Source: Streptomyces sp. V3I7
Lineage (GTDB): Bacteria > Actinomycetota > Actinomycetes > Streptomycetales > Streptomycetaceae
DNA length: 64,000 bases
NCBI RefSeq assembly: GCF_030817495.1
Contig: NZ_JAUSZK010000001.1
Span: 372,001-436,000, forward strand
Direction of reading: 5' to 3'
How positions within the stretch are numbered: position 1 is the stretch's first letter; each line of letters opens with the position of its first letter. Both the position numbers and the translations under genes were made by a program. Below, piece by piece: positions 1-64,000 of the stretch. Below the pieces are notes generated by a model. It had not been told where the DNA came from. It did not search any database and saw only the letters and a list, made by a program, of their open reading frames with translations.

Positions 1-377
1 TCGGCGGGGCCTCCGGTCCGCTGTACGGGACGCTGCTGCGCCGTACCGGCAAGGCGCTCGGGGACGCGGCCGAGGTCGACGAGGCGCGGTTCGCCGAGGC
101 GTTCCGGGCGGGCGTGGACGCCGTCATGACGCTCGGCGGTGCCGCGCCGGGCGACAAGACCATGATCGACGCCCTGGTTCCGGCGCTCGACGCGCTCGGC
201 GACGGCTTCGCCGCGGCGCGGGCGGCCGCCGAGGAGGGCGCTCAGGCGACCATCCCCCTCCAGGCCCGCAAGGGCCGGGCGAGCTACCTCGGGGAGCGCA
301 GCATCGGGCACCAGGACCCGGGCGCCACCTCCTCCGCGCTGCTCGTCGCCGCACTCGAGGAGGCCGCCGGTGAGTGA
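1..377 (+). CDS. dhaL: Dihydroxyacetone kinase subunit DhaL (3' part)
   Basis: This is the C-terminal part of the ADP-binding, phosphoryl-carrying subunit of PTS-type dihydroxyacetone kinase; its start lies before the window. About 124 residues are visible, in the frame beginning at base 3. The [10 protein letters not shown] segment, the [17 protein letters not shown] segment and the [12 protein letters not shown] segment near the C-terminus are hallmark DhaL nucleotide-site motifs. The stop overlaps the next gene, dhaM, by 8 bp, so the two are translationally coupled, and a dhaK gene probably lies upstream outside the window. In this family DhaL hands phosphate from DhaM to dihydroxyacetone bound covalently on DhaK, in the cytoplasm. 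Confidence 0.93.
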
Positions 378-780
378 CGACGGGACGGTCGGGATCGTGC
401 TGGTGTCGCACAGCGTGGAGGTGGCCACCTCGGTCGCCGGCCTGGCGAAGGCGCTGGCGGGCGGCGCTCCCGCGGTGCCGGTCGCGGCGGCGGGCGGCAC
501 GGAGGGCGGCGGGTTCGGTACGAGCGCCGGGCTGATCTCCGCCGCTGCCGCCTCCGTGGACCGGGGGGCCGGGGTCGCCGTCCTCGCCGATCTGGGCAGT
601 GCCGTGCTCACCGTGAAGGCCCTGCTGGCGGAGGGCGACGAACTCCCCGGCGACACACGCCTCGTGGACGCCCCGTTCGTCGAGGGAGCGGTGGCCGCGG
701 TCGTCACGGCGGCGGCGGGGGGCGACCTCGACGCCGTGGTCGCGGCGGCCGCGGACGCGTACACGTTCCGGAAGGTGTGA
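370..780 (+). CDS. dhaM: PTS-dependent dihydroxyacetone kinase phosphoryl donor DhaM (EIIA-like)
   Basis: This 136-residue protein is the short DhaM form with only the EIIA-Man-like domain, lacking the HPr and EI-like extensions found in E. coli. The N-terminal GIVLVSHS motif places the phospho-accepting histidine at residue 14. An Ala/Gly-rich core follows ([17 protein letters not shown], then [16 protein letters not shown]). The GTG start lies inside dhaL, giving an 8-bp overlap. By family knowledge it is phosphorylated by HPr and rephosphorylates DhaL-ADP. It is the last gene of the operon, and a strong hairpin follows 33 bp after its stop. Confidence 0.93.
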
Positions 781-812
781 CGCGGGCGGCCGTACGGCTC
801 CACCGCTGCTCA

Positions 813-857
813 GCGGCCGGGGGTCCTGAACCACACGGGTTCGGGACCCCCGGCCGC
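813..857 (+). terminator. Strong intrinsic-terminator-like hairpin after dhaM
   Basis: A 14-bp perfect GC-rich stem (813-826 with 844-857), then a single mismatch, then a further 5-bp stem (828-832 with 838-842) around a 5-nt loop. There is no T-run, which is normal for Streptomyces terminators. It lies immediately after the dha operon. Confidence 0.75.
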
Positions 858-904
858 CGGCGTCGGCACGGGTTCAGCGACGACAGCGTTCCGCACCGTC
901 GGCA

Positions 905-934
905 TGAACTCCCCTCGTTCCCGGCGGGAGTTCA
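905..934. promoter_or_regulatory. 9-bp inverted repeat in the gene-free stretch 781-1214
   Basis: TGAACTCCC (905-913) and GGGAGTTCA (926-934) are perfect inverted arms separated by 12 nt. They lie about 280 bp upstream of the next gene start. The rest of the 434-bp gap holds the dha terminator and no convincing coding sequence on either strand. The repeat could be an operator or a second hairpin; nothing in the sequence decides this. Confidence 0.4.
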
Positions 935-1214
935 GCCGGGGAGGGTTCAGCATACGTAACTCCCGCGCGTGGTCACCAACGCGGGCCTCCCGATGGTGGC
1001 GCGGCCGGAGCGCGTCCGTGCGCGGCGGGAGCGACGACACGCCGATCCGGCCCGTCCTTGCGCCGGGCGGCGGAATCCGTCACCTGCCCGGCGGCGATCG
1101 GAGTGCGCGGCGCGCCCGGGGCGCATTGGCTGCCGGTGAGACAGCACGGACGTTTCCCCGACCCCCGGCGGCGCATGCGACGTTCCGCCGGCCGTGCCAC
1201 CGGAGGGCTGACCC

Positions 1215-1748
1215 ATGCGTACTGCTCGACTTCCGCTCCGCTACGGCGCGACCCTGGCGGCCGCCGCCGCGCTTCCGATCGGGTTCGCCGGTCCGTCCGC
1301 CGCGGCCTCCGGGATCTCGGTGAACACCTCCGGGTCCTCGGTCTCGGTGACGACCAGCGCGTGCGCCCAGAACAACGGCAACTGGGGCACCGCGTCCCTG
1401 CTCACCAGCAGCCAGACGAACTTCGCCCAGGGACGGCAGGCCGCGCTGAGGGGCACGGCGACGAACCAGGCAGCCTCGTGGTCGAACGTCAGCCCGGGGA
1501 CGTACACCGTGGTCGTCGTCTGTTCGAGCGGCATCACCGCGGGCAGTCAGTCGGTCATCGTCTCCGCGGCGTCGACGCCGACGATCTCCGCCACGTCCTC
1601 GCCCTCGCGCGGTGTGATGGGCGGCCTGGGCGGCGGCACCCACGACTACGGGCCGGTCACCTTCGGCGTGGGCGCGGCCCTGGTGGGCGCCGGCGTCATC
1701 GCCACGGGCTGGTACCTGCGGCGGCGGACGAGGCCGTACCGCCTCTGA
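1215..1748 (+). CDS. Secreted, C-terminally membrane-anchored hypothetical protein
   Basis: This 177-residue protein has an N-terminal signal peptide (RTARLPLRYG, then an Ala-rich core, cleavage probably after PSAAA near residue 31). A Ser/Thr/Ala-rich extracellular domain of about 100 residues follows, with two cysteines (SACAQNN and VVCSSG) that could form a disulfide. A C-terminal hydrophobic helix (FGVGAALVGAGVIATGWYL) ends in an RRRTRPYRL stop-transfer tail. There is no LPXTG motif, so sortase anchoring is not indicated. The ATG is preceded by GGAGGG. I do not recognise a functional family; it looks like the small wall-associated proteins common in Streptomyces. Confidence 0.8.
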   Translation: MRTARLPLRYGATLAAAAALPIGFAGPSAAASGISVNTSGSSVSVTTSACAQNNGNWGTASLLTSSQTNFAQGRQAALRGTATNQAASWSNVSPGTYTVVVVCSSGITAGSQSVIVSAASTPTISATSSPSRGVMGGLGGGTHDYGPVTFGVGAALVGAGVIATGWYLRRRTRPYRL

Positions 1749-1790
1749 GGACCGAGCCGGCCTGGAGGCGCGCGTCTCAAGAACGCGCGC

Positions 1791-2366
1791 TCACTCCGGC
1801 CGTCCGCCCCCATCCGTGTCGCCCTCGTGCCGCGCCAGCTCCTCGAACTCCTCCACCGCGTGCGCGAGCCACTGCGTCCAGAACGTCTCCAGGTCGATGC
1901 CGGCGCGCAGCACCAGGTGGCGCAGCCGGTCCTCGCGGCTGTCCTTGCCCGGGGGGAAGTCACGCCTCTCGATCTCCTCGTACTCGGCCAACTGCCGCTG
2001 GTGCAGGTCGAGATGGCGGCGCAGGTCGGACTCGAGGCCGCCCGTGCCGACGACCGCCGCGGCACGCAGGCGCAGCAGCAGGGCGTCGCGGAGCGGTTTC
2101 GGGTCCTGGGACGCGGACGTCCAGCGGGCCAGTTCGGCGCGGCCCGCGGGCAGAACGTCGTAACGTTTCTTCTGCCCGCGGGCCGGCTGCTCGGACGGCA
2201 GTGTGCGGATGTGTCCCTCGGCCTCCAGTTTCCCCAGCTCGCGATAGATCTGCTGATGCGTCGCCGACCAGAAGTAGCCGATCGATTTGTCGAAGCGGCG
2301 GGTCAGTTCCAGGCCCGACGACGGCTTCTCGAGCAGGGCGGTGAGGATCGCGTGCGGGAGTGACAT
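1791..2366 (-). CDS. PadR-family transcriptional regulator
   Basis: This 191-residue protein has the PadR winged-helix domain at residues 1-85 (MSLPHAILTALLEKPSSGLEL, then IYRELGKLEAEGHI). A C-terminal Vir-type helical dimerisation domain follows at about 95-180. The gene lies 40 bp downstream of fadH on the same strand and is probably cotranscribed with it, suggesting regulation of fadH or of a linked lipid or xenobiotic pathway. Its ligand is unknown. The last 20 residues are acidic and Gly-rich. Confidence 0.9.
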   Translation of the reverse strand: MSLPHAILTALLEKPSSGLELTRRFDKSIGYFWSATHQQIYRELGKLEAEGHIRTLPSEQPARGQKKRYDVLPAGRAELARWTSASQDPKPLRDALLLRLRAAAVVGTGGLESDLRRHLDLHQRQLAEYEEIERRDFPPGKDSREDRLRHLVLRAGIDLETFWTQWLAHAVEEFEELARHEGDTDGGGRPE

Positions 2367-2406
2367 GGGGTCATCCTAGGGACGGGCCGTGTGCGGCAGG
2401 CGGCTC

Positions 2407-4548
<2,142 letters not shown>

Positions 4549-4605
4549 CTACTGGTATGTAAACTCGCGTTGACCACACGGGCTCTCCGAGAGGAACCCG
4601 CGAGC

Positions 4606-5019
4606 ATGCCCTTCGTCCGCATCGACGCGCTGGGGGCCGACGGCCACCGGCTCGACGCGCTCGGCCGTGCAGTTCAGGACGCGCTGATGGAGGTCCTCGG
4701 CATCCCGCCAGAGGACCGCTTCCAGGTGCTGACCGGCCACGACGGCACGACCAGCACCCTCCGCCACGGCGACTGCCCCGGCGTACACCACGACGACGGC
4801 ATCGTGTTCGTGGCGATCACCATGCGCGCCGGACGCGGCCCCGATCAGAAGCGGGCGCTGTCCCGGCGGATCGCCGAGCTCGCCGACCCGTACGCCGATA
4901 CCGAGCCGCGCAACGTGTTCGTGAGCGTCACCGAGAACGCGTCGATCGACTGGTCGTTCGGCGACGGCGAAGCGCAGTACGCCCCGGCCGGTGGCGACGC
5001 GGCCGGGGCGGTGCCGTAG
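4606..5019 (+). CDS. Tautomerase family protein
   Basis: This 137-residue protein begins Met-Pro-Phe-Val-Arg-Ile. After Met removal it exposes the catalytic Pro1 typical of the 4-oxalocrotonate tautomerase/MIF superfamily. The length fits the single-chain, two-repeat subfamily. The segment TEPRNVFVSVTENASIDWSFGDGEAQY matches the C-terminal tautomerase_2 pattern. I chose the start at 4606 because it puts Pro at position 2 and has GAGAGGAA upstream; an in-frame ATG at 4570 would bury the catalytic residue. It diverges from fadH across the 20-bp palindrome. The substrate is unknown. Confidence 0.85.
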   Translation: MPFVRIDALGADGHRLDALGRAVQDALMEVLGIPPEDRFQVLTGHDGTTSTLRHGDCPGVHHDDGIVFVAITMRAGRGPDQKRALSRRIAELADPYADTEPRNVFVSVTENASIDWSFGDGEAQYAPAGGDAAGAVP

Positions 5020-5040
5020 AACCGGGCGACGCTGTCGCCG

Positions 5041-5415
5041 TCACCGGCTCTCGATGCGCAGGTGCAGGTCCCTCTCCTGGTCGCCGGAGGCCATGCACGT
5101 CTCGTGGACGGAGAACAGGGAGTCCAGGGTGGTGCGGAACTGGTCGATGGCCCAGTAACCGCCCTGGACGTCGGCGACGACCGACGAGGCGAGCCGGATC
5201 GGGCAGAAGTCCGGTTCGTGGGCGTCGGTGACGTCGTAGGTGCCCAGCCACACCATGGGCCGGGTCTCGTGAAGCTGCTGGGGTACCTCGCCGGCGTCGC
5301 GGTCGGAGGTGTAGCAGGCGCACAGGGCGCCGAACACGATCCGGGCGTCCTCCTTGGAGCACCCGCTGATCTCCACCGACACGGTTTCCGGATGCGAGCG
5401 CTCGATGCCGCTCAT
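5041..5415 (-). CDS. Conserved hypothetical protein, 124 residues
   Basis: No family is recognised. The protein starts MSGIERSHPETVSVEISGCS and has scattered cysteines (CSKED, GALCACYTS, FCPIR, ETCMAS) with no clear metal-binding spacing. It has no signal peptide or membrane segment, so it is probably cytoplasmic. The start at 5415 has a good GAGAGGAG site 5 nt upstream. Extending the frame to 5562 would translate an 18-bp tandem repeat as GWTRCV-GWTRCV, which looks non-coding. Confidence 0.6.
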   Translation of the reverse strand: MSGIERSHPETVSVEISGCSKEDARIVFGALCACYTSDRDAGEVPQQLHETRPMVWLGTYDVTDAHEPDFCPIRLASSVVADVQGGYWAIDQFRTTLDSLFSVHETCMASGDQERDLHLRIESR

Positions 5416-5470
5416 GATCGCTCCTCTCGTGGTCGCGCTGCGGAGGAAGTGCCGGATGCCGGGTAACCTC

Positions 5471-5506
5471 ACGCACCGCGTCCAACCCACGCACCGCGTC
5501 CAACCC
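5471..5506. repeat. Two perfect tandem copies of an 18-bp unit
   Basis: ACGCACCGCGTCCAACCC occurs twice head to tail at 5471-5488 and 5489-5506, upstream of the gene at 5041-5415. It may be a recent slippage duplication or a doubled binding site. Confidence 0.85.
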
Positions 5507-5578
5507 CCAGGAAAGCACCACCGCGGCCCGAGCACTACCGGTGCGGCCCGGCCCGCGGTCACGGGGGCGGCGTCCTGG

Positions 5579-6466
5579 TCAGCCGCGCGTGAAGCGGTAC
5601 GTCTTGCTGTCGGTGAGCACGCAGAATCCCGGCGACACGACGATCACGCGCAGGGTGCCCGTACGGCGGTCGTAGTCGATGCCCTCGGCCTCGAAGGTGC
5701 CGGAGCAGGAGCTGCGGAGCGGCAGCTGGCGCAGGGCGGTGACGTGGCCCGACACGTCCGCGGTGCCGTTGGGCTCGGCGGACAGGTCGACCTGGAAGAG
5801 CGGTTTGGTGACGCCGAAGAGCGCGCCGTCCGGATCGTCGGAGGAGCAGAGCAGTGTCGTGGGGCCGCTGAAGTCGCAGCCCTGGACGTCGCGGACGGGG
5901 TGGTCCAGGGTGACCGTCGCGACCTGCGGGAGGTCGGCCGAGGGGGACGTGGCCGGGTTGACGCCGGGGGTCGGGAGGACGAGGAAGCGGTTCATCGTGC
6001 CGTACTCGCCCGAGAGCATCCACTGGCCGTCCGGGGAGATCGCCGCCCAGGAGTTGTTCAGCGCCTCCCCGGCGCCGAGCGTGTGGACGTACTCCGACCA
6101 GGACCCGTCCGGCGCCTGGACGCGGAACATCTTGGTGTTGCCGGAGTCCCGCTGGTACGGCTCGACGTAGTGGCCGTCGTAGGAGGCGTCGGGGTCGCCG
6201 ACGTGGTTCCAGCCGCGGCCGCGCACGTCGGCGGGGATGGTGCCGAGGCCGGTGTACCGGTTGGGGCTGCCGGCCGGGACCTCGACCGAGGTGAGGCCCT
6301 GGCTCTCGGTGAGCGGGTCGGCGCGGTCCGAGCCGACCTCGTTCCAGGTGCCGGCGGCGAAGACCGGCGCGGCGACGGACACCACGAGCGTCGTGGCTAA
6401 CGCGACGAGTCCCGTCATCACTGCGTGACAACGTTGCCGGACGGCAGGCGCGGCGGGCTCGGGCAT
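5579..6466 (-). CDS. Secreted hypothetical protein
   Basis: This 295-residue protein carries an N-terminal signal peptide (RQRCHAVMTGLVALATTLVV, ending PVFA-AG near residue 38). The mature part has Gly/Asp-rich beta segments such as YEVGSDRAD-like N-terminal strands, SWAAISPDGQWMLSGEYGTM, then QGCDFSGPTTLLCSSDDPDG and LRSSCSGTFEAEGIDYDRRTG. This is reminiscent of a beta-propeller or lectin-like fold with probable disulfides. The start at 6466 has GAGGAG 8 nt upstream. No enzyme motif is visible and no operon partner is evident, since the divergent neighbour is the phosphatase at 6761. Confidence 0.75.
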   Translation of the reverse strand: MPEPAAPAVRQRCHAVMTGLVALATTLVVSVAAPVFAAGTWNEVGSDRADPLTESQGLTSVEVPAGSPNRYTGLGTIPADVRGRGWNHVGDPDASYDGHYVEPYQRDSGNTKMFRVQAPDGSWSEYVHTLGAGEALNNSWAAISPDGQWMLSGEYGTMNRFLVLPTPGVNPATSPSADLPQVATVTLDHPVRDVQGCDFSGPTTLLCSSDDPDGALFGVTKPLFQVDLSAEPNGTADVSGHVTALRQLPLRSSCSGTFEAEGIDYDRRTGTLRVIVVSPGFCVLTDSKTYRFTRG

Positions 6467-6760
6467 GGATCGGCTCCTCGATCGCGGGGGGTGTGGGTAC
6501 GCACGTTCGGGCGGCAGTCTGGACCGGCCGGGTAGGCATGTACAGAGCAATCGAGGAGGATGGCGGAAACCCACACGCCCGCGGGCGGTGCACCCGTATG
6601 GCACCGTCGTGGGGATCCGCGGCGTACGTCCGCCGCCGTGTTGAGAGATGGTGGAGAAATACGGCCGCGGCGGCGGAGAGTCTGGTGTGAGCGCGATAGA
6701 ACAAGGGGAGTCGGCACGGGGGACGACGTGCCGTGCGGACGGTCGAAGGCGGTGCGTGGG

Positions 6761-8836
6761 ATGAGTGCAGCCGTGGTTCCCGAGCCGGGGGACGGCGGGC
6801 CGGAGAGGCCCAGCGGGCTGCTCGACGTGCTCGGCGTGGCCTCGGTCGTGCTGGACGCCGAGGGCCGCATCGTGCTGTGGAGCCCGCAGGCGGAGGAGCT
6901 GTTCGGCTACTCGGCGCAGGAGGCGCTCGGGCAGTACGCGGCCCGGCTGATGGTGCACGAGCAGCACATCCAGCTGGTCGGCAAGCTGTTCGCCGAGGTG
7001 ATGCGGACGGGGCACGGCTGGGCCGGGGCGTTCCCCATCCGGCTCAAGGACGGCACCACGCGCCTGGTGGAGTTCCGCAACATGCGCCTGCTGGACGACC
7101 AGGGCGACGTGTACGCGCTGGGGCTCGCGGCCGACCAGTCGACGGTGCGCCGGCTCGAACAGGACGTGGCGCTGTGCGAGCGGATGGTGACGCAGTCGCC
7201 GATCGGGCTGGCCATGCTGGACACGCGGCTGCGCTACGTCTCGGTCAACCCCGCACTGGCGCAGATCAACGGCGTCCCCGCGCAGGAGCACGTCGGGCGC
7301 ACGATCCGCGAGGTGCTGCCGCTGCTGGACGCCGACGGCCTGGAGAGCGCGGCGCGGCAGGTCCTGGAGACGGGGCAGCCGCTCGTGGACCGGGCCACCG
7401 TGGCCCGCACCCCGGCGCACCCGGACGAGGAGCGCGCCTGGTCGGTGTCGCTCTACCGGCTGGAGGACGGCATGGGGACCGTGCTGGGCGTCGCGGCGTC
7501 GATCGTGGACACCACCGAGGAGCACCGGGTGGCGGTGGAGGCCGAGGCCGCACGCCGCCGGCTCGCCGTCATCGCCGACGCCTCCGCGCGGATCGGCACC
7601 ACCCTGAACCTGGATCGCACCGCCCGCGAACTGGCCGACGTGGCCGTGCCGGTACTCGCCGACGTGGCCGCCGTGGACCTGCTGGACTCCGTCCTGGAGG
7701 CCCGTCGCAGCACGCTCGGGCCGTCCGAGGCGGCCGTGATCCGCGCCGTGGCCGTCCGCGCCGAGCAGGAGACGGACGCCCTCCAGGCCGCCGATCCGCC
7801 CGGTGAGCTGGCCCGTTACGCCCCCGACCGTCTGGTCACGCAGTGCGTACGGACCGCGAGCCCGGTCGTCGTCCCGCAGGTGACGGACGAGGACCTCCCC
7901 CGTATCGCCCGCTCCCCCGAGGCCGCGGTGCTGCTGCGCCGCGCGGGGGTGCACTCCTATCTGGCCGTGCCGCTCATCGCGCGCGGGGAGGTGCTCGGCG
8001 CCCTCGACCTCAAACGCACCCGCAACCAGACGCCGTTCGACGAGGACGACGTCCTGCTGGCACGCGAGCTGGCCTCCCGGGCCGCCGTGCAGATCGACAA
8101 CGCGCGCTGGTACCAGAACGCCCGCGACACCGCCCTCACCCTCCAGCAGAGCCTGCTGCCGAGCCACCCGCCGGAGACGACCGGGCTCGAGGTCGCCTCC
8201 CGCTACCAGCCGGCGGGGGCCGCCAGCGAGGTCGGCGGCGACTGGTTCGACGTCATCCCGCTGGAGGGCGGCAAGACGGCGCTGGTCGTGGGCGATGTGA
8301 TGGGCAGCGGCATCAGCGCGGCCGCCACCATGGGCCGGCTGCGCACCGCGACCGCCACGCTGGCCGCGCTCGACCTCGATCCGGCCCGGCTCCTGGAACA
8401 CCTCGACAAGATCACGTCGGGCCTGGACCACTCCATCGCCACCTGCGTGTACGCCATCCACGACCCCGATCTGCGGCAGTGCCGCATCGCCAACGCGGGC
8501 CATCTCCCGCCGGCCCGCGTCCGTCCCGGGCACCCGCCGGAGCTGCTCGACCTGCCCACCGGGGTGCCGCTGGGGGTGGGCGGCGTGGACTTCCGCACCG
8601 TCACCGTCGACTTCGCCCCAGGCGACGAGCTGGTCTTCTACACGGACGGTCTCGTCGAGACCCGCCGGCACTCGCTGGACGAGCGGCTGGACACCATGCT
8701 GAGCCTGCTGAAGGACCCCTCCCGCCCGCTGGAGGAAGTCTGCGACCTGCTGCTGCGCAAGCTGCACCACCCTGACAACCACGACGACGTGGCCGTGCTC
8801 ATCGCACGGGCGCAGGAGCTGCCGCAGCCGGAGTGA
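6761..8836 (+). CDS. PAS-PAS-GAF-PP2C (SpoIIE-type) serine phosphatase
   Basis: This 691-residue protein reads as PAS 1 (about 20-125, DVLGVASVVLDAEGRIVLWS), PAS 2 (about 135-250, MVTQSPIGLAMLDTRLRYVSV) and GAF (about 270-445, with SYLAVPLIARGEVLGALDLKR). A SpoIIE/PP2C_SIG domain follows (about 460-685, GGDWFDVIPLEGGKTALVVGDVMGSGISAAATMG; later ATCVYAIHD and LVFYTDGLVETR). By family it dephosphorylates anti-sigma-factor antagonists in response to a small ligand or redox cue. It lacks the C-terminal HATPase module often fused to Streptomyces phosphatases of this kind, so a partner kinase must be encoded elsewhere. The ATG at 6761 was chosen because the PAS domain starts directly after it; upstream codons are low-complexity Arg. 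Confidence 0.92.
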   Translation: MSAAVVPEPGDGGPERPSGLLDVLGVASVVLDAEGRIVLWSPQAEELFGYSAQEALGQYAARLMVHEQHIQLVGKLFAEVMRTGHGWAGAFPIRLKDGTTRLVEFRNMRLLDDQGDVYALGLAADQSTVRRLEQDVALCERMVTQSPIGLAMLDTRLRYVSVNPALAQINGVPAQEHVGRTIREVLPLLDADGLESAARQVLETGQPLVDRATVARTPAHPDEERAWSVSLYRLEDGMGTVLGVAASIVDTTEEHRVAVEAEAARRRLAVIADASARIGTTLNLDRTARELADVAVPVLADVAAVDLLDSVLEARRSTLGPSEAAVIRAVAVRAEQETDALQAADPPGELARYAPDRLVTQCVRTASPVVVPQVTDEDLPRIARSPEAAVLLRRAGVHSYLAVPLIARGEVLGALDLKRTRNQTPFDEDDVLLARELASRAAVQIDNARWYQNARDTALTLQQSLLPSHPPETTGLEVASRYQPAGAASEVGGDWFDVIPLEGGKTALVVGDVMGSGISAAATMGRLRTATATLAALDLDPARLLEHLDKITSGLDHSIATCVYAIHDPDLRQCRIANAGHLPPARVRPGHPPELLDLPTGVPLGVGGVDFRTVTVDFAPGDELVFYTDGLVETRRHSLDERLDTMLSLLKDPSRPLEEVCDLLLRKLHHPDNHDDVAVLIARAQELPQPE

Positions 8837-9087
8837 GGGATGACGGCAAGCGGACCTCGGTGTTGGGTGTCGTGAGCGACTTCGATGGCCGGCGCGGGGG
8901 CGGGGGCGGGGACGGAGACGGAGGCGGAGGCGGCGACCAGGGCGGCGGGCGCACGGTGTGCGACGGACAGGGGCGGTTCCTGGGCCATGGCCCGTGCACC
9001 GATCCGGGGCACGGACCCTGGCACCACTACTCCGACTCCGACTCCGACTCGCCGAACGAGCCGTCGGGGAACGGACGGACGACCTGA
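8833..9087 (+). CDS. Possible small Gly/Asp-rich ORF
   Basis: An 84-codon frame begins at a GTG that overlaps the phosphatase stop by 4 bp (GTGA), as coupled genes often do. The product would be dominated by a Gly-Asp tract, then a short Cys/His segment (CDGQGRFLGHGPCTDPGHGP) and a Ser-Asp run made by a 6-bp tandem repeat. The DNA is low-complexity and another forward frame is also open, so this may be non-coding spacer between convergent genes. Confidence 0.2.
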   Translation: MRDDGKRTSVLGVVSDFDGRRGGGGGDGDGGGGGDQGGGRTVCDGQGRFLGHGPCTDPGHGPWHHYSDSDSDSPNEPSGNGRTT

Positions 9088-9102
9088 GCGCCGCTTCGGT
9101 GG

Positions 9103-9888
9103 TTACTCCCCCGACACCCTGACGCCGACCACCACGTTCGCGTACAAATCATGTGAGACGGCCACATGGGTGCTGAGCCCTGTGCGCGTGAACGCCTCGA
9201 CGGCCGCCGTCAACTGACGTTCGCTCGTCTCGACCAGCAGGCAGCCGCCCGGCGCCAGCCAGTCGGGCGCGGCGTCGGCGACGCGGCGCAGGATGTCGAG
9301 TCCGTCCGCGCCGCCGTCGAGGGCGGTCAGCGGCTCGTGGTCGCGTGCCTCGGTGGGCAGGAGGCCCACTTCGCCAGTGGGGACGTACGGCACGTTGGCC
9401 GCGAGGATGTCGACTCGGCCGCGTAGCTGGTCCGGCAGGGCGTCGAACAGGTCGCCCGCGTGCGCGTGTCCGCCGAAGGCGGCGATGTTGCGGCGGGCGC
9501 AGCGGACGGCGGCCGGGTCGACGTCGGCGGCGTGGAGTTCGACGGGGCCGAGCGCGGTGGCCAGGGCCGCGCCGACCGCGCCCGAGCCGCAGCACAGGTC
9601 GACGACGACGCGGGCGTCCGGAACGTGGGCGAGGGCCTGGTCGACGAGGAACTCGGTGCGGCGGCGCGGGACGAAGACGCCCGGTTCCACGAGGACGCGC
9701 AGTCCGTGGAACTCGGCCCAGCCGAGGACGAGTTCGAGGGGGACACCGGTGGCGCGCCGGTCCACCATCGCGGCGAGCTCGTCCGGTGTGCGGGCGGTGG
9801 CGAGGATCAACTCAGCCTCGTCCTCGGCGAAGACGCAGCCCGCGGAGCGGAGCGCGGCGACGACGGCGAGCGGGGAAAGTGGGGGCAT
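9103..9888 (-). CDS. HemK/PrmC-like N5-glutamine methyltransferase
   Basis: This 261-residue protein has an N-terminal helical domain and a class I SAM-methyltransferase fold with VVDLCCGSGAVGAALA as motif I at about 95. It carries the family signature Asn-Val-Pro-Tyr (AANVPYVPTGEVGLLP), the variant of NPPY that binds the target amide. The family methylates glutamine side chains in release factors or ribosomal proteins. It is not next to prfA, so it is probably a paralogue of true prmC and its substrate is open. It is convergent with the phosphatase gene. Confidence 0.85.
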   Translation of the reverse strand: MPPLSPLAVVAALRSAGCVFAEDEAELILATARTPDELAAMVDRRATGVPLELVLGWAEFHGLRVLVEPGVFVPRRRTEFLVDQALAHVPDARVVVDLCCGSGAVGAALATALGPVELHAADVDPAAVRCARRNIAAFGGHAHAGDLFDALPDQLRGRVDILAANVPYVPTGEVGLLPTEARDHEPLTALDGGADGLDILRRVADAAPDWLAPGGCLLVETSERQLTAAVEAFTRTGLSTHVAVSHDLYANVVVGVRVSGE

Positions 9889-10066
9889 GGAAGCCTGGAG
9901 CCTTTCGGGAGCCTGGGGCCGAAGGGCGCTCCCGCGGTCACCTGCGGGCGGTGACCGCGCTGTCCTGAGGTGTGAGCACCCGACCTGACACAGCGTTGAT
10001 GGGTCTCACCTCCTCGGCAGCTCACGACTGGGACGATCCGCAGCAGCGGCAACCCTACCCCAACCC

Positions 10067-11155
10067 TCAGACGCCCACAGTCTCTTCGGCCTCCTCCTCG
10101 GCGGTGTCCGCGGCCGTGGCCTTCTCCTCATGCGCGGCCTGCGCGGGAATTCGGGGCGCCGCCTGCCCGGGAACGGAGGCCGAAGTACCCGTCCGCGCGG
10201 CCCTGTTCCGCTCGACCGCGGCCGCGGCCGCGGTCACGGCGAGGCCCAGCAGCAGCCAGACGACGAGCGTGGCCACGTTGCGTCCGAGGCCGTCGTCGCC
10301 GAAGTACAGCAGGCTGCGGACGCCCTCCACGAAGCCGGCGCCGTCCCAGAAGGCGTGCAGCGCGCCGAAGAAGCCGTCCTGGAGCTCGGGCCGGAGCAGG
10401 CCGCCGGAGCTGGTGAAGTTGAGCATCACGAACAGCACCATCATGGTCAGCGTGGTCCACCGCTTGAGGAAGGTGTGCAGGCCGACGCCGATGAAGAGGA
10501 TGCCGGCGGAGTAGAGCCAGGCGATCACCCACAGGCTCACGAGGTCGTGGTGCGCGACGTGGAACAGGGGCCCGGCGAGCAGCGCGCCGATGCCGCCCAC
10601 CACGGCCGAGACACCGAGCGCGAGCAGGCCGCGTACCCGCATGGGCAGGGTGGAGCCCGCGGCGCCGATGGCGGCGACGGAGGCGTAGGAGCCGATGCTC
10701 ACGGCGATCAGCAGGAAGAACAGGCCCTGTCCGGTGGGGTCGTCGGCGACGGGCCTGGCCACGTCCGTCACCTCCAGCGGGGCGCCCTGCTTGGCGGCGA
10801 CGGGGGTGAAGATCTTCTCGACGGCCGTGGCGCCCATGTCGGAGGCGGCGGTGGCGACCAGGAGCTGCGGGGCCTTGGCGCTCGGCACGTAGGCGCCGGT
10901 GATGTCACGGGACCTGAGCAGGTCGATAGCTTCGGCCCGGGTGGCGACGGTGCGGACGTCGAGCTTGCCCCCCGCCGTGTCCTTGACCGTCTGGGCGAAC
11001 ACCTTCGCCTTTGGCGCGGAGCCCACGACGGCGACGGGCAGGTGGTGGGGCTCCGGGGTCACGAACGCGCCCATGTAGGCGAGCCCCATACCGAGGCACA
11101 TCAGCAGGGGGGTGATCAGGTGCGTGAGCACATGGCGCAGCGCCGGCGACCTCAT
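10067..11155 (-). CDS. DUF3533/YhgE-Pip-like multi-pass membrane protein
   Basis: This 362-residue protein has one N-terminal transmembrane helix (HLITPLLMCLGMGLAYMG). An extracytoplasmic domain of about 110 residues follows (HHLPVAVVGSAPKAKVFAQTV onward), then five to six C-terminal helices from FFLLIAVSIGSYASVAAIG. This is the ABC-2-permease-like layout of phage-infection/DUF3533 proteins. A cytoplasmic Ala/Glu tail ends the protein. The start at 11155 has a perfect AAGGAGG 6 nt upstream, better than the in-frame ATG five codons earlier. The divergent MarR gene and shared operators suggest a regulated export or efflux function; the substrate is unknown. Confidence 0.82.
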   Translation of the reverse strand: MRSPALRHVLTHLITPLLMCLGMGLAYMGAFVTPEPHHLPVAVVGSAPKAKVFAQTVKDTAGGKLDVRTVATRAEAIDLLRSRDITGAYVPSAKAPQLLVATAASDMGATAVEKIFTPVAAKQGAPLEVTDVARPVADDPTGQGLFFLLIAVSIGSYASVAAIGAAGSTLPMRVRGLLALGVSAVVGGIGALLAGPLFHVAHHDLVSLWVIAWLYSAGILFIGVGLHTFLKRWTTLTMMVLFVMLNFTSSGGLLRPELQDGFFGALHAFWDGAGFVEGVRSLLYFGDDGLGRNVATLVVWLLLGLAVTAAAAAVERNRAARTGTSASVPGQAAPRIPAQAAHEEKATAADTAEEEAEETVGV

Positions 11156-11204
11156 CGCAACCTCCTTCATTGAGCGACATCATCGATGGACATTGATTGG
11201 CTTA

Positions 11205-11236
11205 TACAACTACCTATCTAAGTTGTACTATACAAC
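11205..11236. promoter_or_regulatory. Overlapping operators between DUF3533 and marR genes
   Basis: TACAACT (11205-11211) and AGTTGTA (11221-11227) are perfect inverted arms with a 9-nt spacer. GTTGTA (11222-11227) and TACAAC (11231-11236) form a second perfect pair with a 3-nt spacer. The AT-rich island stands out in GC-rich DNA and covers the promoters of both divergent genes, as expected for MarR autorepression. Confidence 0.75.
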
Positions 11237-11268
11237 GAGAAGGCCGGAGGGGCTTTGGGAGGCAATAC

Positions 11269-11712
11269 GTGACACGAGCCGAGACGGCCGTCGAGACCAT
11301 CCAGCGGGAGATGACGATCTTCGCCCGCCGGTCGCGGGCCTCGGCGGGACGCATGCACCCCGAGCTGTCGCTGGTGGCGTACACCCTGCTCTGGCACCTG
11401 GAAGAGCGCGGCGGCTGCCGGTCCACCGATCTGGCCGCGCACTACGCCCTGGACAAGTCCACGGTCAGCCGCCAGGTGGCCGCGCTGGAGCGGGCCGGGC
11501 TCATCGAGCGGCGCACGGACCCCGAGGACCACCGGGTCCAGGTGCTGCACCTGACGGACGCCGGGCAGGAGATCCTCGCCCAGGTCACCCACCGCCGCCG
11601 GGCCGCCTTCCGGGAACGGCTCGCGGACTGGCCGGAGGAGGACCTGGCCCGGTTCGCCGAATACCTGGAGCGCTACAACGCGGGGCCGGCGGCGGCTGCC
11701 GGGCAGGACTGA
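11269..11712 (+). CDS. MarR-family transcriptional regulator
   Basis: This 147-residue winged-helix regulator contains STDLAAHYALDKSTVSRQVAALERAGLIERR (recognition helix) followed by the beta-wing DPEDHRVQVLHLTDAG. The GTG start at 11269 follows GGGAGG with 6-nt spacing. Upstream in-frame codons run through the operators and are therefore unlikely to be translated. It is divergent from the DUF3533 membrane gene and probably represses both through the GTTGTA/TACAAC sites at 11205-11236. Confidence 0.92.
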   Translation: MTRAETAVETIQREMTIFARRSRASAGRMHPELSLVAYTLLWHLEERGGCRSTDLAAHYALDKSTVSRQVAALERAGLIERRTDPEDHRVQVLHLTDAGQEILAQVTHRRRAAFRERLADWPEEDLARFAEYLERYNAGPAAAAGQD

Positions 11713-11750
11713 GCGGGCGGCGGCCCGGTCAGTCCAGCCGTCCCGCCCGC
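11713..11750 (+). terminator. Hairpin after marR
   Basis: GCGGGCGG (11713-11720) pairs with CCGCCCGC (11743-11750), with further partial pairing inside. It directly follows the marR stop, in the convergent gap before the GNAT gene, so it could serve both. Confidence 0.5.
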
Positions 11751-11764
11751 CGCGTCCGCAGTGG

Positions 11765-12580
11765 TCAGGCCACCGGTACGGCGGCTCCCCGGCCGTCGGT
11801 CAGCGGCTGCGGCGCCCGGGCCGCGAGGAACGTCACCGTGCGGCGGATGCGGAATCCCAGGGACTCGTACAGCCGGATGGCGGCGGTGTTGTCGGCGCCG
11901 GTGTGCAGGAACGGGGACTCGCCGCGCTCCCGGATGCCGTGCGCGACAGCGAGGATCAGGCGGCGTGCCAGGCCCTCGCCCCGGGCGGCCGGGTCGGTGC
12001 ACACCCCGCTGATCTCGGCCCAGCCCGGCGGCCGCAGCCGCTCCCCCGCCATGGCGACCAGCGCGCCGTTCCGGCGGATGCCCAGGTAGGTGCCGAGTTC
12101 GAGGGTGCGCGGCAGGAACGGGCCGGGCCGGGTGCGCCGGACCAGGTCGAGCATCTCGGGTACGTCCGCGGGGCCGAGGCGGACCGCCTCCGCGTCCGGT
12201 GCCGGATCGAGACCGTCGTCCACGAGCTGGACGCCGTCGGCCTGGAAGGTGACCTTCCAGTCGTCCGGGAGCCGTCCTCCGAAGTCGAGCAGCAGGACGT
12301 CGGCGTCCGGGCCGGTGAGCGCTGCGACGTCCGCCCAGTCCTCGGGGCCGGGGTCGCCGGGGAGCGCGAGCCACGGGGAGACGCCGACCGGGTAGCGCAG
12401 CGCGCGGCCGCGGCGCTGGGCGAAGTGCGCGTGCGGGCCGGTGAGGGAGGCGAGGGCCGGGTTGTCGAGTGGGTGCGGATCACCGGTATGTGCGCTGCCC
12501 CCATGTGTGTCGGCCACATGGGGTGCGTGGCTCGCACGGCTCATGGCGTCCCCGTGACGCGGGACGTACTTCTCAGGCAT
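11765..12580 (-). CDS. GNAT-family N-acetyltransferase
   Basis: This 271-residue protein has a C-terminal GNAT domain (about 150-255). Motif A reads ISGVCTDPAARGEGLARRLI, for acetyl-CoA pyrophosphate binding, and it is followed by FLHTGADNTAAIRLYESLGF, the typical C-terminal strand-helix. The N-terminal 130 residues form a divergent domain. Residues 13-35 carry histidines at roughly 5-residue spacing (RASHAPHVADTHGGSAHTGD), encoded by DNA containing a 9-bp inverted repeat. The start at 12580 has GAGGAAG 5 nt upstream. The acceptor substrate is unknown. Confidence 0.85.
   Translation of the reverse strand: MPEKYVPRHGDAMSRASHAPHVADTHGGSAHTGDPHPLDNPALASLTGPHAHFAQRRGRALRYPVGVSPWLALPGDPGPEDWADVAALTGPDADVLLLDFGGRLPDDWKVTFQADGVQLVDDGLDPAPDAEAVRLGPADVPEMLDLVRRTRPGPFLPRTLELGTYLGIRRNGALVAMAGERLRPPGWAEISGVCTDPAARGEGLARRLILAVAHGIRERGESPFLHTGADNTAAIRLYESLGFRIRRTVTFLAARAPQPLTDGRGAAVPVA
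12499..12523. repeat. Inverted repeat CCCCATGTG / CACATGGGG inside the GNAT gene
   Basis: Perfect 9-bp arms (12499-12507 and 12515-12523) have a 7-nt spacer. They lie in the His-periodic 5' coding part of the acetyltransferase gene. Confidence 0.7.
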
Positions 12581-12801
12581 CCGCTTCCTCGCTCTCCTCG
12601 TTCGCCGCCGCCTGGCCACCGGTGCCGTCATGAGCGCCAAGGAGCGAGGCCGGCCGGCTATTCCCGCGCCGAGACGGTGTCCGCTCCGTGAGATCGCCGT
12701 GATCGCTGCCGGGGCCGCCGTGACCGGCTTCATGGAATCGTCATGGTCGACCGGCCCTGACCAGGTACGGAAGACGGGCGACGACCACGTACCGTTGAAC
12801 C

Positions 12802-13399
<598 letters not shown>

Positions 13400-13407
<8 letters not shown>

Positions 13408-14203
13408 GACGACGGCAACCGAGATCCCCACCCCCACCTCCCCTCCCATGACGAACTCCTTCGCCCCCGCCACGCGCTTCGCGGTGCCCGGGCGCATCGC
13501 GGTCAGCAACCAGACCGCCGCCCTGTGGCAGACGGCCACCCTCACCGAGATCCGGCGCGAGACGCCGGACGTGACCTCCTTCCGGCTCGCGGTGCCGGCC
13601 TGGGCGGGGCATCTGCCCGGGCAGCACCTGATGCTGCGGCTGACCGCCGCCGACGGCTATGTGGCGCAGCGCCACTACTCGATCGCGTCCGCGCCCGACG
13701 ACTCCGGGCACATCGAGCTCACGCTGGATCATGTCGAGGGCGGCGAGGTCTCGGGCTGGTTCCACACGGTGGCCCAGGTCGGTGACACGGTCGAGGTGCG
13801 GGGCCCGCTGAGCGGGTTCTTCGCCTGGCCCGGCGACCGGCCCGCGCTGCTGATCGGCGCCGGGTCCGGGGTCGTGCCGCTGATGTCGATGGTCCGGCAC
13901 CACCGGGCGCAGTGCCTCACCGTGCCGCTGCGGATGCTGGTGTCCGCGCGCAGCCCCGAGGAGTTGATCTACGCGCGGGAGCTGGGTGCGGAGACGACGC
14001 CCGTGTTCACTCGCAGCGCGCCGGAGGGTGTGCCGGTGGGACGTATGGCGGCCGCACATGTGGCGCCGCTCCTGGCCGAGCAGCCTGCTGGTGGGTGGGA
14101 GGCCTATGTGTGCGGCTCCAACGGCTTCGCCGAGCACGCGTCCCGGCTGCTCGTCGACGCGGGCCAGCCGGTGGACCGTATCCGCATCGAACGCTTCGGC
14201 TGA
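13400..14203 (+). CDS. Ferredoxin/flavodoxin reductase-type FAD/NAD(P)-binding oxidoreductase
   Basis: This 267-residue protein has an FAD-binding barrel (QRHYSIASAPD carries the RxYS flavin motif) and an NAD(P) domain (LLIGAGSGVVPLMSMVRHH). The C-terminal VCGSNGFAEHASRLLVDAG motif matches; there is no 2Fe-2S domain. The GTG start at 13400 lies inside the preceding molybdoenzyme gene; an ATG at 13448 is possible but has no ribosome site. It probably shuttles electrons to or from the sulfite-oxidase-like partner, a pairing common in actinobacteria. Confidence 0.9.
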
Positions 14204-14247
14204 GACGAGGCAGCGGCGGCGCGGGCCCTCGCCGGGTGCCGTGCGAC

Positions 14248-14880
14248 GTGAGCGAGCCGCGCCGTACGGGGTACGTGACCGGTGTGGACGCTCGCGTGCG
14301 GACCCGGATGCGCGGCTGGCGCTGGCGGCGCAACGTGCTGCGGCGCCGACCGGACGTCGTGGAGGCGTGGACGGCGCTGCTCGTCGCCGTCCTGCTGTTG
14401 GTAGGCGCGCCGCTGGCCGGGGCGCTGGCGGGGCTGTGGGCGCACGGCGAGGCGCGGGAAGTCGCGGCAGCGCAGCGGGCCGAGCGGCACCACGTCGAGG
14501 CGCAGGTGATCGGCCGCGTGCCCGAGGACTTCCCCTCCGAGTCGGGCGGCCGCGAGCGCGCCCTGCGGGCGACGGTGCGCTGGACGGAGCCCGGCACGGG
14601 CACGCACACGGGCGTGGCCCGGGTGCCTGCGGGGACGCGCAGGGGTGACCGCGTCGACGTGTGGTTCGACAGCCGGGGACGGCCGGTCGCCCCGCCGCCG
14701 AACGACATCGCCGTCTGGCAGCACACGGTCACCATCGGCGTCGGCGTGGCGGGCGGTCTGGCCGCCGTGACGCTGCTCGGCCACAGCGTCGTACGCCGGA
14801 TCGCGCTGCACCACCGGCTGGACGAGTGGGAGCGCGAGTGGGCGCGTATGGGTCCGGAGTGGACGCGCCGCCGGGCATGA
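14248..14880 (+). CDS. Rv1733c-like two-helix membrane protein
   Basis: This 210-residue protein has two membrane helices, ALLVAVLLLVGAPLAGALAG near residue 50 and TVTIGVGVAGGLAAVTLLG near 165. A basic N-terminus (MRGWRWRRNVLRRRPDVVEAW) and an extracytoplasmic domain of about 95 residues lie before and between them. The C-terminal LDEWEREWARMGPEW is a family hallmark. It is a paralogue of the protein at 37797-38408, which has the same RWR..PLRR..DVVEAW and EWDAEWKRVEPQW blocks. GTG starts at 14248 and 14275 are both possible. The family includes a mycobacterial dormancy antigen of unknown function. Confidence 0.75.
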   Translation: MSEPRRTGYVTGVDARVRTRMRGWRWRRNVLRRRPDVVEAWTALLVAVLLLVGAPLAGALAGLWAHGEAREVAAAQRAERHHVEAQVIGRVPEDFPSESGGRERALRATVRWTEPGTGTHTGVARVPAGTRRGDRVDVWFDSRGRPVAPPPNDIAVWQHTVTIGVGVAGGLAAVTLLGHSVVRRIALHHRLDEWEREWARMGPEWTRRRA

Positions 14881-14996
14881 CCGACGCGTGACCAGGGCGT
14901 GAGCGCGGCCGGAGCGGGTACGCGGGTGACCGGTCGACACGCACGTACCGTGTGATCGTCCGTGCTTCCCGCTCCCTCCCGCAAAGGCGGTTGCCG

Positions 14997-15965
14997 ATGG
15001 CCCTGTTCGACCTCCCCCTCGACGATCTCCGCGCGTACCGCAGCACGGCCGTGGCGCCCGACGACTTCGACGCCTTCTGGTCCAAGACGCTTCAGGAGGC
15101 CCGTGAGTACGACCTGGACGCCCGCTTCGAACCGGTCGACGCGGGCCTGTCCACGGTGCGGGTGTACGACGTGACGTACGCCGGATTCGGAGGTCACGCG
15201 GTCAAGGGCTGGCTGCTGCTGCCCGCCGCCGCCGAGGAACCGCTGCCGCTGGTGGTGGAGTTCGTCGGGTACGGCGGCGGACGCGGTCTGCCGCACGAGC
15301 ATCTGCTGTGGGCGTCGACGGGACGGGCGCACTTCGTGATGGACACCCGTGGCCAGGGCAGCGCCTCGGGCGGCGGGGGCGGCACCGCCGACCCGGTGGG
15401 CGGCATGCCCGCGTACCCCGGTTTCATGACGCGGGGCGTGGACGCGCCGGAGAACTACTACTACCGCCGAGTGTTCACCGACGCGGTGCGTGCGGTCGAG
15501 GCGGCTCGCGCGCACCCGCTGACCGACGCGCGGCGGACCGCGGTGACCGGCGCCAGCCAGGGCGGCGGCATCACGCTCGCCGTCGGCGGGCTGGTCCCCG
15601 ACCTGGCTGCGGTGGCCCCGGACGTGCCGTTCCTGTGCGACTTCCCGCGCGCGACGACGCTGACGGACCGTCTCCCGTACCGCGAGATCGGCCTGTACCT
15701 CCAGACCCACCGCGGCCGCACCGAGGATGTCCAGCGCACGCTGTCGTACTTCGACGGCGTCCACTTCGCGGCCCGCGGCCGGGCCCCGGCGCTGTTCTCG
15801 ACGGGCCTGGAGGACCAGACCTGTCCCCCGTCCACCGTCTTCGCGGCGTTCAACGCGTGGGGACACGAGGACAAGAGCATCGAGGTGTACGACTTCAACG
15901 ACCACGAGGGCGGCGGCCCCTTCCAGCAGGCGGCGCAGATGCGCTGGCTGCGGTCGCACATCTGA
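14997..15965 (+). CDS. CE7-family acetyl esterase (acetylxylan esterase/cephalosporin deacetylase type)
   Basis: This 322-residue alpha/beta hydrolase has the CE7 signature: RGQGSAS oxyanion-side motif, catalytic Ser187 in GASQGGG, Asp near 271 in GLEDQTCPP, and His near 300 in FNDHEGGG. The length matches the family. CE7 enzymes remove acetyl groups from xylo-oligosaccharides and related acetylated small molecules, usually inside the cell. There is no signal peptide, consistent with this. The ATG at 14997 follows AAAGGCGG. No sugar gene cluster is adjacent. Confidence 0.9.
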   Translation: MALFDLPLDDLRAYRSTAVAPDDFDAFWSKTLQEAREYDLDARFEPVDAGLSTVRVYDVTYAGFGGHAVKGWLLLPAAAEEPLPLVVEFVGYGGGRGLPHEHLLWASTGRAHFVMDTRGQGSASGGGGGTADPVGGMPAYPGFMTRGVDAPENYYYRRVFTDAVRAVEAARAHPLTDARRTAVTGASQGGGITLAVGGLVPDLAAVAPDVPFLCDFPRATTLTDRLPYREIGLYLQTHRGRTEDVQRTLSYFDGVHFAARGRAPALFSTGLEDQTCPPSTVFAAFNAWGHEDKSIEVYDFNDHEGGGPFQQAAQMRWLRSHI

Positions 15966-16009
15966 AGGCATCTGAGGACGCCTGAGGACATTTTGCGGCA
16001 GCGGATCCG

Positions 16010-16735
16010 CTACGGCAGTCTCCGCCCCACGATCAGCCGCGCACGGGGGCTGCCGTCGTCGCGTCGCCCGAAGTCGGGCAGGGCGTACTGGCGCACCTCG
16101 AATCCGGCGCGCTCCAGCTCGTCGCGCAGGAGGGAGAAGCGCAGCGTCCGGTAGTACATGACGAACGGCGGCCGCCGGACGGCGTTGCGTACCCGCATGA
16201 CGGCGTCGAAGCCGCGCAGCATCCAGAAGCCGGGGTGGGTGGGGTGCGGCGGGGCGGCGACGGGGAAGGCGAAGCTGCCGCCGGGCCGCAGCACGGAGTG
16301 GACCTGGGCGAACAGCCCGGGCAGCTCGCGCGGCAGGAAGTGCCCGAACGCCCCGAAGCTCACGGCCAGGTCGAAGGCCGGCGCGAACGGCAGCGCGCGG
16401 GCGTCGCCGCGCACCCAGGCGATCCGCGGCGCGGGCGGTCGCGGGTGCCGCCGGGCCACGTCGAGCATGCCGGCGCTGAAGTCGACGCCCGTAACGCTCG
16501 CCCGGCACACGCGCGCGAGCACGTCCGTCCCGGCCCCGGTGCCGCAGCACAGGTCGAGCCCGTCGTCGAACGGGCCGAGCCGCCCGAGGACGCCTGCCAC
16601 GGAGTCGAGTACCGAGGCCGGGGTGCGGAAGGGGGTGTGGTCGAACTTCGGCGCGAGCAGGTCGTAGCCGTGCTCGACGGACGACAGCGCCTGGACGGCG
16701 AGTTCACGGAGGCTGGGGCCCTCGGGACCGTACAT
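16010..16735 (-). CDS. Class I SAM-dependent methyltransferase
   Basis: This 241-residue protein has motif I GLDLCCGTGAGTDVLA at about 60, the acidic post-I VTGVDFSAGMLDVAR, and a later LRPGGSFAFPV segment. The fold is methyltransferase_11/25-like. No specific substrate domain is visible. It is divergent from a second, unrelated methyltransferase at 16853 with a 117-bp gap. Confidence 0.85.
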   Translation of the reverse strand: MYGPEGPSLRELAVQALSSVEHGYDLLAPKFDHTPFRTPASVLDSVAGVLGRLGPFDDGLDLCCGTGAGTDVLARVCRASVTGVDFSAGMLDVARRHPRPPAPRIAWVRGDARALPFAPAFDLAVSFGAFGHFLPRELPGLFAQVHSVLRPGGSFAFPVAAPPHPTHPGFWMLRGFDAVMRVRNAVRRPPFVMYYRTLRFSLLRDELERAGFEVRQYALPDFGRRDDGSPRARLIVGRRLP

Positions 16736-16852
16736 CCGCCCAGCCTAGGGGAACGGCCCGCGCGGGCTTCCCCGTTCCGCCCATCGGAAACCGATCCGGG
16801 GCTTCCGGGGCTCTTTCCCTCGCACGAGCGCCGTTCGCGGTTGGATGTGCGG

Positions 16853-17680
16853 GTGAGCATCGACGAGCACCAGCGGATGATGCGCGCCGACCAGGCCAAC
16901 TGGGACGCGCGCACCCCGGTCCATGTCGCCAGCCGGTTCTACGGACTCGACCAGGACCTCGATCCGGAGCGCTGGTTCGGCGGCTTCGAGTGGGACGACC
17001 TCGGCGAGCTCGCCGGGCGGGACGTGCTGCACCTGCAGTGCCACCTCGGCACGGAGACGCTCGCGTTCGCCCGGCGCGGGGCTCGGGCGGTGGGGCTCGA
17101 CTTCTCCGAGGTGTCGGTGGCGGCGGCCCGGGACATCGCGGCGCGGGCCGGACTCGACGCGACGTACGTACGGGCCAATGTGTACGACGCCGTGGAGGCG
17201 CTCGGCGGGCGGCGGTTCGACGTCGTCCACACCGGCAAGGGTGCGTTGTGCTACCTCCCCGACCTGGCGCGCTGGGCGGACGTCGTCGCCGGCCTGCTGC
17301 GTCCGGGCGGGCGGCTGTACGTCGTCGAGTTCCACCCGCTGTTCAACGCCCTGGGCCCCGAGCCGGCCCCCGGAGAGGGGCCCGAACTGCTGCTGCGGCA
17401 CGACTACCTGGCCGGTGACGGCGCCGTGCACCGCGACGCGACGTACACCTACACGGACGGTACGGCCGTCGAGGGCGCGACCGACAGCTACGAGTGGATG
17501 CACGGGATCGGAGAGGTCGTCAACGCGCTGGTCGGGGCTGGTCTGACGATCCGGCGGCTGGCGGAGAGCGACGAGCTGCCGTGGCAGCGCTGGCCGCAGA
17601 TGGTGCGTACGCCGTCCGGCTGGTGGCGGCTGCCCGAGCCGCGCGTTCCGCTGCTGTACGGGCTGTTGGCGAGCCGCTGA
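16853..17680 (+). CDS. Class I SAM-dependent methyltransferase
   Basis: This protein of about 275 residues begins VSIDEHQRMMRADQANWDAR. SAM motif I appears as LHLQCHLGTETLAFARRGA, followed by VGLDFSEVSVAAARDIA. The QCHLGT variant of the glycine loop (Cys-His instead of Gly-x-Gly) is typical of a distinct bacterial subfamily whose substrate is unknown. YEWMHGIGEVVNALVGAGL lies in the C-terminal cap. GTG at 16853 is preferred; GTG at 16847 is equally in frame. Confidence 0.85.
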   Translation: MSIDEHQRMMRADQANWDARTPVHVASRFYGLDQDLDPERWFGGFEWDDLGELAGRDVLHLQCHLGTETLAFARRGARAVGLDFSEVSVAAARDIAARAGLDATYVRANVYDAVEALGGRRFDVVHTGKGALCYLPDLARWADVVAGLLRPGGRLYVVEFHPLFNALGPEPAPGEGPELLLRHDYLAGDGAVHRDATYTYTDGTAVEGATDSYEWMHGIGEVVNALVGAGLTIRRLAESDELPWQRWPQMVRTPSGWWRLPEPRVPLLYGLLASR

Positions 17681-17821
17681 GCGCCACCCGGCGGCGCGGA
17701 CCGGAGCGGCGGCGCGACGACGGGTCCGTACGAACCGGCGGCATGCGGCATCCGGGTTGCTCGCGGACACCGTCGGCCCAAGCAGCGCGCCGTACCGCAC
17801 GTCCGTTCCTACGTTGATCAC

Positions 17822-19009
17822 ATGACGATCGGACTTTCTTCCCGGCTGGCCGTATCGACCTGTGCCCTCTGTATGGCGGGCATGCTGACGCTCACCCCCG
17901 CCGCCGCGGCCGCCCACGCCCGGGCGGCCGACCCCACCGCGCCCGCCGGATCGCGGGCGGCACAGCCGCGGCCCGCGGTGCTGTACCAGGCGGGCACGCA
18001 GGTCAGACCGCGCGCCGGGGCGCCCTCGGTTCCGGACGTCTCCGCGCTGTCGTGGGTGGTGGCCGACGCCGGCAGCGGCGACGTGCTGGCCTCGTCCGAC
18101 GCGCACCGCAAGCTGGCACCCGCCAGCACGCTGAAGACGCTGTTCGCCCTCACCGTGCTGCCCACGCTGCCCGGCGGCGTCCGGCACACCGTCACCGAGC
18201 GGGAGTTGGCGGACGTGGGCGCCGGCAGCAGCCTGGTCGGGCTCGTGGAGGGGCACAGCTACCAGGTGGCCGACCTGTGGCGCGGTGTCTTCCTCAGCTC
18301 CGGCAACGACGCCGTGCACGTGCTGGCCGCGCTCAACGGCGGCTGGCAGCAGACCGCCACCCGCATGCAGGCCAAGGCGCGCGCCCTGGGCGCCCTGGAC
18401 ACCCACGTCGTCTCGCCGGACGGCTACGACGCCGACGGCCAGGTCTCCTCGGCGTACGACCTGGCGGTCTTCGGCCGGGCAGGGCTGCGCAACCCCGACT
18501 TCGCCCGGTACTGCGGCACGGCCACGGCCGACTTCCCGGGTGACGGGGCGTCGTACGGGATCGAGAACACCAACCGGCTGCTGACGGGCGAGGACGGGGT
18601 GGAGCGGTACCCGGGGCTGATCGGCGTCAAGAACGGCTATACCACCAACGCGGGCAACACGCTCGTCGCCGCCGCACGCCACGGCGGTCGCACGCTCGTG
18701 GTGACGGTGATGAACCCGCAGGCCGGCGGTGGGCTCACCGTGTACGAGGAGGCCCGCAAGCTGCTCGACTGGGGGTTCTCCGCCTCCGGTCACGTCGATC
18801 CGGTGGGCTCGCTGGACGCGCTGCGCCCGGCTCCCCAGCAGGAGTCGGCCGCGCCCTCTGCGGCACCGGTGGCGGCGGCCACGGCGCCCGACGCGGACGG
18901 CTGGTCGGGCTGGGAGGAGGCCGGGGCCATCGCGGGCGCCGCCGGTCTGGGCATGGGTGCCGTGGCTCTGGCGCTGCGCGCCAAGGCCGGCCGGACCGCG
19001 CGCGACTGA
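17822..19009 (+). CDS. D-alanyl-D-alanine carboxypeptidase (S11, PBP5-like)
   Basis: This 395-residue protein has an N-terminal signal peptide (LAVSTCALCMAGMLTLTPAA). The serine-peptidase motifs are SxxK at Ser102-Lys105 (PASTLKT), SGN (LSSGNDAVHV near 160) and KNG in place of KTG (GVKNGYTTNAGNT near 263). A C-terminal transmembrane helix (GAIAGAAGLGMGAVALAL) with a basic end anchors it outside the membrane. It trims terminal D-Ala from peptidoglycan stem peptides. The KNG variant is common in actinobacterial members. Confidence 0.92.
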   Translation: MTIGLSSRLAVSTCALCMAGMLTLTPAAAAAHARAADPTAPAGSRAAQPRPAVLYQAGTQVRPRAGAPSVPDVSALSWVVADAGSGDVLASSDAHRKLAPASTLKTLFALTVLPTLPGGVRHTVTERELADVGAGSSLVGLVEGHSYQVADLWRGVFLSSGNDAVHVLAALNGGWQQTATRMQAKARALGALDTHVVSPDGYDADGQVSSAYDLAVFGRAGLRNPDFARYCGTATADFPGDGASYGIENTNRLLTGEDGVERYPGLIGVKNGYTTNAGNTLVAAARHGGRTLVVTVMNPQAGGGLTVYEEARKLLDWGFSASGHVDPVGSLDALRPAPQQESAAPSAAPVAAATAPDADGWSGWEEAGAIAGAAGLGMGAVALALRAKAGRTARD

Positions 19010-19067
19010 CGGCATGACTGCGCCTCAGCACGTGAATCGGCGTCGAGCGTCGACGTTCGCCGGCAGA

Positions 19068-19694
19068 TCAGTCGTGCGGCGATGCGCCGGCAGCCGAGCG
19101 ACGACCCCCGAGGGAGGCGACCAAGGCGTCTGCCACGATGGCCGCGTCCGCCTCCGCGACATCTGCTGGGTATTCCGGCAGCAGATCGTCCCAGACCGGC
19201 ATCCATGACCCGTACAGCTGGGTCTGTCCCTCGGGCCGGGCGAAGAACCAGATGTGCAGGTGCGCGCCGCCATCTCCGATGCGGTAGACGTGGGCACGCG
19301 AAATATGTGGCAGGGCCTGCACGTGGCGGACGATGTGCGTGGACAGGACTCCCAGCTCGGCTGCCAGCTCATCGGGCAGGTCAGCCATGTCGTAGTGCTC
19401 GAGCGGATGCAGCATGAGCACCAGCGGCACACCGACTCCCTTGATCCGGGTGAGCCGCCAACTGTCGTTGAACCAGATCCCGTCGCCTCGGTCGCGGCAC
19501 GACTCGCAGTCCGACGGGTCCTCGCCGTGCCGCGCAGGCTCGGGCAGAACCGGAGGGCGCAGCGGCGCGACGCGCAATCCGTCCGGTTCGAACGGGCTGA
19601 TGTCCCACCCTGTCATGCGCGCGAGCGGGAGCCGCCGCTCGCCATCCGCAGCGGCAAGCGCGTGGTCGTAGAACTCGTCAGGTCGCAAGGCCAT
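19068..19694 (-). CDS. HIT-like (histidine-triad fold) protein
   Basis: This 208-residue protein has a zinc-site-like pair (CESCRDRGDGIWFNDSWRL) and GVPLVLMLHPLEHYDMADLPDELAAELG, the core of HIT hydrolases. The triad region reads GGAHLHIWFFARPEG: two histidines of H-x-H-x-H are present but the third is replaced by Trp, so nucleotide hydrolase activity may be altered. It lies downstream of aspA on the same strand with a 239-bp gap, so cotranscription is uncertain. Confidence 0.75.
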   Translation of the reverse strand: MALRPDEFYDHALAAADGERRLPLARMTGWDISPFEPDGLRVAPLRPPVLPEPARHGEDPSDCESCRDRGDGIWFNDSWRLTRIKGVGVPLVLMLHPLEHYDMADLPDELAAELGVLSTHIVRHVQALPHISRAHVYRIGDGGAHLHIWFFARPEGQTQLYGSWMPVWDDLLPEYPADVAEADAAIVADALVASLGGRRSAAGASPHD

Positions 19695-19933
19695 GGCCCG
19701 AAGACTAGTTCGACCTCGACACCCAGTGAGGACCGGGGTGAGCTGACTCCTCCCCGGTGGGGCAGACAGCGATCCCTGGTTGTGGATCTCCATCAGGTGG
19801 AGACGGGAGTGAGGAGTTCCGTGGGCGGCAGCGCGCCCGCCGTCTCGCCGCCCAGCACGAGGGAGGCGGTGCCGGCCAGGCCCAGCGCCGGGCAAGCGTG
19901 CCGACGCAGGGTGGCCGCGAGGCGACGGGCCGG

Positions 19934-21346
19934 TCAGGCGCCGGGTCGGCCGCTGCCCGCGAGGACCTCGGGGCGGAGCAGCTCGGCCAGGGTCTCGGCG
20001 GGCAACAGGCCCTTCTCCAGGACGAGTTCGGCGACGCCGCGCCCGGTGGCGAGGGCCTCCTTGGCGATGTCGGTGGCGGCCGTGTAGCCGATGTGCGGGT
20101 TGAGGGCGGTGACCAGGCCGATGGAGTTCTCGACACTCGCGCGCAGCGCCTCGGTGTTGGCGGTGATGCCGTCTACGCAGCGCTCGGCGAGCGTGAGGCA
20201 GGCGCTCTGCAGGTGGGTGATGCTCTCCGAGAGGGAGTGCAGGATGATCGGCTCGAACGCGTTGAGCTGGAGCTGGCCCGCCTCGGCGGCCATGGTGATG
20301 GCGACGTCGTTGCCGATCACCTCGAAGGCGACCTGGTTGACGACCTCGGGGATCACCGGGTTGACCTTGCCCGGCATGATCGACGAACCGGCCTGCACCG
20401 GCGGCAGGTTGATCTCGCCGAGGCCCGCGCGCGGGCCGGAGGACAGCAGGCGCAGGTCGTTGCAGCTCTTGGAGAGCTTGACGGCGATCCGCTTGAGCAC
20501 GCCGGACATCTGCACGAAGGCACCGCAGTCCTGGGTGGCCTCGACCAGGTTGGCGGCGGTGACCAGCGGCAGCGCGGTGATCTCGGCGAGGTGGCGGCGG
20601 GCGGACTCGGCGTATCCGGCGGGGGCGTTGAGGGCGGTGCCGATCGCCGTGGCGCCCAGGTTGATCTCGTGGATCAGCTGGACGGCCTCGGCGAGGCGGC
20701 TGCGGTCCTCGTCGAGCATGACGGAGAACGTCGAGAATTCCTGGCCCAGCGTCATCGGCACGGCGTCCTGGAGCTGCGTGCGGCCCATCTTCAGGACGTC
20801 GCGGAACTCGACGGCTTTGCGGGCGAAGGCGTGCTGGAGGACGGCCATCGCGTCGAGCAGGCCGCGCACCGCGAAGACCGTGGCGATCTTGACGGCGGTC
20901 GGGTAGACGTCGTTGGTCGACTGGGCGAGGTTGACGTCCTCGTTGGGGTGCAGGTGCTCGTACTGGCCCTTCTCGTGGCCCAGCAGCTCCAGCGCCCGGT
21001 TGGCGATGACCTCGTTGGCGTTCATGTTGGTCGACGTACCGGCGCCGCCCTGGATGACGTCGACGACGAACTGGTCGTGCAGCTTGCCCCCGCGGATCTC
21101 CCGGCAGGCCTCGACGATCGCGGCGGCCTTCCTCGGCTCCAGCAGCCCGAGTTCCTCGTTGGCGAGGGCGGCGGCCTCCTTGACGGCGGCGAGGGCGTCG
21201 ATCAGGTGCGGGTAGGCGGAGATCGGGGTGCCGGTGATGGGGAAGTTCTCGGTCGCGCGCAGGGTGTGGACACCCCAGTAGGCGTCCGCGGGAACGTCGC
21301 GGTCGCCGAGGAGGTCGTGTTCGGAGCGGGTGCCGGCGGGGGTCAT
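19934..21346 (-). CDS. aspA: Aspartate ammonia-lyase
   Basis: This 470-residue protein is the normal aspartase length. The fumarase/aspartase signature GSSIMPGKVNP lies at about 325-335 in the flexible catalytic SS loop. GGAGTSTNMNANEVIANRALE, HPNEDVNLAQSTNDVYPTA and MGRTQLQDAVP complete the superfamily substrate-binding segments. It converts L-aspartate to fumarate plus ammonia. Upstream on the same strand lie asparaginase and a FadR-type regulator, giving an asparagine-aspartate-fumarate pathway. The start at 21346 fits the family N-terminus; the frame is open further upstream through a 15-bp tandem repeat. Confidence 0.93.
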   Translation of the reverse strand: MTPAGTRSEHDLLGDRDVPADAYWGVHTLRATENFPITGTPISAYPHLIDALAAVKEAAALANEELGLLEPRKAAAIVEACREIRGGKLHDQFVVDVIQGGAGTSTNMNANEVIANRALELLGHEKGQYEHLHPNEDVNLAQSTNDVYPTAVKIATVFAVRGLLDAMAVLQHAFARKAVEFRDVLKMGRTQLQDAVPMTLGQEFSTFSVMLDEDRSRLAEAVQLIHEINLGATAIGTALNAPAGYAESARRHLAEITALPLVTAANLVEATQDCGAFVQMSGVLKRIAVKLSKSCNDLRLLSSGPRAGLGEINLPPVQAGSSIMPGKVNPVIPEVVNQVAFEVIGNDVAITMAAEAGQLQLNAFEPIILHSLSESITHLQSACLTLAERCVDGITANTEALRASVENSIGLVTALNPHIGYTAATDIAKEALATGRGVAELVLEKGLLPAETLAELLRPEVLAGSGRPGA

Positions 21347-21433
21347 GAGCGTGGTTCTTCTTTCGAGGGGGCGCGTGGCCGGGAGGGAGTGGTAGGGGCA
21401 GTGGGGTGAGGGCGGCAATGTGGGAATCACCGG

Positions 21434-21538
21434 GTGGCATAGAGCTACGTGACACACAGCTCTGTGCCACACAGCTACGTGGCGCACCGCCATGTGGGAC
21501 ACCACCATGTTTGGCGCCACCATGTGGGACACCACCAT
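21434..21538 (-). repeat. Seven 15-bp tandem units upstream of aspA
   Basis: On the minus strand seven contiguous units read ATGGTGGTGTCCCAC, ATGGTGGCGCCAAAC, ATGGTGGTGTCCCAC, ATGGCGGTGCGCCAC, GTAGCTGTGTGGCAC, AGAGCTGTGTGTCAC, GTAGCTCTATGCCAC. A decayed eighth unit missing one base lies at 21420-21433. Divergence increases toward aspA. The period is a multiple of three and the frame is open and in phase with aspA, encoding pentapeptides of the form x-(A/V)-V-x-H. Confidence 0.9.
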
Positions 21539-21580
21539 CCGGGTCCGGCCCACCCCGTGGCCCGGACCTCTCGGCTCGCG

Positions 21581-22600
21581 TTACGCCGAGACGGGCAGCG
21601 GGTCCGTGTCCAGCGCGCGTACCGGCCGTACGAAGCCGACCGGCTTGCCGCCGCCGAGCAGTTCCTCGCCCGCGAACGGGGTGAGGAGGGCCGGGTCGAC
21701 GCCGACGCGGGCGAGGGCGGCGGCCGCGACCGGGATACGGGCCCGGTTGGCACCGTCGGCGATCTTCACGGCGATGGCGCGGCCGTCGGGGAGGGCGGCG
21801 ACCTGGACGCCCTCGTAGCCGTCCTTGGCGAGCAGTCCGGGCACGGCGCGCATCAGCGCGGCCACGTCCCGGCCGGCGCCGGAGGCCATCTCGGCGTGCT
21901 CGCGCATGGCGTCGGCCACGCGCGCCTCCGGGGTGCCGGGGGCGGCGGAGGCGACGCGCGCGACGGAGCGGGCGAGGCCGTGCAGGGAGACGGAGAACAG
22001 GGGGGCGCCGCAGCCGTCGACGGTCACGCGCGCGATGCGCTGGCCGGTGAGGTCCTCGACGGTCTCGGCGATCGCCTGCTGGAGAGGGTGCGCAGGGTCG
22101 AGGTAGTCGTGCAGGGACCAGCCGTTGAGCCGGGCGGTGCAGAGCATGGCGGCGTGCTTGCCGGAGCAGTTCTGGGCGAGCCGGGAGGGCAGGCGGCCCT
22201 CTCGCACCCAGACGTCGCGCACGGCGGGGTCGAGGGGCATGTCCAGGACGTTGCGCAGGTCGTCCTCGGTGAGACCGGCCCGCTCCAGCATGCGCCGGAC
22301 GCCGGCGATGTGGGTCTCCTCGCCGGAGTGGCTGGCGGCGGCCAGCGAGAGCAGGTCGCCGTCGAACGGCAGCCCGGCGCGCACCATGGCCACGGCCTGG
22401 ACCGGCTTGAGGGCCGAGCGCGGGTAGAAGGCTGCCTCGATGTCGCCGATCTGGAGTTGGACCTCGCCGTCGGCGCCGAGGACGACGACGGAGCCGTAGT
22501 GGATGCCCTCGACGACCCCGCCGCGTATGACGTGGGCGACGGGGGCGTGGAGGGGCTCACGGACGAGGGGCGCGTCCGACGCGGAAGTGTTGCTGAACAT
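21581..22600 (-). CDS. L-asparaginase, type II fold of PF06089
   Basis: This protein of about 339 residues belongs to the asparaginase family of actinobacteria and rhizobia, distinct from the E. coli AnsA/AnsB fold. Its motifs are YPRSALKPVQA, ASHSGEETHI, QNCSGKHAAML and VTVDGCGAPLFSVSL, the last two holding the likely catalytic Ser and Lys. It hydrolyses asparagine to aspartate and ammonia, feeding aspA 234 bp downstream. ATG at 22600 has CCAGGTAG before it; an in-frame ATG at 22615 has no ribosome site. Confidence 0.9.
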   Translation of the reverse strand: MFSNTSASDAPLVREPLHAPVAHVIRGGVVEGIHYGSVVVLGADGEVQLQIGDIEAAFYPRSALKPVQAVAMVRAGLPFDGDLLSLAAASHSGEETHIAGVRRMLERAGLTEDDLRNVLDMPLDPAVRDVWVREGRLPSRLAQNCSGKHAAMLCTARLNGWSLHDYLDPAHPLQQAIAETVEDLTGQRIARVTVDGCGAPLFSVSLHGLARSVARVASAAPGTPEARVADAMREHAEMASGAGRDVAALMRAVPGLLAKDGYEGVQVAALPDGRAIAVKIADGANRARIPVAAAALARVGVDPALLTPFAGEELLGGGKPVGFVRPVRALDTDPLPVSA

Positions 22601-22734
22601 CGCTACCTGGATCATTGGTGGGGTGGTGGGGGACGGACCGGGGCGGGGTTTCCGCTCGTTCGGTGCCGGTGTGCTGCTGCTCGGCGGCGGTCGTGGGAGG
22701 GGGCGGGCGCGGCACGCCGGACGCCCCCGCTCGC

Positions 22735-23466
22735 TCACACCGCGGAACTCCCTTGCGCGGGGATGCCCGCGCGAGTGGAGCGCACGATGTCGGTGAGGCT
22801 GGTCTCGACGCGGTCGAGGTGGTGGGACATGGCCTCCACGGCGTGCTGCTCGTGGCCGTCGACGAGAGCGTCGACGATCGCCCGGTGCTCGCGGTTGGAC
22901 TGCTCGCGGCGGCCGCCCAGCTCGGTGAGGAAGGCCGACTGCCGGGCCAGCGCGTCGCGGATCTCCTCGATCACGCGGCGGAAGACCGGGTTCTGGGCGG
23001 CCTCGGCGACGGCGATGTGGAAGAGGGTGTCCATCGCGACCCACGCGGTGGTGTCGGTCTCCCGCTCCATCCGGTCGAGGAGGTGGGCCAGGTGGTCGAG
23101 GTTCTCGGGCGTGCGGCGCTTGGCGGCGTAGCCGGCGACCGGGATCTCTATGTGGCGGCGCACTTCGAGCAGGTCGCTGGCCGCGTAGTCGCCGAAGGTG
23201 GGGTCCTCGACGGCGTTGGCGACGACGAAGGTGCCCTTGCCGGTCTTGGAGACGGTCAGGCCCATCGTCTGCAGGGCGCGCAGGGCCTCGCGGAGTACGG
23301 GCCGGGAGACCTCGAGCGTGCGACAGAGCTCGGCCTCGGAGGGGAGCTTGTCCCCCATGGCGTACTCGCCGCGCTCGATGGCACCGCGGAGGTGGGCCAG
23401 CACCGCTTCCATCGCGCTGACGCGTCGCGGACCCGGCCCACCTGTCTGGCTGTCTGACAGGTTCAC
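22735..23466 (-). CDS. GntR-family (FadR subfamily) transcriptional regulator
   Basis: This 243-residue protein has an N-terminal GntR winged helix (KLPSEAELCRTLEVSRPVLREALRALQTMG) and an FCD all-helical ligand domain. The metal/carboxylate-binding residues of FCD proteins are visible in DTLFHIAVAEAAQNPVFR and NREHRAIVDALVDG. FadR-type proteins with FCD domains typically sense small carboxylates, fitting control of asparagine/aspartate catabolism. GTG at 23466 places a palindrome in codons 2-9; ATG at 23412 is an alternative start that would leave the palindrome upstream. Confidence 0.9.
   Translation of the reverse strand: MNLSDSQTGGPGPRRVSAMEAVLAHLRGAIERGEYAMGDKLPSEAELCRTLEVSRPVLREALRALQTMGLTVSKTGKGTFVVANAVEDPTFGDYAASDLLEVRRHIEIPVAGYAAKRRTPENLDHLAHLLDRMERETDTTAWVAMDTLFHIAVAEAAQNPVFRRVIEEIRDALARQSAFLTELGGRREQSNREHRAIVDALVDGHEQHAVEAMSHHLDRVETSLTDIVRSTRAGIPAQGSSAV
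23441..23461. promoter_or_regulatory. Likely GntR operator
   Basis: CCTGTC (23441-23446) and GACAGG (23456-23461) enclose a perfect inner palindrome CTGTC-T-GACAG (23450-23460). The core GT-N3-AC matches the general GntR-family operator form. It overlaps the 5' end of the regulator gene, suggesting autoregulation. Confidence 0.6.
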
Positions 23467-23521
23467 AGGAGAGATGTTCCGGTCGGACGTGGGGCTGTGT
23501 CAAGGCGGGCAGGAAAGACCG

Positions 23522-23556
23522 ACGGGCGTGAAGCCGGAGTACGGCCTCACGCCCGT
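23522..23556 (-). terminator. Terminator hairpin after uppP
   Basis: A 10-bp perfect stem (23522-23531 with 23547-23556), one mismatch, and 4 more pairs close a 5-nt loop. It lies 28 bp beyond the uppP stop. Confidence 0.75.
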
Positions 23557-23583
23557 GTGAGCGAGGGGTGCGAGCGGCGCCTG

Positions 23584-24420
23584 TCAGCTCTCCAGGACGC
23601 CCGTGCCCAGAAGGCCGAAGAGCAGGAGGCCGACGGCGATGCGGTAGAGCACGAACGAGTTGAACGAGTGCTTGGCGACGAACTTCAGCAGCCAGGCGAT
23701 GGAGGCGTACGCGACGACGAAGGAGACGATCGTGCCGACGACCAGCGGCGCGGCGCCCACGCCCGCACCCAGCGCGTCCTTCAGCTCGTACAGGCCGGCG
23801 CCCGTCAGGGCCGGGATGCCGAGGAAGAAGGAGAGACGGGTGGCGGCGACGCGGTCCAGGTCGAGCATGAGCGCGGTGGACATGGTGGCGCCGGAGCGGG
23901 AGAAGCCGGGGAAGAGCAGGGCGAGGATCTGCGAGGAACCGACCAGCATCGCGTCCTTGAACGAGGTGTCGTCCTCACCGCGCTTGTGGCGCCCCATCTG
24001 GTCCGCGGCCCACATCACGCCACTGCCGGCGATGAGGGAGCCCGCCACGACCCAGAGCGAGGCGAGGGGGCCGTCGATCAGGGGCTTGGCGGCCAGGCCC
24101 ACCACGACGATCGGGATCGTCGCGGCGATCACCCACCAGGCGAACTTGTAGTCGTGGCTGTGCCGCGCCTCCCGGTTCACCAGACCGCGCCCCCAGGCGG
24201 AGACGATGCGGACGATGTCCTTGAAGAAGTACACGAGCACGGCGGCGATGGCGCCGACCTGGATGACGGCTGAGAACCCGACGACGGACTTGTCGTCGAC
24301 GGGGATCCCCATGAGCCCCTCGGTGATCTTGAGGTGGCCGGTGGAGGACACGGGGAGGAACTCGGTCACCCCCTCGACGACTCCGAGGACGACGGCCTGA
24401 CCGACAGAGATGGCGCTCAT
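23584..24420 (-). CDS. uppP: Undecaprenyl-diphosphatase UppP (BacA)
   Basis: This 278-residue membrane protein has about eight helices and both family active-site motifs: EGVTEFLPVSSTGH near residue 17 and PGFSRSGAT near residue 170. It dephosphorylates undecaprenyl diphosphate at the outer face of the membrane, recycling the lipid carrier for peptidoglycan. Overproduction classically gives bacitracin resistance. ATG at 24420 gives the family N-terminus. The gene appears monocistronic, with a hairpin downstream. Its leader contains two direct ACTGTC copies six bases apart (minus strand, near 24447-24464), possibly a regulator site. Confidence 0.95.
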   Translation of the reverse strand: MSAISVGQAVVLGVVEGVTEFLPVSSTGHLKITEGLMGIPVDDKSVVGFSAVIQVGAIAAVLVYFFKDIVRIVSAWGRGLVNREARHSHDYKFAWWVIAATIPIVVVGLAAKPLIDGPLASLWVVAGSLIAGSGVMWAADQMGRHKRGEDDTSFKDAMLVGSSQILALLFPGFSRSGATMSTALMLDLDRVAATRLSFFLGIPALTGAGLYELKDALGAGVGAAPLVVGTIVSFVVAYASIAWLLKFVAKHSFNSFVLYRIAVGLLLFGLLGTGVLES

Positions 24421-24520
24421 GGGATCCAGTTCTGGGGAGTTGGTCGACAGTGTTGTAGACAGTCTTACTATGCCAAGGTGTCCGGGCAGTGCCGCGCCCC
24501 GGTGTCCGCCGGCACGCCTC

Positions 24521-24895
24521 TCAGACCCACAGCGTTTCGGCGATGGACACGCCGGCGAAGGCCGCACCGAGGCCCGTCGCCACGCTCGCGACGACGTTGG
24601 CGGCAGCGTAGAGCCCCGCACCGGCCTCGGTCAGCCTGAGGGTCTCGTAGGAGAAGGTCGAGTACGTCGTCAGCGCGCCGCACAGCCCGGTACCGAGCAG
24701 GAGCTGGAGGCTCGGACCTGCGGCGCCCGCGGAGACGGCGCCGGTCAGCAGACCGAGGATGAGGCAGCCGGTGACGTTCACCACGAAGGTGCCCCAGGGG
24801 AAGACCGAGTCGTGCCGCGACTGCACCGCACGGTCGGTCAGATAGCGCAACGGAGCCCCGACCGCGGCCCCGGCGACGACCAACAGCCAGTTCAC
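24521..24895 (-). CDS. crcB: Fluoride ion channel CrcB/FluC (second copy)
   Basis: This 124-residue, four-helix protein has the FluC signatures [27 protein letters not shown] (with the pore Asn) and [16 protein letters not shown]. The channel works as an antiparallel dimer; a pair of unlike copies suggests a heterodimer with the crcB at 25323-25790. The GTG start overlaps the DUF190 stop by 4 bp, so it is the last gene of a coupled three-gene operon. Confidence 0.93.
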
Positions 24896-25326
24896 AACGA
24901 GTTCTTACCCTTCCCGTCCGTTTCGCCCGGAGTGCCCGACTGTCGGCCGGTCGAGCCGCCCGGGACGTCTGAGGCATCCGAGGCTTCCGACGAGCGGCCG
25001 ACGTACCGGATGACCTCGCAGTCGTCCACGGTCACGAGCCCCTCGCTGACCAGCTCGTCGAGCTGCGGGAGGAAGTCCCGCACCCGCGCCTCGGTGTCGA
25101 CGATGACGACGGCCACCGGCAGGTCCTCGCTCAGGGACAGCAGCCGCGTGGTGTGGATGCGGGAGGAGGCGCCGAAGCCCTCGATGCCGCGGAAGACGCT
25201 GGCGCCGGCCAGTCCGGCGGCGTGGGCCCGGTGCACGATCTCGGCGTACAGGGGCTTGTGGTGCCAGGTGTCGTTCTCGCCGATGAAGACGGTCACGCGC
25301 AGGGCCCGGCCGGTCAGCCGCGTCAT
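24892..25326 (-). CDS. DUF190 protein linked to CrcB
   Basis: This 144-residue protein begins [21 protein letters not shown] and contains [22 protein letters not shown], the hallmark of DUF190. Members have a ferredoxin-like, PII-reminiscent fold and sit beside crcB genes. The last 25 residues are Ser/Gly-rich. Both ends overlap flanking crcB genes by 4 bp, strongly implying a role in fluoride export, perhaps as a regulator of the channel. This is inference from context only. Confidence 0.88.
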
Positions 25327-25790
25327 GACCGGCCCCCGGTCGCGAGGACACGGCGGGTGGCCGCCGACCCGAGCCACACCGCGGCGAGGGCCGTGCACAG
25401 GGTCGCGGCGAGGTAGGCCGGCCCCCGGGCGGCATGGCCTGAGGCGACGAGCTTCTGGATGTCGACGGCGTACGTCGAGAAGGTGGTGAACCCGCCGAGC
25501 ACGCCTGTGCCGAAGAACGGGCGGACGAGGCGGTGGGCTGCCCATACGTCGGTGATGATCACCATGAACACGCCGATCACGGCGCATCCGACGACGTTGG
25601 TCCAGAAGGTGGCCCAAGGAAAGTCACCGGGCGCCGCGGGCCACCACAGCGACAGTGCGTGACGAGCCGTGGCGCCGAGGGCGCCGCCGAGGGCGATGAC
25701 ACCGACGACGGGCGCGTCGGTGCGCAGCGCGGAACGGCGCGGTGGGCTGCTCCGGGGGATACGGAGGCTCTCGGTTTCCGGGGCGGTCAT
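25323..25790 (-). CDS. crcB: Fluoride ion channel CrcB/FluC (first copy)
   Basis: This protein of about 155 residues has an N-terminal extension rich in Arg/Ser/Pro before four helices. Motifs: [35 protein letters not shown] and [15 protein letters not shown]. It is the first gene of the crcB-DUF190-crcB operon. The ATG at 25790 has TAGGAG rather far upstream (about 12 nt). By family it exports fluoride from the cytoplasm. Confidence 0.92.
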
Positions 25791-26003
25791 GGTCGTGCGT
25801 CTCCTACTCGCCAAAGGCCCGGGCCTGCGGGCGCATGCCTTCAGGAAGCAGGGACCGTTGGCGGCATCCGTGCCGCGGTTGGGATACGGCGGGCCCCACC
25901 GCCGCGCCGCGACAGTGAGATCACGGCCGTGGAACAGGTTAACGCCCGACGCCCACCACGGTCACCTCACGCCGTGTGAGGCCGCGGGCCTCTCCCGCCC
26001 CTT

Positions 26004-26291
26004 TCACCACCCCTTCTCGAACAGCCTGGCCACCTCGGCGATCCGCACCTCGTCGCGCCGGTAATAGGTGCGGTGCCTGATCCTCCTGCTGCGCAGCAGA
26101 CCGATGCGGGTGAGGAGGCCGAGGTGGGCGGCGGCGACCCGGCGGGACACCCCGAGCTTGGTGGCGACGGCGCGAGCGGTGACCCCTGCCTCGGCCGGAT
26201 CGACGTGCCGCTGCGGCGGGAAGTGCGCGACCGGATCCTTCAGCCACTCCAGGATGTCCAGGCGCGTGTGGCGGGCGGGAGTCCTCCCCAT
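26004..26291 (-). CDS. Small winged-helix (ArsR-like) transcriptional regulator
   Basis: This 95-residue protein consists of a single helix-turn-helix domain (TARAVATKLGVSRRVAAAHLGLLTRIGLLRSRR) followed by a wing (HRTYYRRDEVRIAEVARLF). No sensor cysteines or effector domain are present. ATG at 26291 has GGAGGTGA directly upstream. It stands alone between the crcB operon and a two-component system, so its target is unknown. Confidence 0.85.
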   Translation of the reverse strand: MGRTPARHTRLDILEWLKDPVAHFPPQRHVDPAEAGVTARAVATKLGVSRRVAAAHLGLLTRIGLLRSRRIRHRTYYRRDEVRIAEVARLFEKGW

Positions 26292-26424
26292 CTCGTCACC
26301 TCCGTCCGAAGGGCGTCTACCCCCGCCCGGCCCCACTGTCCCGCGACCGGCCCCGGCGCGTCCGGTAGTCGGCGGCGTTTGTCCGGTACCGAGCGGCCAT
26401 GCGAGCGGGAACCGTTACGCCGGC

Positions 26425-27135
26425 TCAGCGCTCCCCCGCTCTCACCAACCCCGTCTCATAGGCGAGCACCACGGCCTGGGCGCGGTCACGCAGGCCCGAC
26501 TTGGCGAAGATGCGGGCCACGTGGGACTTGACCGTCGCCTCGCTCAGCGACAGATGGGCGGCGAGCTCCGCGTTGGACAAGCCGCGCCCCATCCAGGTCA
26601 GCACCTCGCGCTCCCGGGGCGTGAGGGCGTCAACGTCGGCGTGCACCGTCCGGGGCCGCTCGGCCTGCGCCGCGTACCGCTCCACCAGGCGCCTGGTGAT
26701 CGACGGGGCCAGCAGGGCGTCCCCCGTGTCCACCAAGCGGACCGCTGCTGCCAGGTGTTCGGGGGTGACGTCTTTCAGCAGGAAGCCGCTCGCCCCGATG
26801 GACAGGGCCGTGTACACGTACCGGTCCAGGTCGAAGGTGGTCAGCATGAGCACCCGGCACTCCGGCGCCCGCTCCAGAATGAGCCGGGCGGCCTCCAGCC
26901 CGTCCATGTTCGGCATGCGGATGTCCATCAGCACGACGTCCGGCCTGAGTTCGCGCGCCGCGGCCACCGCCATCGCCCCGTCGGCCGCCTCGCCGACCAC
27001 GTCGATGCCGCGGGCGGTCAGGATGAGCCGGAAGCCGGTCCTGATCAGCGTCTGGTCGTCGGCGATCAGGACGCGGGGTACCCGCTCCGCTCGCCCCTCC
27101 TCCAGACCCGTACCCACCGGCATGCCCGACCTCAC
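26425..27135 (-). CDS. NarL/LuxR-type response regulator
   Basis: This 236-residue protein has a receiver domain (phospho-acceptor Asp71 in VVLMDIRMPNMDG, Lys in FLLKDV) and a C-terminal LuxR helix-turn-helix (LTPREREVLTWMGRGLSNAELAAHL). The GTG start overlaps the upstream histidine kinase stop by 4 bp, so kinase and regulator are coupled. The divergent ABC transporter at 28138 is the likely target. Confidence 0.95.
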   Translation of the reverse strand: MRSGMPVGTGLEEGRAERVPRVLIADDQTLIRTGFRLILTARGIDVVGEAADGAMAVAAARELRPDVVLMDIRMPNMDGLEAARLILERAPECRVLMLTTFDLDRYVYTALSIGASGFLLKDVTPEHLAAAVRLVDTGDALLAPSITRRLVERYAAQAERPRTVHADVDALTPREREVLTWMGRGLSNAELAAHLSLSEATVKSHVARIFAKSGLRDRAQAVVLAYETGLVRAGER

Positions 27136-27998
27136 AGCCCGTCCAGGGGTATGCGCGCCCGGACGCGGAAGCCGCCGCCGAGGCGGCGCCGGGCGTCCAG
27201 GTCACCGCCGTACACCGCGACCCGCTCGCGCAGCCCGAGCAGTCCGCGCCCGGCGCCCGCCCGCGACCTGGGGCGCGGCCTCGGACTCGGCGACTTCGCC
27301 GGTGCGGAGCCGGTGAGGACGCTGGGACCGGTGTTGAGCACCTCCACGCGCAGGGCGTGGTCGGCATAGCGCACCGTCACCTCCGCCTTGCCGCCGTCGC
27401 CGTGTCTGAGCGCATTGGTGAGGGCCTCCTGGATGATGCGGTAGGCGGTGATACCGATGCCCTGCGGAAGCGGACGCGGGTCGCCGGATATCCGTACCTC
27501 CACGGGAAGTCCGGCGAACGATATCCGGTCGACGAGCGGACCGAGCCGGTCGAGACCGGGGTGCGGGGCCAGGTCCGTACCCGGATCGTCGGCGCCGCCC
27601 GGGCCCGGGCCGGCGTCGTCGCCGTTCGGTGAGGGCGCCAGCACGCCGAGCAGGTGCCGCAGGTCGGTCATCGCGCCGCGGCCCGTGTCCTCGACGGCGC
27701 GGAGCGCGACCGCGGCCTCGTCCGGCATCGTGCCGAGCACTTCGCGGGCGGCGCCCGCCTGGACGATCATGAGGCTGACGTTATGGCTGACGATGTCGTG
27801 CAACTCGCGGGCGATGCGGTCGTGTTCGGCCGCGATCGCGGCGCGGGCCGAGCTCTCCCGCTCACGCTCCAGCAGCCAGCCGCGCTCCCCCACGGCCGTC
27901 CGCCACCGCCGCCGGACGCGCACCAGCGCGACCGCCAGCCCTGCGGCAGCCGCGCACGCCACCGCGAGCGCCGTCACCAACACGTCCTGTTCCCCCAT
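27132..27998 (-). CDS. Sensor histidine kinase (HisKA_3/NarL class)
   Basis: This 288-residue kinase has a single N-terminal membrane helix (VLVTALAVACAAAAGLAVALV), no periplasmic sensor domain, and a coiled linker. The dimerisation/phosphorylation helix has His67 (RIARELHDIVSHNVSLM), and the HATPase domain contains ALTNALRHGDGGKAEVTV and GRGLLGLRERVAVYGG. An Arg/Ser/Pro-rich insert sits before the G2 box. Such intramembrane-sensing kinases usually work with the neighbouring ABC transporter, here encoded divergently 139 bp away. Confidence 0.92.
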   Translation of the reverse strand: MGEQDVLVTALAVACAAAAGLAVALVRVRRRWRTAVGERGWLLERERESSARAAIAAEHDRIARELHDIVSHNVSLMIVQAGAAREVLGTMPDEAAVALRAVEDTGRGAMTDLRHLLGVLAPSPNGDDAGPGPGGADDPGTDLAPHPGLDRLGPLVDRISFAGLPVEVRISGDPRPLPQGIGITAYRIIQEALTNALRHGDGGKAEVTVRYADHALRVEVLNTGPSVLTGSAPAKSPSPRPRPRSRAGAGRGLLGLRERVAVYGGDLDARRRLGGGFRVRARIPLDGL

Positions 27999-28137
27999 GG
28001 CTTCACTGTCGCAGACGGCTCCGACATCCGCATCGTCCTGTGGATACAGCATTCTGCATCTCCGGGATGACAGGTGGGACGATGTGCCATCCGCAGAGGG
28101 ATGCCGCGGCAGCGAACCCCCGCATAGCGTCCCGTCC

Positions 28138-28845
28138 ATGGTCACTGACATGGGAACGGGCGAGGTCGTCGTGCGGCTCGACGACGTGCGCAAGGAGTAC
28201 GGCGAGACGGTCGCGCTGGACGGGGTGTCGCTGGAGATCCGTGCCGGGGAAGCGGTCGCGGTGATGGGGCCCTCGGGGTGCGGCAAGTCCACCCTGCTCA
28301 ACATGATCGCCGGGCTGGACCGTCCGTCGGGCGGCACGGTCGTCGTACACGGCGAGAGTGTCGGGGAGTTGAGGGAGAAGGACCTCGCGCTGTACCGGCG
28401 GCGCCGGATCGGCATGATCTTCCAGTTCTTCAACCTCATCGACGACCTGTCCGCCCTCGACAACGTCGCCCTGGCCGCGCAGTTGACGGGCGTCCCGGCC
28501 CGGCAGGCGCGCCGGCGGGCGCTGGAGCTGTTCGAGGAGCTGGGCATCGCGGGGCGCCGCAACGCCTACCCGGCCGCACTGAGCGGCGGCGAACGCCAAC
28601 GCGCCGCCGTGGCACGGGCGTTGATGAACCGGCCAGCCCTGCTGCTGGCCGACGAGCCGACCGGTGCCCTGGACAGCCGGGCCGGAGAGCAGGTGATGGA
28701 CCTGCTGCTCGACCTCAACCAGATCGGCCAGACGCTGATTCTGGTGACGCACGACCAGCATCTGGCGACGCGCTGCGCGAGCCGCCTGGTCGAGCTCGCC
28801 GACGGCCGGGTGACCGGCGAGCACACCCTGGAGCCGTCCGCATGA
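28138..28845 (+). CDS. MacB/LolD-type ABC transporter ATP-binding protein
   Basis: This 235-residue ATPase has Walker A MGPSGCGKST, Q-loop FQFFNLI, signature LSGGERQR, Walker B LLLADEPTGALD and H-loop VTHDQH. The sequence is of the lipoprotein/antimicrobial-peptide exporter class. ATG at 28138 and 28150 are both usable. The 3' end overlaps the permease gene by 4 bp. With the divergent two-component system it forms a typical sense-and-respond module against membrane-active compounds. Confidence 0.95.
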   Translation: MVTDMGTGEVVVRLDDVRKEYGETVALDGVSLEIRAGEAVAVMGPSGCGKSTLLNMIAGLDRPSGGTVVVHGESVGELREKDLALYRRRRIGMIFQFFNLIDDLSALDNVALAAQLTGVPARQARRRALELFEELGIAGRRNAYPAALSGGERQRAAVARALMNRPALLLADEPTGALDSRAGEQVMDLLLDLNQIGQTLILVTHDQHLATRCASRLVELADGRVTGEHTLEPSA

Positions 28846-31154
28846 GGGCGGTGTGGAAGGCCGCGCGTGCGGCCGTACGGCGACGCAGGTTGCAGACAGT
28901 GGTCATCTGGCTGGTCACGCTGGTGTCGACGGGCTCGATGGTGGTCGCCCTGGGCCTGGTCGCCGCAGCGTCCGGGCCCTTCGACGAGGCCTTCGGCGAG
29001 CAGCGCGGCCCGCATGTCGTGGCCGCGTTCGACCCGCACAAGGTGCCGGACGTCCAACTAAGGCGCGCGGCACGGGCGTCGGCGGTCGAGGCGGTGTCCG
29101 GGCCCTTCTCCCAGGCGACCGTCACGATCCCGCGCGGGGCGGGGGACGACTACGGCCTCGGCGGTGAACTGACGGTCGTGGGTCGCCCAGGTCCGGGCGG
29201 AGCGGTGGACAAGGTGGAGCTCTGGGCGGGCCGCTGGGCCACCGGGCCCGGCGAGGTGGTGGTGAACCGGCCGTCGGACTGGACCGCTGACGACCTCGGC
29301 AAGAAACTCCGGCTGCCCTCGGGTCCGACCCTCACCATCGTCGGGTTCGGCTTCGATTTGAGCCGCACGGCGGACTCCTGGGTCGCCCCCGGCCAGATCG
29401 CTGCCCTGCATCCGACCGCCACCCAGATGCTGCTCCGGTTCAAGAACGCCTCGTCGGAGAAACAACTCCGGGCCGGCCTCTCCTCGGTGACCGGCGGGCT
29501 GCCGACGGGAGCCCTGACGAGTACCCAGTCGTACCTGCTGCTCAAGCACCAGATCGGCAGCTCGGCCCGGGCGTTCGCGCCCTATCTGATGACCTTCGGC
29601 ATCCTCGGCATCCTGGTGGCGGTGCTGATCGTCGCCAATGTGGTCAGCGGCGCCGTGATCTCCGGCTTCCGGCACATCGGCATCCTCAAGGCGCTGGGAT
29701 TCACCCCGGGACAGGTGCTCGCCGTCTATCTCGCCATGATCTCCGCACCCGCCGTGCTCGGCTGTGCGCTCGGTACCGTCTGCGGCAACCTGCTGGCGCG
29801 CCCCTTCTTCGAGTTCGTGTTCACGGGGCCGGATGCGGGCGTGTTCCACGACAGCGTCGGCATCGCGCCCTGGGTGAACGTCGTCGCACTGCTCGGGGTG
29901 CCCGCCGTCTGCCTCCTCGCGGCACTCGCTCCCTCACTGCGGGCACGCGCCCTGTCCGCGGCGCGGGCCATCAGCGCGGGCAGCGCCCCGCGCGCGGGGC
30001 GGGCACTCGGCATTCAGCGGCGGCTGGCGGGCACCCGGCTGGCGCGGTCGGTGAGCCTCGGCATGGGACTGCCCTTCGCCCGCCCGGGGCGCAGCGCGCT
30101 GACCCTGGCCGCCGTGGTCCTGGGCGTGACGACCGTGACGTTCGCGACCGGTCTGGCCACCACGATGACCCGGTTCAGCAGCCCCGAACGACACCCGTAC
30201 GACGTCACGGTGTACGCCAGCAACTTCCGGCACGGCAAGGAGATCCAGCCGGAGCACGGAGACCGCGCGCTGGAGCGGCTTCTGCGTTCGCTGCCGGGCG
30301 CGACCCACGTCGCGGCGCGGGGAGACGCGGAGGTCGTCGTCGCCGGAACCTCGATGAAGGTCTTCCTCGAAGGCCACCGCGGTGACCCGGGGCTCGAGAC
30401 CCTGATCACCAAGGGCCGCTTGCCGCACGGCACCGGCGAGGTCACGGCCGGCGAGGCCTTCCTGCGCCAGAACGGCCTGAAGGTCGGTGACCGCCTGCGA
30501 CTCAGGAGGGGAGAGCGCCGGGAGGATGTGACCATCGTCGGAGAGAACATGCTGGACACCCATGGGGTGGTAGCCGGCGACTGGTCGACGTTCACGGCCC
30601 TGGCACCGGAGGAACGGCCCATCGCCTACCACATCAGACTGCGCGACGGCGCGGCACCGCAGGCCTACGCGCGCGCGGCGAGGGCCGCCGACCGAGGCGT
30701 CAGCCCGACACTGGAGGGTCCGAACAACCTCGGCCGGACCATCATCGGCTCCGCCGCGATGCTGACCCTGATGCTTGCCGTGGTCACCTCGCTCGGCGTC
30801 TTCAACACGGTCGTCCTCAACACCCACGACCGGCGTCGCGACCTGGGCATGCTCAAGTCGATCGGCATGACGCCCCGGCAGGTCACGACGATGATGGTGA
30901 CCTCGATGGCGGTGCTCGGCGTGATCGGCTCGCTGCTCGGCATTCCGCTCGGCATCGCCGGATACGAGGCGGTGATGCCCCGCATGGCAGGCGCCATCGA
31001 CGTCACCCTCCCGTCGTACATGACGGACGTCTGGCACGCCCCAGCCCTGGGCGGCCTCGCCCTCGCGGGCCTGGTGATCGCACTCCTGGGTTCGTTCGTC
31101 CCGGCCCGGCGCGCGGCGCGGCTGACGGTGGCGGAGGTGCTGCACAGCGAGTAG
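28842..31154 (+). CDS. FtsX-like ABC transporter permease (fused pair)
   Basis: This 770-residue permease has an N-terminal helix (VVIWLVTLVSTGSMVVALGLV), a large extracytoplasmic domain, and an FtsX bundle of helices at about 240-360. A second helix (LTLAAVVLGVTTVTFATGL), extracytoplasmic domain and FtsX bundle at about 635-765 follow, ending with the FtsX-typical SFVPARRAARLTVAEVLHSE. It thus contains two FtsX half-units. It is translationally coupled to its ATPase. The family exports or senses antimicrobial peptides or acts mechanically on the envelope. Confidence 0.93.
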   Translation: MRAVWKAARAAVRRRRLQTVVIWLVTLVSTGSMVVALGLVAAASGPFDEAFGEQRGPHVVAAFDPHKVPDVQLRRAARASAVEAVSGPFSQATVTIPRGAGDDYGLGGELTVVGRPGPGGAVDKVELWAGRWATGPGEVVVNRPSDWTADDLGKKLRLPSGPTLTIVGFGFDLSRTADSWVAPGQIAALHPTATQMLLRFKNASSEKQLRAGLSSVTGGLPTGALTSTQSYLLLKHQIGSSARAFAPYLMTFGILGILVAVLIVANVVSGAVISGFRHIGILKALGFTPGQVLAVYLAMISAPAVLGCALGTVCGNLLARPFFEFVFTGPDAGVFHDSVGIAPWVNVVALLGVPAVCLLAALAPSLRARALSAARAISAGSAPRAGRALGIQRRLAGTRLARSVSLGMGLPFARPGRSALTLAAVVLGVTTVTFATGLATTMTRFSSPERHPYDVTVYASNFRHGKEIQPEHGDRALERLLRSLPGATHVAARGDAEVVVAGTSMKVFLEGHRGDPGLETLITKGRLPHGTGEVTAGEAFLRQNGLKVGDRLRLRRGERREDVTIVGENMLDTHGVVAGDWSTFTALAPEERPIAYHIRLRDGAAPQAYARAARAADRGVSPTLEGPNNLGRTIIGSAAMLTLMLAVVTSLGVFNTVVLNTHDRRRDLGMLKSIGMTPRQVTTMMVTSMAVLGVIGSLLGIPLGIAGYEAVMPRMAGAIDVTLPSYMTDVWHAPALGGLALAGLVIALLGSFVPARRAARLTVAEVLHSE

Positions 31155-31288
31155 CGATGGATGCGGCCGGGGAGTCAGGCCCCGCAACCGATCAGGATCG
31201 AAGAAGCCGCACCCCGCTCCCCCGTCCTAGCGTGAAGGCGTCGGCGAAATCGTCGGCGGCATCGCACCGCAGAAGGAGTCACCCCGTC

Positions 31289-31639
31289 ATGACCGCAGGT
31301 CTCAGGACGATCATCTATCCCGTCAAGGATCTCGACCGGGCGAAGGAGCGGTTCGCCGCCCTGCTGGAAGTGGAGCCCTACGCGGACACGCCCTACTACG
31401 TCGGGTTCAAGGACGCCGGGCAGGACGTCGGGCTCGATCCGAACGGGCATGCCAAGGGGATGACCGGGCCGGTTCCGTACTGGCACGTGTCCGACATCCG
31501 GGGGCGGCTGGCGGTGCTGCTGGAGAGCGGAGCCGAGGTGCTTCAGGACGTGACGGACGTCGGGGGCGGGAGGCTGATCGCCTCGGTGACGGACCCGGAC
31601 GGCAACCTCGTGGGGCTGCTCCAGGACCCGGAGTCCTGA
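31289..31639 (+). CDS. Glyoxalase/VOC-superfamily protein
   Basis: This 116-residue, single VOC-fold domain reads LRTIIYPVKDLDRAKERFAALLEVEPY (first strand-helix) and LIASVTDPDGNLVGLLQDPES (final strand). The usual metal-binding His/Glu positions are weak, so it may be a binding protein rather than an enzyme. AAGGAG lies 10 nt before the ATG. It is followed by a MarR regulator gene 71 bp downstream. Confidence 0.85.
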   Translation: MTAGLRTIIYPVKDLDRAKERFAALLEVEPYADTPYYVGFKDAGQDVGLDPNGHAKGMTGPVPYWHVSDIRGRLAVLLESGAEVLQDVTDVGGGRLIASVTDPDGNLVGLLQDPES

Positions 31640-31710
31640 GGCGTACGGCTGCCTGAGCCCGCACTGGTTGCACGCTCAAGGAAGCTTGCGCGCGGTGTTA
31701 CCGTGCGGGT

Positions 31711-32109
31711 ATGGCAGTCAACGCGGCCGAGACCCGGCTGGAGGAGCGCTGGCGGGAGATCCTGTCGGTGCACGCTCGCACCATGTGCGAGATAGACCGG
31801 GCGCTGCACCCGCACGGGCTGGGTGCGAGCGACTTCGAGGTGCTCGACATCCTCGCCGCGGAGTCACCCCGGCAGGGCGACCAGTGCCGGGTGCAGAACC
31901 TCGTGGGGCGAGTTCATCTGAGTCAGAGCGCGCTGTCGCGGCTGATCGGCCGGCTGGAGAAGGAGGGCCTGGTCGTCCGCTCGGTCTGCGCGGAGGACCG
32001 GCGCGGGGTGTGGGTCGCCCTCACCGGCAAGGGCCGCGATCTGCACGCGGAGGTGCTGCCCCTCCAGCGCGCGGTACTGGAGCGCATGCTGTCGGCGGCG
32101 CGGGACTAG
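31711..32109 (+). CDS. MarR-family transcriptional regulator
   Basis: This 132-residue protein has the winged helix VQNLVGRVHLSQSALSRLIGRLEKEGLVVR and the wing CAEDRRGVWVALTGKGRDL. Two cysteines (Cys26 in ARTMCEI and Cys at GDQCRV) could make it redox-responsive, but this is speculative. A short CAAG-GAAG-CTTG dyad (31677-31688) precedes the start. The adjacent VOC gene is a possible target. Confidence 0.9.
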   Translation: MAVNAAETRLEERWREILSVHARTMCEIDRALHPHGLGASDFEVLDILAAESPRQGDQCRVQNLVGRVHLSQSALSRLIGRLEKEGLVVRSVCAEDRRGVWVALTGKGRDLHAEVLPLQRAVLERMLSAARD

Positions 32110-32110
32110 C

Positions 32111-32200
32111 GGACCCGAAGCCGAGGCCGAAGACGAAGCCGAGGCGGAACCCGAAGCCGAAGCAACTCGAAGTCCAAGCAACCCGAACCTGATCTGAACC
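32111..32200. repeat. Degenerate CCGAAG/GAAGCC hexamer-like repeat
   Basis: The 3' flank of the MarR gene is a purine-rich degenerate repeat of CCGAAG, CCGAGG and related hexamers. No gene is supported here on either strand; antisense translation gives only an Ala-Ser-Gly string. Confidence 0.6.
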
Positions 32201-32312
32201 CGCCAGGGCGACGGTACGACGGTCGGCCCGAGCCGAGGGGCTACCCGGCCCGGGCCCTGATGCTTCTGGACTCGGTCCACTTCTGTCGGCCGGTGATGGT
32301 AAAGAGGCGCGC

Positions 32313-32723
32313 TCAGCCCGCCGGTCGTGCGAGCAGCGTGCGTACGCCCTCCGACGTGAGCGTCAGTCCGTGGTCGGAGCTGCCGTCGATGGCGAGCGAG
32401 AGTTCCTCTTCGGGCCACTGAGCGGCGAGTGCACCCAGGGGCACCATGCGGTACTGGGACACCGAGGGCAGCAGGTCGGCCATCTCCAGCTCGGACGTGA
32501 ACACCGGCACGACCGGAGCGCCGCCACCGGGCTGGTCGAGGACCGGCAGTGCCAGCAGCGACGGGTCGGCGGAGGCCGCCTCCCCGGCGTCGTCCGGCAC
32601 GGGGACGAGCACATCACTGCTCGCCAGCGTGTCGAGGGCGGCCGGGTCCTCGGCGTCCACGGCCAGCGCGTCGAGCGCCTGCCGGGCCGGCGTCGGAATG
32701 TTGTCGTTGGCGGGTGTTGCCAT
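32313..32723 (-). CDS. SseB-family protein
   Basis: This 136-residue protein matches the SseB N-terminal-domain family (LASSDVLVPVPDDAG, then VPVFTSELEMADLLPSVSQYRMVPLGALAAQWPEEELSLAIDG). The first 20 residues are Ala/Pro/Asp-rich. No catalytic motif is seen and its function in actinobacteria is unknown. ATG at 32723 has AGGGGAT upstream. It is divergent from the encapsulin gene with a 344-bp intergenic region, so the two may share regulation; whether it is a cargo or partner is untested. Confidence 0.75.
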   Translation of the reverse strand: MATPANDNIPTPARQALDALAVDAEDPAALDTLASSDVLVPVPDDAGEAASADPSLLALPVLDQPGGGAPVVPVFTSELEMADLLPSVSQYRMVPLGALAAQWPEEELSLAIDGSSDHGLTLTSEGVRTLLARPAG

Positions 32724-33067
32724 GGCAGATCCCCTGTTAGCAGTGGTGGTGCGACCCGCCCGGAACTCCGTGGTCCCGGGCGCGGTCCTGCACGAGTACC
32801 CGACCACGCCGGAGACATTCCTGCGAGTTGTCCGGCCGTGGCGGCAGTGCGTCAGGCCGCTGACCTGCGCGGCGGCGATCCGGGTACCGCCGAACGGGTG
32901 GCGGCGGTGGCACCAGGGGTGGTGCGGGAGCAGTCCCGTGCCGGACGTGCCTCGCCCGCCGTCGGAATCCATCACTCGTCGTGACGGGGCCTGGGTAGCT
33001 GTAGACACGGAGGGTGACGACACCCACCCGTGTCGTCACCGGTGCGTGCGACAGGAGAGAAGGCGAC
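32724..33067. other. 344-bp gene-free divergent region before the encapsulin gene
   Basis: No convincing coding sequence is present. Its one strong feature is the 11-bp inverted repeat at 33013-33040, close to the encapsulin start. A GAGAAGG ribosome site precedes ATG 33068. Promoters for both flanking genes must lie here but I cannot place -10/-35 elements confidently. Confidence 0.6.
33013..33040 (+). promoter_or_regulatory. 11-bp inverted repeat upstream of the encapsulin gene
   Basis: GGTGACGACAC (33013-33023) and GTGTCGTCACC (33030-33040) are perfect arms around CCACCC, 27 bp before the ATG at 33068. It could be a repressor operator, an attenuator or an mRNA-stabilising hairpin in the leader. 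Confidence 0.7.
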
Positions 33068-34483
33068 ATGTCCATCGACACCGGTACGGCGCCCCCGGCG
33101 GGCGTCGAGGAGCGGGAGCAGCAGAGCCTCGGTACCGCCGCGGCACGGAATCTGACGACGACGACCAAATCCGAACCCCAGATGCAAAAAATCAGTTCAC
33201 GGTGGCTGACGCGCATGCTGCCGTGGGTGAACGTGCCGGGCGGCACGTATCGCGTCAACCGGCGGCTGTCGTTCGTGCTGGGCGACGGGCGGGTCACGTT
33301 CGTCCAGACCGGAGGGCAGGTCACCGTGGTCCCGGCGGAGCTGGGCGAACTGCCGCCGCTGCGCTGGTTCTCGGACGGCACGGCGCTCCAGGCGCTGGCC
33401 GAGCGGTTCGAGCAGCGCGAGTACGCGCCCGGGCAGGTGATCGTGGCGGCCGGGCGGCCGGCCGACCACGTGTACCTCGTCGCGCACGGCAAGGTGGAGC
33501 GGATCGGCGAGGGGCCGTACGGCGACGAGACGGTGATCGGGCTGCTGGCGGACGGCGACACGTTCGGCGGCCGGGTGCTCGCGGACCCGGACGGCACCTG
33601 GGAGTTCACGGCCCGCGCGGCGACCGCGACGACCGTGCTGGCACTGCCGCACGCGGCGTACGCCGAGGTGGCGCGGCGCCACGACGGCCTGCGCGCGCAC
33701 GTCGAGGCGGCCCGGCTCGACGGGCACCGGCCGCTCACTCCCCAGGGCGAGGCCGAGATCGCGCTCAGCTCGGGGCATGTGGGCGAGCCCGACATCGCGG
33801 GCACGTTCGTGGACTACGAGCCGGAGCCACGTGAGTACGAACTGAGCGTCGGACAGACCGTGTTGCGCGTCCACACCCGCGTCGCCGACCTCTACAACCA
33901 GCCGATGGACCAGACGAAGGAGCAACTGAGGCTGACCGTCCACGCGTTGCGGGAGCGCCAGGAGTACGAGCTGGTCAACAACCGGGGCTTCGGGCTGTTG
34001 CACAACGCGGCCTTCGACCAGCGGATCTCGACCCGCTCCGGTCCGCCGACCCCCGACGACCTGGACGAGCTGCTGAGCATGCGGCGCAACACCAGCTTCC
34101 TGTTCGCGCATCCCCGGGCGATCGCCGCGTTCGGCCGCGAGTGCAACAAGCGCGGGCTGTACTTCGGCAGCATCGACGTGGGCGGCCACCATCTGCCCGC
34201 CTGGCGCGGGGTGCCGCTGCTGCCGTGCGGGAAGATCCCGGTCTCGGCGGGCCGTACGTCGTCGATCATCGCGATGCGTACGGGCGAGGAGGACCAGGGC
34301 GTGATCGGCCTGTTCCAGACGGGCATCCCGGACGAGGTCGAACCGGGCCTCAACGTCCGCTTCATGAACATCAACGAACAGGCGGTGATCTCGTACCTGG
34401 TGAGCACCTACTACTCGGCGGCGGTGCTGGTGCCGGACGCGCTCGGCATCCTGGAGAACGTGGAGGTCTCGCGCCGCGACTAG
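33068..34483 (+). CDS. Family 2B encapsulin shell protein with cNMP-binding-domain insertion (EshA-like)
   Basis: This 471-residue protein has an N-terminal extension (1-45), the start of an HK97-like fold (about 45-100), and an inserted CRP-type cyclic-nucleotide-binding domain (about 105-205, [23 protein letters not shown]). The remaining HK97 shell domain includes [20 protein letters not shown] and [27 protein letters not shown], and the C-terminal ENVEVSRRD closes it. This is the family 2B architecture, first known as the Streptomyces EshA particle protein. It should assemble into a 24-30 nm shell. In the nucleotide cassette [11 protein letters not shown]...ARAAT the arginine is kept, but the ribose-binding Glu of the canonical FGE is Gly. 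No terpene cyclase, prenyltransferase or cysteine desulfurase cargo gene is adjacent. Confidence 0.9.
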
Positions 34484-34506
34484 CGCCTCGCGGATCGCCG
34501 TCAACA

Positions 34507-34544
34507 CCCCGGGTATCCCTCGCTGACGCGACGGGTACCCGGGG
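34507..34544. terminator. Bidirectional terminator between encapsulin and dehydratase genes
   Basis: CCCCGGGTA (34507-34515) pairs with TACCCGGGG (34536-34544). Inner CCC/GGG and CGC/GCG pairs extend the stem to a TGAC loop. It lies between convergent genes. Confidence 0.75.
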
Positions 34545-34562
34545 CCGGTGAGGGGGCGGCCG

Positions 34563-35531
34563 TCAGCCCTGGACGATCTCGGCGAACCGCTCGGCACCGA
34601 CGTTGCCGCCGGACAGGATCACGCCGATCCGGCGGGGCAACGGGTCGATCCGCCCGGTGAGGAGCGCGGCCAGCCCGCTCGCCCCGCTCGGTTCGACGAC
34701 GGTCTTCAGCCGCTCGAAGGCGAACCGCATCGCGTCCCGGATCTGCTCGTCGTCGACCAGGGTGATGTCGTCCAGCAGCCGCTGGTTGATGGGGAAGGTG
34801 AGCTCTCCGGGTGCGGCGACGGCCTGGCCGTCGGCGATGGTGCGGGGCACGGGGACGGTGATCCGCCGGCCGGCCTCCAGGGACCGCTTGGTGTCGTCAC
34901 CGGCTTCCGGCTCGACGCCGATGACACGGATGCCGGGCAGCAGCCCGGTGGCCGCCACCGCGCTGCCGGCGGCCAGCCCGCCGCCGCCGACCGGCACGAG
35001 GAGCGCGTCCAAGTCCCCTGTCTCCTCGATGAGTTCGAGGGTCGCGGTGCCCTGCCCGGCGATCACATGGGGATGGTCGTACGGCGGGACGAGCGTCAGT
35101 CCGTGCTCGGCGGCGAGGGCTTCGCCGAGCGCGATCCGGTCGCCGGTGTAGCGGTCGTACGTGACGACCCGCGCGCCGTAGCCCATGGTCGCCTCGACCT
35201 TGGAGCGGGGCGCGTCCTCGGGCATCACGATCACGGCGGTGGTGCCCAGCTCGCGTGCGGCGAGCGCGACAGCCTGGGCGTGGTTGCCGGAGGAGTAGGC
35301 GACGACTCCCTTGGCGAGCTGCCCGGCGGACAGCCGGGAGACGGCGTTGTACGCGCCGCGGAACTTGAAGGCGCCGGCCCGCTGGAGGTTCTCGCACTTG
35401 ACGAACACCTCGGCCCCGACCAGCTCGTCCAGGGTGCGTGAGCACAGGACGGGCGTGCGGTGGACCACCGGTCCGATGCGCGCCGCGGCGTCCTGGACGT
35501 CCTGAAGGGTGACGGTCCGGCCGTCGGTCAT
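34563..35531 (-). CDS. PLP-dependent threonine/serine dehydratase (fold type II)
   Basis: This 322-residue protein has the Schiff-base lysine Lys56 in GAFKFRGAYNA, SSGNHAQAVALAA for substrate binding and the glycine loop VGGGGLAAGSAVA. There is no C-terminal ACT regulatory domain, so it resembles catabolic threonine ammonia-lyase or serine racemase rather than biosynthetic IlvA. Threonine would give 2-oxobutyrate; serine would give pyruvate or D-serine. It is convergent with the encapsulin gene. Family 2 encapsulins can carry PLP enzymes (cysteine desulfurase), but this is a different fold and no cargo-type disordered extension is seen. Confidence 0.9.
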   Translation of the reverse strand: MTDGRTVTLQDVQDAAARIGPVVHRTPVLCSRTLDELVGAEVFVKCENLQRAGAFKFRGAYNAVSRLSAGQLAKGVVAYSSGNHAQAVALAARELGTTAVIVMPEDAPRSKVEATMGYGARVVTYDRYTGDRIALGEALAAEHGLTLVPPYDHPHVIAGQGTATLELIEETGDLDALLVPVGGGGLAAGSAVAATGLLPGIRVIGVEPEAGDDTKRSLEAGRRITVPVPRTIADGQAVAAPGELTFPINQRLLDDITLVDDEQIRDAMRFAFERLKTVVEPSGASGLAALLTGRIDPLPRRIGVILSGGNVGAERFAEIVQG

Positions 35532-35670
35532 GTCGCACTCCGTTCTGAGCGGCTGGGGGGGCGGGCGGACCGTGGGTCCGGCAGCGGGAGGATCCTGAGC
35601 GTGGGACGGGGCAGCACCCTCTCAGTGACCCTGTTCGCCGCCCTGTGAAACACCCTAGGAGAAGCCTCAA

Positions 35671-36474
35671 TTGAACACCGGTAGCTACTACGAGCGCATC
35701 GACGACCACCGTTTCAAGCCCACCGCGCACGCGGGCGGGGCCTGGGATCCCGACGAGATGCACTTCAGTCCGCTGGGCGGTCTCGTCATGCACGCCGTGG
35801 ACCGCCTTCTGGCGGGTCGTCCGGACGCGGGGATGGTGCCGGCGCGGATCAGTTTCGACATTCTCGGGCGGCTCGCGCTCGACGAGTGCGAGATCCGGGT
35901 GGAGACCGTGCGTCCCGGGCGCACGATCGAACTGGTCGAGGCCGTCGTGCTCGTCGCGGACCGTCCGGTGGTCCGGGCCCGCGTCTGGCTGCTGACCGCG
36001 CTGGACACCGCGGCCGTCGCGGGCGGTGCCGGCGAGCGGCTGCCCGCTCCGGAGACGCTCAAGCCGTGGCCGCTGGGGGACGTGTGGCCCGGGGGCTACA
36101 TCGCCTCGCTCGACGTACGCCCGGTCGGCGAACCCCGGCCCGGCCGCACCACCGCGTGGGTCGCCACGCCGCTCGCCCTGGTGGCGGGCGAGTCCAGCAG
36201 CCCGCTGGCCTCGTACGTCACCCTCATCGACACCGCGAACGGCATCGCCGTACGGGAGTCGCCAGGCGCCTGGATGTTTCCGAACGTCGATCTGACCGTG
36301 CACCTGCACCGGCCGCCCGGGGGCCGCTGGACCGGGCTGGACACCACCGTCACGTTCGGTCCCGCCGGGCACGGTCTGACCAGCTCGGTCCTGCACGACG
36401 AGAACGGCCCGGTCGGGCACGCCCAGCAGATCCTCACCGTACGGCCGCAGCCCGAGGCGGACCTGGACGGCTGA
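35671..36474 (+). CDS. Acyl-CoA thioesterase-like double-hotdog protein
   Basis: This 267-residue protein has two tandem hotdog domains. The first contains AWDPDEMHFSPLGGLVMHAVDRLL and RISFDILGRLALDECEIRVE. The second contains SYVTLIDTANGIAVRESPGAWMFPNVDLTVHLHRPPGG and ends SSVLHDENGPVGHAQQILTVR. This is the TesB/4HBT_3 pattern. The start is TTG at 35671 behind a strong AGGAGAAG; no ATG or GTG in frame fits better. The likely role is hydrolysis of acyl-CoA; chain preference is unknown. It is divergent from the dehydratase. Confidence 0.88.
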   Translation: MNTGSYYERIDDHRFKPTAHAGGAWDPDEMHFSPLGGLVMHAVDRLLAGRPDAGMVPARISFDILGRLALDECEIRVETVRPGRTIELVEAVVLVADRPVVRARVWLLTALDTAAVAGGAGERLPAPETLKPWPLGDVWPGGYIASLDVRPVGEPRPGRTTAWVATPLALVAGESSSPLASYVTLIDTANGIAVRESPGAWMFPNVDLTVHLHRPPGGRWTGLDTTVTFGPAGHGLTSSVLHDENGPVGHAQQILTVRPQPEADLDG

Positions 36475-36564
36475 CGGCGGGTGCCGGGGTCGTCAGCTCT
36501 GGCCGCGCCCCGCCGATGGGCGCAGCCTGGGAGGGGGAGGGTCCCGTCCACGGAGGTGATCGCG

Positions 36565-36819
36565 GTGGAAGCCAAGGAATGGACCGTGCAGATCTACATC
36601 ACCGAGGAGGGCGACGACACGCTCGCGCGTGCCGTGCTGACAGCTTCGGACACGTCGCAGGTCACCGGGCGCGGCACTGCCCGGCGCAATCCGGACGACC
36701 GTCCGATCCCGGTGATCGGCGACGAACTCGCGGCCAGCCGCGCCCTGGAGGACCTGGCGACCCGGCTGCACGACGTGGCCACCGACGACATCGTCCAGAT
36801 GGCCGGGCCCGTCGAGTAG
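36565..36819 (+). CDS. DUF1876 protein (Rv1738-like)
   Basis: This 84-residue protein begins MEAKEWTVQIYITEEGDDTLARAVL and contains GRGTARRNPDDRPIPVIGDELAASRAL, the DUF1876 signature. The mycobacterial member Rv1738 is a dormancy protein whose fold resembles ribosome hibernation factors, so ribosome silencing is a reasonable but unproven role. GTG at 36565 follows GGAGGTGATC. It is the leftmost member of the dormancy-type gene group. Confidence 0.88.
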   Translation: MEAKEWTVQIYITEEGDDTLARAVLTASDTSQVTGRGTARRNPDDRPIPVIGDELAASRALEDLATRLHDVATDDIVQMAGPVE

Positions 36820-36843
36820 GCGACGGTACGGTCCCGGCCGGGA

Positions 36844-37734
36844 TCACTCCGGAGCCAGCTCGGCCGGTGGGACGGGCTGCGGCACGACGGCCACCGGGCA
36901 GGCCGAGCGGTGCAGCAACGAGTGGGCCACCAGGCTCAGTCGGAGCCCCCGGTGCCCTCCCTCGTGCCGCGCCCCGATGATCACGAGGTCAGCGGCGGCC
37001 GAGCGGTGGAGCAGGATCCGGCGGGTCGATCCCTCGGCGGCCGTACGGAGCACCCGTACGCCGGGATGCTCCGCCTCGGCTTCCTCGAGCAGTGCGTCGA
37101 TCTCAGCCAGGGCCTGCTGCTCGTGCGCGGGGGGCGGGTCCCCGGCCGCAGCGTGGTCGTCGGCGCTCGCGCGGTGCCAGACGCGGACGACGTCGAGGGC
37201 GCACCTGCGCGCCTTGGCCTCGCGGAACGCGAACCGTACGGCCGCACGGGCGGTGGTGGGGTCACCGGCGCCGAGCAGGATGCGCCCGTGGGAGCCGGCC
37301 ACCCCGGCGCGGTCGCCGCGTACGACGATCACCGGGCAGTGCGCGCGGGCGGCGACGGCCAGGTCGACGGAGCCGAGGAAAATCCCCTTGAACACCCCGC
37401 GGCCGCGCGATCCGGTCACCACGGCGAAGGCGTGGTGACCCTCGCGTACGAGGGCGTCCGCGGCCTCCTCGGGGGCGATGTCCACCGTGACCTTCACGTC
37501 CGGGTCGGCGCGGGCCGCGCGCTCGGCGGCCGCGTCCACGATCCGCGCCGTCCTGACCCGCTCGGCCTCGCCCGCCTGGCCGTTGGAGGGCGCGCCGCCC
37601 TCGTAGCGCTCCCAGAGGGAGGCGTGCACCAGCCGCAGCGGCAGCCGGTGCCGGGCGGCCTCGCCCACCGCCCAGTCGACCGCGAGCAGGCTCGGGTCCG
37701 TTCCGTCGACGCCCACGACCAGGGGAGGTGTCAT
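36844..37734 (-). CDS. Tandem universal stress protein (UspA x2)
   Basis: This 296-residue protein has two Usp domains (about 3-145 and 155-290). The first keeps the ATP-binding G-2x-G-9x-GS motif (GSRGRGVFKGIFLGSV). In the second the corresponding loop (IIGARHEGGHRGLRLSL) is degenerate, so probably only one site binds ATP. The layout matches Rv2623 and other tandem Usps. GGGAGCGGAG lies directly before the ATG. Confidence 0.92.
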   Translation of the reverse strand: MTPPLVVGVDGTDPSLLAVDWAVGEAARHRLPLRLVHASLWERYEGGAPSNGQAGEAERVRTARIVDAAAERAARADPDVKVTVDIAPEEAADALVREGHHAFAVVTGSRGRGVFKGIFLGSVDLAVAARAHCPVIVVRGDRAGVAGSHGRILLGAGDPTTARAAVRFAFREAKARRCALDVVRVWHRASADDHAAAGDPPPAHEQQALAEIDALLEEAEAEHPGVRVLRTAAEGSTRRILLHRSAAADLVIIGARHEGGHRGLRLSLVAHSLLHRSACPVAVVPQPVPPAELAPE

Positions 37735-37796
37735 CTCCGCTCCCGTCGTGTCGCCGTGCGGTCCGTCCGGGCCTCCCTCGGCCGCCGGACCCCGGC

Positions 37797-38408
37797 TCAC
37801 CCCCGCCCGCCGCTCAGGTTGCGCCACTGCGGCTCCACCCGCTTCCACTCCGCGTCCCACTCGGCCAGCCGGCGCCGGAAGAGGCACCCGCGGACCAGCC
37901 GGCCGCCGGTCCACACCATCGCGCCGGTGATCGGTGCCACGAGCACGCCGGTCAGCGCCGCCTGCACCGCCGACTCGGTCTCGGTCAGGGGCCGGGGCAC
38001 CATCCGGTCCGCACGGTCCGTCCACACCGTGACGCGGCTGCCGGCCCGGGCCCCGGCGTCGACCTCGGCGCGGCCGGTGTGGACGGTGCCGTCCGCGGAC
38101 CGCCAGCGGACCGTCTCCCAGGCCCGTCCGTCGTCGTAACCCGTCGTCGAGGACGGGGCTTTGGCGTCGCCGGTCAGCACGGCGGAGACGGTGTGCACCT
38201 GCGCGCGCCGGACGGTGAGCGTGTGGTCGACGTTCAGGGCCGCCGTCACGCCCGCGAGCGCTCCGCCGAGCACGGCGAGGACCCATGCGGCGAGCAGGAC
38301 CCAGGCCTCGACGACATCGCCGGTGCGCCGCAGCGGGTTGGTCCGCCAGCGCCACAGCCGCGCCCGGATCTCCTCGGTTCGACGTGTCCTCGTCGTCCTC
38401 GTCGTCAT
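37797..38408 (-). CDS. Rv1733c-like two-helix membrane protein
   Basis: This 203-residue protein has a basic N-terminus (RLWRWRTNPLRRTGDVVEAW), helix 1 (VLLAAWVLAVLGGALAGVTAA) and an extracytoplasmic domain of about 90 residues. Helix 2 (AALTGVLVAPITGAMVWTGG) and a cytoplasmic tail (RLAEWDAEWKRVEPQW) follow. It is a paralogue of the protein at 14248-14880. The start codon follows a CGT/CTC-type repeat encoding TTRTTRTRR. The function is unknown; the family is part of the mycobacterial dormancy regulon. Confidence 0.88.
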   Translation of the reverse strand: MTTRTTRTRRTEEIRARLWRWRTNPLRRTGDVVEAWVLLAAWVLAVLGGALAGVTAALNVDHTLTVRRAQVHTVSAVLTGDAKAPSSTTGYDDGRAWETVRWRSADGTVHTGRAEVDAGARAGSRVTVWTDRADRMVPRPLTETESAVQAALTGVLVAPITGAMVWTGGRLVRGCLFRRRLAEWDAEWKRVEPQWRNLSGGRG

Positions 38409-38486
38409 CGTTCGACGCCTCCTCGGCCGCTCCCCGCTCGCCGCCGTACCCCTCTACGCGCTCGTGTCACCTCGTACGCGCTCGTG

Positions 38487-39155
38487 TCACCTCGTGTGTG
38501 CCGGTTCCTCCGGAAGGTCGGGGTCGAGGTCGGGGACGCGGGGCGGCCCCAGGAGCGCGCAGTCGACGTCGACCACGCCCTCGACCGATCGCGTCATACG
38601 GGTCGCGACGGGAACGACATCGGTGTCGCGGACGCGGCCGCTCAGTGTCACCACCCCGTCCCGTACGTCGACCTCGATCTGTGCGGGGGTGTCCGCGAAC
38701 AGCCGCTCGACGACCTCGCGGCGCACCTCCTCGGCGATGTCCGCGTCGTCCCGCAGGAACACCTTGAGCAGGTCGGAGCGGCTGACGATGCCCTCCAGTT
38801 CGCCGTCGGGGCCGACCACGGGCAGCCGCTTCACGCCGCTGCGGGCCATGACGCGCGCCGCCTGGGCGACGGTGGCGCCGGGGTGCACGGTGACGGGCGG
38901 GGCGGTCATGAGTTCCCCGGCGGTCACCGCTCTCGCCTTGTCCGGGGCAAAGGCCGCGTCGCGGTACTCCTCCTTGCGCAGCAGGTCCGCCTCGGAGACG
39001 ACGCCGACGACCCTGCCGTCGTGGTCCAGCACCGGCAGGGCGCTGACCCGCCGGCGCCGCATGGTCCGCACGATGTCCTTGAACGCCGCACCGGTGCGCA
39101 GGGCGATGACACGGCGCGTCATCACGTCGTTCACCACGTACGGAGTGCCGTCCAT
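38487..39155 (-). CDS. CBS-pair plus BON domain protein
   Basis: This 222-residue protein has CBS 1 (about 8-65, VMTRRVIALRTGAAFKDIVRTM), CBS 2 (about 80-135, LMTAPPVTVHPGATVAQAARVM) and a C-terminal BON domain (about 150-215, IEVDVRDGVVTLSGRVRDTDVV). CBS pairs bind adenine nucleotides; BON domains bind phospholipid. It corresponds to HRP1-like (Rv2626c) dormancy proteins with an added BON. ATG at 39155 has GGGAGG 6 nt upstream. Confidence 0.9.
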   Translation of the reverse strand: MDGTPYVVNDVMTRRVIALRTGAAFKDIVRTMRRRRVSALPVLDHDGRVVGVVSEADLLRKEEYRDAAFAPDKARAVTAGELMTAPPVTVHPGATVAQAARVMARSGVKRLPVVGPDGELEGIVSRSDLLKVFLRDDADIAEEVRREVVERLFADTPAQIEVDVRDGVVTLSGRVRDTDVVPVATRMTRSVEGVVDVDCALLGPPRVPDLDPDLPEEPAHTR

Positions 39156-39388
39156 GGCGTCCTCCCGACTGCTCGGCACCGTCCCGCGACGCCTTCGGGC
39201 CGCGCCGGGGACATCGCGCGGACTCACCCGGCCCTGCCAATTGCCACGGTAATAGCCCTGGGCGCGATGCGCCTGGCCCTGCCGAGTCGCCGGGGGCGCG
39301 GTGCAATGGAAGGGGCGGGGTAGGCGGAGTACGCGGGGGCATCCGGGGGTGGGGCGCAGGTATCGGCCGCAGGCCCAGGAGGTACCGC

Positions 39389-40693
39389 ATGCGATTCGAC
39401 AACCGTACGGACGCCGGGCGCCGCCTGGCCGGGCACCTGGAGCAGCTGCGGGGCGAGGACGTCGTGGTGCTCGGGCTGCCGCGCGGCGGTGTGCCCGTGG
39501 CGTACGAGGTGGCCCGGGCGCTGGACGCGCCGCTGGACGTGCTCGTGGTGCGCAAGCTGGGCGTGCCGTGGCAGCCCGAGCTGGGGTTCGGCGCGATCGG
39601 CGAGCAGGGTGTCCGGGTGCTCAACGAGGACGTGATCCGGGACGCCGGGCTGGTCCCCGCCCAGCTGGCGCCCGTCGAGGAGGCCGAACGGGCCGAGCTG
39701 GAGCGGCGGGTGGGCCGCTACCGGGCCGGCCGCGACTGCATGTCGCTGGCCGGGCGGACGGCGGTGATCGTGGACGACGGGATCGCGACCGGCGCCACGG
39801 CCGAGGCCGCCTGCAGGGTCGTACGGGACCAGGGCGCGGCGCGCGTCGTGCTCGCGGTGCCGGTCGCGCCGGAGAGGACGCTCCCGCACCTGCGGGAGGT
39901 GGCCGACCAGGTCGTGTGCCTCCAGAGCCCGCGCTATCTCGGCTCGGTCGGTTCCTGGTACCAGGACTTCGAGCAGACCGGCGACGACGAGGTGGCCGCC
40001 CTGCTCGCGCACAGCGCGCGTCCCGCCCAGGCCCCACCGCCCCCGCCGAACCGCGAGGTCGAGGTCCCGGCCGGGCGGGCGCGCCTGGCGGCGCGGTTCG
40101 TGCTGCCCGAGGGCGCGCGGGGCGTGGTGGCGTTCGCGCACGGCAGCGGGAGCAGCCGCAACAGCCCGCGCAACCGGTACGTGGCCACCGTCCTGAACCG
40201 GGCCGGGCTCGGCACGCTGCTGCTCGATCTGCTCACCCAGGACGAGGAGGGCGACCGGTACAACGTCTTCGACATCTCCCTGCTGGCCGAGCGCCTGCGG
40301 GACGCGTCCGCGTGGCTGCGCCGTGAAACCGCGCTGCCCGTCGGCTACTTCGGTGCGAGTACCGGCGCGGGCGCGGCTCTGGAGGCGGCCGCCGACGATC
40401 CGGGCATCGCCGCGGTCGTCTCGCGCGGCGGCCGGCCCGACCTCGCCTCCCCCGCAGCGCTGGCCCGGGTCCAGGCCCCGACGCTGCTGATCGTCGGCAG
40501 CAGCGACACCCGGGTGCTGAGCCTCAACCAGCTCGCCGCCGACCAGATGCGCTGCGAGCACCGGATCGCGGTGGTGCCCGGCGCCGGGCACCTGTTCGAA
40601 GAGCCCGGCACCCTGGCCGAGGTCGCCGTGCTGGCCCGCGACTGGTTCACCGAGCACCTCGGACTCCCGGACACCGGGCCGCCGCCGGCCTGA
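39389..40693 (+). CDS. Phosphoribosyltransferase-dienelactone hydrolase fusion
   Basis: This 434-residue protein has two domains. An N-terminal type I PRTase (about 1-210) carries the PRPP loop VIVDDGIATGATAEAA. A C-terminal alpha/beta hydrolase (about 220-425) has nucleophile GASTGAG, acid in GSSDTRVL and His in PGAGHLFEE. A Pro-rich linker (QAPPPPPNRE) separates them. The same fusion occurs in the mycobacterial dormancy-associated Rv0571c family. The real substrate is unknown. It is divergent from the CBS-BON gene. Confidence 0.9.
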   Translation: MRFDNRTDAGRRLAGHLEQLRGEDVVVLGLPRGGVPVAYEVARALDAPLDVLVVRKLGVPWQPELGFGAIGEQGVRVLNEDVIRDAGLVPAQLAPVEEAERAELERRVGRYRAGRDCMSLAGRTAVIVDDGIATGATAEAACRVVRDQGAARVVLAVPVAPERTLPHLREVADQVVCLQSPRYLGSVGSWYQDFEQTGDDEVAALLAHSARPAQAPPPPPNREVEVPAGRARLAARFVLPEGARGVVAFAHGSGSSRNSPRNRYVATVLNRAGLGTLLLDLLTQDEEGDRYNVFDISLLAERLRDASAWLRRETALPVGYFGASTGAGAALEAAADDPGIAAVVSRGGRPDLASPAALARVQAPTLLIVGSSDTRVLSLNQLAADQMRCEHRIAVVPGAGHLFEEPGTLAEVAVLARDWFTEHLGLPDTGPPPA

Positions 40694-40817
40694 GCCGGGC
40701 AGCGGCCGGGCGGGGCATGTCCGTTCGGCGGAGCGGCGCGCGACGATGGAGCTGGGGGAATCGGCAGCGGGCGGCTTCCCTCGGGTCCGGGAGGAGCCGG
40801 AGGGCGAGGCGAGTGCG

Positions 40818-41969
40818 ATGGACGAGTCGCTGTCACTCGGCCGGATCGCCGGCGTACGCGTCGGCCTGCACTGGAGCGTGCTGGTCATCGTGGCGCTGGT
40901 CGCGGTCCTCCTGGCGCGCGGCCGCTTCCCGAGCGCCCACCCCGGCTACTCCCCCGCCCTGTACTGGGTGGTCGCGCTGCTCACCTCGGTGGTCTTCCTC
41001 GCCTCGCTGCTGGTGCACGAGCTGGCGCACGCGGTGGTGGCCCGGCGCAACGGCGTCCAGGTCGACGGGATCACGCTGTGGATGCTCGGCGGCGCGGCCC
41101 GGCTGCGCGGCGAGGCGCCGACGCCGGGCGCGGAGCTGCGGATCGCTGGCGTGGGGCCGCTCACCAGCGCGCTGGCCGGGGGTGTGCTGGTCGGGCTGAC
41201 GTGGGGGCTGGAGGTGCTGCACGCGCCGGGGCTGGTGGTGGAGGCGGTGGCGTGGCTGGCCGCGATCAACCTCGTGCTGGCCGTGTTCAACGCGCTGCCC
41301 GCCGCTCCGCTGGACGGCGGCCGGATCCTGCGGGCGTTCTTGTGGCACCGCACCGGCGACCGTCTGCGGGCGACCCGGGGCGCGTCGGCGGCGGGCCGGG
41401 TGCTGGGCTGGCTCATGGTGCTGACCGGCCTGGCCGCGGTGCTGTTCGCCCGCGACCTCTCGGGGCTGTGGGGTGCCCTGATCGGCTGGTTCCTCATCAC
41501 GACGGCGGGCGCCGAGGCCCGGCACGCCGAGCTGCACAGCGCCCTGGACGGCGTGTCCGTCGGCCGGGTCATGACGCCCGACCCGGTCACCGTGCCGTAC
41601 GCCACGACCATCGACGCCTTCCTGGCCGAGGGCCCCTTCGGGCCCTACCGGCACTCGGCCTTCCCCGTACTGGCGCCGGACGGCACGGTGGCCGGGCTGA
41701 TCACCATGGACCAGGTCAACCGGACGTCGCCGAAGATGCGTTACCGCACGACGGTCGGTGACGAGATGAGGCCGCTGTCCGACGTGGTGACGGCCGCGCC
41801 CGGCGATCCGGTCGTGGACCTCGTGCCACGTCTGCACACGAGTCCGGTCCGCACGGCGCTGGTCGTGGAGGGCGACGACGTCGTCGGCATCGTCACCCTC
41901 AACGACGTCAACCGCGCGCTGACCTGGCCGACCGCCGCTCGCCGCAAGCAGCCCGAGCCGCCTTCATGA
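40818..41969 (+). CDS. Rip3-like site-2 (M50) intramembrane metalloprotease with CBS domains
   Basis: This 383-residue protein has about six helices with zinc motif HELAH (SLLVHELAHAVVARR). The second M50 motif is ALPAAPLDGGRILRAFLW. A C-terminal CBS pair follows (VGRVMTPDPVTVPYATTIDAFL, then EMRPLSDVVTAAPGDPVV). M50B-CBS proteases cleave membrane proteins, often anti-sigma factors, under nucleotide control. It corresponds to Rv2625c of the mycobacterial dormancy regulon. The stop overlaps the convergent UspA gene by 6 bp. Confidence 0.92.
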   Translation: MDESLSLGRIAGVRVGLHWSVLVIVALVAVLLARGRFPSAHPGYSPALYWVVALLTSVVFLASLLVHELAHAVVARRNGVQVDGITLWMLGGAARLRGEAPTPGAELRIAGVGPLTSALAGGVLVGLTWGLEVLHAPGLVVEAVAWLAAINLVLAVFNALPAAPLDGGRILRAFLWHRTGDRLRATRGASAAGRVLGWLMVLTGLAAVLFARDLSGLWGALIGWFLITTAGAEARHAELHSALDGVSVGRVMTPDPVTVPYATTIDAFLAEGPFGPYRHSAFPVLAPDGTVAGLITMDQVNRTSPKMRYRTTVGDEMRPLSDVVTAAPGDPVVDLVPRLHTSPVRTALVVEGDDVVGIVTLNDVNRALTWPTAARRKQPEPPS

Positions 41970-42413
41970 CATCGCCTGCTCGGCGCGCACGATCACCACG
42001 GGGCACTTGGCGTGCTGCGCCACGTGCTGGCTGACCGACCCGAGCAGTGCCCGTGCGAACCCGCCCCGGCCGTGGCTGCCGACGACCAGGACCTCGGCTT
42101 CTTCACTCGCCCTGAGCAGCACGTCGACGGGGTGGCCGCGTACCAGCAACGCCCGGACGGGGGCGGCCGATTCGGGGCCCAGCGTCTGCGCGAGCTCCTC
42201 GGTCAGCCACGCCCGGGCGTTCTCCTCGTCGAGATCGGCGTCGACCGCCGGGGCCGACCAGCTCTCCTGACCGGGCACCTCCCACACGGCGACCGCGTCC
42301 ACCTCGGCGCCGACGAGACCGGCGTACCGTTCCGCCCAGCGCAGCGCCGCCTGCGAGGACGGCGATCCGTCGACGCCGACCACGACCCGCGGGCCCAAGA
42401 CTTCCCCGTCCAT
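41964..42413 (-). CDS. Universal stress protein UspA family (single domain)
   Basis: This 149-residue protein has the first strand VVVGVDGSPSSQAALRWA and an intact ATP-binding motif GSHGRGGFARALLGSVSQH near 120. It should bind ATP and dimerise. GGAGAGG precedes the ATG at 42413. It ends the dormancy-type group and is convergent with the M50 protease gene. Confidence 0.93.
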   Translation of the reverse strand: MDGEVLGPRVVVGVDGSPSSQAALRWAERYAGLVGAEVDAVAVWEVPGQESWSAPAVDADLDEENARAWLTEELAQTLGPESAAPVRALLVRGHPVDVLLRASEEAEVLVVGSHGRGGFARALLGSVSQHVAQHAKCPVVIVRAEQAMS

Positions 42414-42609
42414 GCGTCCACCTCTCCTACGGCTCTCCCCCTCCACGCTGCGCGACGCGGCGCCGCCCCGCCACGGCAGCGTCCGGGAGCGGGGCATACG
42501 GGTGGCGAGGGCGGCGGCGGACGGGGGGCGGACGGCGGACCGGGTGGCGAGGGCGGAGGCAGACCGGGTGGCGGCGGCTACGGGCCGAGGTGGCCGACGA
42601 CGCCGGGGA

Positions 42610-43158
42610 TCAGCCGCGTACGAGCAGGATCACGACGGCGAACACCACGGCGAGCGCGGTGGCGGTGATGCCGTACGCGAGGCGGTGCGCCCGCAGGCCG
42701 GGCAGGAAGCGGTCGGCGGCGATCCTGCCGGGGCCGGTGAGGGTGAGACCGAGCGCGCCGGCGGTCAGCAGGAGTTCGTACTCGATGCCCTTGGGGGCGA
42801 CGAAGCCGCCGCCCCAGCGCACGGCCAGCACGTTGATCATGGTGCCGACGAGTGCGGCGCCGGCGAGCGGCGTGAGCAGGCCGAGGGCGAGGCCGAGTCC
42901 GCCGAGGGTCTCGGTGAGCCCGGCGACGACCGCCATCGCCTTGCCCGCGGGATAGCCGCTCATGGTGAAGAACTGGCCGGTGCCCGCGATGCCGCCGCCG
43001 CCGAACCAGCCGAACAGCTTCTGCGTGCCGTGCACGGCCATGGTCAGGCCGAGGACGACGCGCAGGATCAGCAGCCCGGCGTCGTAGGCGCGCAGGGAGG
43101 GGCCCGCGGCGGCGTCGGTGGCGGAGGTGCGGACGGGACTGAGCGTGGAGGTGGTCAT
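42610..43158 (-). CDS. DoxX-family membrane protein
   Basis: This 182-residue, four-helix protein has DoxX signature HGTQKLFGWFGGGG and PAGKAMAVVAGLTETLGGLGLALG. DoxX proteins are quinone/thiol-redox-linked membrane proteins of uncertain chemistry. ATG at 43158 is preferred over 43182, which lacks a ribosome site. An AT-rich imperfect inverted repeat lies just upstream (43197-43231). Confidence 0.88.
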   Translation of the reverse strand: MTTSTLSPVRTSATDAAAGPSLRAYDAGLLILRVVLGLTMAVHGTQKLFGWFGGGGIAGTGQFFTMSGYPAGKAMAVVAGLTETLGGLGLALGLLTPLAGAALVGTMINVLAVRWGGGFVAPKGIEYELLLTAGALGLTLTGPGRIAADRFLPGLRAHRLAYGITATALAVVFAVVILLVRG

Positions 43159-43196
43159 GTGGGGCGCCCTTCCGGGAGGCATTAGGTTTAATTTTC

Positions 43197-43231
43197 AACT
43201 TCACGCCGAGCGTACTCGACGCGTGAAAGTT
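43197..43231. promoter_or_regulatory. AT-rich imperfect inverted repeat upstream of doxX
   Basis: AACTTCACGC (43197-43206) mirrors GCGTGAAAGTT (43221-43231) with one extra A. It is followed on the minus strand by the AT-rich GAAAATTAAACC. It lies between the molybdenum-hydroxylase stop and doxX and could be a promoter/operator or a terminator. Confidence 0.5.
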
Positions 43232-43264
43232 CAATCAAATGTGCCTGGCAGGTGCCACGGCGGT

Positions 43265-45442
43265 TCAGATCAGCTTCTCCGGGGTGATGGGCAGGTCGCG
43301 CATCCGTTTGCCGGTGGCGTGGTAGACGGCGTTGGCGATGGCCGGGGCCACCCCGATCGTCGCGATCTCGGCGATGCCCTTCACGCCGAGCGGGTTGACG
43401 TTCGGGTCCGCCTCCTCCTCGACGAAGAACGGGTCCAGCTCGCGGATGTCCGCGTTCACGGGGACGAGGTAGTCCGCCAGGGTGGCGTTGACCACATGGC
43501 CGTCGCGGTGGTCGAGCACGGTGTGTTCCAGCAGGGCCATGCCGATCCCCATGACGACGCCGCCGAGGGCCTGGCTGCGCGCCGTCTTGGGGTTGACGAT
43601 CCGCCCGCCGCCGATCGCGCTGACCACGCGGGGCACGCGGACCAGGCCCAGTTCCGGGTCGACCGAGACCTCGGCAAAGACGGCGCCGTAGGTGTGCATC
43701 GAGTACTGGTTGTTCTGCGGTCCTGGCCGGTAGTCCGACTCGGCCTCGACCGCGTGCCCCAACCGCCCCATGACGTCCACGAGATCGGCGTGGCTGCCCG
43801 TCTCCCCCGCCTCGTCCAGGGCGCGGCGCCTCGCCTCGGCGCACGCGGCGTACACGGCCGAGCCGACGGCGCCCATGGTGGCCGAGCCGCCGTGCGGAGG
43901 CGCCTTGGGCATGTTGGCGTCGCCCAGCTCGAAGCGGACGCGGTCGAGGGTCAACCCCAGTGTCTCGGCGGCGACTTGAGTCATCGACGTGTAGGTGCCG
44001 GGGCCCATGTCGCTGGTCGCGGAGGTCACCAGGGCCGTGCCGTCGGGGTGGAGGACGGCACGGGCGTGGGCGGGGAAGTTGTAGACGGGGTAGGTCGCCG
44101 AGGAGCATCCGTAGCCGATCAGGCGTCCTTCGGCGTCGTGCATCGAGCCGATGCGCGGGTCGCGCTTGTGCCAGCCGAAGCGCTCGGCCCCGGCGATGAG
44201 GCACTGGCGCAGGGTGCGGCTGGAGAACGGCAGGTCGCGGTCCATGTCGCGGTCGGTGTCGTTGCGCAGCCGCAGCTCGACCGGGTCCATGCCCAGGGCC
44301 TCGGCGAGTTCGTCGAGGGCGGACTCCAGGGCGAAGATGCCGCTGTCCTCGCCCGGGGCCCGCATGGAGCACGGGGTGTTGACGTTCATCCCGGCCAGGC
44401 GGTAGCGCGTGGCGACGTTCGGGCACCGGTAGAGGAACCGGGTCGAGCCGAGGAGGTTCTCGGCGTACTGCTCGTAGCGCGAGGTCTCGGCCGTGCCGTC
44501 GTGGCGGATGGCGGTGAGGTTGCCGTCGCGGTCGGCGCCGAGTCGGACCCGCTGCTCGGTGCAGGGGCGGAAGCCGGTGAGCGGCCACATCTGGCGCCGG
44601 GTCAGCACCACCTTGACCGGACGGCCGACGCCGCGTGCCGCCATCGCCGCGAGCACGGTGTACGACCAGACCCGGAGCGCCGAGCCGAAGGCGCCGCCGA
44701 CGAAGGGCGAGACGACCTCGACGTCCTCGGGCGGGATCCCGAAGACCCCGGCGAGATCGGCGCGGGTGTTGCTGACCCACTGGGTCTTGGTCCACACGGT
44801 GAGCGAGCCGCCGTCCCAGGCCGCCGTCGTGGCGTGCGGCTCGATGGGGTTGTGGTCCTCGCGCGGGATCAGGTACGTGGAGTCGACCGTGGCCGCGGCG
44901 GTGCGCAGGGCGGCGTCGGGGTCGCCCCGCAGGGTCTCGCCGGGCATGCCGGCCTGCACGTTGCCCGGCCCCGGCGGGACGGCGTGCGCGGCGGCGGCGT
45001 CGAAGGACGTGACCGCCGGCTCCTCGTCGTAGGAGGCGCGTACGAGTGTGGCGGCGTACGTCGCGGTCTCGAAGGTCTCGGCGACGACGAGGGCGACGGC
45101 CTGGCCGTGGAAGTGGATCCGGTCGTCCTGGAACACATGGATGGGCTCGCCGTCCTGGGGATCGACGAGCTCTCGGCTGATGCGGTACGGCAGCCGGGGC
45201 GCGTTGAACGGGGTCAGCACCGTCAGGACGCCGGGAGCGGCCTCGGCCGCGGCGGTGTCGACGGCGGTGAGGCGGCCGTTCGGGACCGAGGACCCCACGA
45301 CGACGCCGTACGCGAGTCCGGGTCCTGGGCGGAAGTCGGCGGTGTAGGTGGCCTCGCCGGTGACCTTCGCGGGGCCTTCCACACGGCTGACGGCCTTGCC
45401 GATGTAGGCCGTGGACGTGGTGGGGGTGACGGTCGTGGTCAT
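43265..45442 (-). CDS. Xanthine-dehydrogenase-family molybdopterin subunit (PaoC-like)
   Basis: This 725-residue large subunit has the aldehyde oxidase/xanthine dehydrogenase a/b hammerhead (YIGKAVSRVEGPAKVTGEATY) and molybdopterin-binding segments (VGGAFGSALRVWSYT, MRAPGEDSGIFALESALDELAEALG). KGIAEIA near the C-terminus holds the likely catalytic Glu. The start overlaps the FAD-subunit stop by 4 bp. It is the third gene of a 2Fe-2S/FAD/Mo operon like E. coli PaoABC, which oxidises aromatic aldehydes in the periplasm. No Tat signal is seen here, so this version is probably cytoplasmic. Confidence 0.92.
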   Translation of the reverse strand: MTTTVTPTTSTAYIGKAVSRVEGPAKVTGEATYTADFRPGPGLAYGVVVGSSVPNGRLTAVDTAAAEAAPGVLTVLTPFNAPRLPYRISRELVDPQDGEPIHVFQDDRIHFHGQAVALVVAETFETATYAATLVRASYDEEPAVTSFDAAAAHAVPPGPGNVQAGMPGETLRGDPDAALRTAAATVDSTYLIPREDHNPIEPHATTAAWDGGSLTVWTKTQWVSNTRADLAGVFGIPPEDVEVVSPFVGGAFGSALRVWSYTVLAAMAARGVGRPVKVVLTRRQMWPLTGFRPCTEQRVRLGADRDGNLTAIRHDGTAETSRYEQYAENLLGSTRFLYRCPNVATRYRLAGMNVNTPCSMRAPGEDSGIFALESALDELAEALGMDPVELRLRNDTDRDMDRDLPFSSRTLRQCLIAGAERFGWHKRDPRIGSMHDAEGRLIGYGCSSATYPVYNFPAHARAVLHPDGTALVTSATSDMGPGTYTSMTQVAAETLGLTLDRVRFELGDANMPKAPPHGGSATMGAVGSAVYAACAEARRRALDEAGETGSHADLVDVMGRLGHAVEAESDYRPGPQNNQYSMHTYGAVFAEVSVDPELGLVRVPRVVSAIGGGRIVNPKTARSQALGGVVMGIGMALLEHTVLDHRDGHVVNATLADYLVPVNADIRELDPFFVEEEADPNVNPLGVKGIAEIATIGVAPAIANAVYHATGKRMRDLPITPEKLI

Positions 45443-46425
45443 GCCCGGCCTCCGACGACGCTCAGCGCACGGACCAGCGTGCGCTTCATGAGTTCCGGCT
45501 TGAGCCGGTTGCCCTCCCGGGTGACGGCACCCTCGGTCGCGTACCGCGCCGCGTCCCGGTACGTCTCCTCGCCGGCGGGCCGGCCGATGAGCGCCTCCTC
45601 GACGAGGGGCATGCGCCAGGGCTTGGTGCCGACGCCGCCCATGGCCACGCCCGCCGAACGGATCACCCCGTCGGCGATGTCCAGGCCCACGGCCGCGGAG
45701 GTGAGCGCGAACTCGAAGGACGTCCGGTCGCGCACCTTGAGGTAGGTGGAGTTGCGGGCGGCCGGTGACGGGGGCACGACCACCGCCGTGATCAACTCCC
45801 CCGGTTCCAGGACCGTTTCGATCTGCGGGGTGTCACCGGGCAGGCGGTACAGGTCTTCCAGGGCGATGACCCGGTCGCCACCCGGTCCGCGTACGTGGAC
45901 CTGCGCGCCCACCGCCACGAGGGCCACCGCCACGTCGGACGCGTTGGTGGCGATGCAGTGGGGGGAGGTGCCCAGCACGGCGAGCGTCCGGTTGGCGCCG
46001 TCCATCGCGGCGCAACCGGCGCCGGGACGGCGCTTGTTGCAGGCGTGGACGCCGGGATCGCGGAAGTAGGGGCAGCGTGTGCGCTGGAGGAGGTTGCCGC
46101 CGATGGTGGCCATGTTGCGCACCTGACCGGAGGCCGACAGCAACAGCGCCTCGGCGATCACGGGGAAGACCGCGGCGACGTCCGGATCGTCGGCGATGTC
46201 GCTCATCCTGGCGGCGCCGCCGAGGCGCAGCGCCTGGTCGGGGGTGACCTCGATGCGGGCGTCGAGCAGTCCGTCGAGCGCCACCAGGTGGTCCGGATGC
46301 AGGATCTCGTCGGTCAGCAGCTGCATCATGTCCGTGCCGCCGGCGATGTACGCGGCGGAGTCGGCGGATCCCAGGCGGGTGGCCTCGGAGACGTCGCGCG
46401 GACGTTCCAGTGTGAAGGGGTACAT
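45439..46425 (-). CDS. FAD-binding subunit of molybdenum hydroxylase (PaoB-like)
   Basis: This 328-residue protein has FAD motifs AYIAGGTDMMQLL and NMATIGGNLLQRTRCPYF. A cysteine-rich insert (CPYFRDPGVHACNKRRPGAGC) matches the extra [4Fe-4S] site described for PaoB-type subunits and absent from ordinary xanthine dehydrogenases. The CO dehydrogenase flavoprotein C-terminal domain follows. It lies 3 bp downstream of the 2Fe-2S gene and overlaps the Mo-subunit gene by 4 bp. Confidence 0.92.
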   Translation of the reverse strand: MYPFTLERPRDVSEATRLGSADSAAYIAGGTDMMQLLTDEILHPDHLVALDGLLDARIEVTPDQALRLGGAARMSDIADDPDVAAVFPVIAEALLLSASGQVRNMATIGGNLLQRTRCPYFRDPGVHACNKRRPGAGCAAMDGANRTLAVLGTSPHCIATNASDVAVALVAVGAQVHVRGPGGDRVIALEDLYRLPGDTPQIETVLEPGELITAVVVPPSPAARNSTYLKVRDRTSFEFALTSAAVGLDIADGVIRSAGVAMGGVGTKPWRMPLVEEALIGRPAGEETYRDAARYATEGAVTREGNRLKPELMKRTLVRALSVVGGRA

Positions 46426-46428
46426 CGC

Positions 46429-46953
46429 TCAGGCCCCCGTCCGTGTCCGGGCGACGGGCTCGGGATCCCGCGAGGTTCCGGCCACCTGGGCGATGGCGGC
46501 CACGATGTTGGAGTAGGCGCCGCAGCGGCACAGGTTGCCGCTCATGAACTCCCGGATCTCGTCGGCCGATCCGGTGTGTCCCTCCCGCAGCAGGCCGGCG
46601 GCGGACATGATCTGCCCGGCCGTGCAGTACCCGCACTGGAAGCCGTCGTGGTCGATGAACGCCTGCTGGAGCGGGTGCAGTTCATCCTCGCCGCCGGGGG
46701 CGATACCCTCGATGGTGTTGATCTCCTTGCCGTCGTACAGCGCGGCCAGGGCCAGGCACGAGTTGATCCTGCGCCCGTCGGCGAGCACGGTGCACGCCCC
46801 GCACATGCCGAGTCCGCAGCCCTTCTTCGTGCCGGTCAGCCCGAGATGGTCCCGGAGGGCTTCCAGCAGGGTCGTACGACTGTCCAGGCCCGGCAGTTCG
46901 TGGCGTTCACCGTTCACCTGCAAGGTGACGTCGACTGTGGGGGTCGCGGTCAT
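46429..46953 (-). CDS. [2Fe-2S] subunit of molybdenum hydroxylase (PaoA-like)
   Basis: This 174-residue protein binds two [2Fe-2S] clusters: the plant-type cluster in GCGLGMCGACTVLADG with CLALAAL, and the C-terminal cluster in QCGYCTAGQIM and GNLCRCGAY. It passes electrons from the molybdenum centre to FAD. It is the first gene of the operon. There is no Tat leader (begins MTATPTVDVTLQVNG). A divergent MarR regulator lies 189 bp away. Confidence 0.94.
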   Translation of the reverse strand: MTATPTVDVTLQVNGERHELPGLDSRTTLLEALRDHLGLTGTKKGCGLGMCGACTVLADGRRINSCLALAALYDGKEINTIEGIAPGGEDELHPLQQAFIDHDGFQCGYCTAGQIMSAAGLLREGHTGSADEIREFMSGNLCRCGAYSNIVAAIAQVAGTSRDPEPVARTRTGA

Positions 46954-47107
46954 CGAGGCTCCTCACCGGGCATCCCGCCCCGCCCGCTCCGGGCCAGGGG
47001 CTCTCACCCGCGGGGACGCGGGGATGCAAGCACCGCTCCCCAGTATCGGCAGGGGATCACCGGGGCGCCATCGGAGCGGTTCGGCGGAGCGTCGTGCGAT
47101 CGAGGTA

Positions 47108-47152
47108 TTGATTCACGGTACACGTAACTGCATCATAGGCTTATGCATAAGC
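47108..47152 (+). promoter_or_regulatory. marR promoter with 14-bp palindrome at the start codon
   Basis: TTGATT (47108-47113), a 17-nt spacer and CATCAT (47131-47136) make a plausible promoter whose start point would fall near the ATG at 47143. GCTTATGCATAAGC (47139-47152) is a perfect 14-bp palindrome covering that ATG and is a likely autorepression site. Confidence 0.6.
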
Positions 47153-47634
47153 GGGTTATGGAATCTGACTCCGGGGCCGCGCCCACCGGCACACCGGGCG
47201 CGTCCGCGGACGAGCTGATGATCGCCGTGGAGCGGATGGTCCGGTACGTGCGCCAGAGCGCCACGGCCGGCGGTCTGAGCACCGCGGCCTCCTCCGCCCT
47301 CGGGCGCCTGGGCCGCGAAGGACCGCAGCGGCTGACCGAACTGGCCCGGGCCGAGAGCGCCACGCAGCCGAACATGACCCAGCTCGTCACGCGCATGGAG
47401 CGCGCCGGACTGGTGCGGCGCACGGCGGACCACACCGACGGCCGGGGCGTGCTGGTGGAGGCCACCGAGACCGGTCTCGAGGTGTTCAGGCAGCGACGCG
47501 CCGAGCGTTCCGAGGCGCTGGAGCGGCTCGTCGAGGAGCTGACCGAGCCGGAGCAGGAGGCGGTGCGGATCGCGCTGCCCGCGCTGGCCCGGGCCATCGA
47601 GGAGCGGCAAGCCCGTCAGTCCGCCCGCAGCTGA
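47143..47634 (+). CDS. MarR-family transcriptional regulator
   Basis: This 163-residue protein has the winged helix LTELARAESATQPNMTQLVTRMERAGLVRR and the wing HTDGRGVLVEATETG. It is followed 64 bp later by an MFS efflux gene on the same strand and is probably its repressor. No ribosome site precedes the ATG at 47143, and the promoter suggests a leaderless transcript; ATG at 47158 is the alternative start. Confidence 0.9.
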   Translation: MHKRVMESDSGAAPTGTPGASADELMIAVERMVRYVRQSATAGGLSTAASSALGRLGREGPQRLTELARAESATQPNMTQLVTRMERAGLVRRTADHTDGRGVLVEATETGLEVFRQRRAERSEALERLVEELTEPEQEAVRIALPALARAIEERQARQSARS

Positions 47635-47698
47635 ACCAGCCCCGCGCGCACCCCTCAACCGGCTCCTCCCCCTTCTCACTTGATCTCGATGGAGAGAC

Positions 47699-48958
47699 AT
47701 GCACACGACTGAATCGCAAGGAAAGGCCGCCAGCCCCTTCCGGCAGCCCAAGGCCGTCTGGGCCGTGGCGTTCGCCTGCGTGATCTCGTTCATGGGCATC
47801 GGACTGGTCGATCCGATCCTGCCCGCCCTGGCGACGAGCCTGCACGCCACGCCCAGTCAGGTCTCCCTGCTCTTCAGCAGCTACCTGATCGTGACCGCGG
47901 TGGCCATGCTGATCGTCGGCTGGGTCTCCAGCCGTTTCGGGGCCAAGCGCACACTGGTGATCGGCCTCGCGATCATCGTGGTCTTCGCCGCCCTGGCCGG
48001 AACCACCGACTCCATCAACGGCATCGTCGGCTTCCGCGCCGGATGGGGCCTGGGCAACGCCCTGTTCATCGCCACGTCGCTGGCCGTCATCGTCGCCTCG
48101 GCCAGCGGCGGCTTCGGCGGCGCGATCATCCTGTACGAGACCGCCCTCGGCCTCGGCATCGCCGTCGGCCCGCTGCTGGGCGGCGAGTTGGGCGCGATCA
48201 GCTGGCGCGGCCCGTTCTACGGGGTCGCCGTACTGATGGCGATAGCCCTGGCCGCGACCGTGGCCTTCGTCCCCTCCCTGCCCAAGCCCGCACGCCCCAC
48301 CTCACCGCTCGCCCCGCTCCGGGCGCTGCGCCACCGCGGTCTGCTGACCATGGGCCTCATGGCGCTGCTGTACAACTGGGGCTTCTTCACCATGCTCGGC
48401 TACGCGCCGTACCCGATGGAGCTGGACGCCCATCGGCTCGGCCTGGTCTTCACGGGCTGGGGCCTGCTGGTGGCCCTGTTCAGCGTCTTCTTCGCCCCGC
48501 GCCTCCAGGCACGCTTCGGCACCGCGCCCGTGCTGTACGCCAACCTGTTCGGCCTGAGCGTCGTGATGGCGCTGATAGCCGCCGGCGTCGACGACCCGAC
48601 CGTGGTGATCGTGGCGGTGATCGTCAGCGGCGCGTTCATCGGCATCAACAACACGCTGACCACGCAGGCCGTCATGCTCGTCGCCCCCGTCGAGCGCCCG
48701 GTGGCCTCCTCGGCGTACGGCTTCCTGCGCTTCATCGGCGGCGGCCTCGCCCCGTACGCCGCGGGAAAGATCGCCGACGCCACCGATCTGAGCGTCCCGT
48801 TCTACGTCGGCGCGGCGACGTTCCTGCTGGCCATCCCCGTACTGGCCAGCGGCCACCGGCTGCTGCGCCGGGCCGAGTCCGGCACCGGCGACAGCGAGCC
48901 CGTGGCGTCGTCGCTCACCCCTGTGGGCAGCCCTGCCGAGCCGGACGCGGTGCGCTGA
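47699..48958 (+). CDS. MFS drug-efflux transporter
   Basis: This 419-residue, 12-helix major facilitator starts VWAVAFACVISFMGIGLVDPILPAL. It has the loop 2-3 motif WVSSRFGAKRTLVIG and the antiporter motif region ALGLGIAVGPLLGGELGAISWRGPF (drug:H+ DHA1 type). It sits downstream of the MarR repressor. The last 44 bp overlap the convergent decarboxylase gene. The substrate is unknown. Confidence 0.92.
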   Translation: MHTTESQGKAASPFRQPKAVWAVAFACVISFMGIGLVDPILPALATSLHATPSQVSLLFSSYLIVTAVAMLIVGWVSSRFGAKRTLVIGLAIIVVFAALAGTTDSINGIVGFRAGWGLGNALFIATSLAVIVASASGGFGGAIILYETALGLGIAVGPLLGGELGAISWRGPFYGVAVLMAIALAATVAFVPSLPKPARPTSPLAPLRALRHRGLLTMGLMALLYNWGFFTMLGYAPYPMELDAHRLGLVFTGWGLLVALFSVFFAPRLQARFGTAPVLYANLFGLSVVMALIAAGVDDPTVVIVAVIVSGAFIGINNTLTTQAVMLVAPVERPVASSAYGFLRFIGGGLAPYAAGKIADATDLSVPFYVGAATFLLAIPVLASGHRLLRRAESGTGDSEPVASSLTPVGSPAEPDAVR

Positions 48959-50426
48959 GCGCCCCCACCGCCGCGGAGGCCGCCCGCTCCTCGGAGACGA
49001 TGCGGGCGGTCTCCGCGGTGATGATCTCCAGCGCCTCGGCGATCAGGTCCCGGTGGGTGCGGTGGGACACGACGCACACGCGCAGGGTGAAGCGTCCGTC
49101 GACGACCGTGCTGGAGAGCACGAACCGCCGGTGGGCGTTGATCCGGTCCAGCAGCCGCCGGCTCGCCGCGTCGGCCCGCTCGATGGCGACGGGGTCACCG
49201 TCCGCCGGACGGATCCGGAAGACCACGGTCGACAGGTCGGGAGTCAGCGGGACCTCCAGCTCCGGGACGGCCGACAGGGTCGCGTGGACGTGCTCGGCGA
49301 GGTCGAGCTTCTCGTCGAGGGCGTCGCGGAAGGCGTCCGTGCCGAGCAGGTGCAGCGGCAGCCAGGCGCGCAGGCCGCGGATCTCGTGCGTCAACTCGGG
49401 CCCCAGATAAGCCGAGTCGGGCACGCCGCCGGGGGTGGCGGTGTCCTGGAGATAGCTGCCGGTGCCGTCGTGCGCGGCGCGCAGCGCGGCGAGGTCCCGG
49501 ACCACGAGGGCGCCGGTGCCGAAGGGCAGGAACAGGGTCTTGTGCGGGTCCAGGGTGACGGAGTCGGCCTCTTCGAGACCGGTGAGGCGGTCCCGGCCGC
49601 GTGCGGTGAGGCGGAAGAACCCGCCGTAGGCGGCGTCGACGTGGAACCACAGGTCCTCGCGCCGAGTCAGCTCCGCCAGCCGCGGCAGCGGGTCGACGGT
49701 CCCGGTGTCGGTGGTGCCGGCGTTGGCCACCAGCAGGAACGGCCGCAGCCCGGCCTCCCGGTCGGCGCGGATCATCGCGGCCGCGGCCTCAAGGTCCATG
49801 CGCAGATCCGTGGTGTGCGGTACGACGCGGATGTGCGCCGCGCGGATCCCGGCGAGGCGGGCGGCCTTGGCGACGGAGTGGTGGGCGAAGGCCGTGGTGT
49901 ACACGGTGCCCGGGGCGAGGTCCTCACCGAGCCGTTGGTGGCGGGCGGCGACGGTCGCGGAGAACGTGGCCAGCGAACCCCCGCTGGTCAGCAGGCCGCC
50001 GCTGCCCTCGGGCAGCCCGCACACCTGCGTCGCGATCCAGCGGATCACACTCTCCTCCAACGCGGCGAACGCCGGGGACACCGCCGCGATGCCGCCGTAG
50101 CGGTTGGTCGCGCGGTTGTAGAACTCGGCGAGCGCGGCCGTGTACATGCCGCTGCCCGGGATGTACGCGAGATGGCCGGGCCCCGCCGCCTCCAGGGCGC
50201 AATCGGCGCCCTCGTCCAGCCGCTCCAGCAGGCGTTTCAGGTCACCGCCCTGCCGGGGCGGCGGCGCCAGGAAGGACTCCACGAGCTCGGCCGTGGCCTG
50301 CGCGGACAGGGGGTTGGTCGCGGGCTGGGACGGAAGCCGGTCGACGCGGTCGACGATCCGGCCGAGGACGAGACTCCCCATCTCGGTCATCGTGGCGCGG
50401 TCGGGTTCCAGGGGGAAGTCGGGCAT
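48915..50426 (-). CDS. PLP-dependent group II amino-acid decarboxylase-like protein
   Basis: This 503-residue protein is of the aromatic-amino-acid/glutamate decarboxylase fold. YIPGSGMYTAALAEFYN is the N-terminal substrate region and LTSGGSLATFSATVAAR binds phosphate. FHVDAAYGGFFRL carries the PLP-ring Asp, and LDPHKTLFLPFGTGAL has the Schiff-base Lys. It could decarboxylate an aromatic or other amino acid. It diverges from an Lrp/AsnC regulator 170 bp away, which supports amino-acid-responsive control. Confidence 0.9.
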   Translation of the reverse strand: MPDFPLEPDRATMTEMGSLVLGRIVDRVDRLPSQPATNPLSAQATAELVESFLAPPPRQGGDLKRLLERLDEGADCALEAAGPGHLAYIPGSGMYTAALAEFYNRATNRYGGIAAVSPAFAALEESVIRWIATQVCGLPEGSGGLLTSGGSLATFSATVAARHQRLGEDLAPGTVYTTAFAHHSVAKAARLAGIRAAHIRVVPHTTDLRMDLEAAAAMIRADREAGLRPFLLVANAGTTDTGTVDPLPRLAELTRREDLWFHVDAAYGGFFRLTARGRDRLTGLEEADSVTLDPHKTLFLPFGTGALVVRDLAALRAAHDGTGSYLQDTATPGGVPDSAYLGPELTHEIRGLRAWLPLHLLGTDAFRDALDEKLDLAEHVHATLSAVPELEVPLTPDLSTVVFRIRPADGDPVAIERADAASRRLLDRINAHRRFVLSSTVVDGRFTLRVCVVSHRTHRDLIAEALEIITAETARIVSEERAASAAVGALSAPRPARQGCPQG

Positions 50427-50596
50427 GAGGCCATCCGGGAGTCGGCGGGTTGCGGACGGGCGCCGGCCCGGCGCGCGTCCGGGTCGGTCAGGTGACCATG
50501 ATGCGCCGCGGATCGCGGAATGCGGTGGCGTGAGCCGCGCGCTGACCGCCCACTCGCGCAGGATCGTGCGGCGGATCCGCCGTTACGCTGCATTTC

Positions 50597-51085
50597 ATGC
50601 CACGCCCCCTGTACGACCGCATCGACCGGGCGATCCTGGACCACCTCCAGCGCCACGGCCGTACCCCCAACGTCGACCTCGCCGAGGCCGTCCACCTGTC
50701 CCCCACGTCCTGCCTGCGCCGTACCAAGGCCCTGGAGGCCGACGGGGTGCTCGCGGGCTACCGCGCCGACCTGGACCGCGAGCGCCTCGGGCTCGCGCTG
50801 ACGGTGTTCCTGTCCCTGAAGGTCGAGCACTCCCCGACGACGTCGCAGGTGGTCGAGGCCGCGCTGAAGGAGATCGAGCACGTGGTCTCCTGCCATGTGG
50901 TCTCCGGCGACGCCGACTTCTTCGTCGAACTCGCCGTCCCCGATCTGCGGACCTTCGAGCAGGTGCTCACCGACCAGATCCTGGCCATCGGCCCGGTCCG
51001 TGACGCCCGCAGCACCTTCTGCATCCGTTCCGTCATCGACCGCGGCCCCCTGCCGCTCACCTCCTGGCGCGCCCCGCACGCCTGA
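50597..51085 (+). CDS. Lrp/AsnC-family transcriptional regulator
   Basis: This 162-residue protein has an N-terminal helix-turn-helix ([45 protein letters not shown]) and a RAM ligand domain ([31 protein letters not shown]). It is divergent from the PLP decarboxylase and probably regulates it in response to an amino acid. Confidence 0.93.
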
Positions 51086-51134
51086 GGGGCAGAATCCGGT
51101 TGGGGCCGTGGGGGCGGTGGCCTACTGTGGCGCG

Positions 51135-51668
51135 GTGAAGACTCGGATGATCATTCTCAACGGCGGTTCCAGCTCGGGGAAGTCGGGGATCGTACGCTGC
51201 CTCCAGGCCGAACTGCCCGAATCCTGGCTGACGTTCGGGTGCGACTCGTTCGTCGACGCCCTGCCCGCGAGGATGCGGGCGGACGACGCCGGGATCGTGA
51301 TCGGGGACGACGGCGGAGTGAGCGTCGGCGAGGACTTCCGCACGCTGGAGGCCGCCTGGACCGAGGGCGTCGCGACGATGGCCCGCGCGGGCGCCCGGAT
51401 CATCATCGACGACGTCTTCCTCGGCGGAGCGGCCTCGCAACAGCGCTGGCGGAAGGCCCTCGACGGGGTCGACACACTGTGGGTCGGCGTCAGGTGCGCC
51501 GGCGCGGTCGCCGCCGGCCGGGAGATCGCACGGGGCGACCGGGCCCCGGGGATGGCGGCCCGGCAGGCGGACATGGTGCACGAGGGCGTCGTCTACGACC
51601 TGGAAGTCGACACGACGCGCACCGAGTCCGTGGAGTGCGCGCGCATCATCGCCGCCCACGTGAGGTAG
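51135..51668 (+). CDS. Chloramphenicol-phosphotransferase-like P-loop kinase
   Basis: This 177-residue protein has the N-terminal Walker [19 protein letters not shown], the CPT-family segment [14 protein letters not shown] with the proposed catalytic Asp, and [19 protein letters not shown]. The Streptomyces venezuelae enzyme of this family phosphorylates the C-3 hydroxyl of chloramphenicol; this homologue's target is unknown. GTG at 51135 is used, with ATG 51147 as alternative. No chloramphenicol biosynthesis genes are near. Confidence 0.88.
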
Positions 51669-51692
51669 GAGACGCATCGAGACGGCGCGAGC

Positions 51693-52925
51693 ATGACGAG
51701 GGGGTACGGGGTGGAGCGGTCCCGGACGCGGACGGACGGCGCGGCAGGCGCCGAGGAGGTCGACGCGGGGGTCTGGCAGGCGTACGGCCTCCATCACATC
51801 CGGCGCGGCACCCGCCTCGGCGAGGTCGACCGGATCGCCTGGGGACCCTCGGGGACCGGGCCCGGTGACGAGGTCCTCGGAGACGTGACCGGGCTGCGCG
51901 TCCTGGACCTGGGCTGCGGGACGGGCCGCCATGCCGCGCATCTCGCGCGCTCCTACGGCGCGACGGTGGACGCGGTCGACGCCTCGGCGAGCCAGATCGA
52001 GCGCGCCCGGACCCGCTACCCGGACGTGCCCGGACTGCGCCTGGTGCACGCGGACGCGGTCGAGCACCTGCGCGGCTCCGCTCCGTACGACGTGATCTAC
52101 TCCCTCACCGCCCTCCCCTACCTGGACCCGCACCGGCTGCTGCCCGCCCTCGCCGCGGCTCTCCGGCCCGGGGGCCGCCTGTGCTTCACCGTGCTGCACA
52201 CCAACTCCCATGGCGACGGCCCCGGTTCGGCGGTCGTCCCCCGTCCGGAGACCCTCTTGCCGGCGGGCGGCGGTGAGGCGACCGTGCGGATGTGGGTGCT
52301 GGCCCAGGAGGTGTGGGAGGACCTGCTCGTGCGGTACGGGCTTCGGGTGGACGCCGCCACCGTGCTGCACGCGCCCGAGGAGCACCATCGCGCCTCCTAC
52401 CTGCTCTTCCAGGCCCATCGGCCGGCCCGGATCACCTCCCGTCCCCGCACCCCGAAGCCACCCGTCCCCCAGGCGGCGGCCGGGGTCGGCGCGGTGGTGT
52501 ACGGGCCGCGTGGCCTGCTGCTGGGCCGCCACCGCTTCGGCACGACCGAGCTGCCCGGGGGAACGGTGGAGCCGGGCGAGTCGCTCCAGGAGACGGTCGT
52601 ACGCGAACTGGCCGAGGAGACCGGACTGTCCGCCGACCCCGGTGACGTACGCATGCTGGGCACGCTCGTCGACCGGGTCGGCGACGTCGTCCGCATCACC
52701 TTCGGCGCGCTCGTCACCGCATGGGACGGCGAACCGGCCGACCAGCCGGACGAGAGCGTGGGCGACTGGCGCTGGTATCCCCTGAGCGCCCTGCCGCCGG
52801 GGCTCTTCGAGTGCAGCGCCCAGATCCTCACCGCCTGGCGCCCCGACCTGCCGATCGACCACCCGCCCGCCCACTTCGTCCCGTTCGCCGACCCGGCCGG
52901 CGCCGTCCCTCCCGACCGGGCCTGA
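51693..52925 (+). CDS. SAM methyltransferase-Nudix hydrolase fusion
   Basis: This 410-residue protein has an N-terminal class I methyltransferase (about 25-245; motif [41 protein letters not shown]). A Pro-rich linker ([12 protein letters not shown]) follows. The C-terminal Nudix domain (about 265-400) has a complete Nudix box ([20 protein letters not shown], then ETG). The pairing suggests methylation coupled to hydrolysis of a nucleotide-linked or modified-nucleotide substrate, but neither is predictable. It lies 24 bp after the CPT-like kinase on the same strand and may share its transcript. Confidence 0.9.
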
Positions 52926-53018
52926 ACCCGGCGCGCCCGTCTCGCGTGGTCGCCGTCCCCCGGTGATGCGACGCTGGGGGGTGCAAGGGTGTCCGAGGTG
53001 GGGAAGCCGGGAGGGCCG

Positions 53019-54497
53019 ATGGGACGGGACGTCCCGGCGCGTGTCTTCACCCGCGAGGACCGCCGCCGGTACCGGATCAAGATGCAGGAGTGTCTCGACG
53101 CGTTCGCGCAGATGCTGCGCGAGTCACGGTTCGAGTCCGACGGGACCCACGTGGGCCTGGAGATCGAGCTGAACCTGGTCGACGACCGGGCGGAGCCGGC
53201 GATGCGCAACCTCGACGCGCTGGAGGCCATCGCGGACCCGTCCTGGTCGACCGAGCTGGGCCGCTTCAACCTGGAGATCAACATCCCGCCCCGGCGGCTG
53301 ACCGAGGGCGGTCCCGACGACTGGGAGGCCGAGATCCGCTCCGCGCTGAACCACGCGGACGAGCGCGCCCGGTCGGTCGGTGCCCATCTGATCATGATCG
53401 GCGTCCTTCCCACGCTGCGGCAAGGGGACGTGAGCGAGGCGGCGCTGTCGGAGAACCCGCGCTACCGGCTGCTCAACGACCAGGTCTTCGCGGCGCGTGG
53501 CGAGGACCTGCGCATCGAGGTGGACGGCGTGGACCGGCTGCGCACCTACGCCGACACCATCACCCCCGAGGCGGCCTGCACCAGCACCCAGTTCCACCTC
53601 CAGGTGTCCCCGGAGGAGTTCGCCCCGTACTGGAACGCGGCGCAGGCCGTCGCCGGCGTCCAGGTCGCGCTGGCGGCCAACTCCCCGTTCCTGCTGGGCA
53701 AGGAGCTGTGGCACGAGACCCGTATCCCGCTGTTCGAGCAGGCCACCGACACCCGTCCGCAGGAGATCAAGGAGCAGGGGGTACGCCCCCGGGTGTGGTT
53801 CGGCGAGCGGTGGATCACCAGCGTCTTCGACCTCTTCGAGGAGAACCTGCGGTACTTCCCGGCCCTCCTTCCGCTGTGCGACGAGCAGGACCCGGCGGAG
53901 ACCCTGGACCGCGGCGACGTCCCCGAACTGGGCGAACTCACCCTGCACAACGGCACCATCTACCGCTGGAACCGCCCGGTGTACGCCGTCGCCCACGACC
54001 GGCCGCACCTCAGGGTGGAGAACCGCGTGCTGCCCGCCGGCCCGACCGTCGCCGACACGCTCGCCAACGGCGCCTTCTACTACGGGCTCACCCGCGCCCT
54101 CGTGGAGGAGGACCGCCCGGTGTGGTCACGTATGTCCTTCGCCGCCGCCGAGGACAACCTGCACGCGGCCGCCCGCCACGGCATGGAGGCGCGCCAGTAC
54201 TGGCCCGGCGTCGGCGAGGTGCCGGTGGTCGAACTCGTCCTGCGCCGCCTGCTGCCGCTGGCGCACCGGGGCCTGGAGCTCTCCGGCATGGACGACGCCT
54301 GGCGCGAACCCCTGCTCGGCATCATCGAGCAGCGCTGCGCCACCGCCCGTAACGGGGCCGTGTGGCAGAAGGAGATGTTCCACCACATCGACGCCCACAG
54401 TCACGCCGGCCGCCACGAGTCCCTGCGGCGCATGACGCAGCAGTACATCGACTACATGCACCTCAACGCACCCGTGCACACGTGGCCGGTGGACTGA
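53019..54497 (+). CDS. GCS2-family glutamate-cysteine ligase-like protein
   Basis: This protein of about 492 residues belongs to the ATP-dependent carboxylate-amine ligase family GCS2. HVGLEIELNLVDDRAEP is the ATP/Mg glutamate cluster, TELGRFNLEINIPPRRL follows, and TSTQFHLQVSPEEFAPYWNAAQAV and RVENRVLPAGPTVADTLANGAFYYGL complete the core. Actinobacteria lack glutathione, so the amine acceptor is probably not cysteine in the classical sense. ATG 53019 sits behind GGGAGGG; an in-frame GTG at 52989 is possible. It is convergent with the debranching-like gene. Confidence 0.85.
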   Translation: MGRDVPARVFTREDRRRYRIKMQECLDAFAQMLRESRFESDGTHVGLEIELNLVDDRAEPAMRNLDALEAIADPSWSTELGRFNLEINIPPRRLTEGGPDDWEAEIRSALNHADERARSVGAHLIMIGVLPTLRQGDVSEAALSENPRYRLLNDQVFAARGEDLRIEVDGVDRLRTYADTITPEAACTSTQFHLQVSPEEFAPYWNAAQAVAGVQVALAANSPFLLGKELWHETRIPLFEQATDTRPQEIKEQGVRPRVWFGERWITSVFDLFEENLRYFPALLPLCDEQDPAETLDRGDVPELGELTLHNGTIYRWNRPVYAVAHDRPHLRVENRVLPAGPTVADTLANGAFYYGLTRALVEEDRPVWSRMSFAAAEDNLHAAARHGMEARQYWPGVGEVPVVELVLRRLLPLAHRGLELSGMDDAWREPLLGIIEQRCATARNGAVWQKEMFHHIDAHSHAGRHESLRRMTQQYIDYMHLNAPVHTWPVD

Positions 54498-54507
54498 CCC
54501 GGCGGGG

Positions 54508-56502
54508 TCACCCCCTCAGCGCCGTCAGCAGTGCCAGCGGGGTGGCCGCGGCCCACGCCTGCGGGGAGCAGGAGTGGGGGTAGGGCACCGGCGCCGGGTG
54601 GTCGTCGCGGCCGTAGCCGGCCAGCACCTCGGGCAGCCGCCAGTCGTGGAGCGCCGCCGCCTCCACCAGGCCGCGGGCCACGGTGAGCGCTTCCTCCGGC
54701 AGACCGTAGCGCGCGAGGCCGAGCACGATCACGGCGTTGTCGTGCGGCCAGATCGAGCCCCGGTGGTACGACAGCGGGTGGTACGGAGCCTGGCCCGCGG
54801 CGAGTGTCCTGATGCCCCAGCCGGAGAAGAAGTCCGGCTCGAGGAGCCTGCGGCCCACGGCCCGGCCGGCCTCCCGGTGAAGGATCCCGGACCACAGGAG
54901 GTGACCGGCGTCGGACGCGAGGGCGTCGACCTGGCGGCCCAGGCCGTCCAGGGCCAGCGCCGGGAACCCCGCGTCCGGCATCCAGAACTCCTCATGGAAC
55001 CTGCTCCGCAGCTCCTGCGCCGCTTTCTCCAGGCGGTCGGCGAAGGAGGCGTCGTCCCAGACCTCGCGGGCGAGGCGAGCCGTGCGGAGCAGGGCGTCGT
55101 ACGCGTACCCCTGTGCCTCGGCCACCGCGATCGGCCCCTGGGCGGGAGTGCCGTCCCGGAAGCAGACGGCGCCCGGGGAGTCCTTCCAGTTCTGGTTGAC
55201 CAGGCCGCCCTGCTCGGCGTCGGAGGAGTACACCAGCCAGCCGTGCTCGTTCAGACCCCCGTCCCGGAACATCCACTCCACCGCCGCCCGGGCCTGCGGC
55301 TCCAGGCGCCGCGCGAGTCCCTCGTCGGCGGTGAGTTCGGCGTGGGCGTGCAGCAGGGTGAGGAAGAGCGGGGTGGCGTCGACGGTCCCGTAGTAACGGC
55401 CGTAGGGCACCTGGCGGAAGCGGGACAGTTCGCCGTGGCGGACCTCGTGGACGATCCGGCCGGGTTGTTCGAGGCGGTCGGGATCGTGGACGCGTCCCTG
55501 GTTCGCCGCGAGCGCGAGCAGCGTGGCGGCGGCCGGCTCCGGCTGGTAGGGCAGTGCGAAGAGTGAGGTGAGGAGCGAGTCCCGGCCGAAGAGGGTGAGG
55601 AACCACGGGATTCCGGCGGCGGGCACGCGCAGCGCCTCCCCGTCCGGGCCCGTGGCCGGAACCCGCAGCGCCGCGAGGTCGGCCAGCCCCTGCTCGCACG
55701 CGCGGGCCAGTTCGTCCCAGGTGGTGAGGTCGCCCGGGCTGAAGGCGGCCGGGGGCTGGGTGAACGTCCGTCGCTCGTGGGCGACTTGGGCCATCGCGTC
55801 CGCCGGGGTCATGAGGGGCCGGTGCGACGGTGCCGTGCCGTCTCCCGACGGCAGGGCGGACGCCCTCAGCAGGATCACCGCGCTGCCGTGCGGGGCGAGC
55901 GGCACGCGCCACCGGAGCGTGCGCGCCGTACCGGCGCCGGGCGCCTCGGCCACTGCGTCGGGAGCGGGCGAGGCGGTCACCACGGTCCGGGCGTGCCACT
56001 CGGGACCGCCGTCGGCCGCCTGCCGGCGGTAGTCGAACGCCGCACCGTCGGACAGGGTCTCGGCCGTGCGCTCCGCGCCGGGCTTGTCGTACGTGACGCG
56101 CTCGGACCGGAGCTCGAACTGGTCGGCGAAGTCCGCGTCCACCGTCAGTTCGATCACGGCGGTCGTCGGCACCGGACCGCCTGCGACCAGCCGGATGCGC
56201 TCCAGCAGCGACCGGTCCAGGACCGCCTGCTCGCGGAAGACGGTGCAGGGTGGGGGCTCGTCGCGGTCGGCGACCGGGGTGAGAACCGCGCGGAGCGGTC
56301 GGTCGGGACCCGGCTGCCCCGCCGCCACCAGTACCTGGAGCGGGGCGCCGTCCACGGTCAGGTGCCAGCGGCTGAGGTGGCGGGCGTCCCGGCAGAACAG
56401 CCCGTCCGGTGCGGCACCGCGCGTCCCGGTGATCTCCCCGAAGTCGCCGAGCACCGCGAACGCGCCGTCGTGGACGAGGAGATGACGTCCGGTGGTGTCC
56501 AT
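54508..56502 (-). CDS. Glycogen-debranching-type amylo-alpha-1,6-glucosidase-like protein
   Basis: This 664-residue protein has the N-terminal GDE_N_bis beta domain (LLVHDGAFAVLGDFGEITGTRGAAPDGLFCRDARHLS) and a C-terminal (alpha/alpha)6 barrel. Barrel motifs are GIPWFLTLFGRDSLLTSLFALPY, GLVNQNWKDSPGAVCF and YHRGSIWPHDNAVIVLGLARYGL, the last carrying likely catalytic acidic neighbours. It is intracellular, with no signal peptide. It lies 4 bp after the GH63-like gene and is the last of a four-gene leftward operon. It would hydrolyse an alpha-glucosidic link in an imported oligosaccharide; the exact bond is unknown. Confidence 0.88.
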   Translation of the reverse strand: MDTTGRHLLVHDGAFAVLGDFGEITGTRGAAPDGLFCRDARHLSRWHLTVDGAPLQVLVAAGQPGPDRPLRAVLTPVADRDEPPPCTVFREQAVLDRSLLERIRLVAGGPVPTTAVIELTVDADFADQFELRSERVTYDKPGAERTAETLSDGAAFDYRRQAADGGPEWHARTVVTASPAPDAVAEAPGAGTARTLRWRVPLAPHGSAVILLRASALPSGDGTAPSHRPLMTPADAMAQVAHERRTFTQPPAAFSPGDLTTWDELARACEQGLADLAALRVPATGPDGEALRVPAAGIPWFLTLFGRDSLLTSLFALPYQPEPAAATLLALAANQGRVHDPDRLEQPGRIVHEVRHGELSRFRQVPYGRYYGTVDATPLFLTLLHAHAELTADEGLARRLEPQARAAVEWMFRDGGLNEHGWLVYSSDAEQGGLVNQNWKDSPGAVCFRDGTPAQGPIAVAEAQGYAYDALLRTARLAREVWDDASFADRLEKAAQELRSRFHEEFWMPDAGFPALALDGLGRQVDALASDAGHLLWSGILHREAGRAVGRRLLEPDFFSGWGIRTLAAGQAPYHPLSYHRGSIWPHDNAVIVLGLARYGLPEEALTVARGLVEAAALHDWRLPEVLAGYGRDDHPAPVPYPHSCSPQAWAAATPLALLTALRG

Positions 56503-56506
56503 GAGT

Positions 56507-57862
56507 TCAGTCCTCCCCGTCGTCGTTGAGCAGGTCGAGCGCGAGGGCGGCCGTCCAGCTGAAGTCGCGGATGCCCCGGCCCTCACCCGTGTGCGGCTCG
56601 ACGTACTCCGCGAAGTCCGTGGCGAGGGCGGACGTCAGGAACGCGGCGGACAGCCGCTTCGCCTCGTCGTACCTCCCGGCCGCGCGAAGGCCGCGGTGGA
56701 TGAGCCAGGCCATGTTGAACCAGCTGGGTCCCCGCCAGTAGCGGCTGCCGTCGAAGTGGGGCCCGAGCAGGTCGTAGCTGGGCACCAGATGGACGCGCCC
56801 CAGCCCGAAGTGCGGGCCGCGTGCGGTGTGCATCAGCGCCTCGCGCACCTCGGCAGGCAGGCCGGGAACGATCAGAGGCACCAGGCCGGACACCGTGCGG
56901 TCGGCGAGGAGCCGGTCTGTGTGCAGGTCGCGGCAGAGGAAGAGGCCGGCGTCCGGGTCCCAGAGCCGCGCCACGAGCGCGCGGGTGGTCCGGTGGGCCC
57001 GCTCCAGGTGCCCGGCGGGGTCGCCGCCCGCTTCCTGCGCGATCCGTGCCAGCGCGTGCTCGGAGGCGATGAGCAGCGCGTTGAAACAGGGGTCCTCGAC
57101 GGCGAACGCGTGCGGGGTGCGGCTGTCGTCGTAGGCGTGAGCGCGATAGGTGCCGGCCAGCCGCACGTACCGCCCGTAGTCCAGATCGGTGGGCCGGTCG
57201 GCGGCGGGACTGTGGTCCAGGTCGGCGCGGCGGAAGGAGTCGAGGGGCGCGGGATCGATGCGCCGCAGCGGCTCGTCCCAGCTCGGGCTGTTGTCCAGGC
57301 CCGGCTCCCAGGGGTGGACGGCGGCGGCGAGGCCGCCCCGGCCGAGATCACGTCGGGCCGTCAGATAGTGGTGCCAGGCGGCGAGTCGGGGGTATGCGCG
57401 CGCGAGGAAGCCGCGGCGCCGCGACTCGGCGGGGTCCGCCCGGTGCACCAGCCACGCGGCGAGTGCGTGGACCGGCGGCTGGACGATGCCGGAGGTCTCG
57501 GTGCCGCGCGGCGCGCCGGCCGGCCGGCCCGCCTCGGAGGAGCGCCAGAAGTCCGGTCCGGGGAAGTAGGCCCCGGCCGGGACCGCCGGGTTGAAGACGA
57601 TGTGCGGGATCCGCCCGTCGCCCCACTGCGCCCCCAGCAGGTGCTCCAGTTCCCGCTGGGCCCGGCGCGGCGAGAGGTGGCGCAGGCCGATGGCGACGAA
57701 CGCCGAGTCCCAGCTCCACTGGTGCGGATAGAGGGAGCGGGAGGGCACGGTCGAGGCGCCCGTCCAGTTGCGCAGCAGGACGCGGGCGGCGGCGCGGCGC
57801 GGTGGCTCGGGGCTGTCGCCGCCGTGGTGCGCGGTACGGGTGTCCAGAAGAGCGGCTGTCAC
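56507..57862 (-). CDS. GH63/MGH1-like glycoside hydrolase
   Basis: This 451-residue (alpha/alpha)6-barrel protein has family motifs SLYPHQWSWDSAFVAIGLRHL, IPHIVFNP, HPWEPGLDNSPSWDEPL (probable catalytic acid region) and RYWRGPSWFNMAWLIHRGL. It resembles bacterial GH63 members that act on mannosyl- or glucosyl-glycerate and similar small glycosides. GTG at 57862 overlaps the upstream isomerase gene by 4 bp. There is no signal peptide. Confidence 0.9.
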   Translation of the reverse strand: MTAALLDTRTAHHGGDSPEPPRRAAARVLLRNWTGASTVPSRSLYPHQWSWDSAFVAIGLRHLSPRRAQRELEHLLGAQWGDGRIPHIVFNPAVPAGAYFPGPDFWRSSEAGRPAGAPRGTETSGIVQPPVHALAAWLVHRADPAESRRRGFLARAYPRLAAWHHYLTARRDLGRGGLAAAVHPWEPGLDNSPSWDEPLRRIDPAPLDSFRRADLDHSPAADRPTDLDYGRYVRLAGTYRAHAYDDSRTPHAFAVEDPCFNALLIASEHALARIAQEAGGDPAGHLERAHRTTRALVARLWDPDAGLFLCRDLHTDRLLADRTVSGLVPLIVPGLPAEVREALMHTARGPHFGLGRVHLVPSYDLLGPHFDGSRYWRGPSWFNMAWLIHRGLRAAGRYDEAKRLSAAFLTSALATDFAEYVEPHTGEGRGIRDFSWTAALALDLLNDDGED

Positions 57863-58668
57863 GCGGCCGCCCTTCGCAGGAAGGCGGGAACGGAGCGCAC
57901 GGCGTCGACGGGGTCACCGGTGAGCCGACACTCGGCCGCGAGATACCCGTCATAGCCCGCCGCGTCGAGCGCGTGGAGCCAGGCCGGCCAGTCGAGGTGG
58001 CCCGCGCCGGGCTGGAACCGGTTGGAGTCGCTCACCTGCGCGTGGCCGATCAGCGGCGCCACCGCGAGGATCGCGGCCGCCGGATCGCTCTCCTCGATGT
58101 TCATGTGGTAGCTGTCGATGCCGATCCGCACCGAGTCCAGGCCCACCGTGCGGATCAACTCAGCAGCCTGGTCGAGGCGGTTGACCATATGGTCCTCGTA
58201 GCGGTTCAACGGCTCCAGGAACAGGGTCACGCCCTCGCGCTTCGCGTGCTCGCCCAGCTCCGTGAGCCCGGCGAGCAGCACCTCGCGGTCCGCTTCTTCC
58301 GAGCGGGGCGGTTCGAAGGGCGGCAGCCGGCGCGAGAACATGCCGTACGACGCCGGTGTCTGGGCGCCGAGGCCCCCGAGTTCGGCGATCACCGACAGCT
58401 GGGACTTCATCTGGGTGAGGGCGTCGCGCCGCTGCTCCTCGTCGAACGCGCCGAAGAAGTGCAGCATCTCGACGCACACCGTGGGCATGACGACGCCGTC
58501 GGCCAGCGCGCGTCGCAGTTCGGGCAGCCGGCGGTGGAGGTGGAGGTCGCCGCGGCCGCGCAGTTCGATCGCGTCGTAGCCGGCTGCCTGGGCGAACTCC
58601 CATTTCTCCTGGAGGGTTCGGCCGGGGAGCAGTTGTTCCTGACAGGCGATGCGCAAGGTGTGGGTCAT
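57859..58668 (-). CDS. Sugar-phosphate isomerase/epimerase (TIM barrel)
   Basis: This 269-residue protein is a xylose-isomerase-like TIM barrel. Metal-ligand positions appear in VTLFLEPLNRYEDHMVNR (Glu), RIGIDSYHMNIEESDP (Asp/His), GHAQVSDSNRFQPGAGHLDW and GYLAAECRLTGDP (Glu). It resembles hydroxypyruvate isomerase or ketose 3-epimerase relatives. It is coupled to the GH63-like gene by a 4-bp overlap and lies 12 bp after the dehydrogenase, suggesting sequential processing of one sugar. Confidence 0.9.
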   Translation of the reverse strand: MTHTLRIACQEQLLPGRTLQEKWEFAQAAGYDAIELRGRGDLHLHRRLPELRRALADGVVMPTVCVEMLHFFGAFDEEQRRDALTQMKSQLSVIAELGGLGAQTPASYGMFSRRLPPFEPPRSEEADREVLLAGLTELGEHAKREGVTLFLEPLNRYEDHMVNRLDQAAELIRTVGLDSVRIGIDSYHMNIEESDPAAAILAVAPLIGHAQVSDSNRFQPGAGHLDWPAWLHALDAAGYDGYLAAECRLTGDPVDAVRSVPAFLRRAAA

Positions 58669-58680
58669 GGTGCGGGCCTC

Positions 58681-59727
58681 TCAGAACTCCAGGACGATCT
58701 GGAGGGCGTCCCCGGGACGCTCGTCCAGCAGGGCGTAGGCGTCGGCGGCGTCGGCGGCCGGAACGACGTGGCTGACGAGCGACTTGACGTCCACCCGGCC
58801 GTCGGCGACCAGCTTCAGGAAGGTCTGCTGGAGCCGCTCCACGGTCCATCGTCCCGCCAACTGCGGGGGTACGCCGCCGATCTGGGAGCAGATCAGCTGC
58901 GCACGATTGTGGTGGAACTCGTCGCCGAGGCGCAGACCGCTGCCGTCGCCCTGGTAGAAGCCGGAGGCGACGACACGGCCGCCGACGGCGACGGAGCGCA
59001 GCGCCTCGTGCAGCGCCGGGTAGACCCCGCTGATCTCGATGGCCACGTCCGCGCCTCGTCCGCCGGTGGCCTCGCGGATCCGCTCCGCGACCGCGTCCGT
59101 ACGGGCGTTGAGGCCGCGCACCGCGCCGTAGGCCTGCGCCGTGGCGAGGCGCCCGTCGAGGGCGTCGACGGCGGTGACGTCCGCTCCGCTGAGCTGGGCC
59201 AGCCTGGTGGTGAGGAGTCCGATGACGCCCTGCCCGAACACGGCCACGTCCTCGCCGAGATGGAGGTCGGCGGCCAGGACGGCGTTGAGGGCGATGGCGC
59301 CGACCCGGGCGAACGCGCCTGCCAGCGGCTCCAGTCCGGGGGACAGGGTGTGTCCGGTCATCCGCTCGGCGGGCACGATGCCCTCGCTGCGATGGCCCCA
59401 GATCCCCCACACCAGGTCGCCGGTGGCGGGGATTCCGGGTGTGCCGACGAGTTCGGGTGAGACCTCGGTGACCTCGCCGACCTCGGAGTAGCCCCAGCCG
59501 GCGACCGGGTATTCGATGCCGGCCGCGCCGTCGCGGAAGAGCCGCGCGTCCGGGTCCCAAGTGCGGGTCAGATAAGGGTTGGTGCCGCGGTACGCGGTGA
59601 GCTCGGTGCCGGCCGATACGCCCGAGTAGCGGGTCCGGACCCGCAGATGACCCGCGGGGAGCGGGGCGCTCTCGTGCTCGGCGACTTCGACTTGACGGGG
59701 GCCGGTGAACTGGACGACGCGTTCCAC
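58681..59727 (-). CDS. MDR-superfamily dehydrogenase lacking visible zinc ligands
   Basis: This 348-residue medium-chain dehydrogenase fold has a Rossmann motif VAVFGQGVIGLLTTRLAQ and nucleotide-binding ADVTAVDALDGRLATAQ. The usual catalytic-zinc segment (GHE and C-G-x-D) is replaced by YSGVSAGTELTAYRGTNP, and no four-cysteine structural zinc lobe is visible. It is like BchC-type or sugar-associated MDR enzymes. It is the first gene of the leftward glycoside operon and probably oxidises or reduces a sugar or sugar acid. Confidence 0.87.
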   Translation of the reverse strand: MERVVQFTGPRQVEVAEHESAPLPAGHLRVRTRYSGVSAGTELTAYRGTNPYLTRTWDPDARLFRDGAAGIEYPVAGWGYSEVGEVTEVSPELVGTPGIPATGDLVWGIWGHRSEGIVPAERMTGHTLSPGLEPLAGAFARVGAIALNAVLAADLHLGEDVAVFGQGVIGLLTTRLAQLSGADVTAVDALDGRLATAQAYGAVRGLNARTDAVAERIREATGGRGADVAIEISGVYPALHEALRSVAVGGRVVASGFYQGDGSGLRLGDEFHHNRAQLICSQIGGVPPQLAGRWTVERLQQTFLKLVADGRVDVKSLVSHVVPAADAADAYALLDERPGDALQIVLEF

Positions 59728-59786
59728 ACGGGGCTCCGAGGGTTGGCTCTCGACGAATTACGCAGAAGATATCCCAGAGTTATGTC

Positions 59787-59800
59787 TTGTCAACAGACAA
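59787..59800. promoter_or_regulatory. TTGTC-AACA-GACAA operator candidate in divergent promoter
   Basis: A perfect 5-bp inverted repeat lies in an AT-rich patch (about 59757-59805) between the leftward glycoside operon and the rightward transporter operon. It is a suitable site for the ROK regulator encoded at 63223. Confidence 0.55.
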
Positions 59801-59851
59801 AAGAGCTGCTGTGATGCTGGCCAATCGAGCGTAAGTGGGTGAGGACGAGGC

Positions 59852-61255
59852 ATGCCTCTGAGGTCTCTGCGGTCGAAGGCGACTGCGATCGGGCTCGCCG
59901 TGTCGCTGGGCGCCGGCCTGCTGTCCGGCTGCTCCGGCGACGCCATGGCGAAGCCCGACAACAAGATCACCGTGTGGTCACAGGAGAACCTGCCGGACCG
60001 GATGGCCACCACGCGCAGGATCGTCGACCGGTTCGAGAAGGACACCGGCATCGAGGTGAAGCTGGTCGGCGTCGACGAGGGGCAGCTCCCGCAGCTGATC
60101 ATGTCCGCGGCCGCCGCGGGCGACCTCCCCGACGTCATCGGCGCCGCCCCCATGGGCCAGGTCTGGCAGATGTACACCAACGGCCTGCTCAACACCGACG
60201 TGACCACCCGGATCACCAGGAGCCTGGGCACCGGTACCTTCGACCGCAACGCCCTGGACCTCCTCTCCGACGGCCCGGACCGCATGCTCGGCGTCCCTTC
60301 CGACGCGTGGCTCCAACTCCTCGTCTATCGCAAGGACCTGCTCGACAAGGCGGGCCTGCCGGTCCCCGACACGTACGCCACGATGCGCGCCGCGGCCAAG
60401 GGGCTCGACACCGCGGGACGCGACGGCATCTCCGCCGCCACCGACCCCGGTGACGTCTTCACCCAGCAGAGCTTCGAGAACGTCGCGCTCGCCAACGACT
60501 GCCAACTCGTGGACGACGGCGGCAAGGTGACCCTGGACTCCCCGGCCTGTCGCACCGCCTTCAAGGAGTACGACACCCTCGCCCGCGGGTACGGCGCCCC
60601 GGGCACCCAGACCGTGGACTCCACCCGCGCCACGTACTTCTCCGGCAAGTCCTCGATGATCGTCTGGTCCTCCTTCCTCCTCGACGAGCTGGCAGGACTG
60701 CGCAAGGACGCGCTGCCCAGCTGCCCCGAGTGCAAGAAGGACCCCGAGTTCCTCTCCCGCAACAGCGGCATCGTGACCGCGATGAAGGGGCCGGACGCCA
60801 CCGCACCCGCCCAGTTCGGCGAGATCACCTCCTGGACCGTGACCCGGACTGCCGAGACCGCCGCCTCCCGGAAGTTCATCACCTACATGATGGGCAAGGG
60901 GTACGAGGACTGGTTCGGCATGGCCCCCGAGGGCAAGATCCCCGTCCGCACGGGGACCGCCGCCGAGCCGCGGCGCTTCGTGGACGCCTGGCGCGGCAGC
61001 AGCATGGGCGTCGACAGCCGCAAGCCGATGAACCAGGTCTTCTCCGACGCGCTCCTCGGCCAACTCCTCGACGGCGTGGGCAAGATGCGGCGCTGGGGCA
61101 TCGCCCAGGGCCAGGGCGCGCTCGTCGGAGCCACCAACGGCGAGCTGCCCGTCCCCAAGGCCGTCGGCGCCATGACCAGCGGTCAGGTCTCACCGCGGGA
61201 GGCCGCCCGCGAAGCCGCCGAAGAAGTCGCCGCCCTGCAGACGTCCCTGCAGTAG
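59852..61255 (+). CDS. Sugar ABC transporter substrate-binding lipoprotein
   Basis: This 467-residue lipoprotein has lipobox LLSG-Cys27 after a short signal peptide. It has the family 1 solute-binding fold (KITVWSQENLPDRMATTRRIVDRFEKDTGIEVKLVGVDEG). Four later cysteines (NDCQL, SPACRTA, SCPECKK) may form disulfides. It captures an oligosaccharide or glycoside outside the membrane for the two permeases downstream. It is the first gene of the rightward operon. Confidence 0.94.
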   Translation: MPLRSLRSKATAIGLAVSLGAGLLSGCSGDAMAKPDNKITVWSQENLPDRMATTRRIVDRFEKDTGIEVKLVGVDEGQLPQLIMSAAAAGDLPDVIGAAPMGQVWQMYTNGLLNTDVTTRITRSLGTGTFDRNALDLLSDGPDRMLGVPSDAWLQLLVYRKDLLDKAGLPVPDTYATMRAAAKGLDTAGRDGISAATDPGDVFTQQSFENVALANDCQLVDDGGKVTLDSPACRTAFKEYDTLARGYGAPGTQTVDSTRATYFSGKSSMIVWSSFLLDELAGLRKDALPSCPECKKDPEFLSRNSGIVTAMKGPDATAPAQFGEITSWTVTRTAETAASRKFITYMMGKGYEDWFGMAPEGKIPVRTGTAAEPRRFVDAWRGSSMGVDSRKPMNQVFSDALLGQLLDGVGKMRRWGIAQGQGALVGATNGELPVPKAVGAMTSGQVSPREAAREAAEEVAALQTSLQ

Positions 61256-61286
61256 CGGGCCGTTCCCGCCCACGAGGTAGACACCC

Positions 61287-62306
61287 ATGAGCACAGCACA
61301 GCACGGCGCGACGGAGCGCCGCCCCCGACCGCCCGCCGCATCCGAGCGAGGACGTGGCGAGAGCCCCCGACCGCTGACGGTCAGTGCCCGCGAGAACCGC
61401 GCCGGACTGGCCTTCGTCACCCCCACCTTCCTGGTGGTGCTGTTCGTGGTCGTCCTGCCGATCCTGTGGACGGTGCTGCTCGCCTTCCAGCGCGCGCGGC
61501 TCGTCGACATCCAGGGCATGGGCCTCTTCGGCAACTGGACCCTGGAGAACTTCGCCGGCGTCCTCGGCTCACCGGGCTTCTGGTCCAGCCTCGGCACCAC
61601 GCTGCTCTACACCGTGGGCGCCACCGCAGGATCCATCGCCCTCGGCCTGGTCGCCGCCCTGGCCCTGCGCCGCCCGTTCCGCGGCCGGGGCCTGCTGCGC
61701 GGCTCGATGCTCCTGCCGTACGTGGCCCCGGTGGTGGCCGTGGCCTTCGTCTGGGAGGTCGCGCTCAGCCCGCAGTACGGCGTCGTCAACGAGTGGGGGC
61801 GCTCCCTGTTCGGCTGGGACGACCCGGTGGCCTTCCTCTCCACGCGCTCGTACGAAGTGGGCCTGTTCGGCCTGCACTTCGAGATCCCGCTGGCTCTGCT
61901 CACCGTCATCGCCTTCGAGATATGGCGGTACTTCCCGTTCGCCTTCCTCTTCCTGCTGGCCCGGCTCCAGGCCGTGCCGGCGGCGCTGGAGGAGGCGGCG
62001 GCCGTCGACGGCGCGACTCCCGTCCAGCGCTTCCGGCACATCCTGCTGCCCCAGCTCATGCCGGTGATCGCGCTGCTGTCGGTGCTGCGCTTCATCATGA
62101 CGTTCAACAAGTTCGACGACGTGTATCTGCTCACCGGCGGCGGCTCCGGCACCGACGTCGTGGCCGTCCGCGTGTACGACTTCCTGACCTCGCGCTACGA
62201 CGTCGGCGCGGCCGCCGCCCAGGCCCTCGTCCTCGCCGCGGTCCTCGTGGTCCTGCTGGGTCTCTACTTCAAGTTCTTCGCCAAGAAGGTGCAGGGGGAG
62301 GCGTGA
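61287..62306 (+). CDS. Sugar ABC transporter permease (MalF type)
   Basis: This 339-residue protein has six helices after a basic disordered N-terminus. The EAA loop reads EEAAAVDGATPVQRFRHILLPQLMP, which docks the ATPase. It lies 31 bp after the lipoprotein gene and overlaps the next permease by 1 bp. No ATPase gene is present in the visible operon, consistent with use of the shared MsiK ATPase known in Streptomyces. Confidence 0.94.
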   Translation: MSTAQHGATERRPRPPAASERGRGESPRPLTVSARENRAGLAFVTPTFLVVLFVVVLPILWTVLLAFQRARLVDIQGMGLFGNWTLENFAGVLGSPGFWSSLGTTLLYTVGATAGSIALGLVAALALRRPFRGRGLLRGSMLLPYVAPVVAVAFVWEVALSPQYGVVNEWGRSLFGWDDPVAFLSTRSYEVGLFGLHFEIPLALLTVIAFEIWRYFPFAFLFLLARLQAVPAALEEAAAVDGATPVQRFRHILLPQLMPVIALLSVLRFIMTFNKFDDVYLLTGGGSGTDVVAVRVYDFLTSRYDVGAAAAQALVLAAVLVVLLGLYFKFFAKKVQGEA

Positions 62307-63172
62307 TGAGCCGCGCACAGTTCGAGGAGCGGCTCTTCGGAGCACTCCGCTGGGTCGTGATCGCCTTCCTCGCGCTGATCACCGTCGTGCCCTTCTACTA
62401 CATGCTCCTTCTGTCGGTGAAGCCGATCGACGCGCTGCTGCTGGATCCCGGCAGCCTGTGGGTCTCGGCCAAGGACATCACCCTCGCCACGTACGAGGAG
62501 GTCCTGCGGCCGGCCGACGAGGGCGGTCAGGGCTTCCTCCGGATGCTGCTGAACTCCGCCGTCGTCTCGCTCGGCACGGTCCTGCTCACCCTTCTCGCCG
62601 CGGTGCCCGGCGCGTACGCCGCGAGCAGGCTGAGGTTCTTCGGCAGCCGGCACGTCAGCGCCCTGTTTCTGGCGGTCTACCTCTTCCCCGCGACGCTGCT
62701 GGCCGTCCCGCTGTTCGTGATGTTCGCCAAGCTGGGACTCCAGGGCAGCCTCGCGGGGCTGGCGATCGTCTACATCGCGCAGACGGTACCGGTGTCGATC
62801 TACATGCTGAAGAACTACTTCGCCACCATCCCGTACGGCATCGAGGAGGCGGCCGCCCTGGACGGCTGCTCGCGGCTGCAGACGGTCCGCAAGGTCGTCC
62901 TGCCGCTGGCCGCGCCCTCCCTGATGGCCACCGGCCTCTACATCTTCATGATCGCGTGGAACGAGTTCCTCTTCGCGCTGCTCTTCCTCGCCGCCGACCC
63001 CGACCGCTGGACCGTCTCCCTCGGCCTGCAGCAACTCGCCGGCGGCATCGAGGTGTCCAAGACGGTACTGATGGCCGGGTCGGTGGTGCTCACCGTCCCC
63101 GTGGTACTGCTGTTCTTCGCCGCCGAGCGCCTGCTCACCGAGGGACTGACCAGCGGCGCGGACAAGAGCTGA
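62306..63172 (+). CDS. Sugar ABC transporter permease (MalG type)
   Basis: This 288-residue, six-helix protein has EAA loop IEEAAALDGCSRLQTVRKVVLPLAAPSLM. ATG at 62306 overlaps the preceding stop by one base (TGATG); GTG at 62303 is also in frame. It forms the import channel with the MalF-type partner. Confidence 0.94.
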   Translation: MSRAQFEERLFGALRWVVIAFLALITVVPFYYMLLLSVKPIDALLLDPGSLWVSAKDITLATYEEVLRPADEGGQGFLRMLLNSAVVSLGTVLLTLLAAVPGAYAASRLRFFGSRHVSALFLAVYLFPATLLAVPLFVMFAKLGLQGSLAGLAIVYIAQTVPVSIYMLKNYFATIPYGIEEAAALDGCSRLQTVRKVVLPLAAPSLMATGLYIFMIAWNEFLFALLFLAADPDRWTVSLGLQQLAGGIEVSKTVLMAGSVVLTVPVVLLFFAAERLLTEGLTSGADKS

Positions 63173-63222
63173 GACACCGGCCGCAGCGACGGGGGACGGC
63201 CGCCGCGGGAACGAGGGGAACG

Positions 63223-64000
63223 ATGGGGGAACGCATGACGGGGAACCAGGGCAGCGCGGGGCATCTGCTGCGCCTGATCCGCACCGGACAGGCCACGACG
63301 CGGGGTGAACTCCAGCGCGCCACGGGGCTGTCCCGCTCCACCGTCGGCCACCGCCTCGATCAGCTCTTCGGCGCCGGATGGCTGCGTGACCGGGCGGGAA
63401 CCTCGACCGGCGGCCGCCCGTCCAGCCGGCTGGAGTTCGACGCCGCGCACGCCGTCGTACTCGCCGCGGCCCTGGAGACCCGCCACGGCCGGGCGGCCGT
63501 CCTCGACCTGGCGGGCAACGTCCTCGCCGAGCGGACCGGCGCGCTGGACCTCGGCGACGGGCCCGAGGCCGTACTCGATCTGATCGCCCGCTGGTTCGGC
63601 CCGCTGCTGTCCGAGGCGGGCACCGACCCGGACAAGGTCTGCGGCATCGGCCTGTCCGTTCCCGGTCCGGTGGACTGGGAGAGCGGTCAGGTCGTCCAGC
63701 CGCCGATCATGCCCGGCTGGGACCGCTACCCGGTCCGCGAGCGGCTCCGTGCGGCGTACGCCGAGCACGTCGGCGGCCCGACGACGCCCACCGCGCTGCC
63801 GGTGCTGATCGACAACGACGCGAACCTCATGGCGTACGCGGAGCAGCGCGCCGGCTTTCCCGACTGCGGTGCGTTCGTCCTGGTCAAGGTCTCCACCGGT
63901 ATCGGCGCGGGAGTCGTGGTGGACGGCGAGATCTACCGCGGCATCGACGGCGGCGCCGGCGACCTCGGCCACATCCGGCTCCACGACCGGCCGGACGCCC
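63223..64000 (+). CDS. ROK-family transcriptional regulator (5' part)
   Basis: The first 259 residues are visible; the gene runs past the window end. An N-terminal MarR-like helix-turn-helix (GHLLRLIRTGQATTRGELQRATGLSRSTVGHRL) precedes the ROK actin-like fold ([47 protein letters not shown]). It is a NagC/XylR-type sugar-responsive regulator and the last visible gene of the transporter operon. It probably acts at the TTGTC-AACA-GACAA site. ATG at 63223 has GAGGGGAA upstream; ATG 63235 is an alternative. Confidence 0.92.
   Translation, partial: MGERMTGNQGSAGHLLRLIRTGQATTRGELQRATGLSRSTVGHRLDQLFGAGWLRDRAGTSTGGRPSSRLEFDAAHAVVLAAALETRHGRAAVLDLAGNVLAERTGALDLGDGPEAVLDLIARWFGPLLSEAGTDPDKVCGIGLSVPGPVDWESGQVVQPPIMPGWDRYPVRERLRAAYAEHVGGPTTPTALPVLIDNDANLMAYAEQRAGFPDCGAFVLVKVSTGIGAGVVVDGEIYRGIDGGAGDLGHIRLHDRPDA

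Follow-up and report, generated by a model that had tools for sequence, protein, structure and literature searches.

A solitary Family 2B encapsulin shell gene in Streptomyces, probably derived from a terpene cyclase operon

The shell gene and its surroundings

The window, by which we mean the whole 64,000-nucleotide stretch of Streptomyces sp. V3I7 DNA analysed here, encodes a Family 2B encapsulin shell protein, a kind that encloses minute compartments of viral origin. It is 471 aa long and is encoded on the forward strand at 33068..34483, starting with an ATG that is preceded by aggagag, a likely ribosome-binding site. The protein scores 748 bits against NF041163, the NCBIfam model of Family 2B shells (cut-off 400), and solved 2B shells align with it nearly end to end (9bhu_A, E 3e-192, residues 9-467 of the window shell). 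Between the two shell parts lies an inserted cyclic-nucleotide-binding-type domain (PF00027, 59.3 bits; residues 116-204, 33416..33682, forward strand), and the C-terminal HK97-fold, SrpI-like shell domain follows at residues 221-467 (PF19307; 33731..34471, forward strand); the Pfam residue numbers refer to the 470 residues searched. The window shell reads FGG where 9bhu has FGE, and according to the discussion of PMC12407261 cyclic nucleotides are not bound by the domain inserted in 2B shells. These matches bear out the preliminary description of an intact 2B shell with an internal domain of this type, although its start at 32724 was placed 344 bases too early: that position is the first base past the divergent SseB gene, and the earlier span takes in the whole intergenic region. 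The Family 2B assignment is in itself ordinary. The protein probably still forms a closed shell and still has a function.

The neighbours are as previously described. An SseB-domain protein (PF07179) is encoded divergently at 32313..32723 on the reverse strand, a PALP-fold enzyme of the threo-3-hydroxy-L-aspartate ammonia-lyase family (NF005454, 454 bits against a cut-off of 452) convergently at 34563..35531 on the reverse strand, and a two-domain acyl-CoA thioesterase is also present. Since SseB is divergent and the PALP enzyme, 79 bases off, convergent, the shell gene apparently makes up a unit by itself. Two syntenic markers of the locus, recognised with Pfam, lie on the forward strand: a glyoxalase-fold gene at 31289-31639 (searched from 31157) and a MarR-type regulator at 31711-32109. 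With SseB, PALP, thioesterase, glyoxalase and MarR families as the neighbours, the earlier view that no known-type cargo gene lies beside the shell holds. Further downstream, at 36844-42413, a run of genes of universal-stress, CBS-domain, phosphoribosyltransferase and site-2-protease types resembles, by eye, a dormancy or stress cluster.

On the forward strand upstream of the shell gene, a stretch at 32971..33022 contains partly conserved blocks (TCACTC, GTGAC, GGGTAG and GTGACG, picked by eye in an upstream alignment of 19 orthologues) that look similar in shell-only and cargo-bearing loci. The blocks are perhaps a promoter or operator, and a simple scan of the stretch found no sigma-70-type promoter. 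An 11-bp perfect inverted repeat at 33013..33040 (forward strand), in the leader just 5' of the ribosome-binding site, was matched in length by 0 of 200 shuffles and has a fold z of -2.6; a GGTGACG-type repeat occurs at three of the six shell-only loci (the window, L038 and L039), and the other three have a different or no clear repeat. Downstream, the 79-base junction between the shell and PALP genes (34484..34562) is the site that the cyclase and the GPP methyltransferase occupy in cargo-bearing relatives. It holds a strong hairpin at 34507-34544, which has no T-run and so was not called a terminator by the scan, and no remnant of a cyclase or methyltransferase gene was found in it.

Orthologous loci with and without the enzymes

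An orthologue of the shell (E <= 1e-228) was found in 19 of 392 Streptomyces genomes, the window's own included, and regions of up to 20 kb were compared for the 18 relatives, giving 19 loci with the window. At 13 of the 19 the order is shell, cyclase, GPP methyltransferase, and matches to the cyclase model NF041167 adjoin the shell in all 13 of these cargo-bearing loci; the methyltransferase family was assigned by profile on the L041 copy. The other six (the window, L038, L039, L040, L058 and L059) are shell-only: tblastn (E <= 0.01) found no cyclase, methyltransferase or polyprenyl transferase in any of them, nor relatives of these three anywhere in the 64-kb window, and recovered both enzymes from the controls L041 and L060. 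Neighbourhood labels came from a codon-statistics gene caller and BLAST, with tblastn as a check on the six shell-only loci, L041, L060, seven further loci, 80 named loci and, in part, L038-L057. Among the 80 of 270 named loci covered, at least five more shell-only loci were found, all with a junction between shell and PfkB (Streptomyces sp. STR69, S. hokutonensis, sp. NRRL F-525, sp. MBT65 and S. xylophagus); a sixth such match, MBT53, duplicates the DNA of L058. Assemblies also coincide for some of the named records (L159, L163, L165, L166, L171 and L172), and the L161 sequence stops 1 kb past its shell.

The window's upstream order of glyoxalase, MarR and SseB recurs at L041 and L060, whose shells are 81% and 76% identical to the window's and which carry both enzymes; the glyoxalase and MarR markers are present at the shell-only window, L038, L039 and L059 as well as at these two cargo-bearing loci. 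A metallo-beta-lactamase-fold gene and an unnamed 370-aa gene of L038 and L039 are likewise found in L060. These syntenic relatives have the cyclase and methyltransferase exactly where the window has nothing, and the window site thus reads as a cargo-bearing site minus the enzyme genes. We infer that the change was a loss of enzymes and not a gain, because the shell-only rows nest among the cargo-bearing ones in the shell tree. The junctions left behind differ: the shell is followed by PALP in the window, MerR in L038, isochorismatase in L039 and L059, and PfkB in L040 and L058.

Cyclases of the window's shell type reach far beyond the model match at the N-terminus, and this long extension, examined at loci on the read strand, includes GPTGLGTSAAR-like motifs, a motif type proposed in PMC8346489 to act in cargo targeting. 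The N-terminal arm of the window shell (33125-33148) itself reads SLGTAAAR, near the GLGTSAAR of matching cyclases at the TC loci L066, L068, L070 and L072, a likeness in which the cargo might mimic the shell arm.

The preliminary description had proposed that a neighbour could be a new cargo or partner, and that a comparison of neighbourhoods might expose a conserved one. No conserved flanking partner emerged, although SseB does lie near the shell at some loci. All three neighbours adjoin the shell in the window, and SseB is near it at shell-only L039 and L059 and at cargo-bearing L041 and L060, with further cargo-bearing cases in the named genomes L167, L169 and L173; L038 and L039 also have the PALP enzyme close to the shell. 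Across the six shell-only loci, however, SseB is near the shell in only three, PALP in three and the thioesterase in one, and a GLGTSAAR-type N-terminal extension, the candidate targeting segment, is found in none of the three proteins. SseB is also present in 172 of 384 Streptomyces genomes (E <= 1e-25), against 19 of 392 for the shell orthologue, and in L152 it has persisted although the shell has gone; SseB marks the place and is not a dedicated partner, and its presence near cargo-bearing shells can be read as shared ancestry of the site. That any of these three neighbours serves as a new cargo or partner is therefore very improbable.

Decay has also run in the opposite direction. L152 (genome G022) keeps MarR, SseB, cyclase and methyltransferase and gave no shell match by tblastn, and L153 (G040) retains cyclase and methyltransferase next to a shell shortened to 296 aa; the enzymes can thus persist without an intact neighbouring shell. 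In a second shell lineage (L048, L049 and L050) the adjacent cyclase is absent too, the methyltransferase is retained in L049 and L050, and L050 has a polyprenyl transferase (47% identical to the query) about 7 kb away. More broadly, among the matches listed for 57 genomes, 110 shells include at least 43 near a PT, 34 near a TC and 33 near neither, the last comprising 18 paired and 15 single shells, so that shells away from both are not rare in this sample. This count includes partial shells and one below-cut-off match (G011:C12) and excludes G000, G098 and G101, which were added on purpose; PT labels use over-cut-off matches, and one of six weaker matches checked lies near a single shell (G006:C2).

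Two further groups were seen in this survey. Lower-scoring single 2B shells (about 620-656 bits), with neither a TC nor an over-cut-off PT in the surrounding 10 kb, occur at G036:C1:1760243, G048:C69:36052, G049:C1:10128792, G060:C6:143941, G018:C2:108782, G001:C590:116176 and G035:C1:865275, and are perhaps another shell type with cargo so far unassigned. Family 2 shells whose match to the 2B model does not extend into the nucleotide-binding domain were found at L154:9650-10588 (G068, 312 aa), G183:C543:88430-89299 and G011:C12:278577-279290, and are possibly Family 2A.

Selection on the shell and candidate cargo in trans

The shell reading frame is intact in all 11 shell-only genomes. At 141 positions that are invariant in 26 other shells (13 cargo-bearing and 13 others) the window changes two, and the other shell-only rows between none and two. 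Under the codon model, the 13 cargo-bearing shells have an omega of 0.135 and the first six shell-only shells one of 0.140; by region, the shell domain gives 0.090 in cargo-bearing and a slightly higher 0.109 in shell-only loci (all six rows), and the inserted domain 0.211 and 0.173, respectively. When pairs are counted, the window shell has omegas of 0.26-0.31 with the five remaining shell-only shells, towards the top of the range for shell-only pairs (0.17-0.32) and within the cargo-bearing range (0.18-0.38).

In the shell tree the six shell-only proteins cluster together (79/80) inside the cyclase-type clade. A proxy species tree, built from one gene (the polyprenyl-transferase shell), leaves the shell-only species ungrouped and needs three state changes; its first version was discarded for having loci in mixed orientation. 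There may thus have been several cargo losses, and the window's may be recent. Because the junctions differ and the proxy tree needs three changes, the clean test of selection is within a single junction. The seven genomes that share the shell-PfkB junction give a shell omega of 0.105, and the shells of this clade are under strong purifying selection; as they were constrained after the deletion, the shell there functions without adjacent cargo. The window's shell-PALP junction is unlike those of its relatives, which leaves its own enzyme loss undated, and the constraint is demonstrated for the shell-PfkB clade.

The window genome (G000) carries a second 2B shell at C1:4528897, 4.1 Mb away and 64% identical to the window shell by BLAST, which is followed by an NF041169 polyprenyl transferase (locus L006). 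Among the matches listed for NF041169 in this genome, the one beside the second shell exceeds the cut-off, and another, at 403.6 of 450 bits, falls short of it. The genome also has one NF041167 cyclase, of 2-methylisoborneol type, at C1:269277 together with a GPP methyltransferase. The encapsulin that belonged to this cyclase is reduced to short colinear fragments (L007:6690-7232, at about 269 kb of C1) within the 542-base gap that runs from the end of an alcohol dehydrogenase gene to the cyclase start; three fragments have E <= 0.003 and two are weaker, and a repeat search again gave three. In G101, the equivalent gap is shorter (225 bases) and no shell remnant was found in it. A 2-methylisoborneol-type cyclase, a class assigned by BLAST label or score band, occurs in 10 of the 11 shell-only genomes, G068 being without any NF041167 match, and has its own adjacent shell in eight of the 10, the exceptions being the window genome and G101. 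Because eight of 10 such cyclases have their own shell and G068 has none of the cyclase, serving it is not the general reason for shell retention, but it may be so in these two genomes.

Several candidates for cargo encoded elsewhere were tried and set aside. The exact pattern GLGTxA(A/V)R, which finds only 11 of 16 control cyclase loci and so has limited sensitivity, has two matches in G000, both of them out of frame with any called gene, and over six genomes it gave 15 matches against 21 for a backwards control. Geosmin synthases, present in six shell-only genomes, reach 1126-1150 bits on the encapsulin-cargo model, short of its cut-off of 1200, and their matches stop at about position 715 of 735. 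A truncated targeting N-terminus on the shell-less 2-methylisoborneol-type cyclase was dismissed, shelled copies being equally short. Convergence of the orphan shell on the MIBS-type shell was rejected as well: at 55 differing sites the window is TC-like at 46, MIBS-like at four and otherwise at five, and cargo-bearing L041 is TC-like at 45, MIBS-like at four and otherwise at six. Finally, an association of shell-less cyclase with orphan shell was weak by hand count (2/5 versus 0 or 1/17 in the genomes examined at first, one shell being damaged) and was dropped when the addition of five genomes made it 2/10 in orphan-shell genomes.

Origin and possible role, with comparison to known encapsulins

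The ancestor of the locus would have been an operon of a Family 2B shell, an NF041167-type terpene cyclase and a geranyl-diphosphate 2-C-methyltransferase, from which the enzyme genes would have been deleted and the shell gene retained. That the window shell descends from such a terpene cyclase operon in this way is, on the comparison of loci, highly probable, and the job of the retained shell probably does not need the terpene cargo. Whether it represents a stable class of solitary 2B shells that have shed their cargo and have a function of their own or a second, unrecognised cargo, with shell and enzyme separable, we regard as evenly balanced; such shells are intact in at least 11 Streptomyces genomes, and selection on them is demonstrated in the seven-genome clade.

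Several accounts of the present role can be weighed against each other. The leading one, a tentative one, is that the shell encloses an as yet unrecognised protein whose gene lies elsewhere. Second in order, and somewhat unlikely, is that it joins the shell of the polyprenyl-transferase locus in trans to form a mixed compartment, altering that particle: a second full 2B shell with its transferase, 64% identical, is at hand in the same genome, and PMC12407261 reports that two-component 2B shells co-assemble in S. lydicus, but the published shell pairs lie within 10 kb of each other, and with at least 43 of the 110 shells of the 57 genomes located by such a transferase, its presence here tells little. 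The remaining probability is divided among a cargo-free role, service to the shell-less 2-methylisoborneol-type cyclase and slow decay in the window lineage. In the last case the gene would be a functionless remnant on its way out, in keeping with a locus that decays in several ways across species and a window loss that is undated; the intact frame, the conserved invariant sites and the low omega of the seven-genome clade after its deletion make this unlikely.

EshA-type shells were first described in Streptomyces as a developmental protein, and EshA was once ascribed effects on development and ppGpp. A comparable role without cargo, with which the retention of a shell by G068 in the absence of any NF041167 cyclase would agree, seems to us no more probable than slow decay, as the 2B shells described in PMC8346489 are linked to cargo enzymes. 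In S. griseus, EshA (SgEnc) is found with 2-methylisoborneol synthase, and a paper is said to have renamed EshA as the 2-methylisoborneol-synthase shell. For the window shell to house the genome's 2-methylisoborneol-type cyclase in trans, replacing its degraded shell, would fit the fragmentary shell beside the G000 cyclase, the same pairing of shell-less cyclase and orphan shell in G101, and the N-terminal LPGPPN block that both cyclases keep. We consider it quite improbable nonetheless, given the cyclases that have an adjacent shell of their own, the lack of any NF041167 match in G068, and orphan shells that show no shift toward the cyclase's native shell type at the 55 differing sites.

Encapsulins are described by their cargo, and a shell kept after loss of the adjacent cargo is a natural experiment on the shell's own role, with relatives in which the enzymes outlasted the shell as its counterpart. 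The old question of what EshA-type shells do besides holding a terpene cyclase becomes testable, and the locus is a warning that the gene next door does not always reveal the cargo. In the literature on encapsulins with gene loss or orphan shells, with subscription papers mostly outside its scope, we found no account of cargo-shed 2B shells. PMC8346489 gives the Family 2 cargo types as TC, PT, CD and XK and uses 'orphan' once, for Family 4, PMC8049743 also describes 2B shells beside terpenoid genes, and two-component operons without obvious cargo are noted in PMC12407261.

Compared with the terpene-cyclase-operon 2B encapsulins described in PMC8346489, the window has the same shell family and domain layout, the same ancestral operon and relatives with the same GPTGLGTSAAR-type cyclase N-terminus, but it is without an adjacent cyclase and methyltransferase, and no in-frame protein with the exact GLGTxA(A/V)R pattern was found in its genome. 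The polyprenyl-transferase 2B locus of the same genome, L006, shares the domain layout and, in contrast to the window shell, is still beside its NF041169 cargo. The S. lydicus two-component encapsulin, as reported in PMC12407261, likewise has 2B shells and more than one per cell, whereas the window has a single shell gene, with the second shell megabases away; relative to that report, cargo-operon ancestry and selection after the loss are here worked out for window-type shells. What is unusual is a selected, cargo-shed state with related loci that have decayed the other way.
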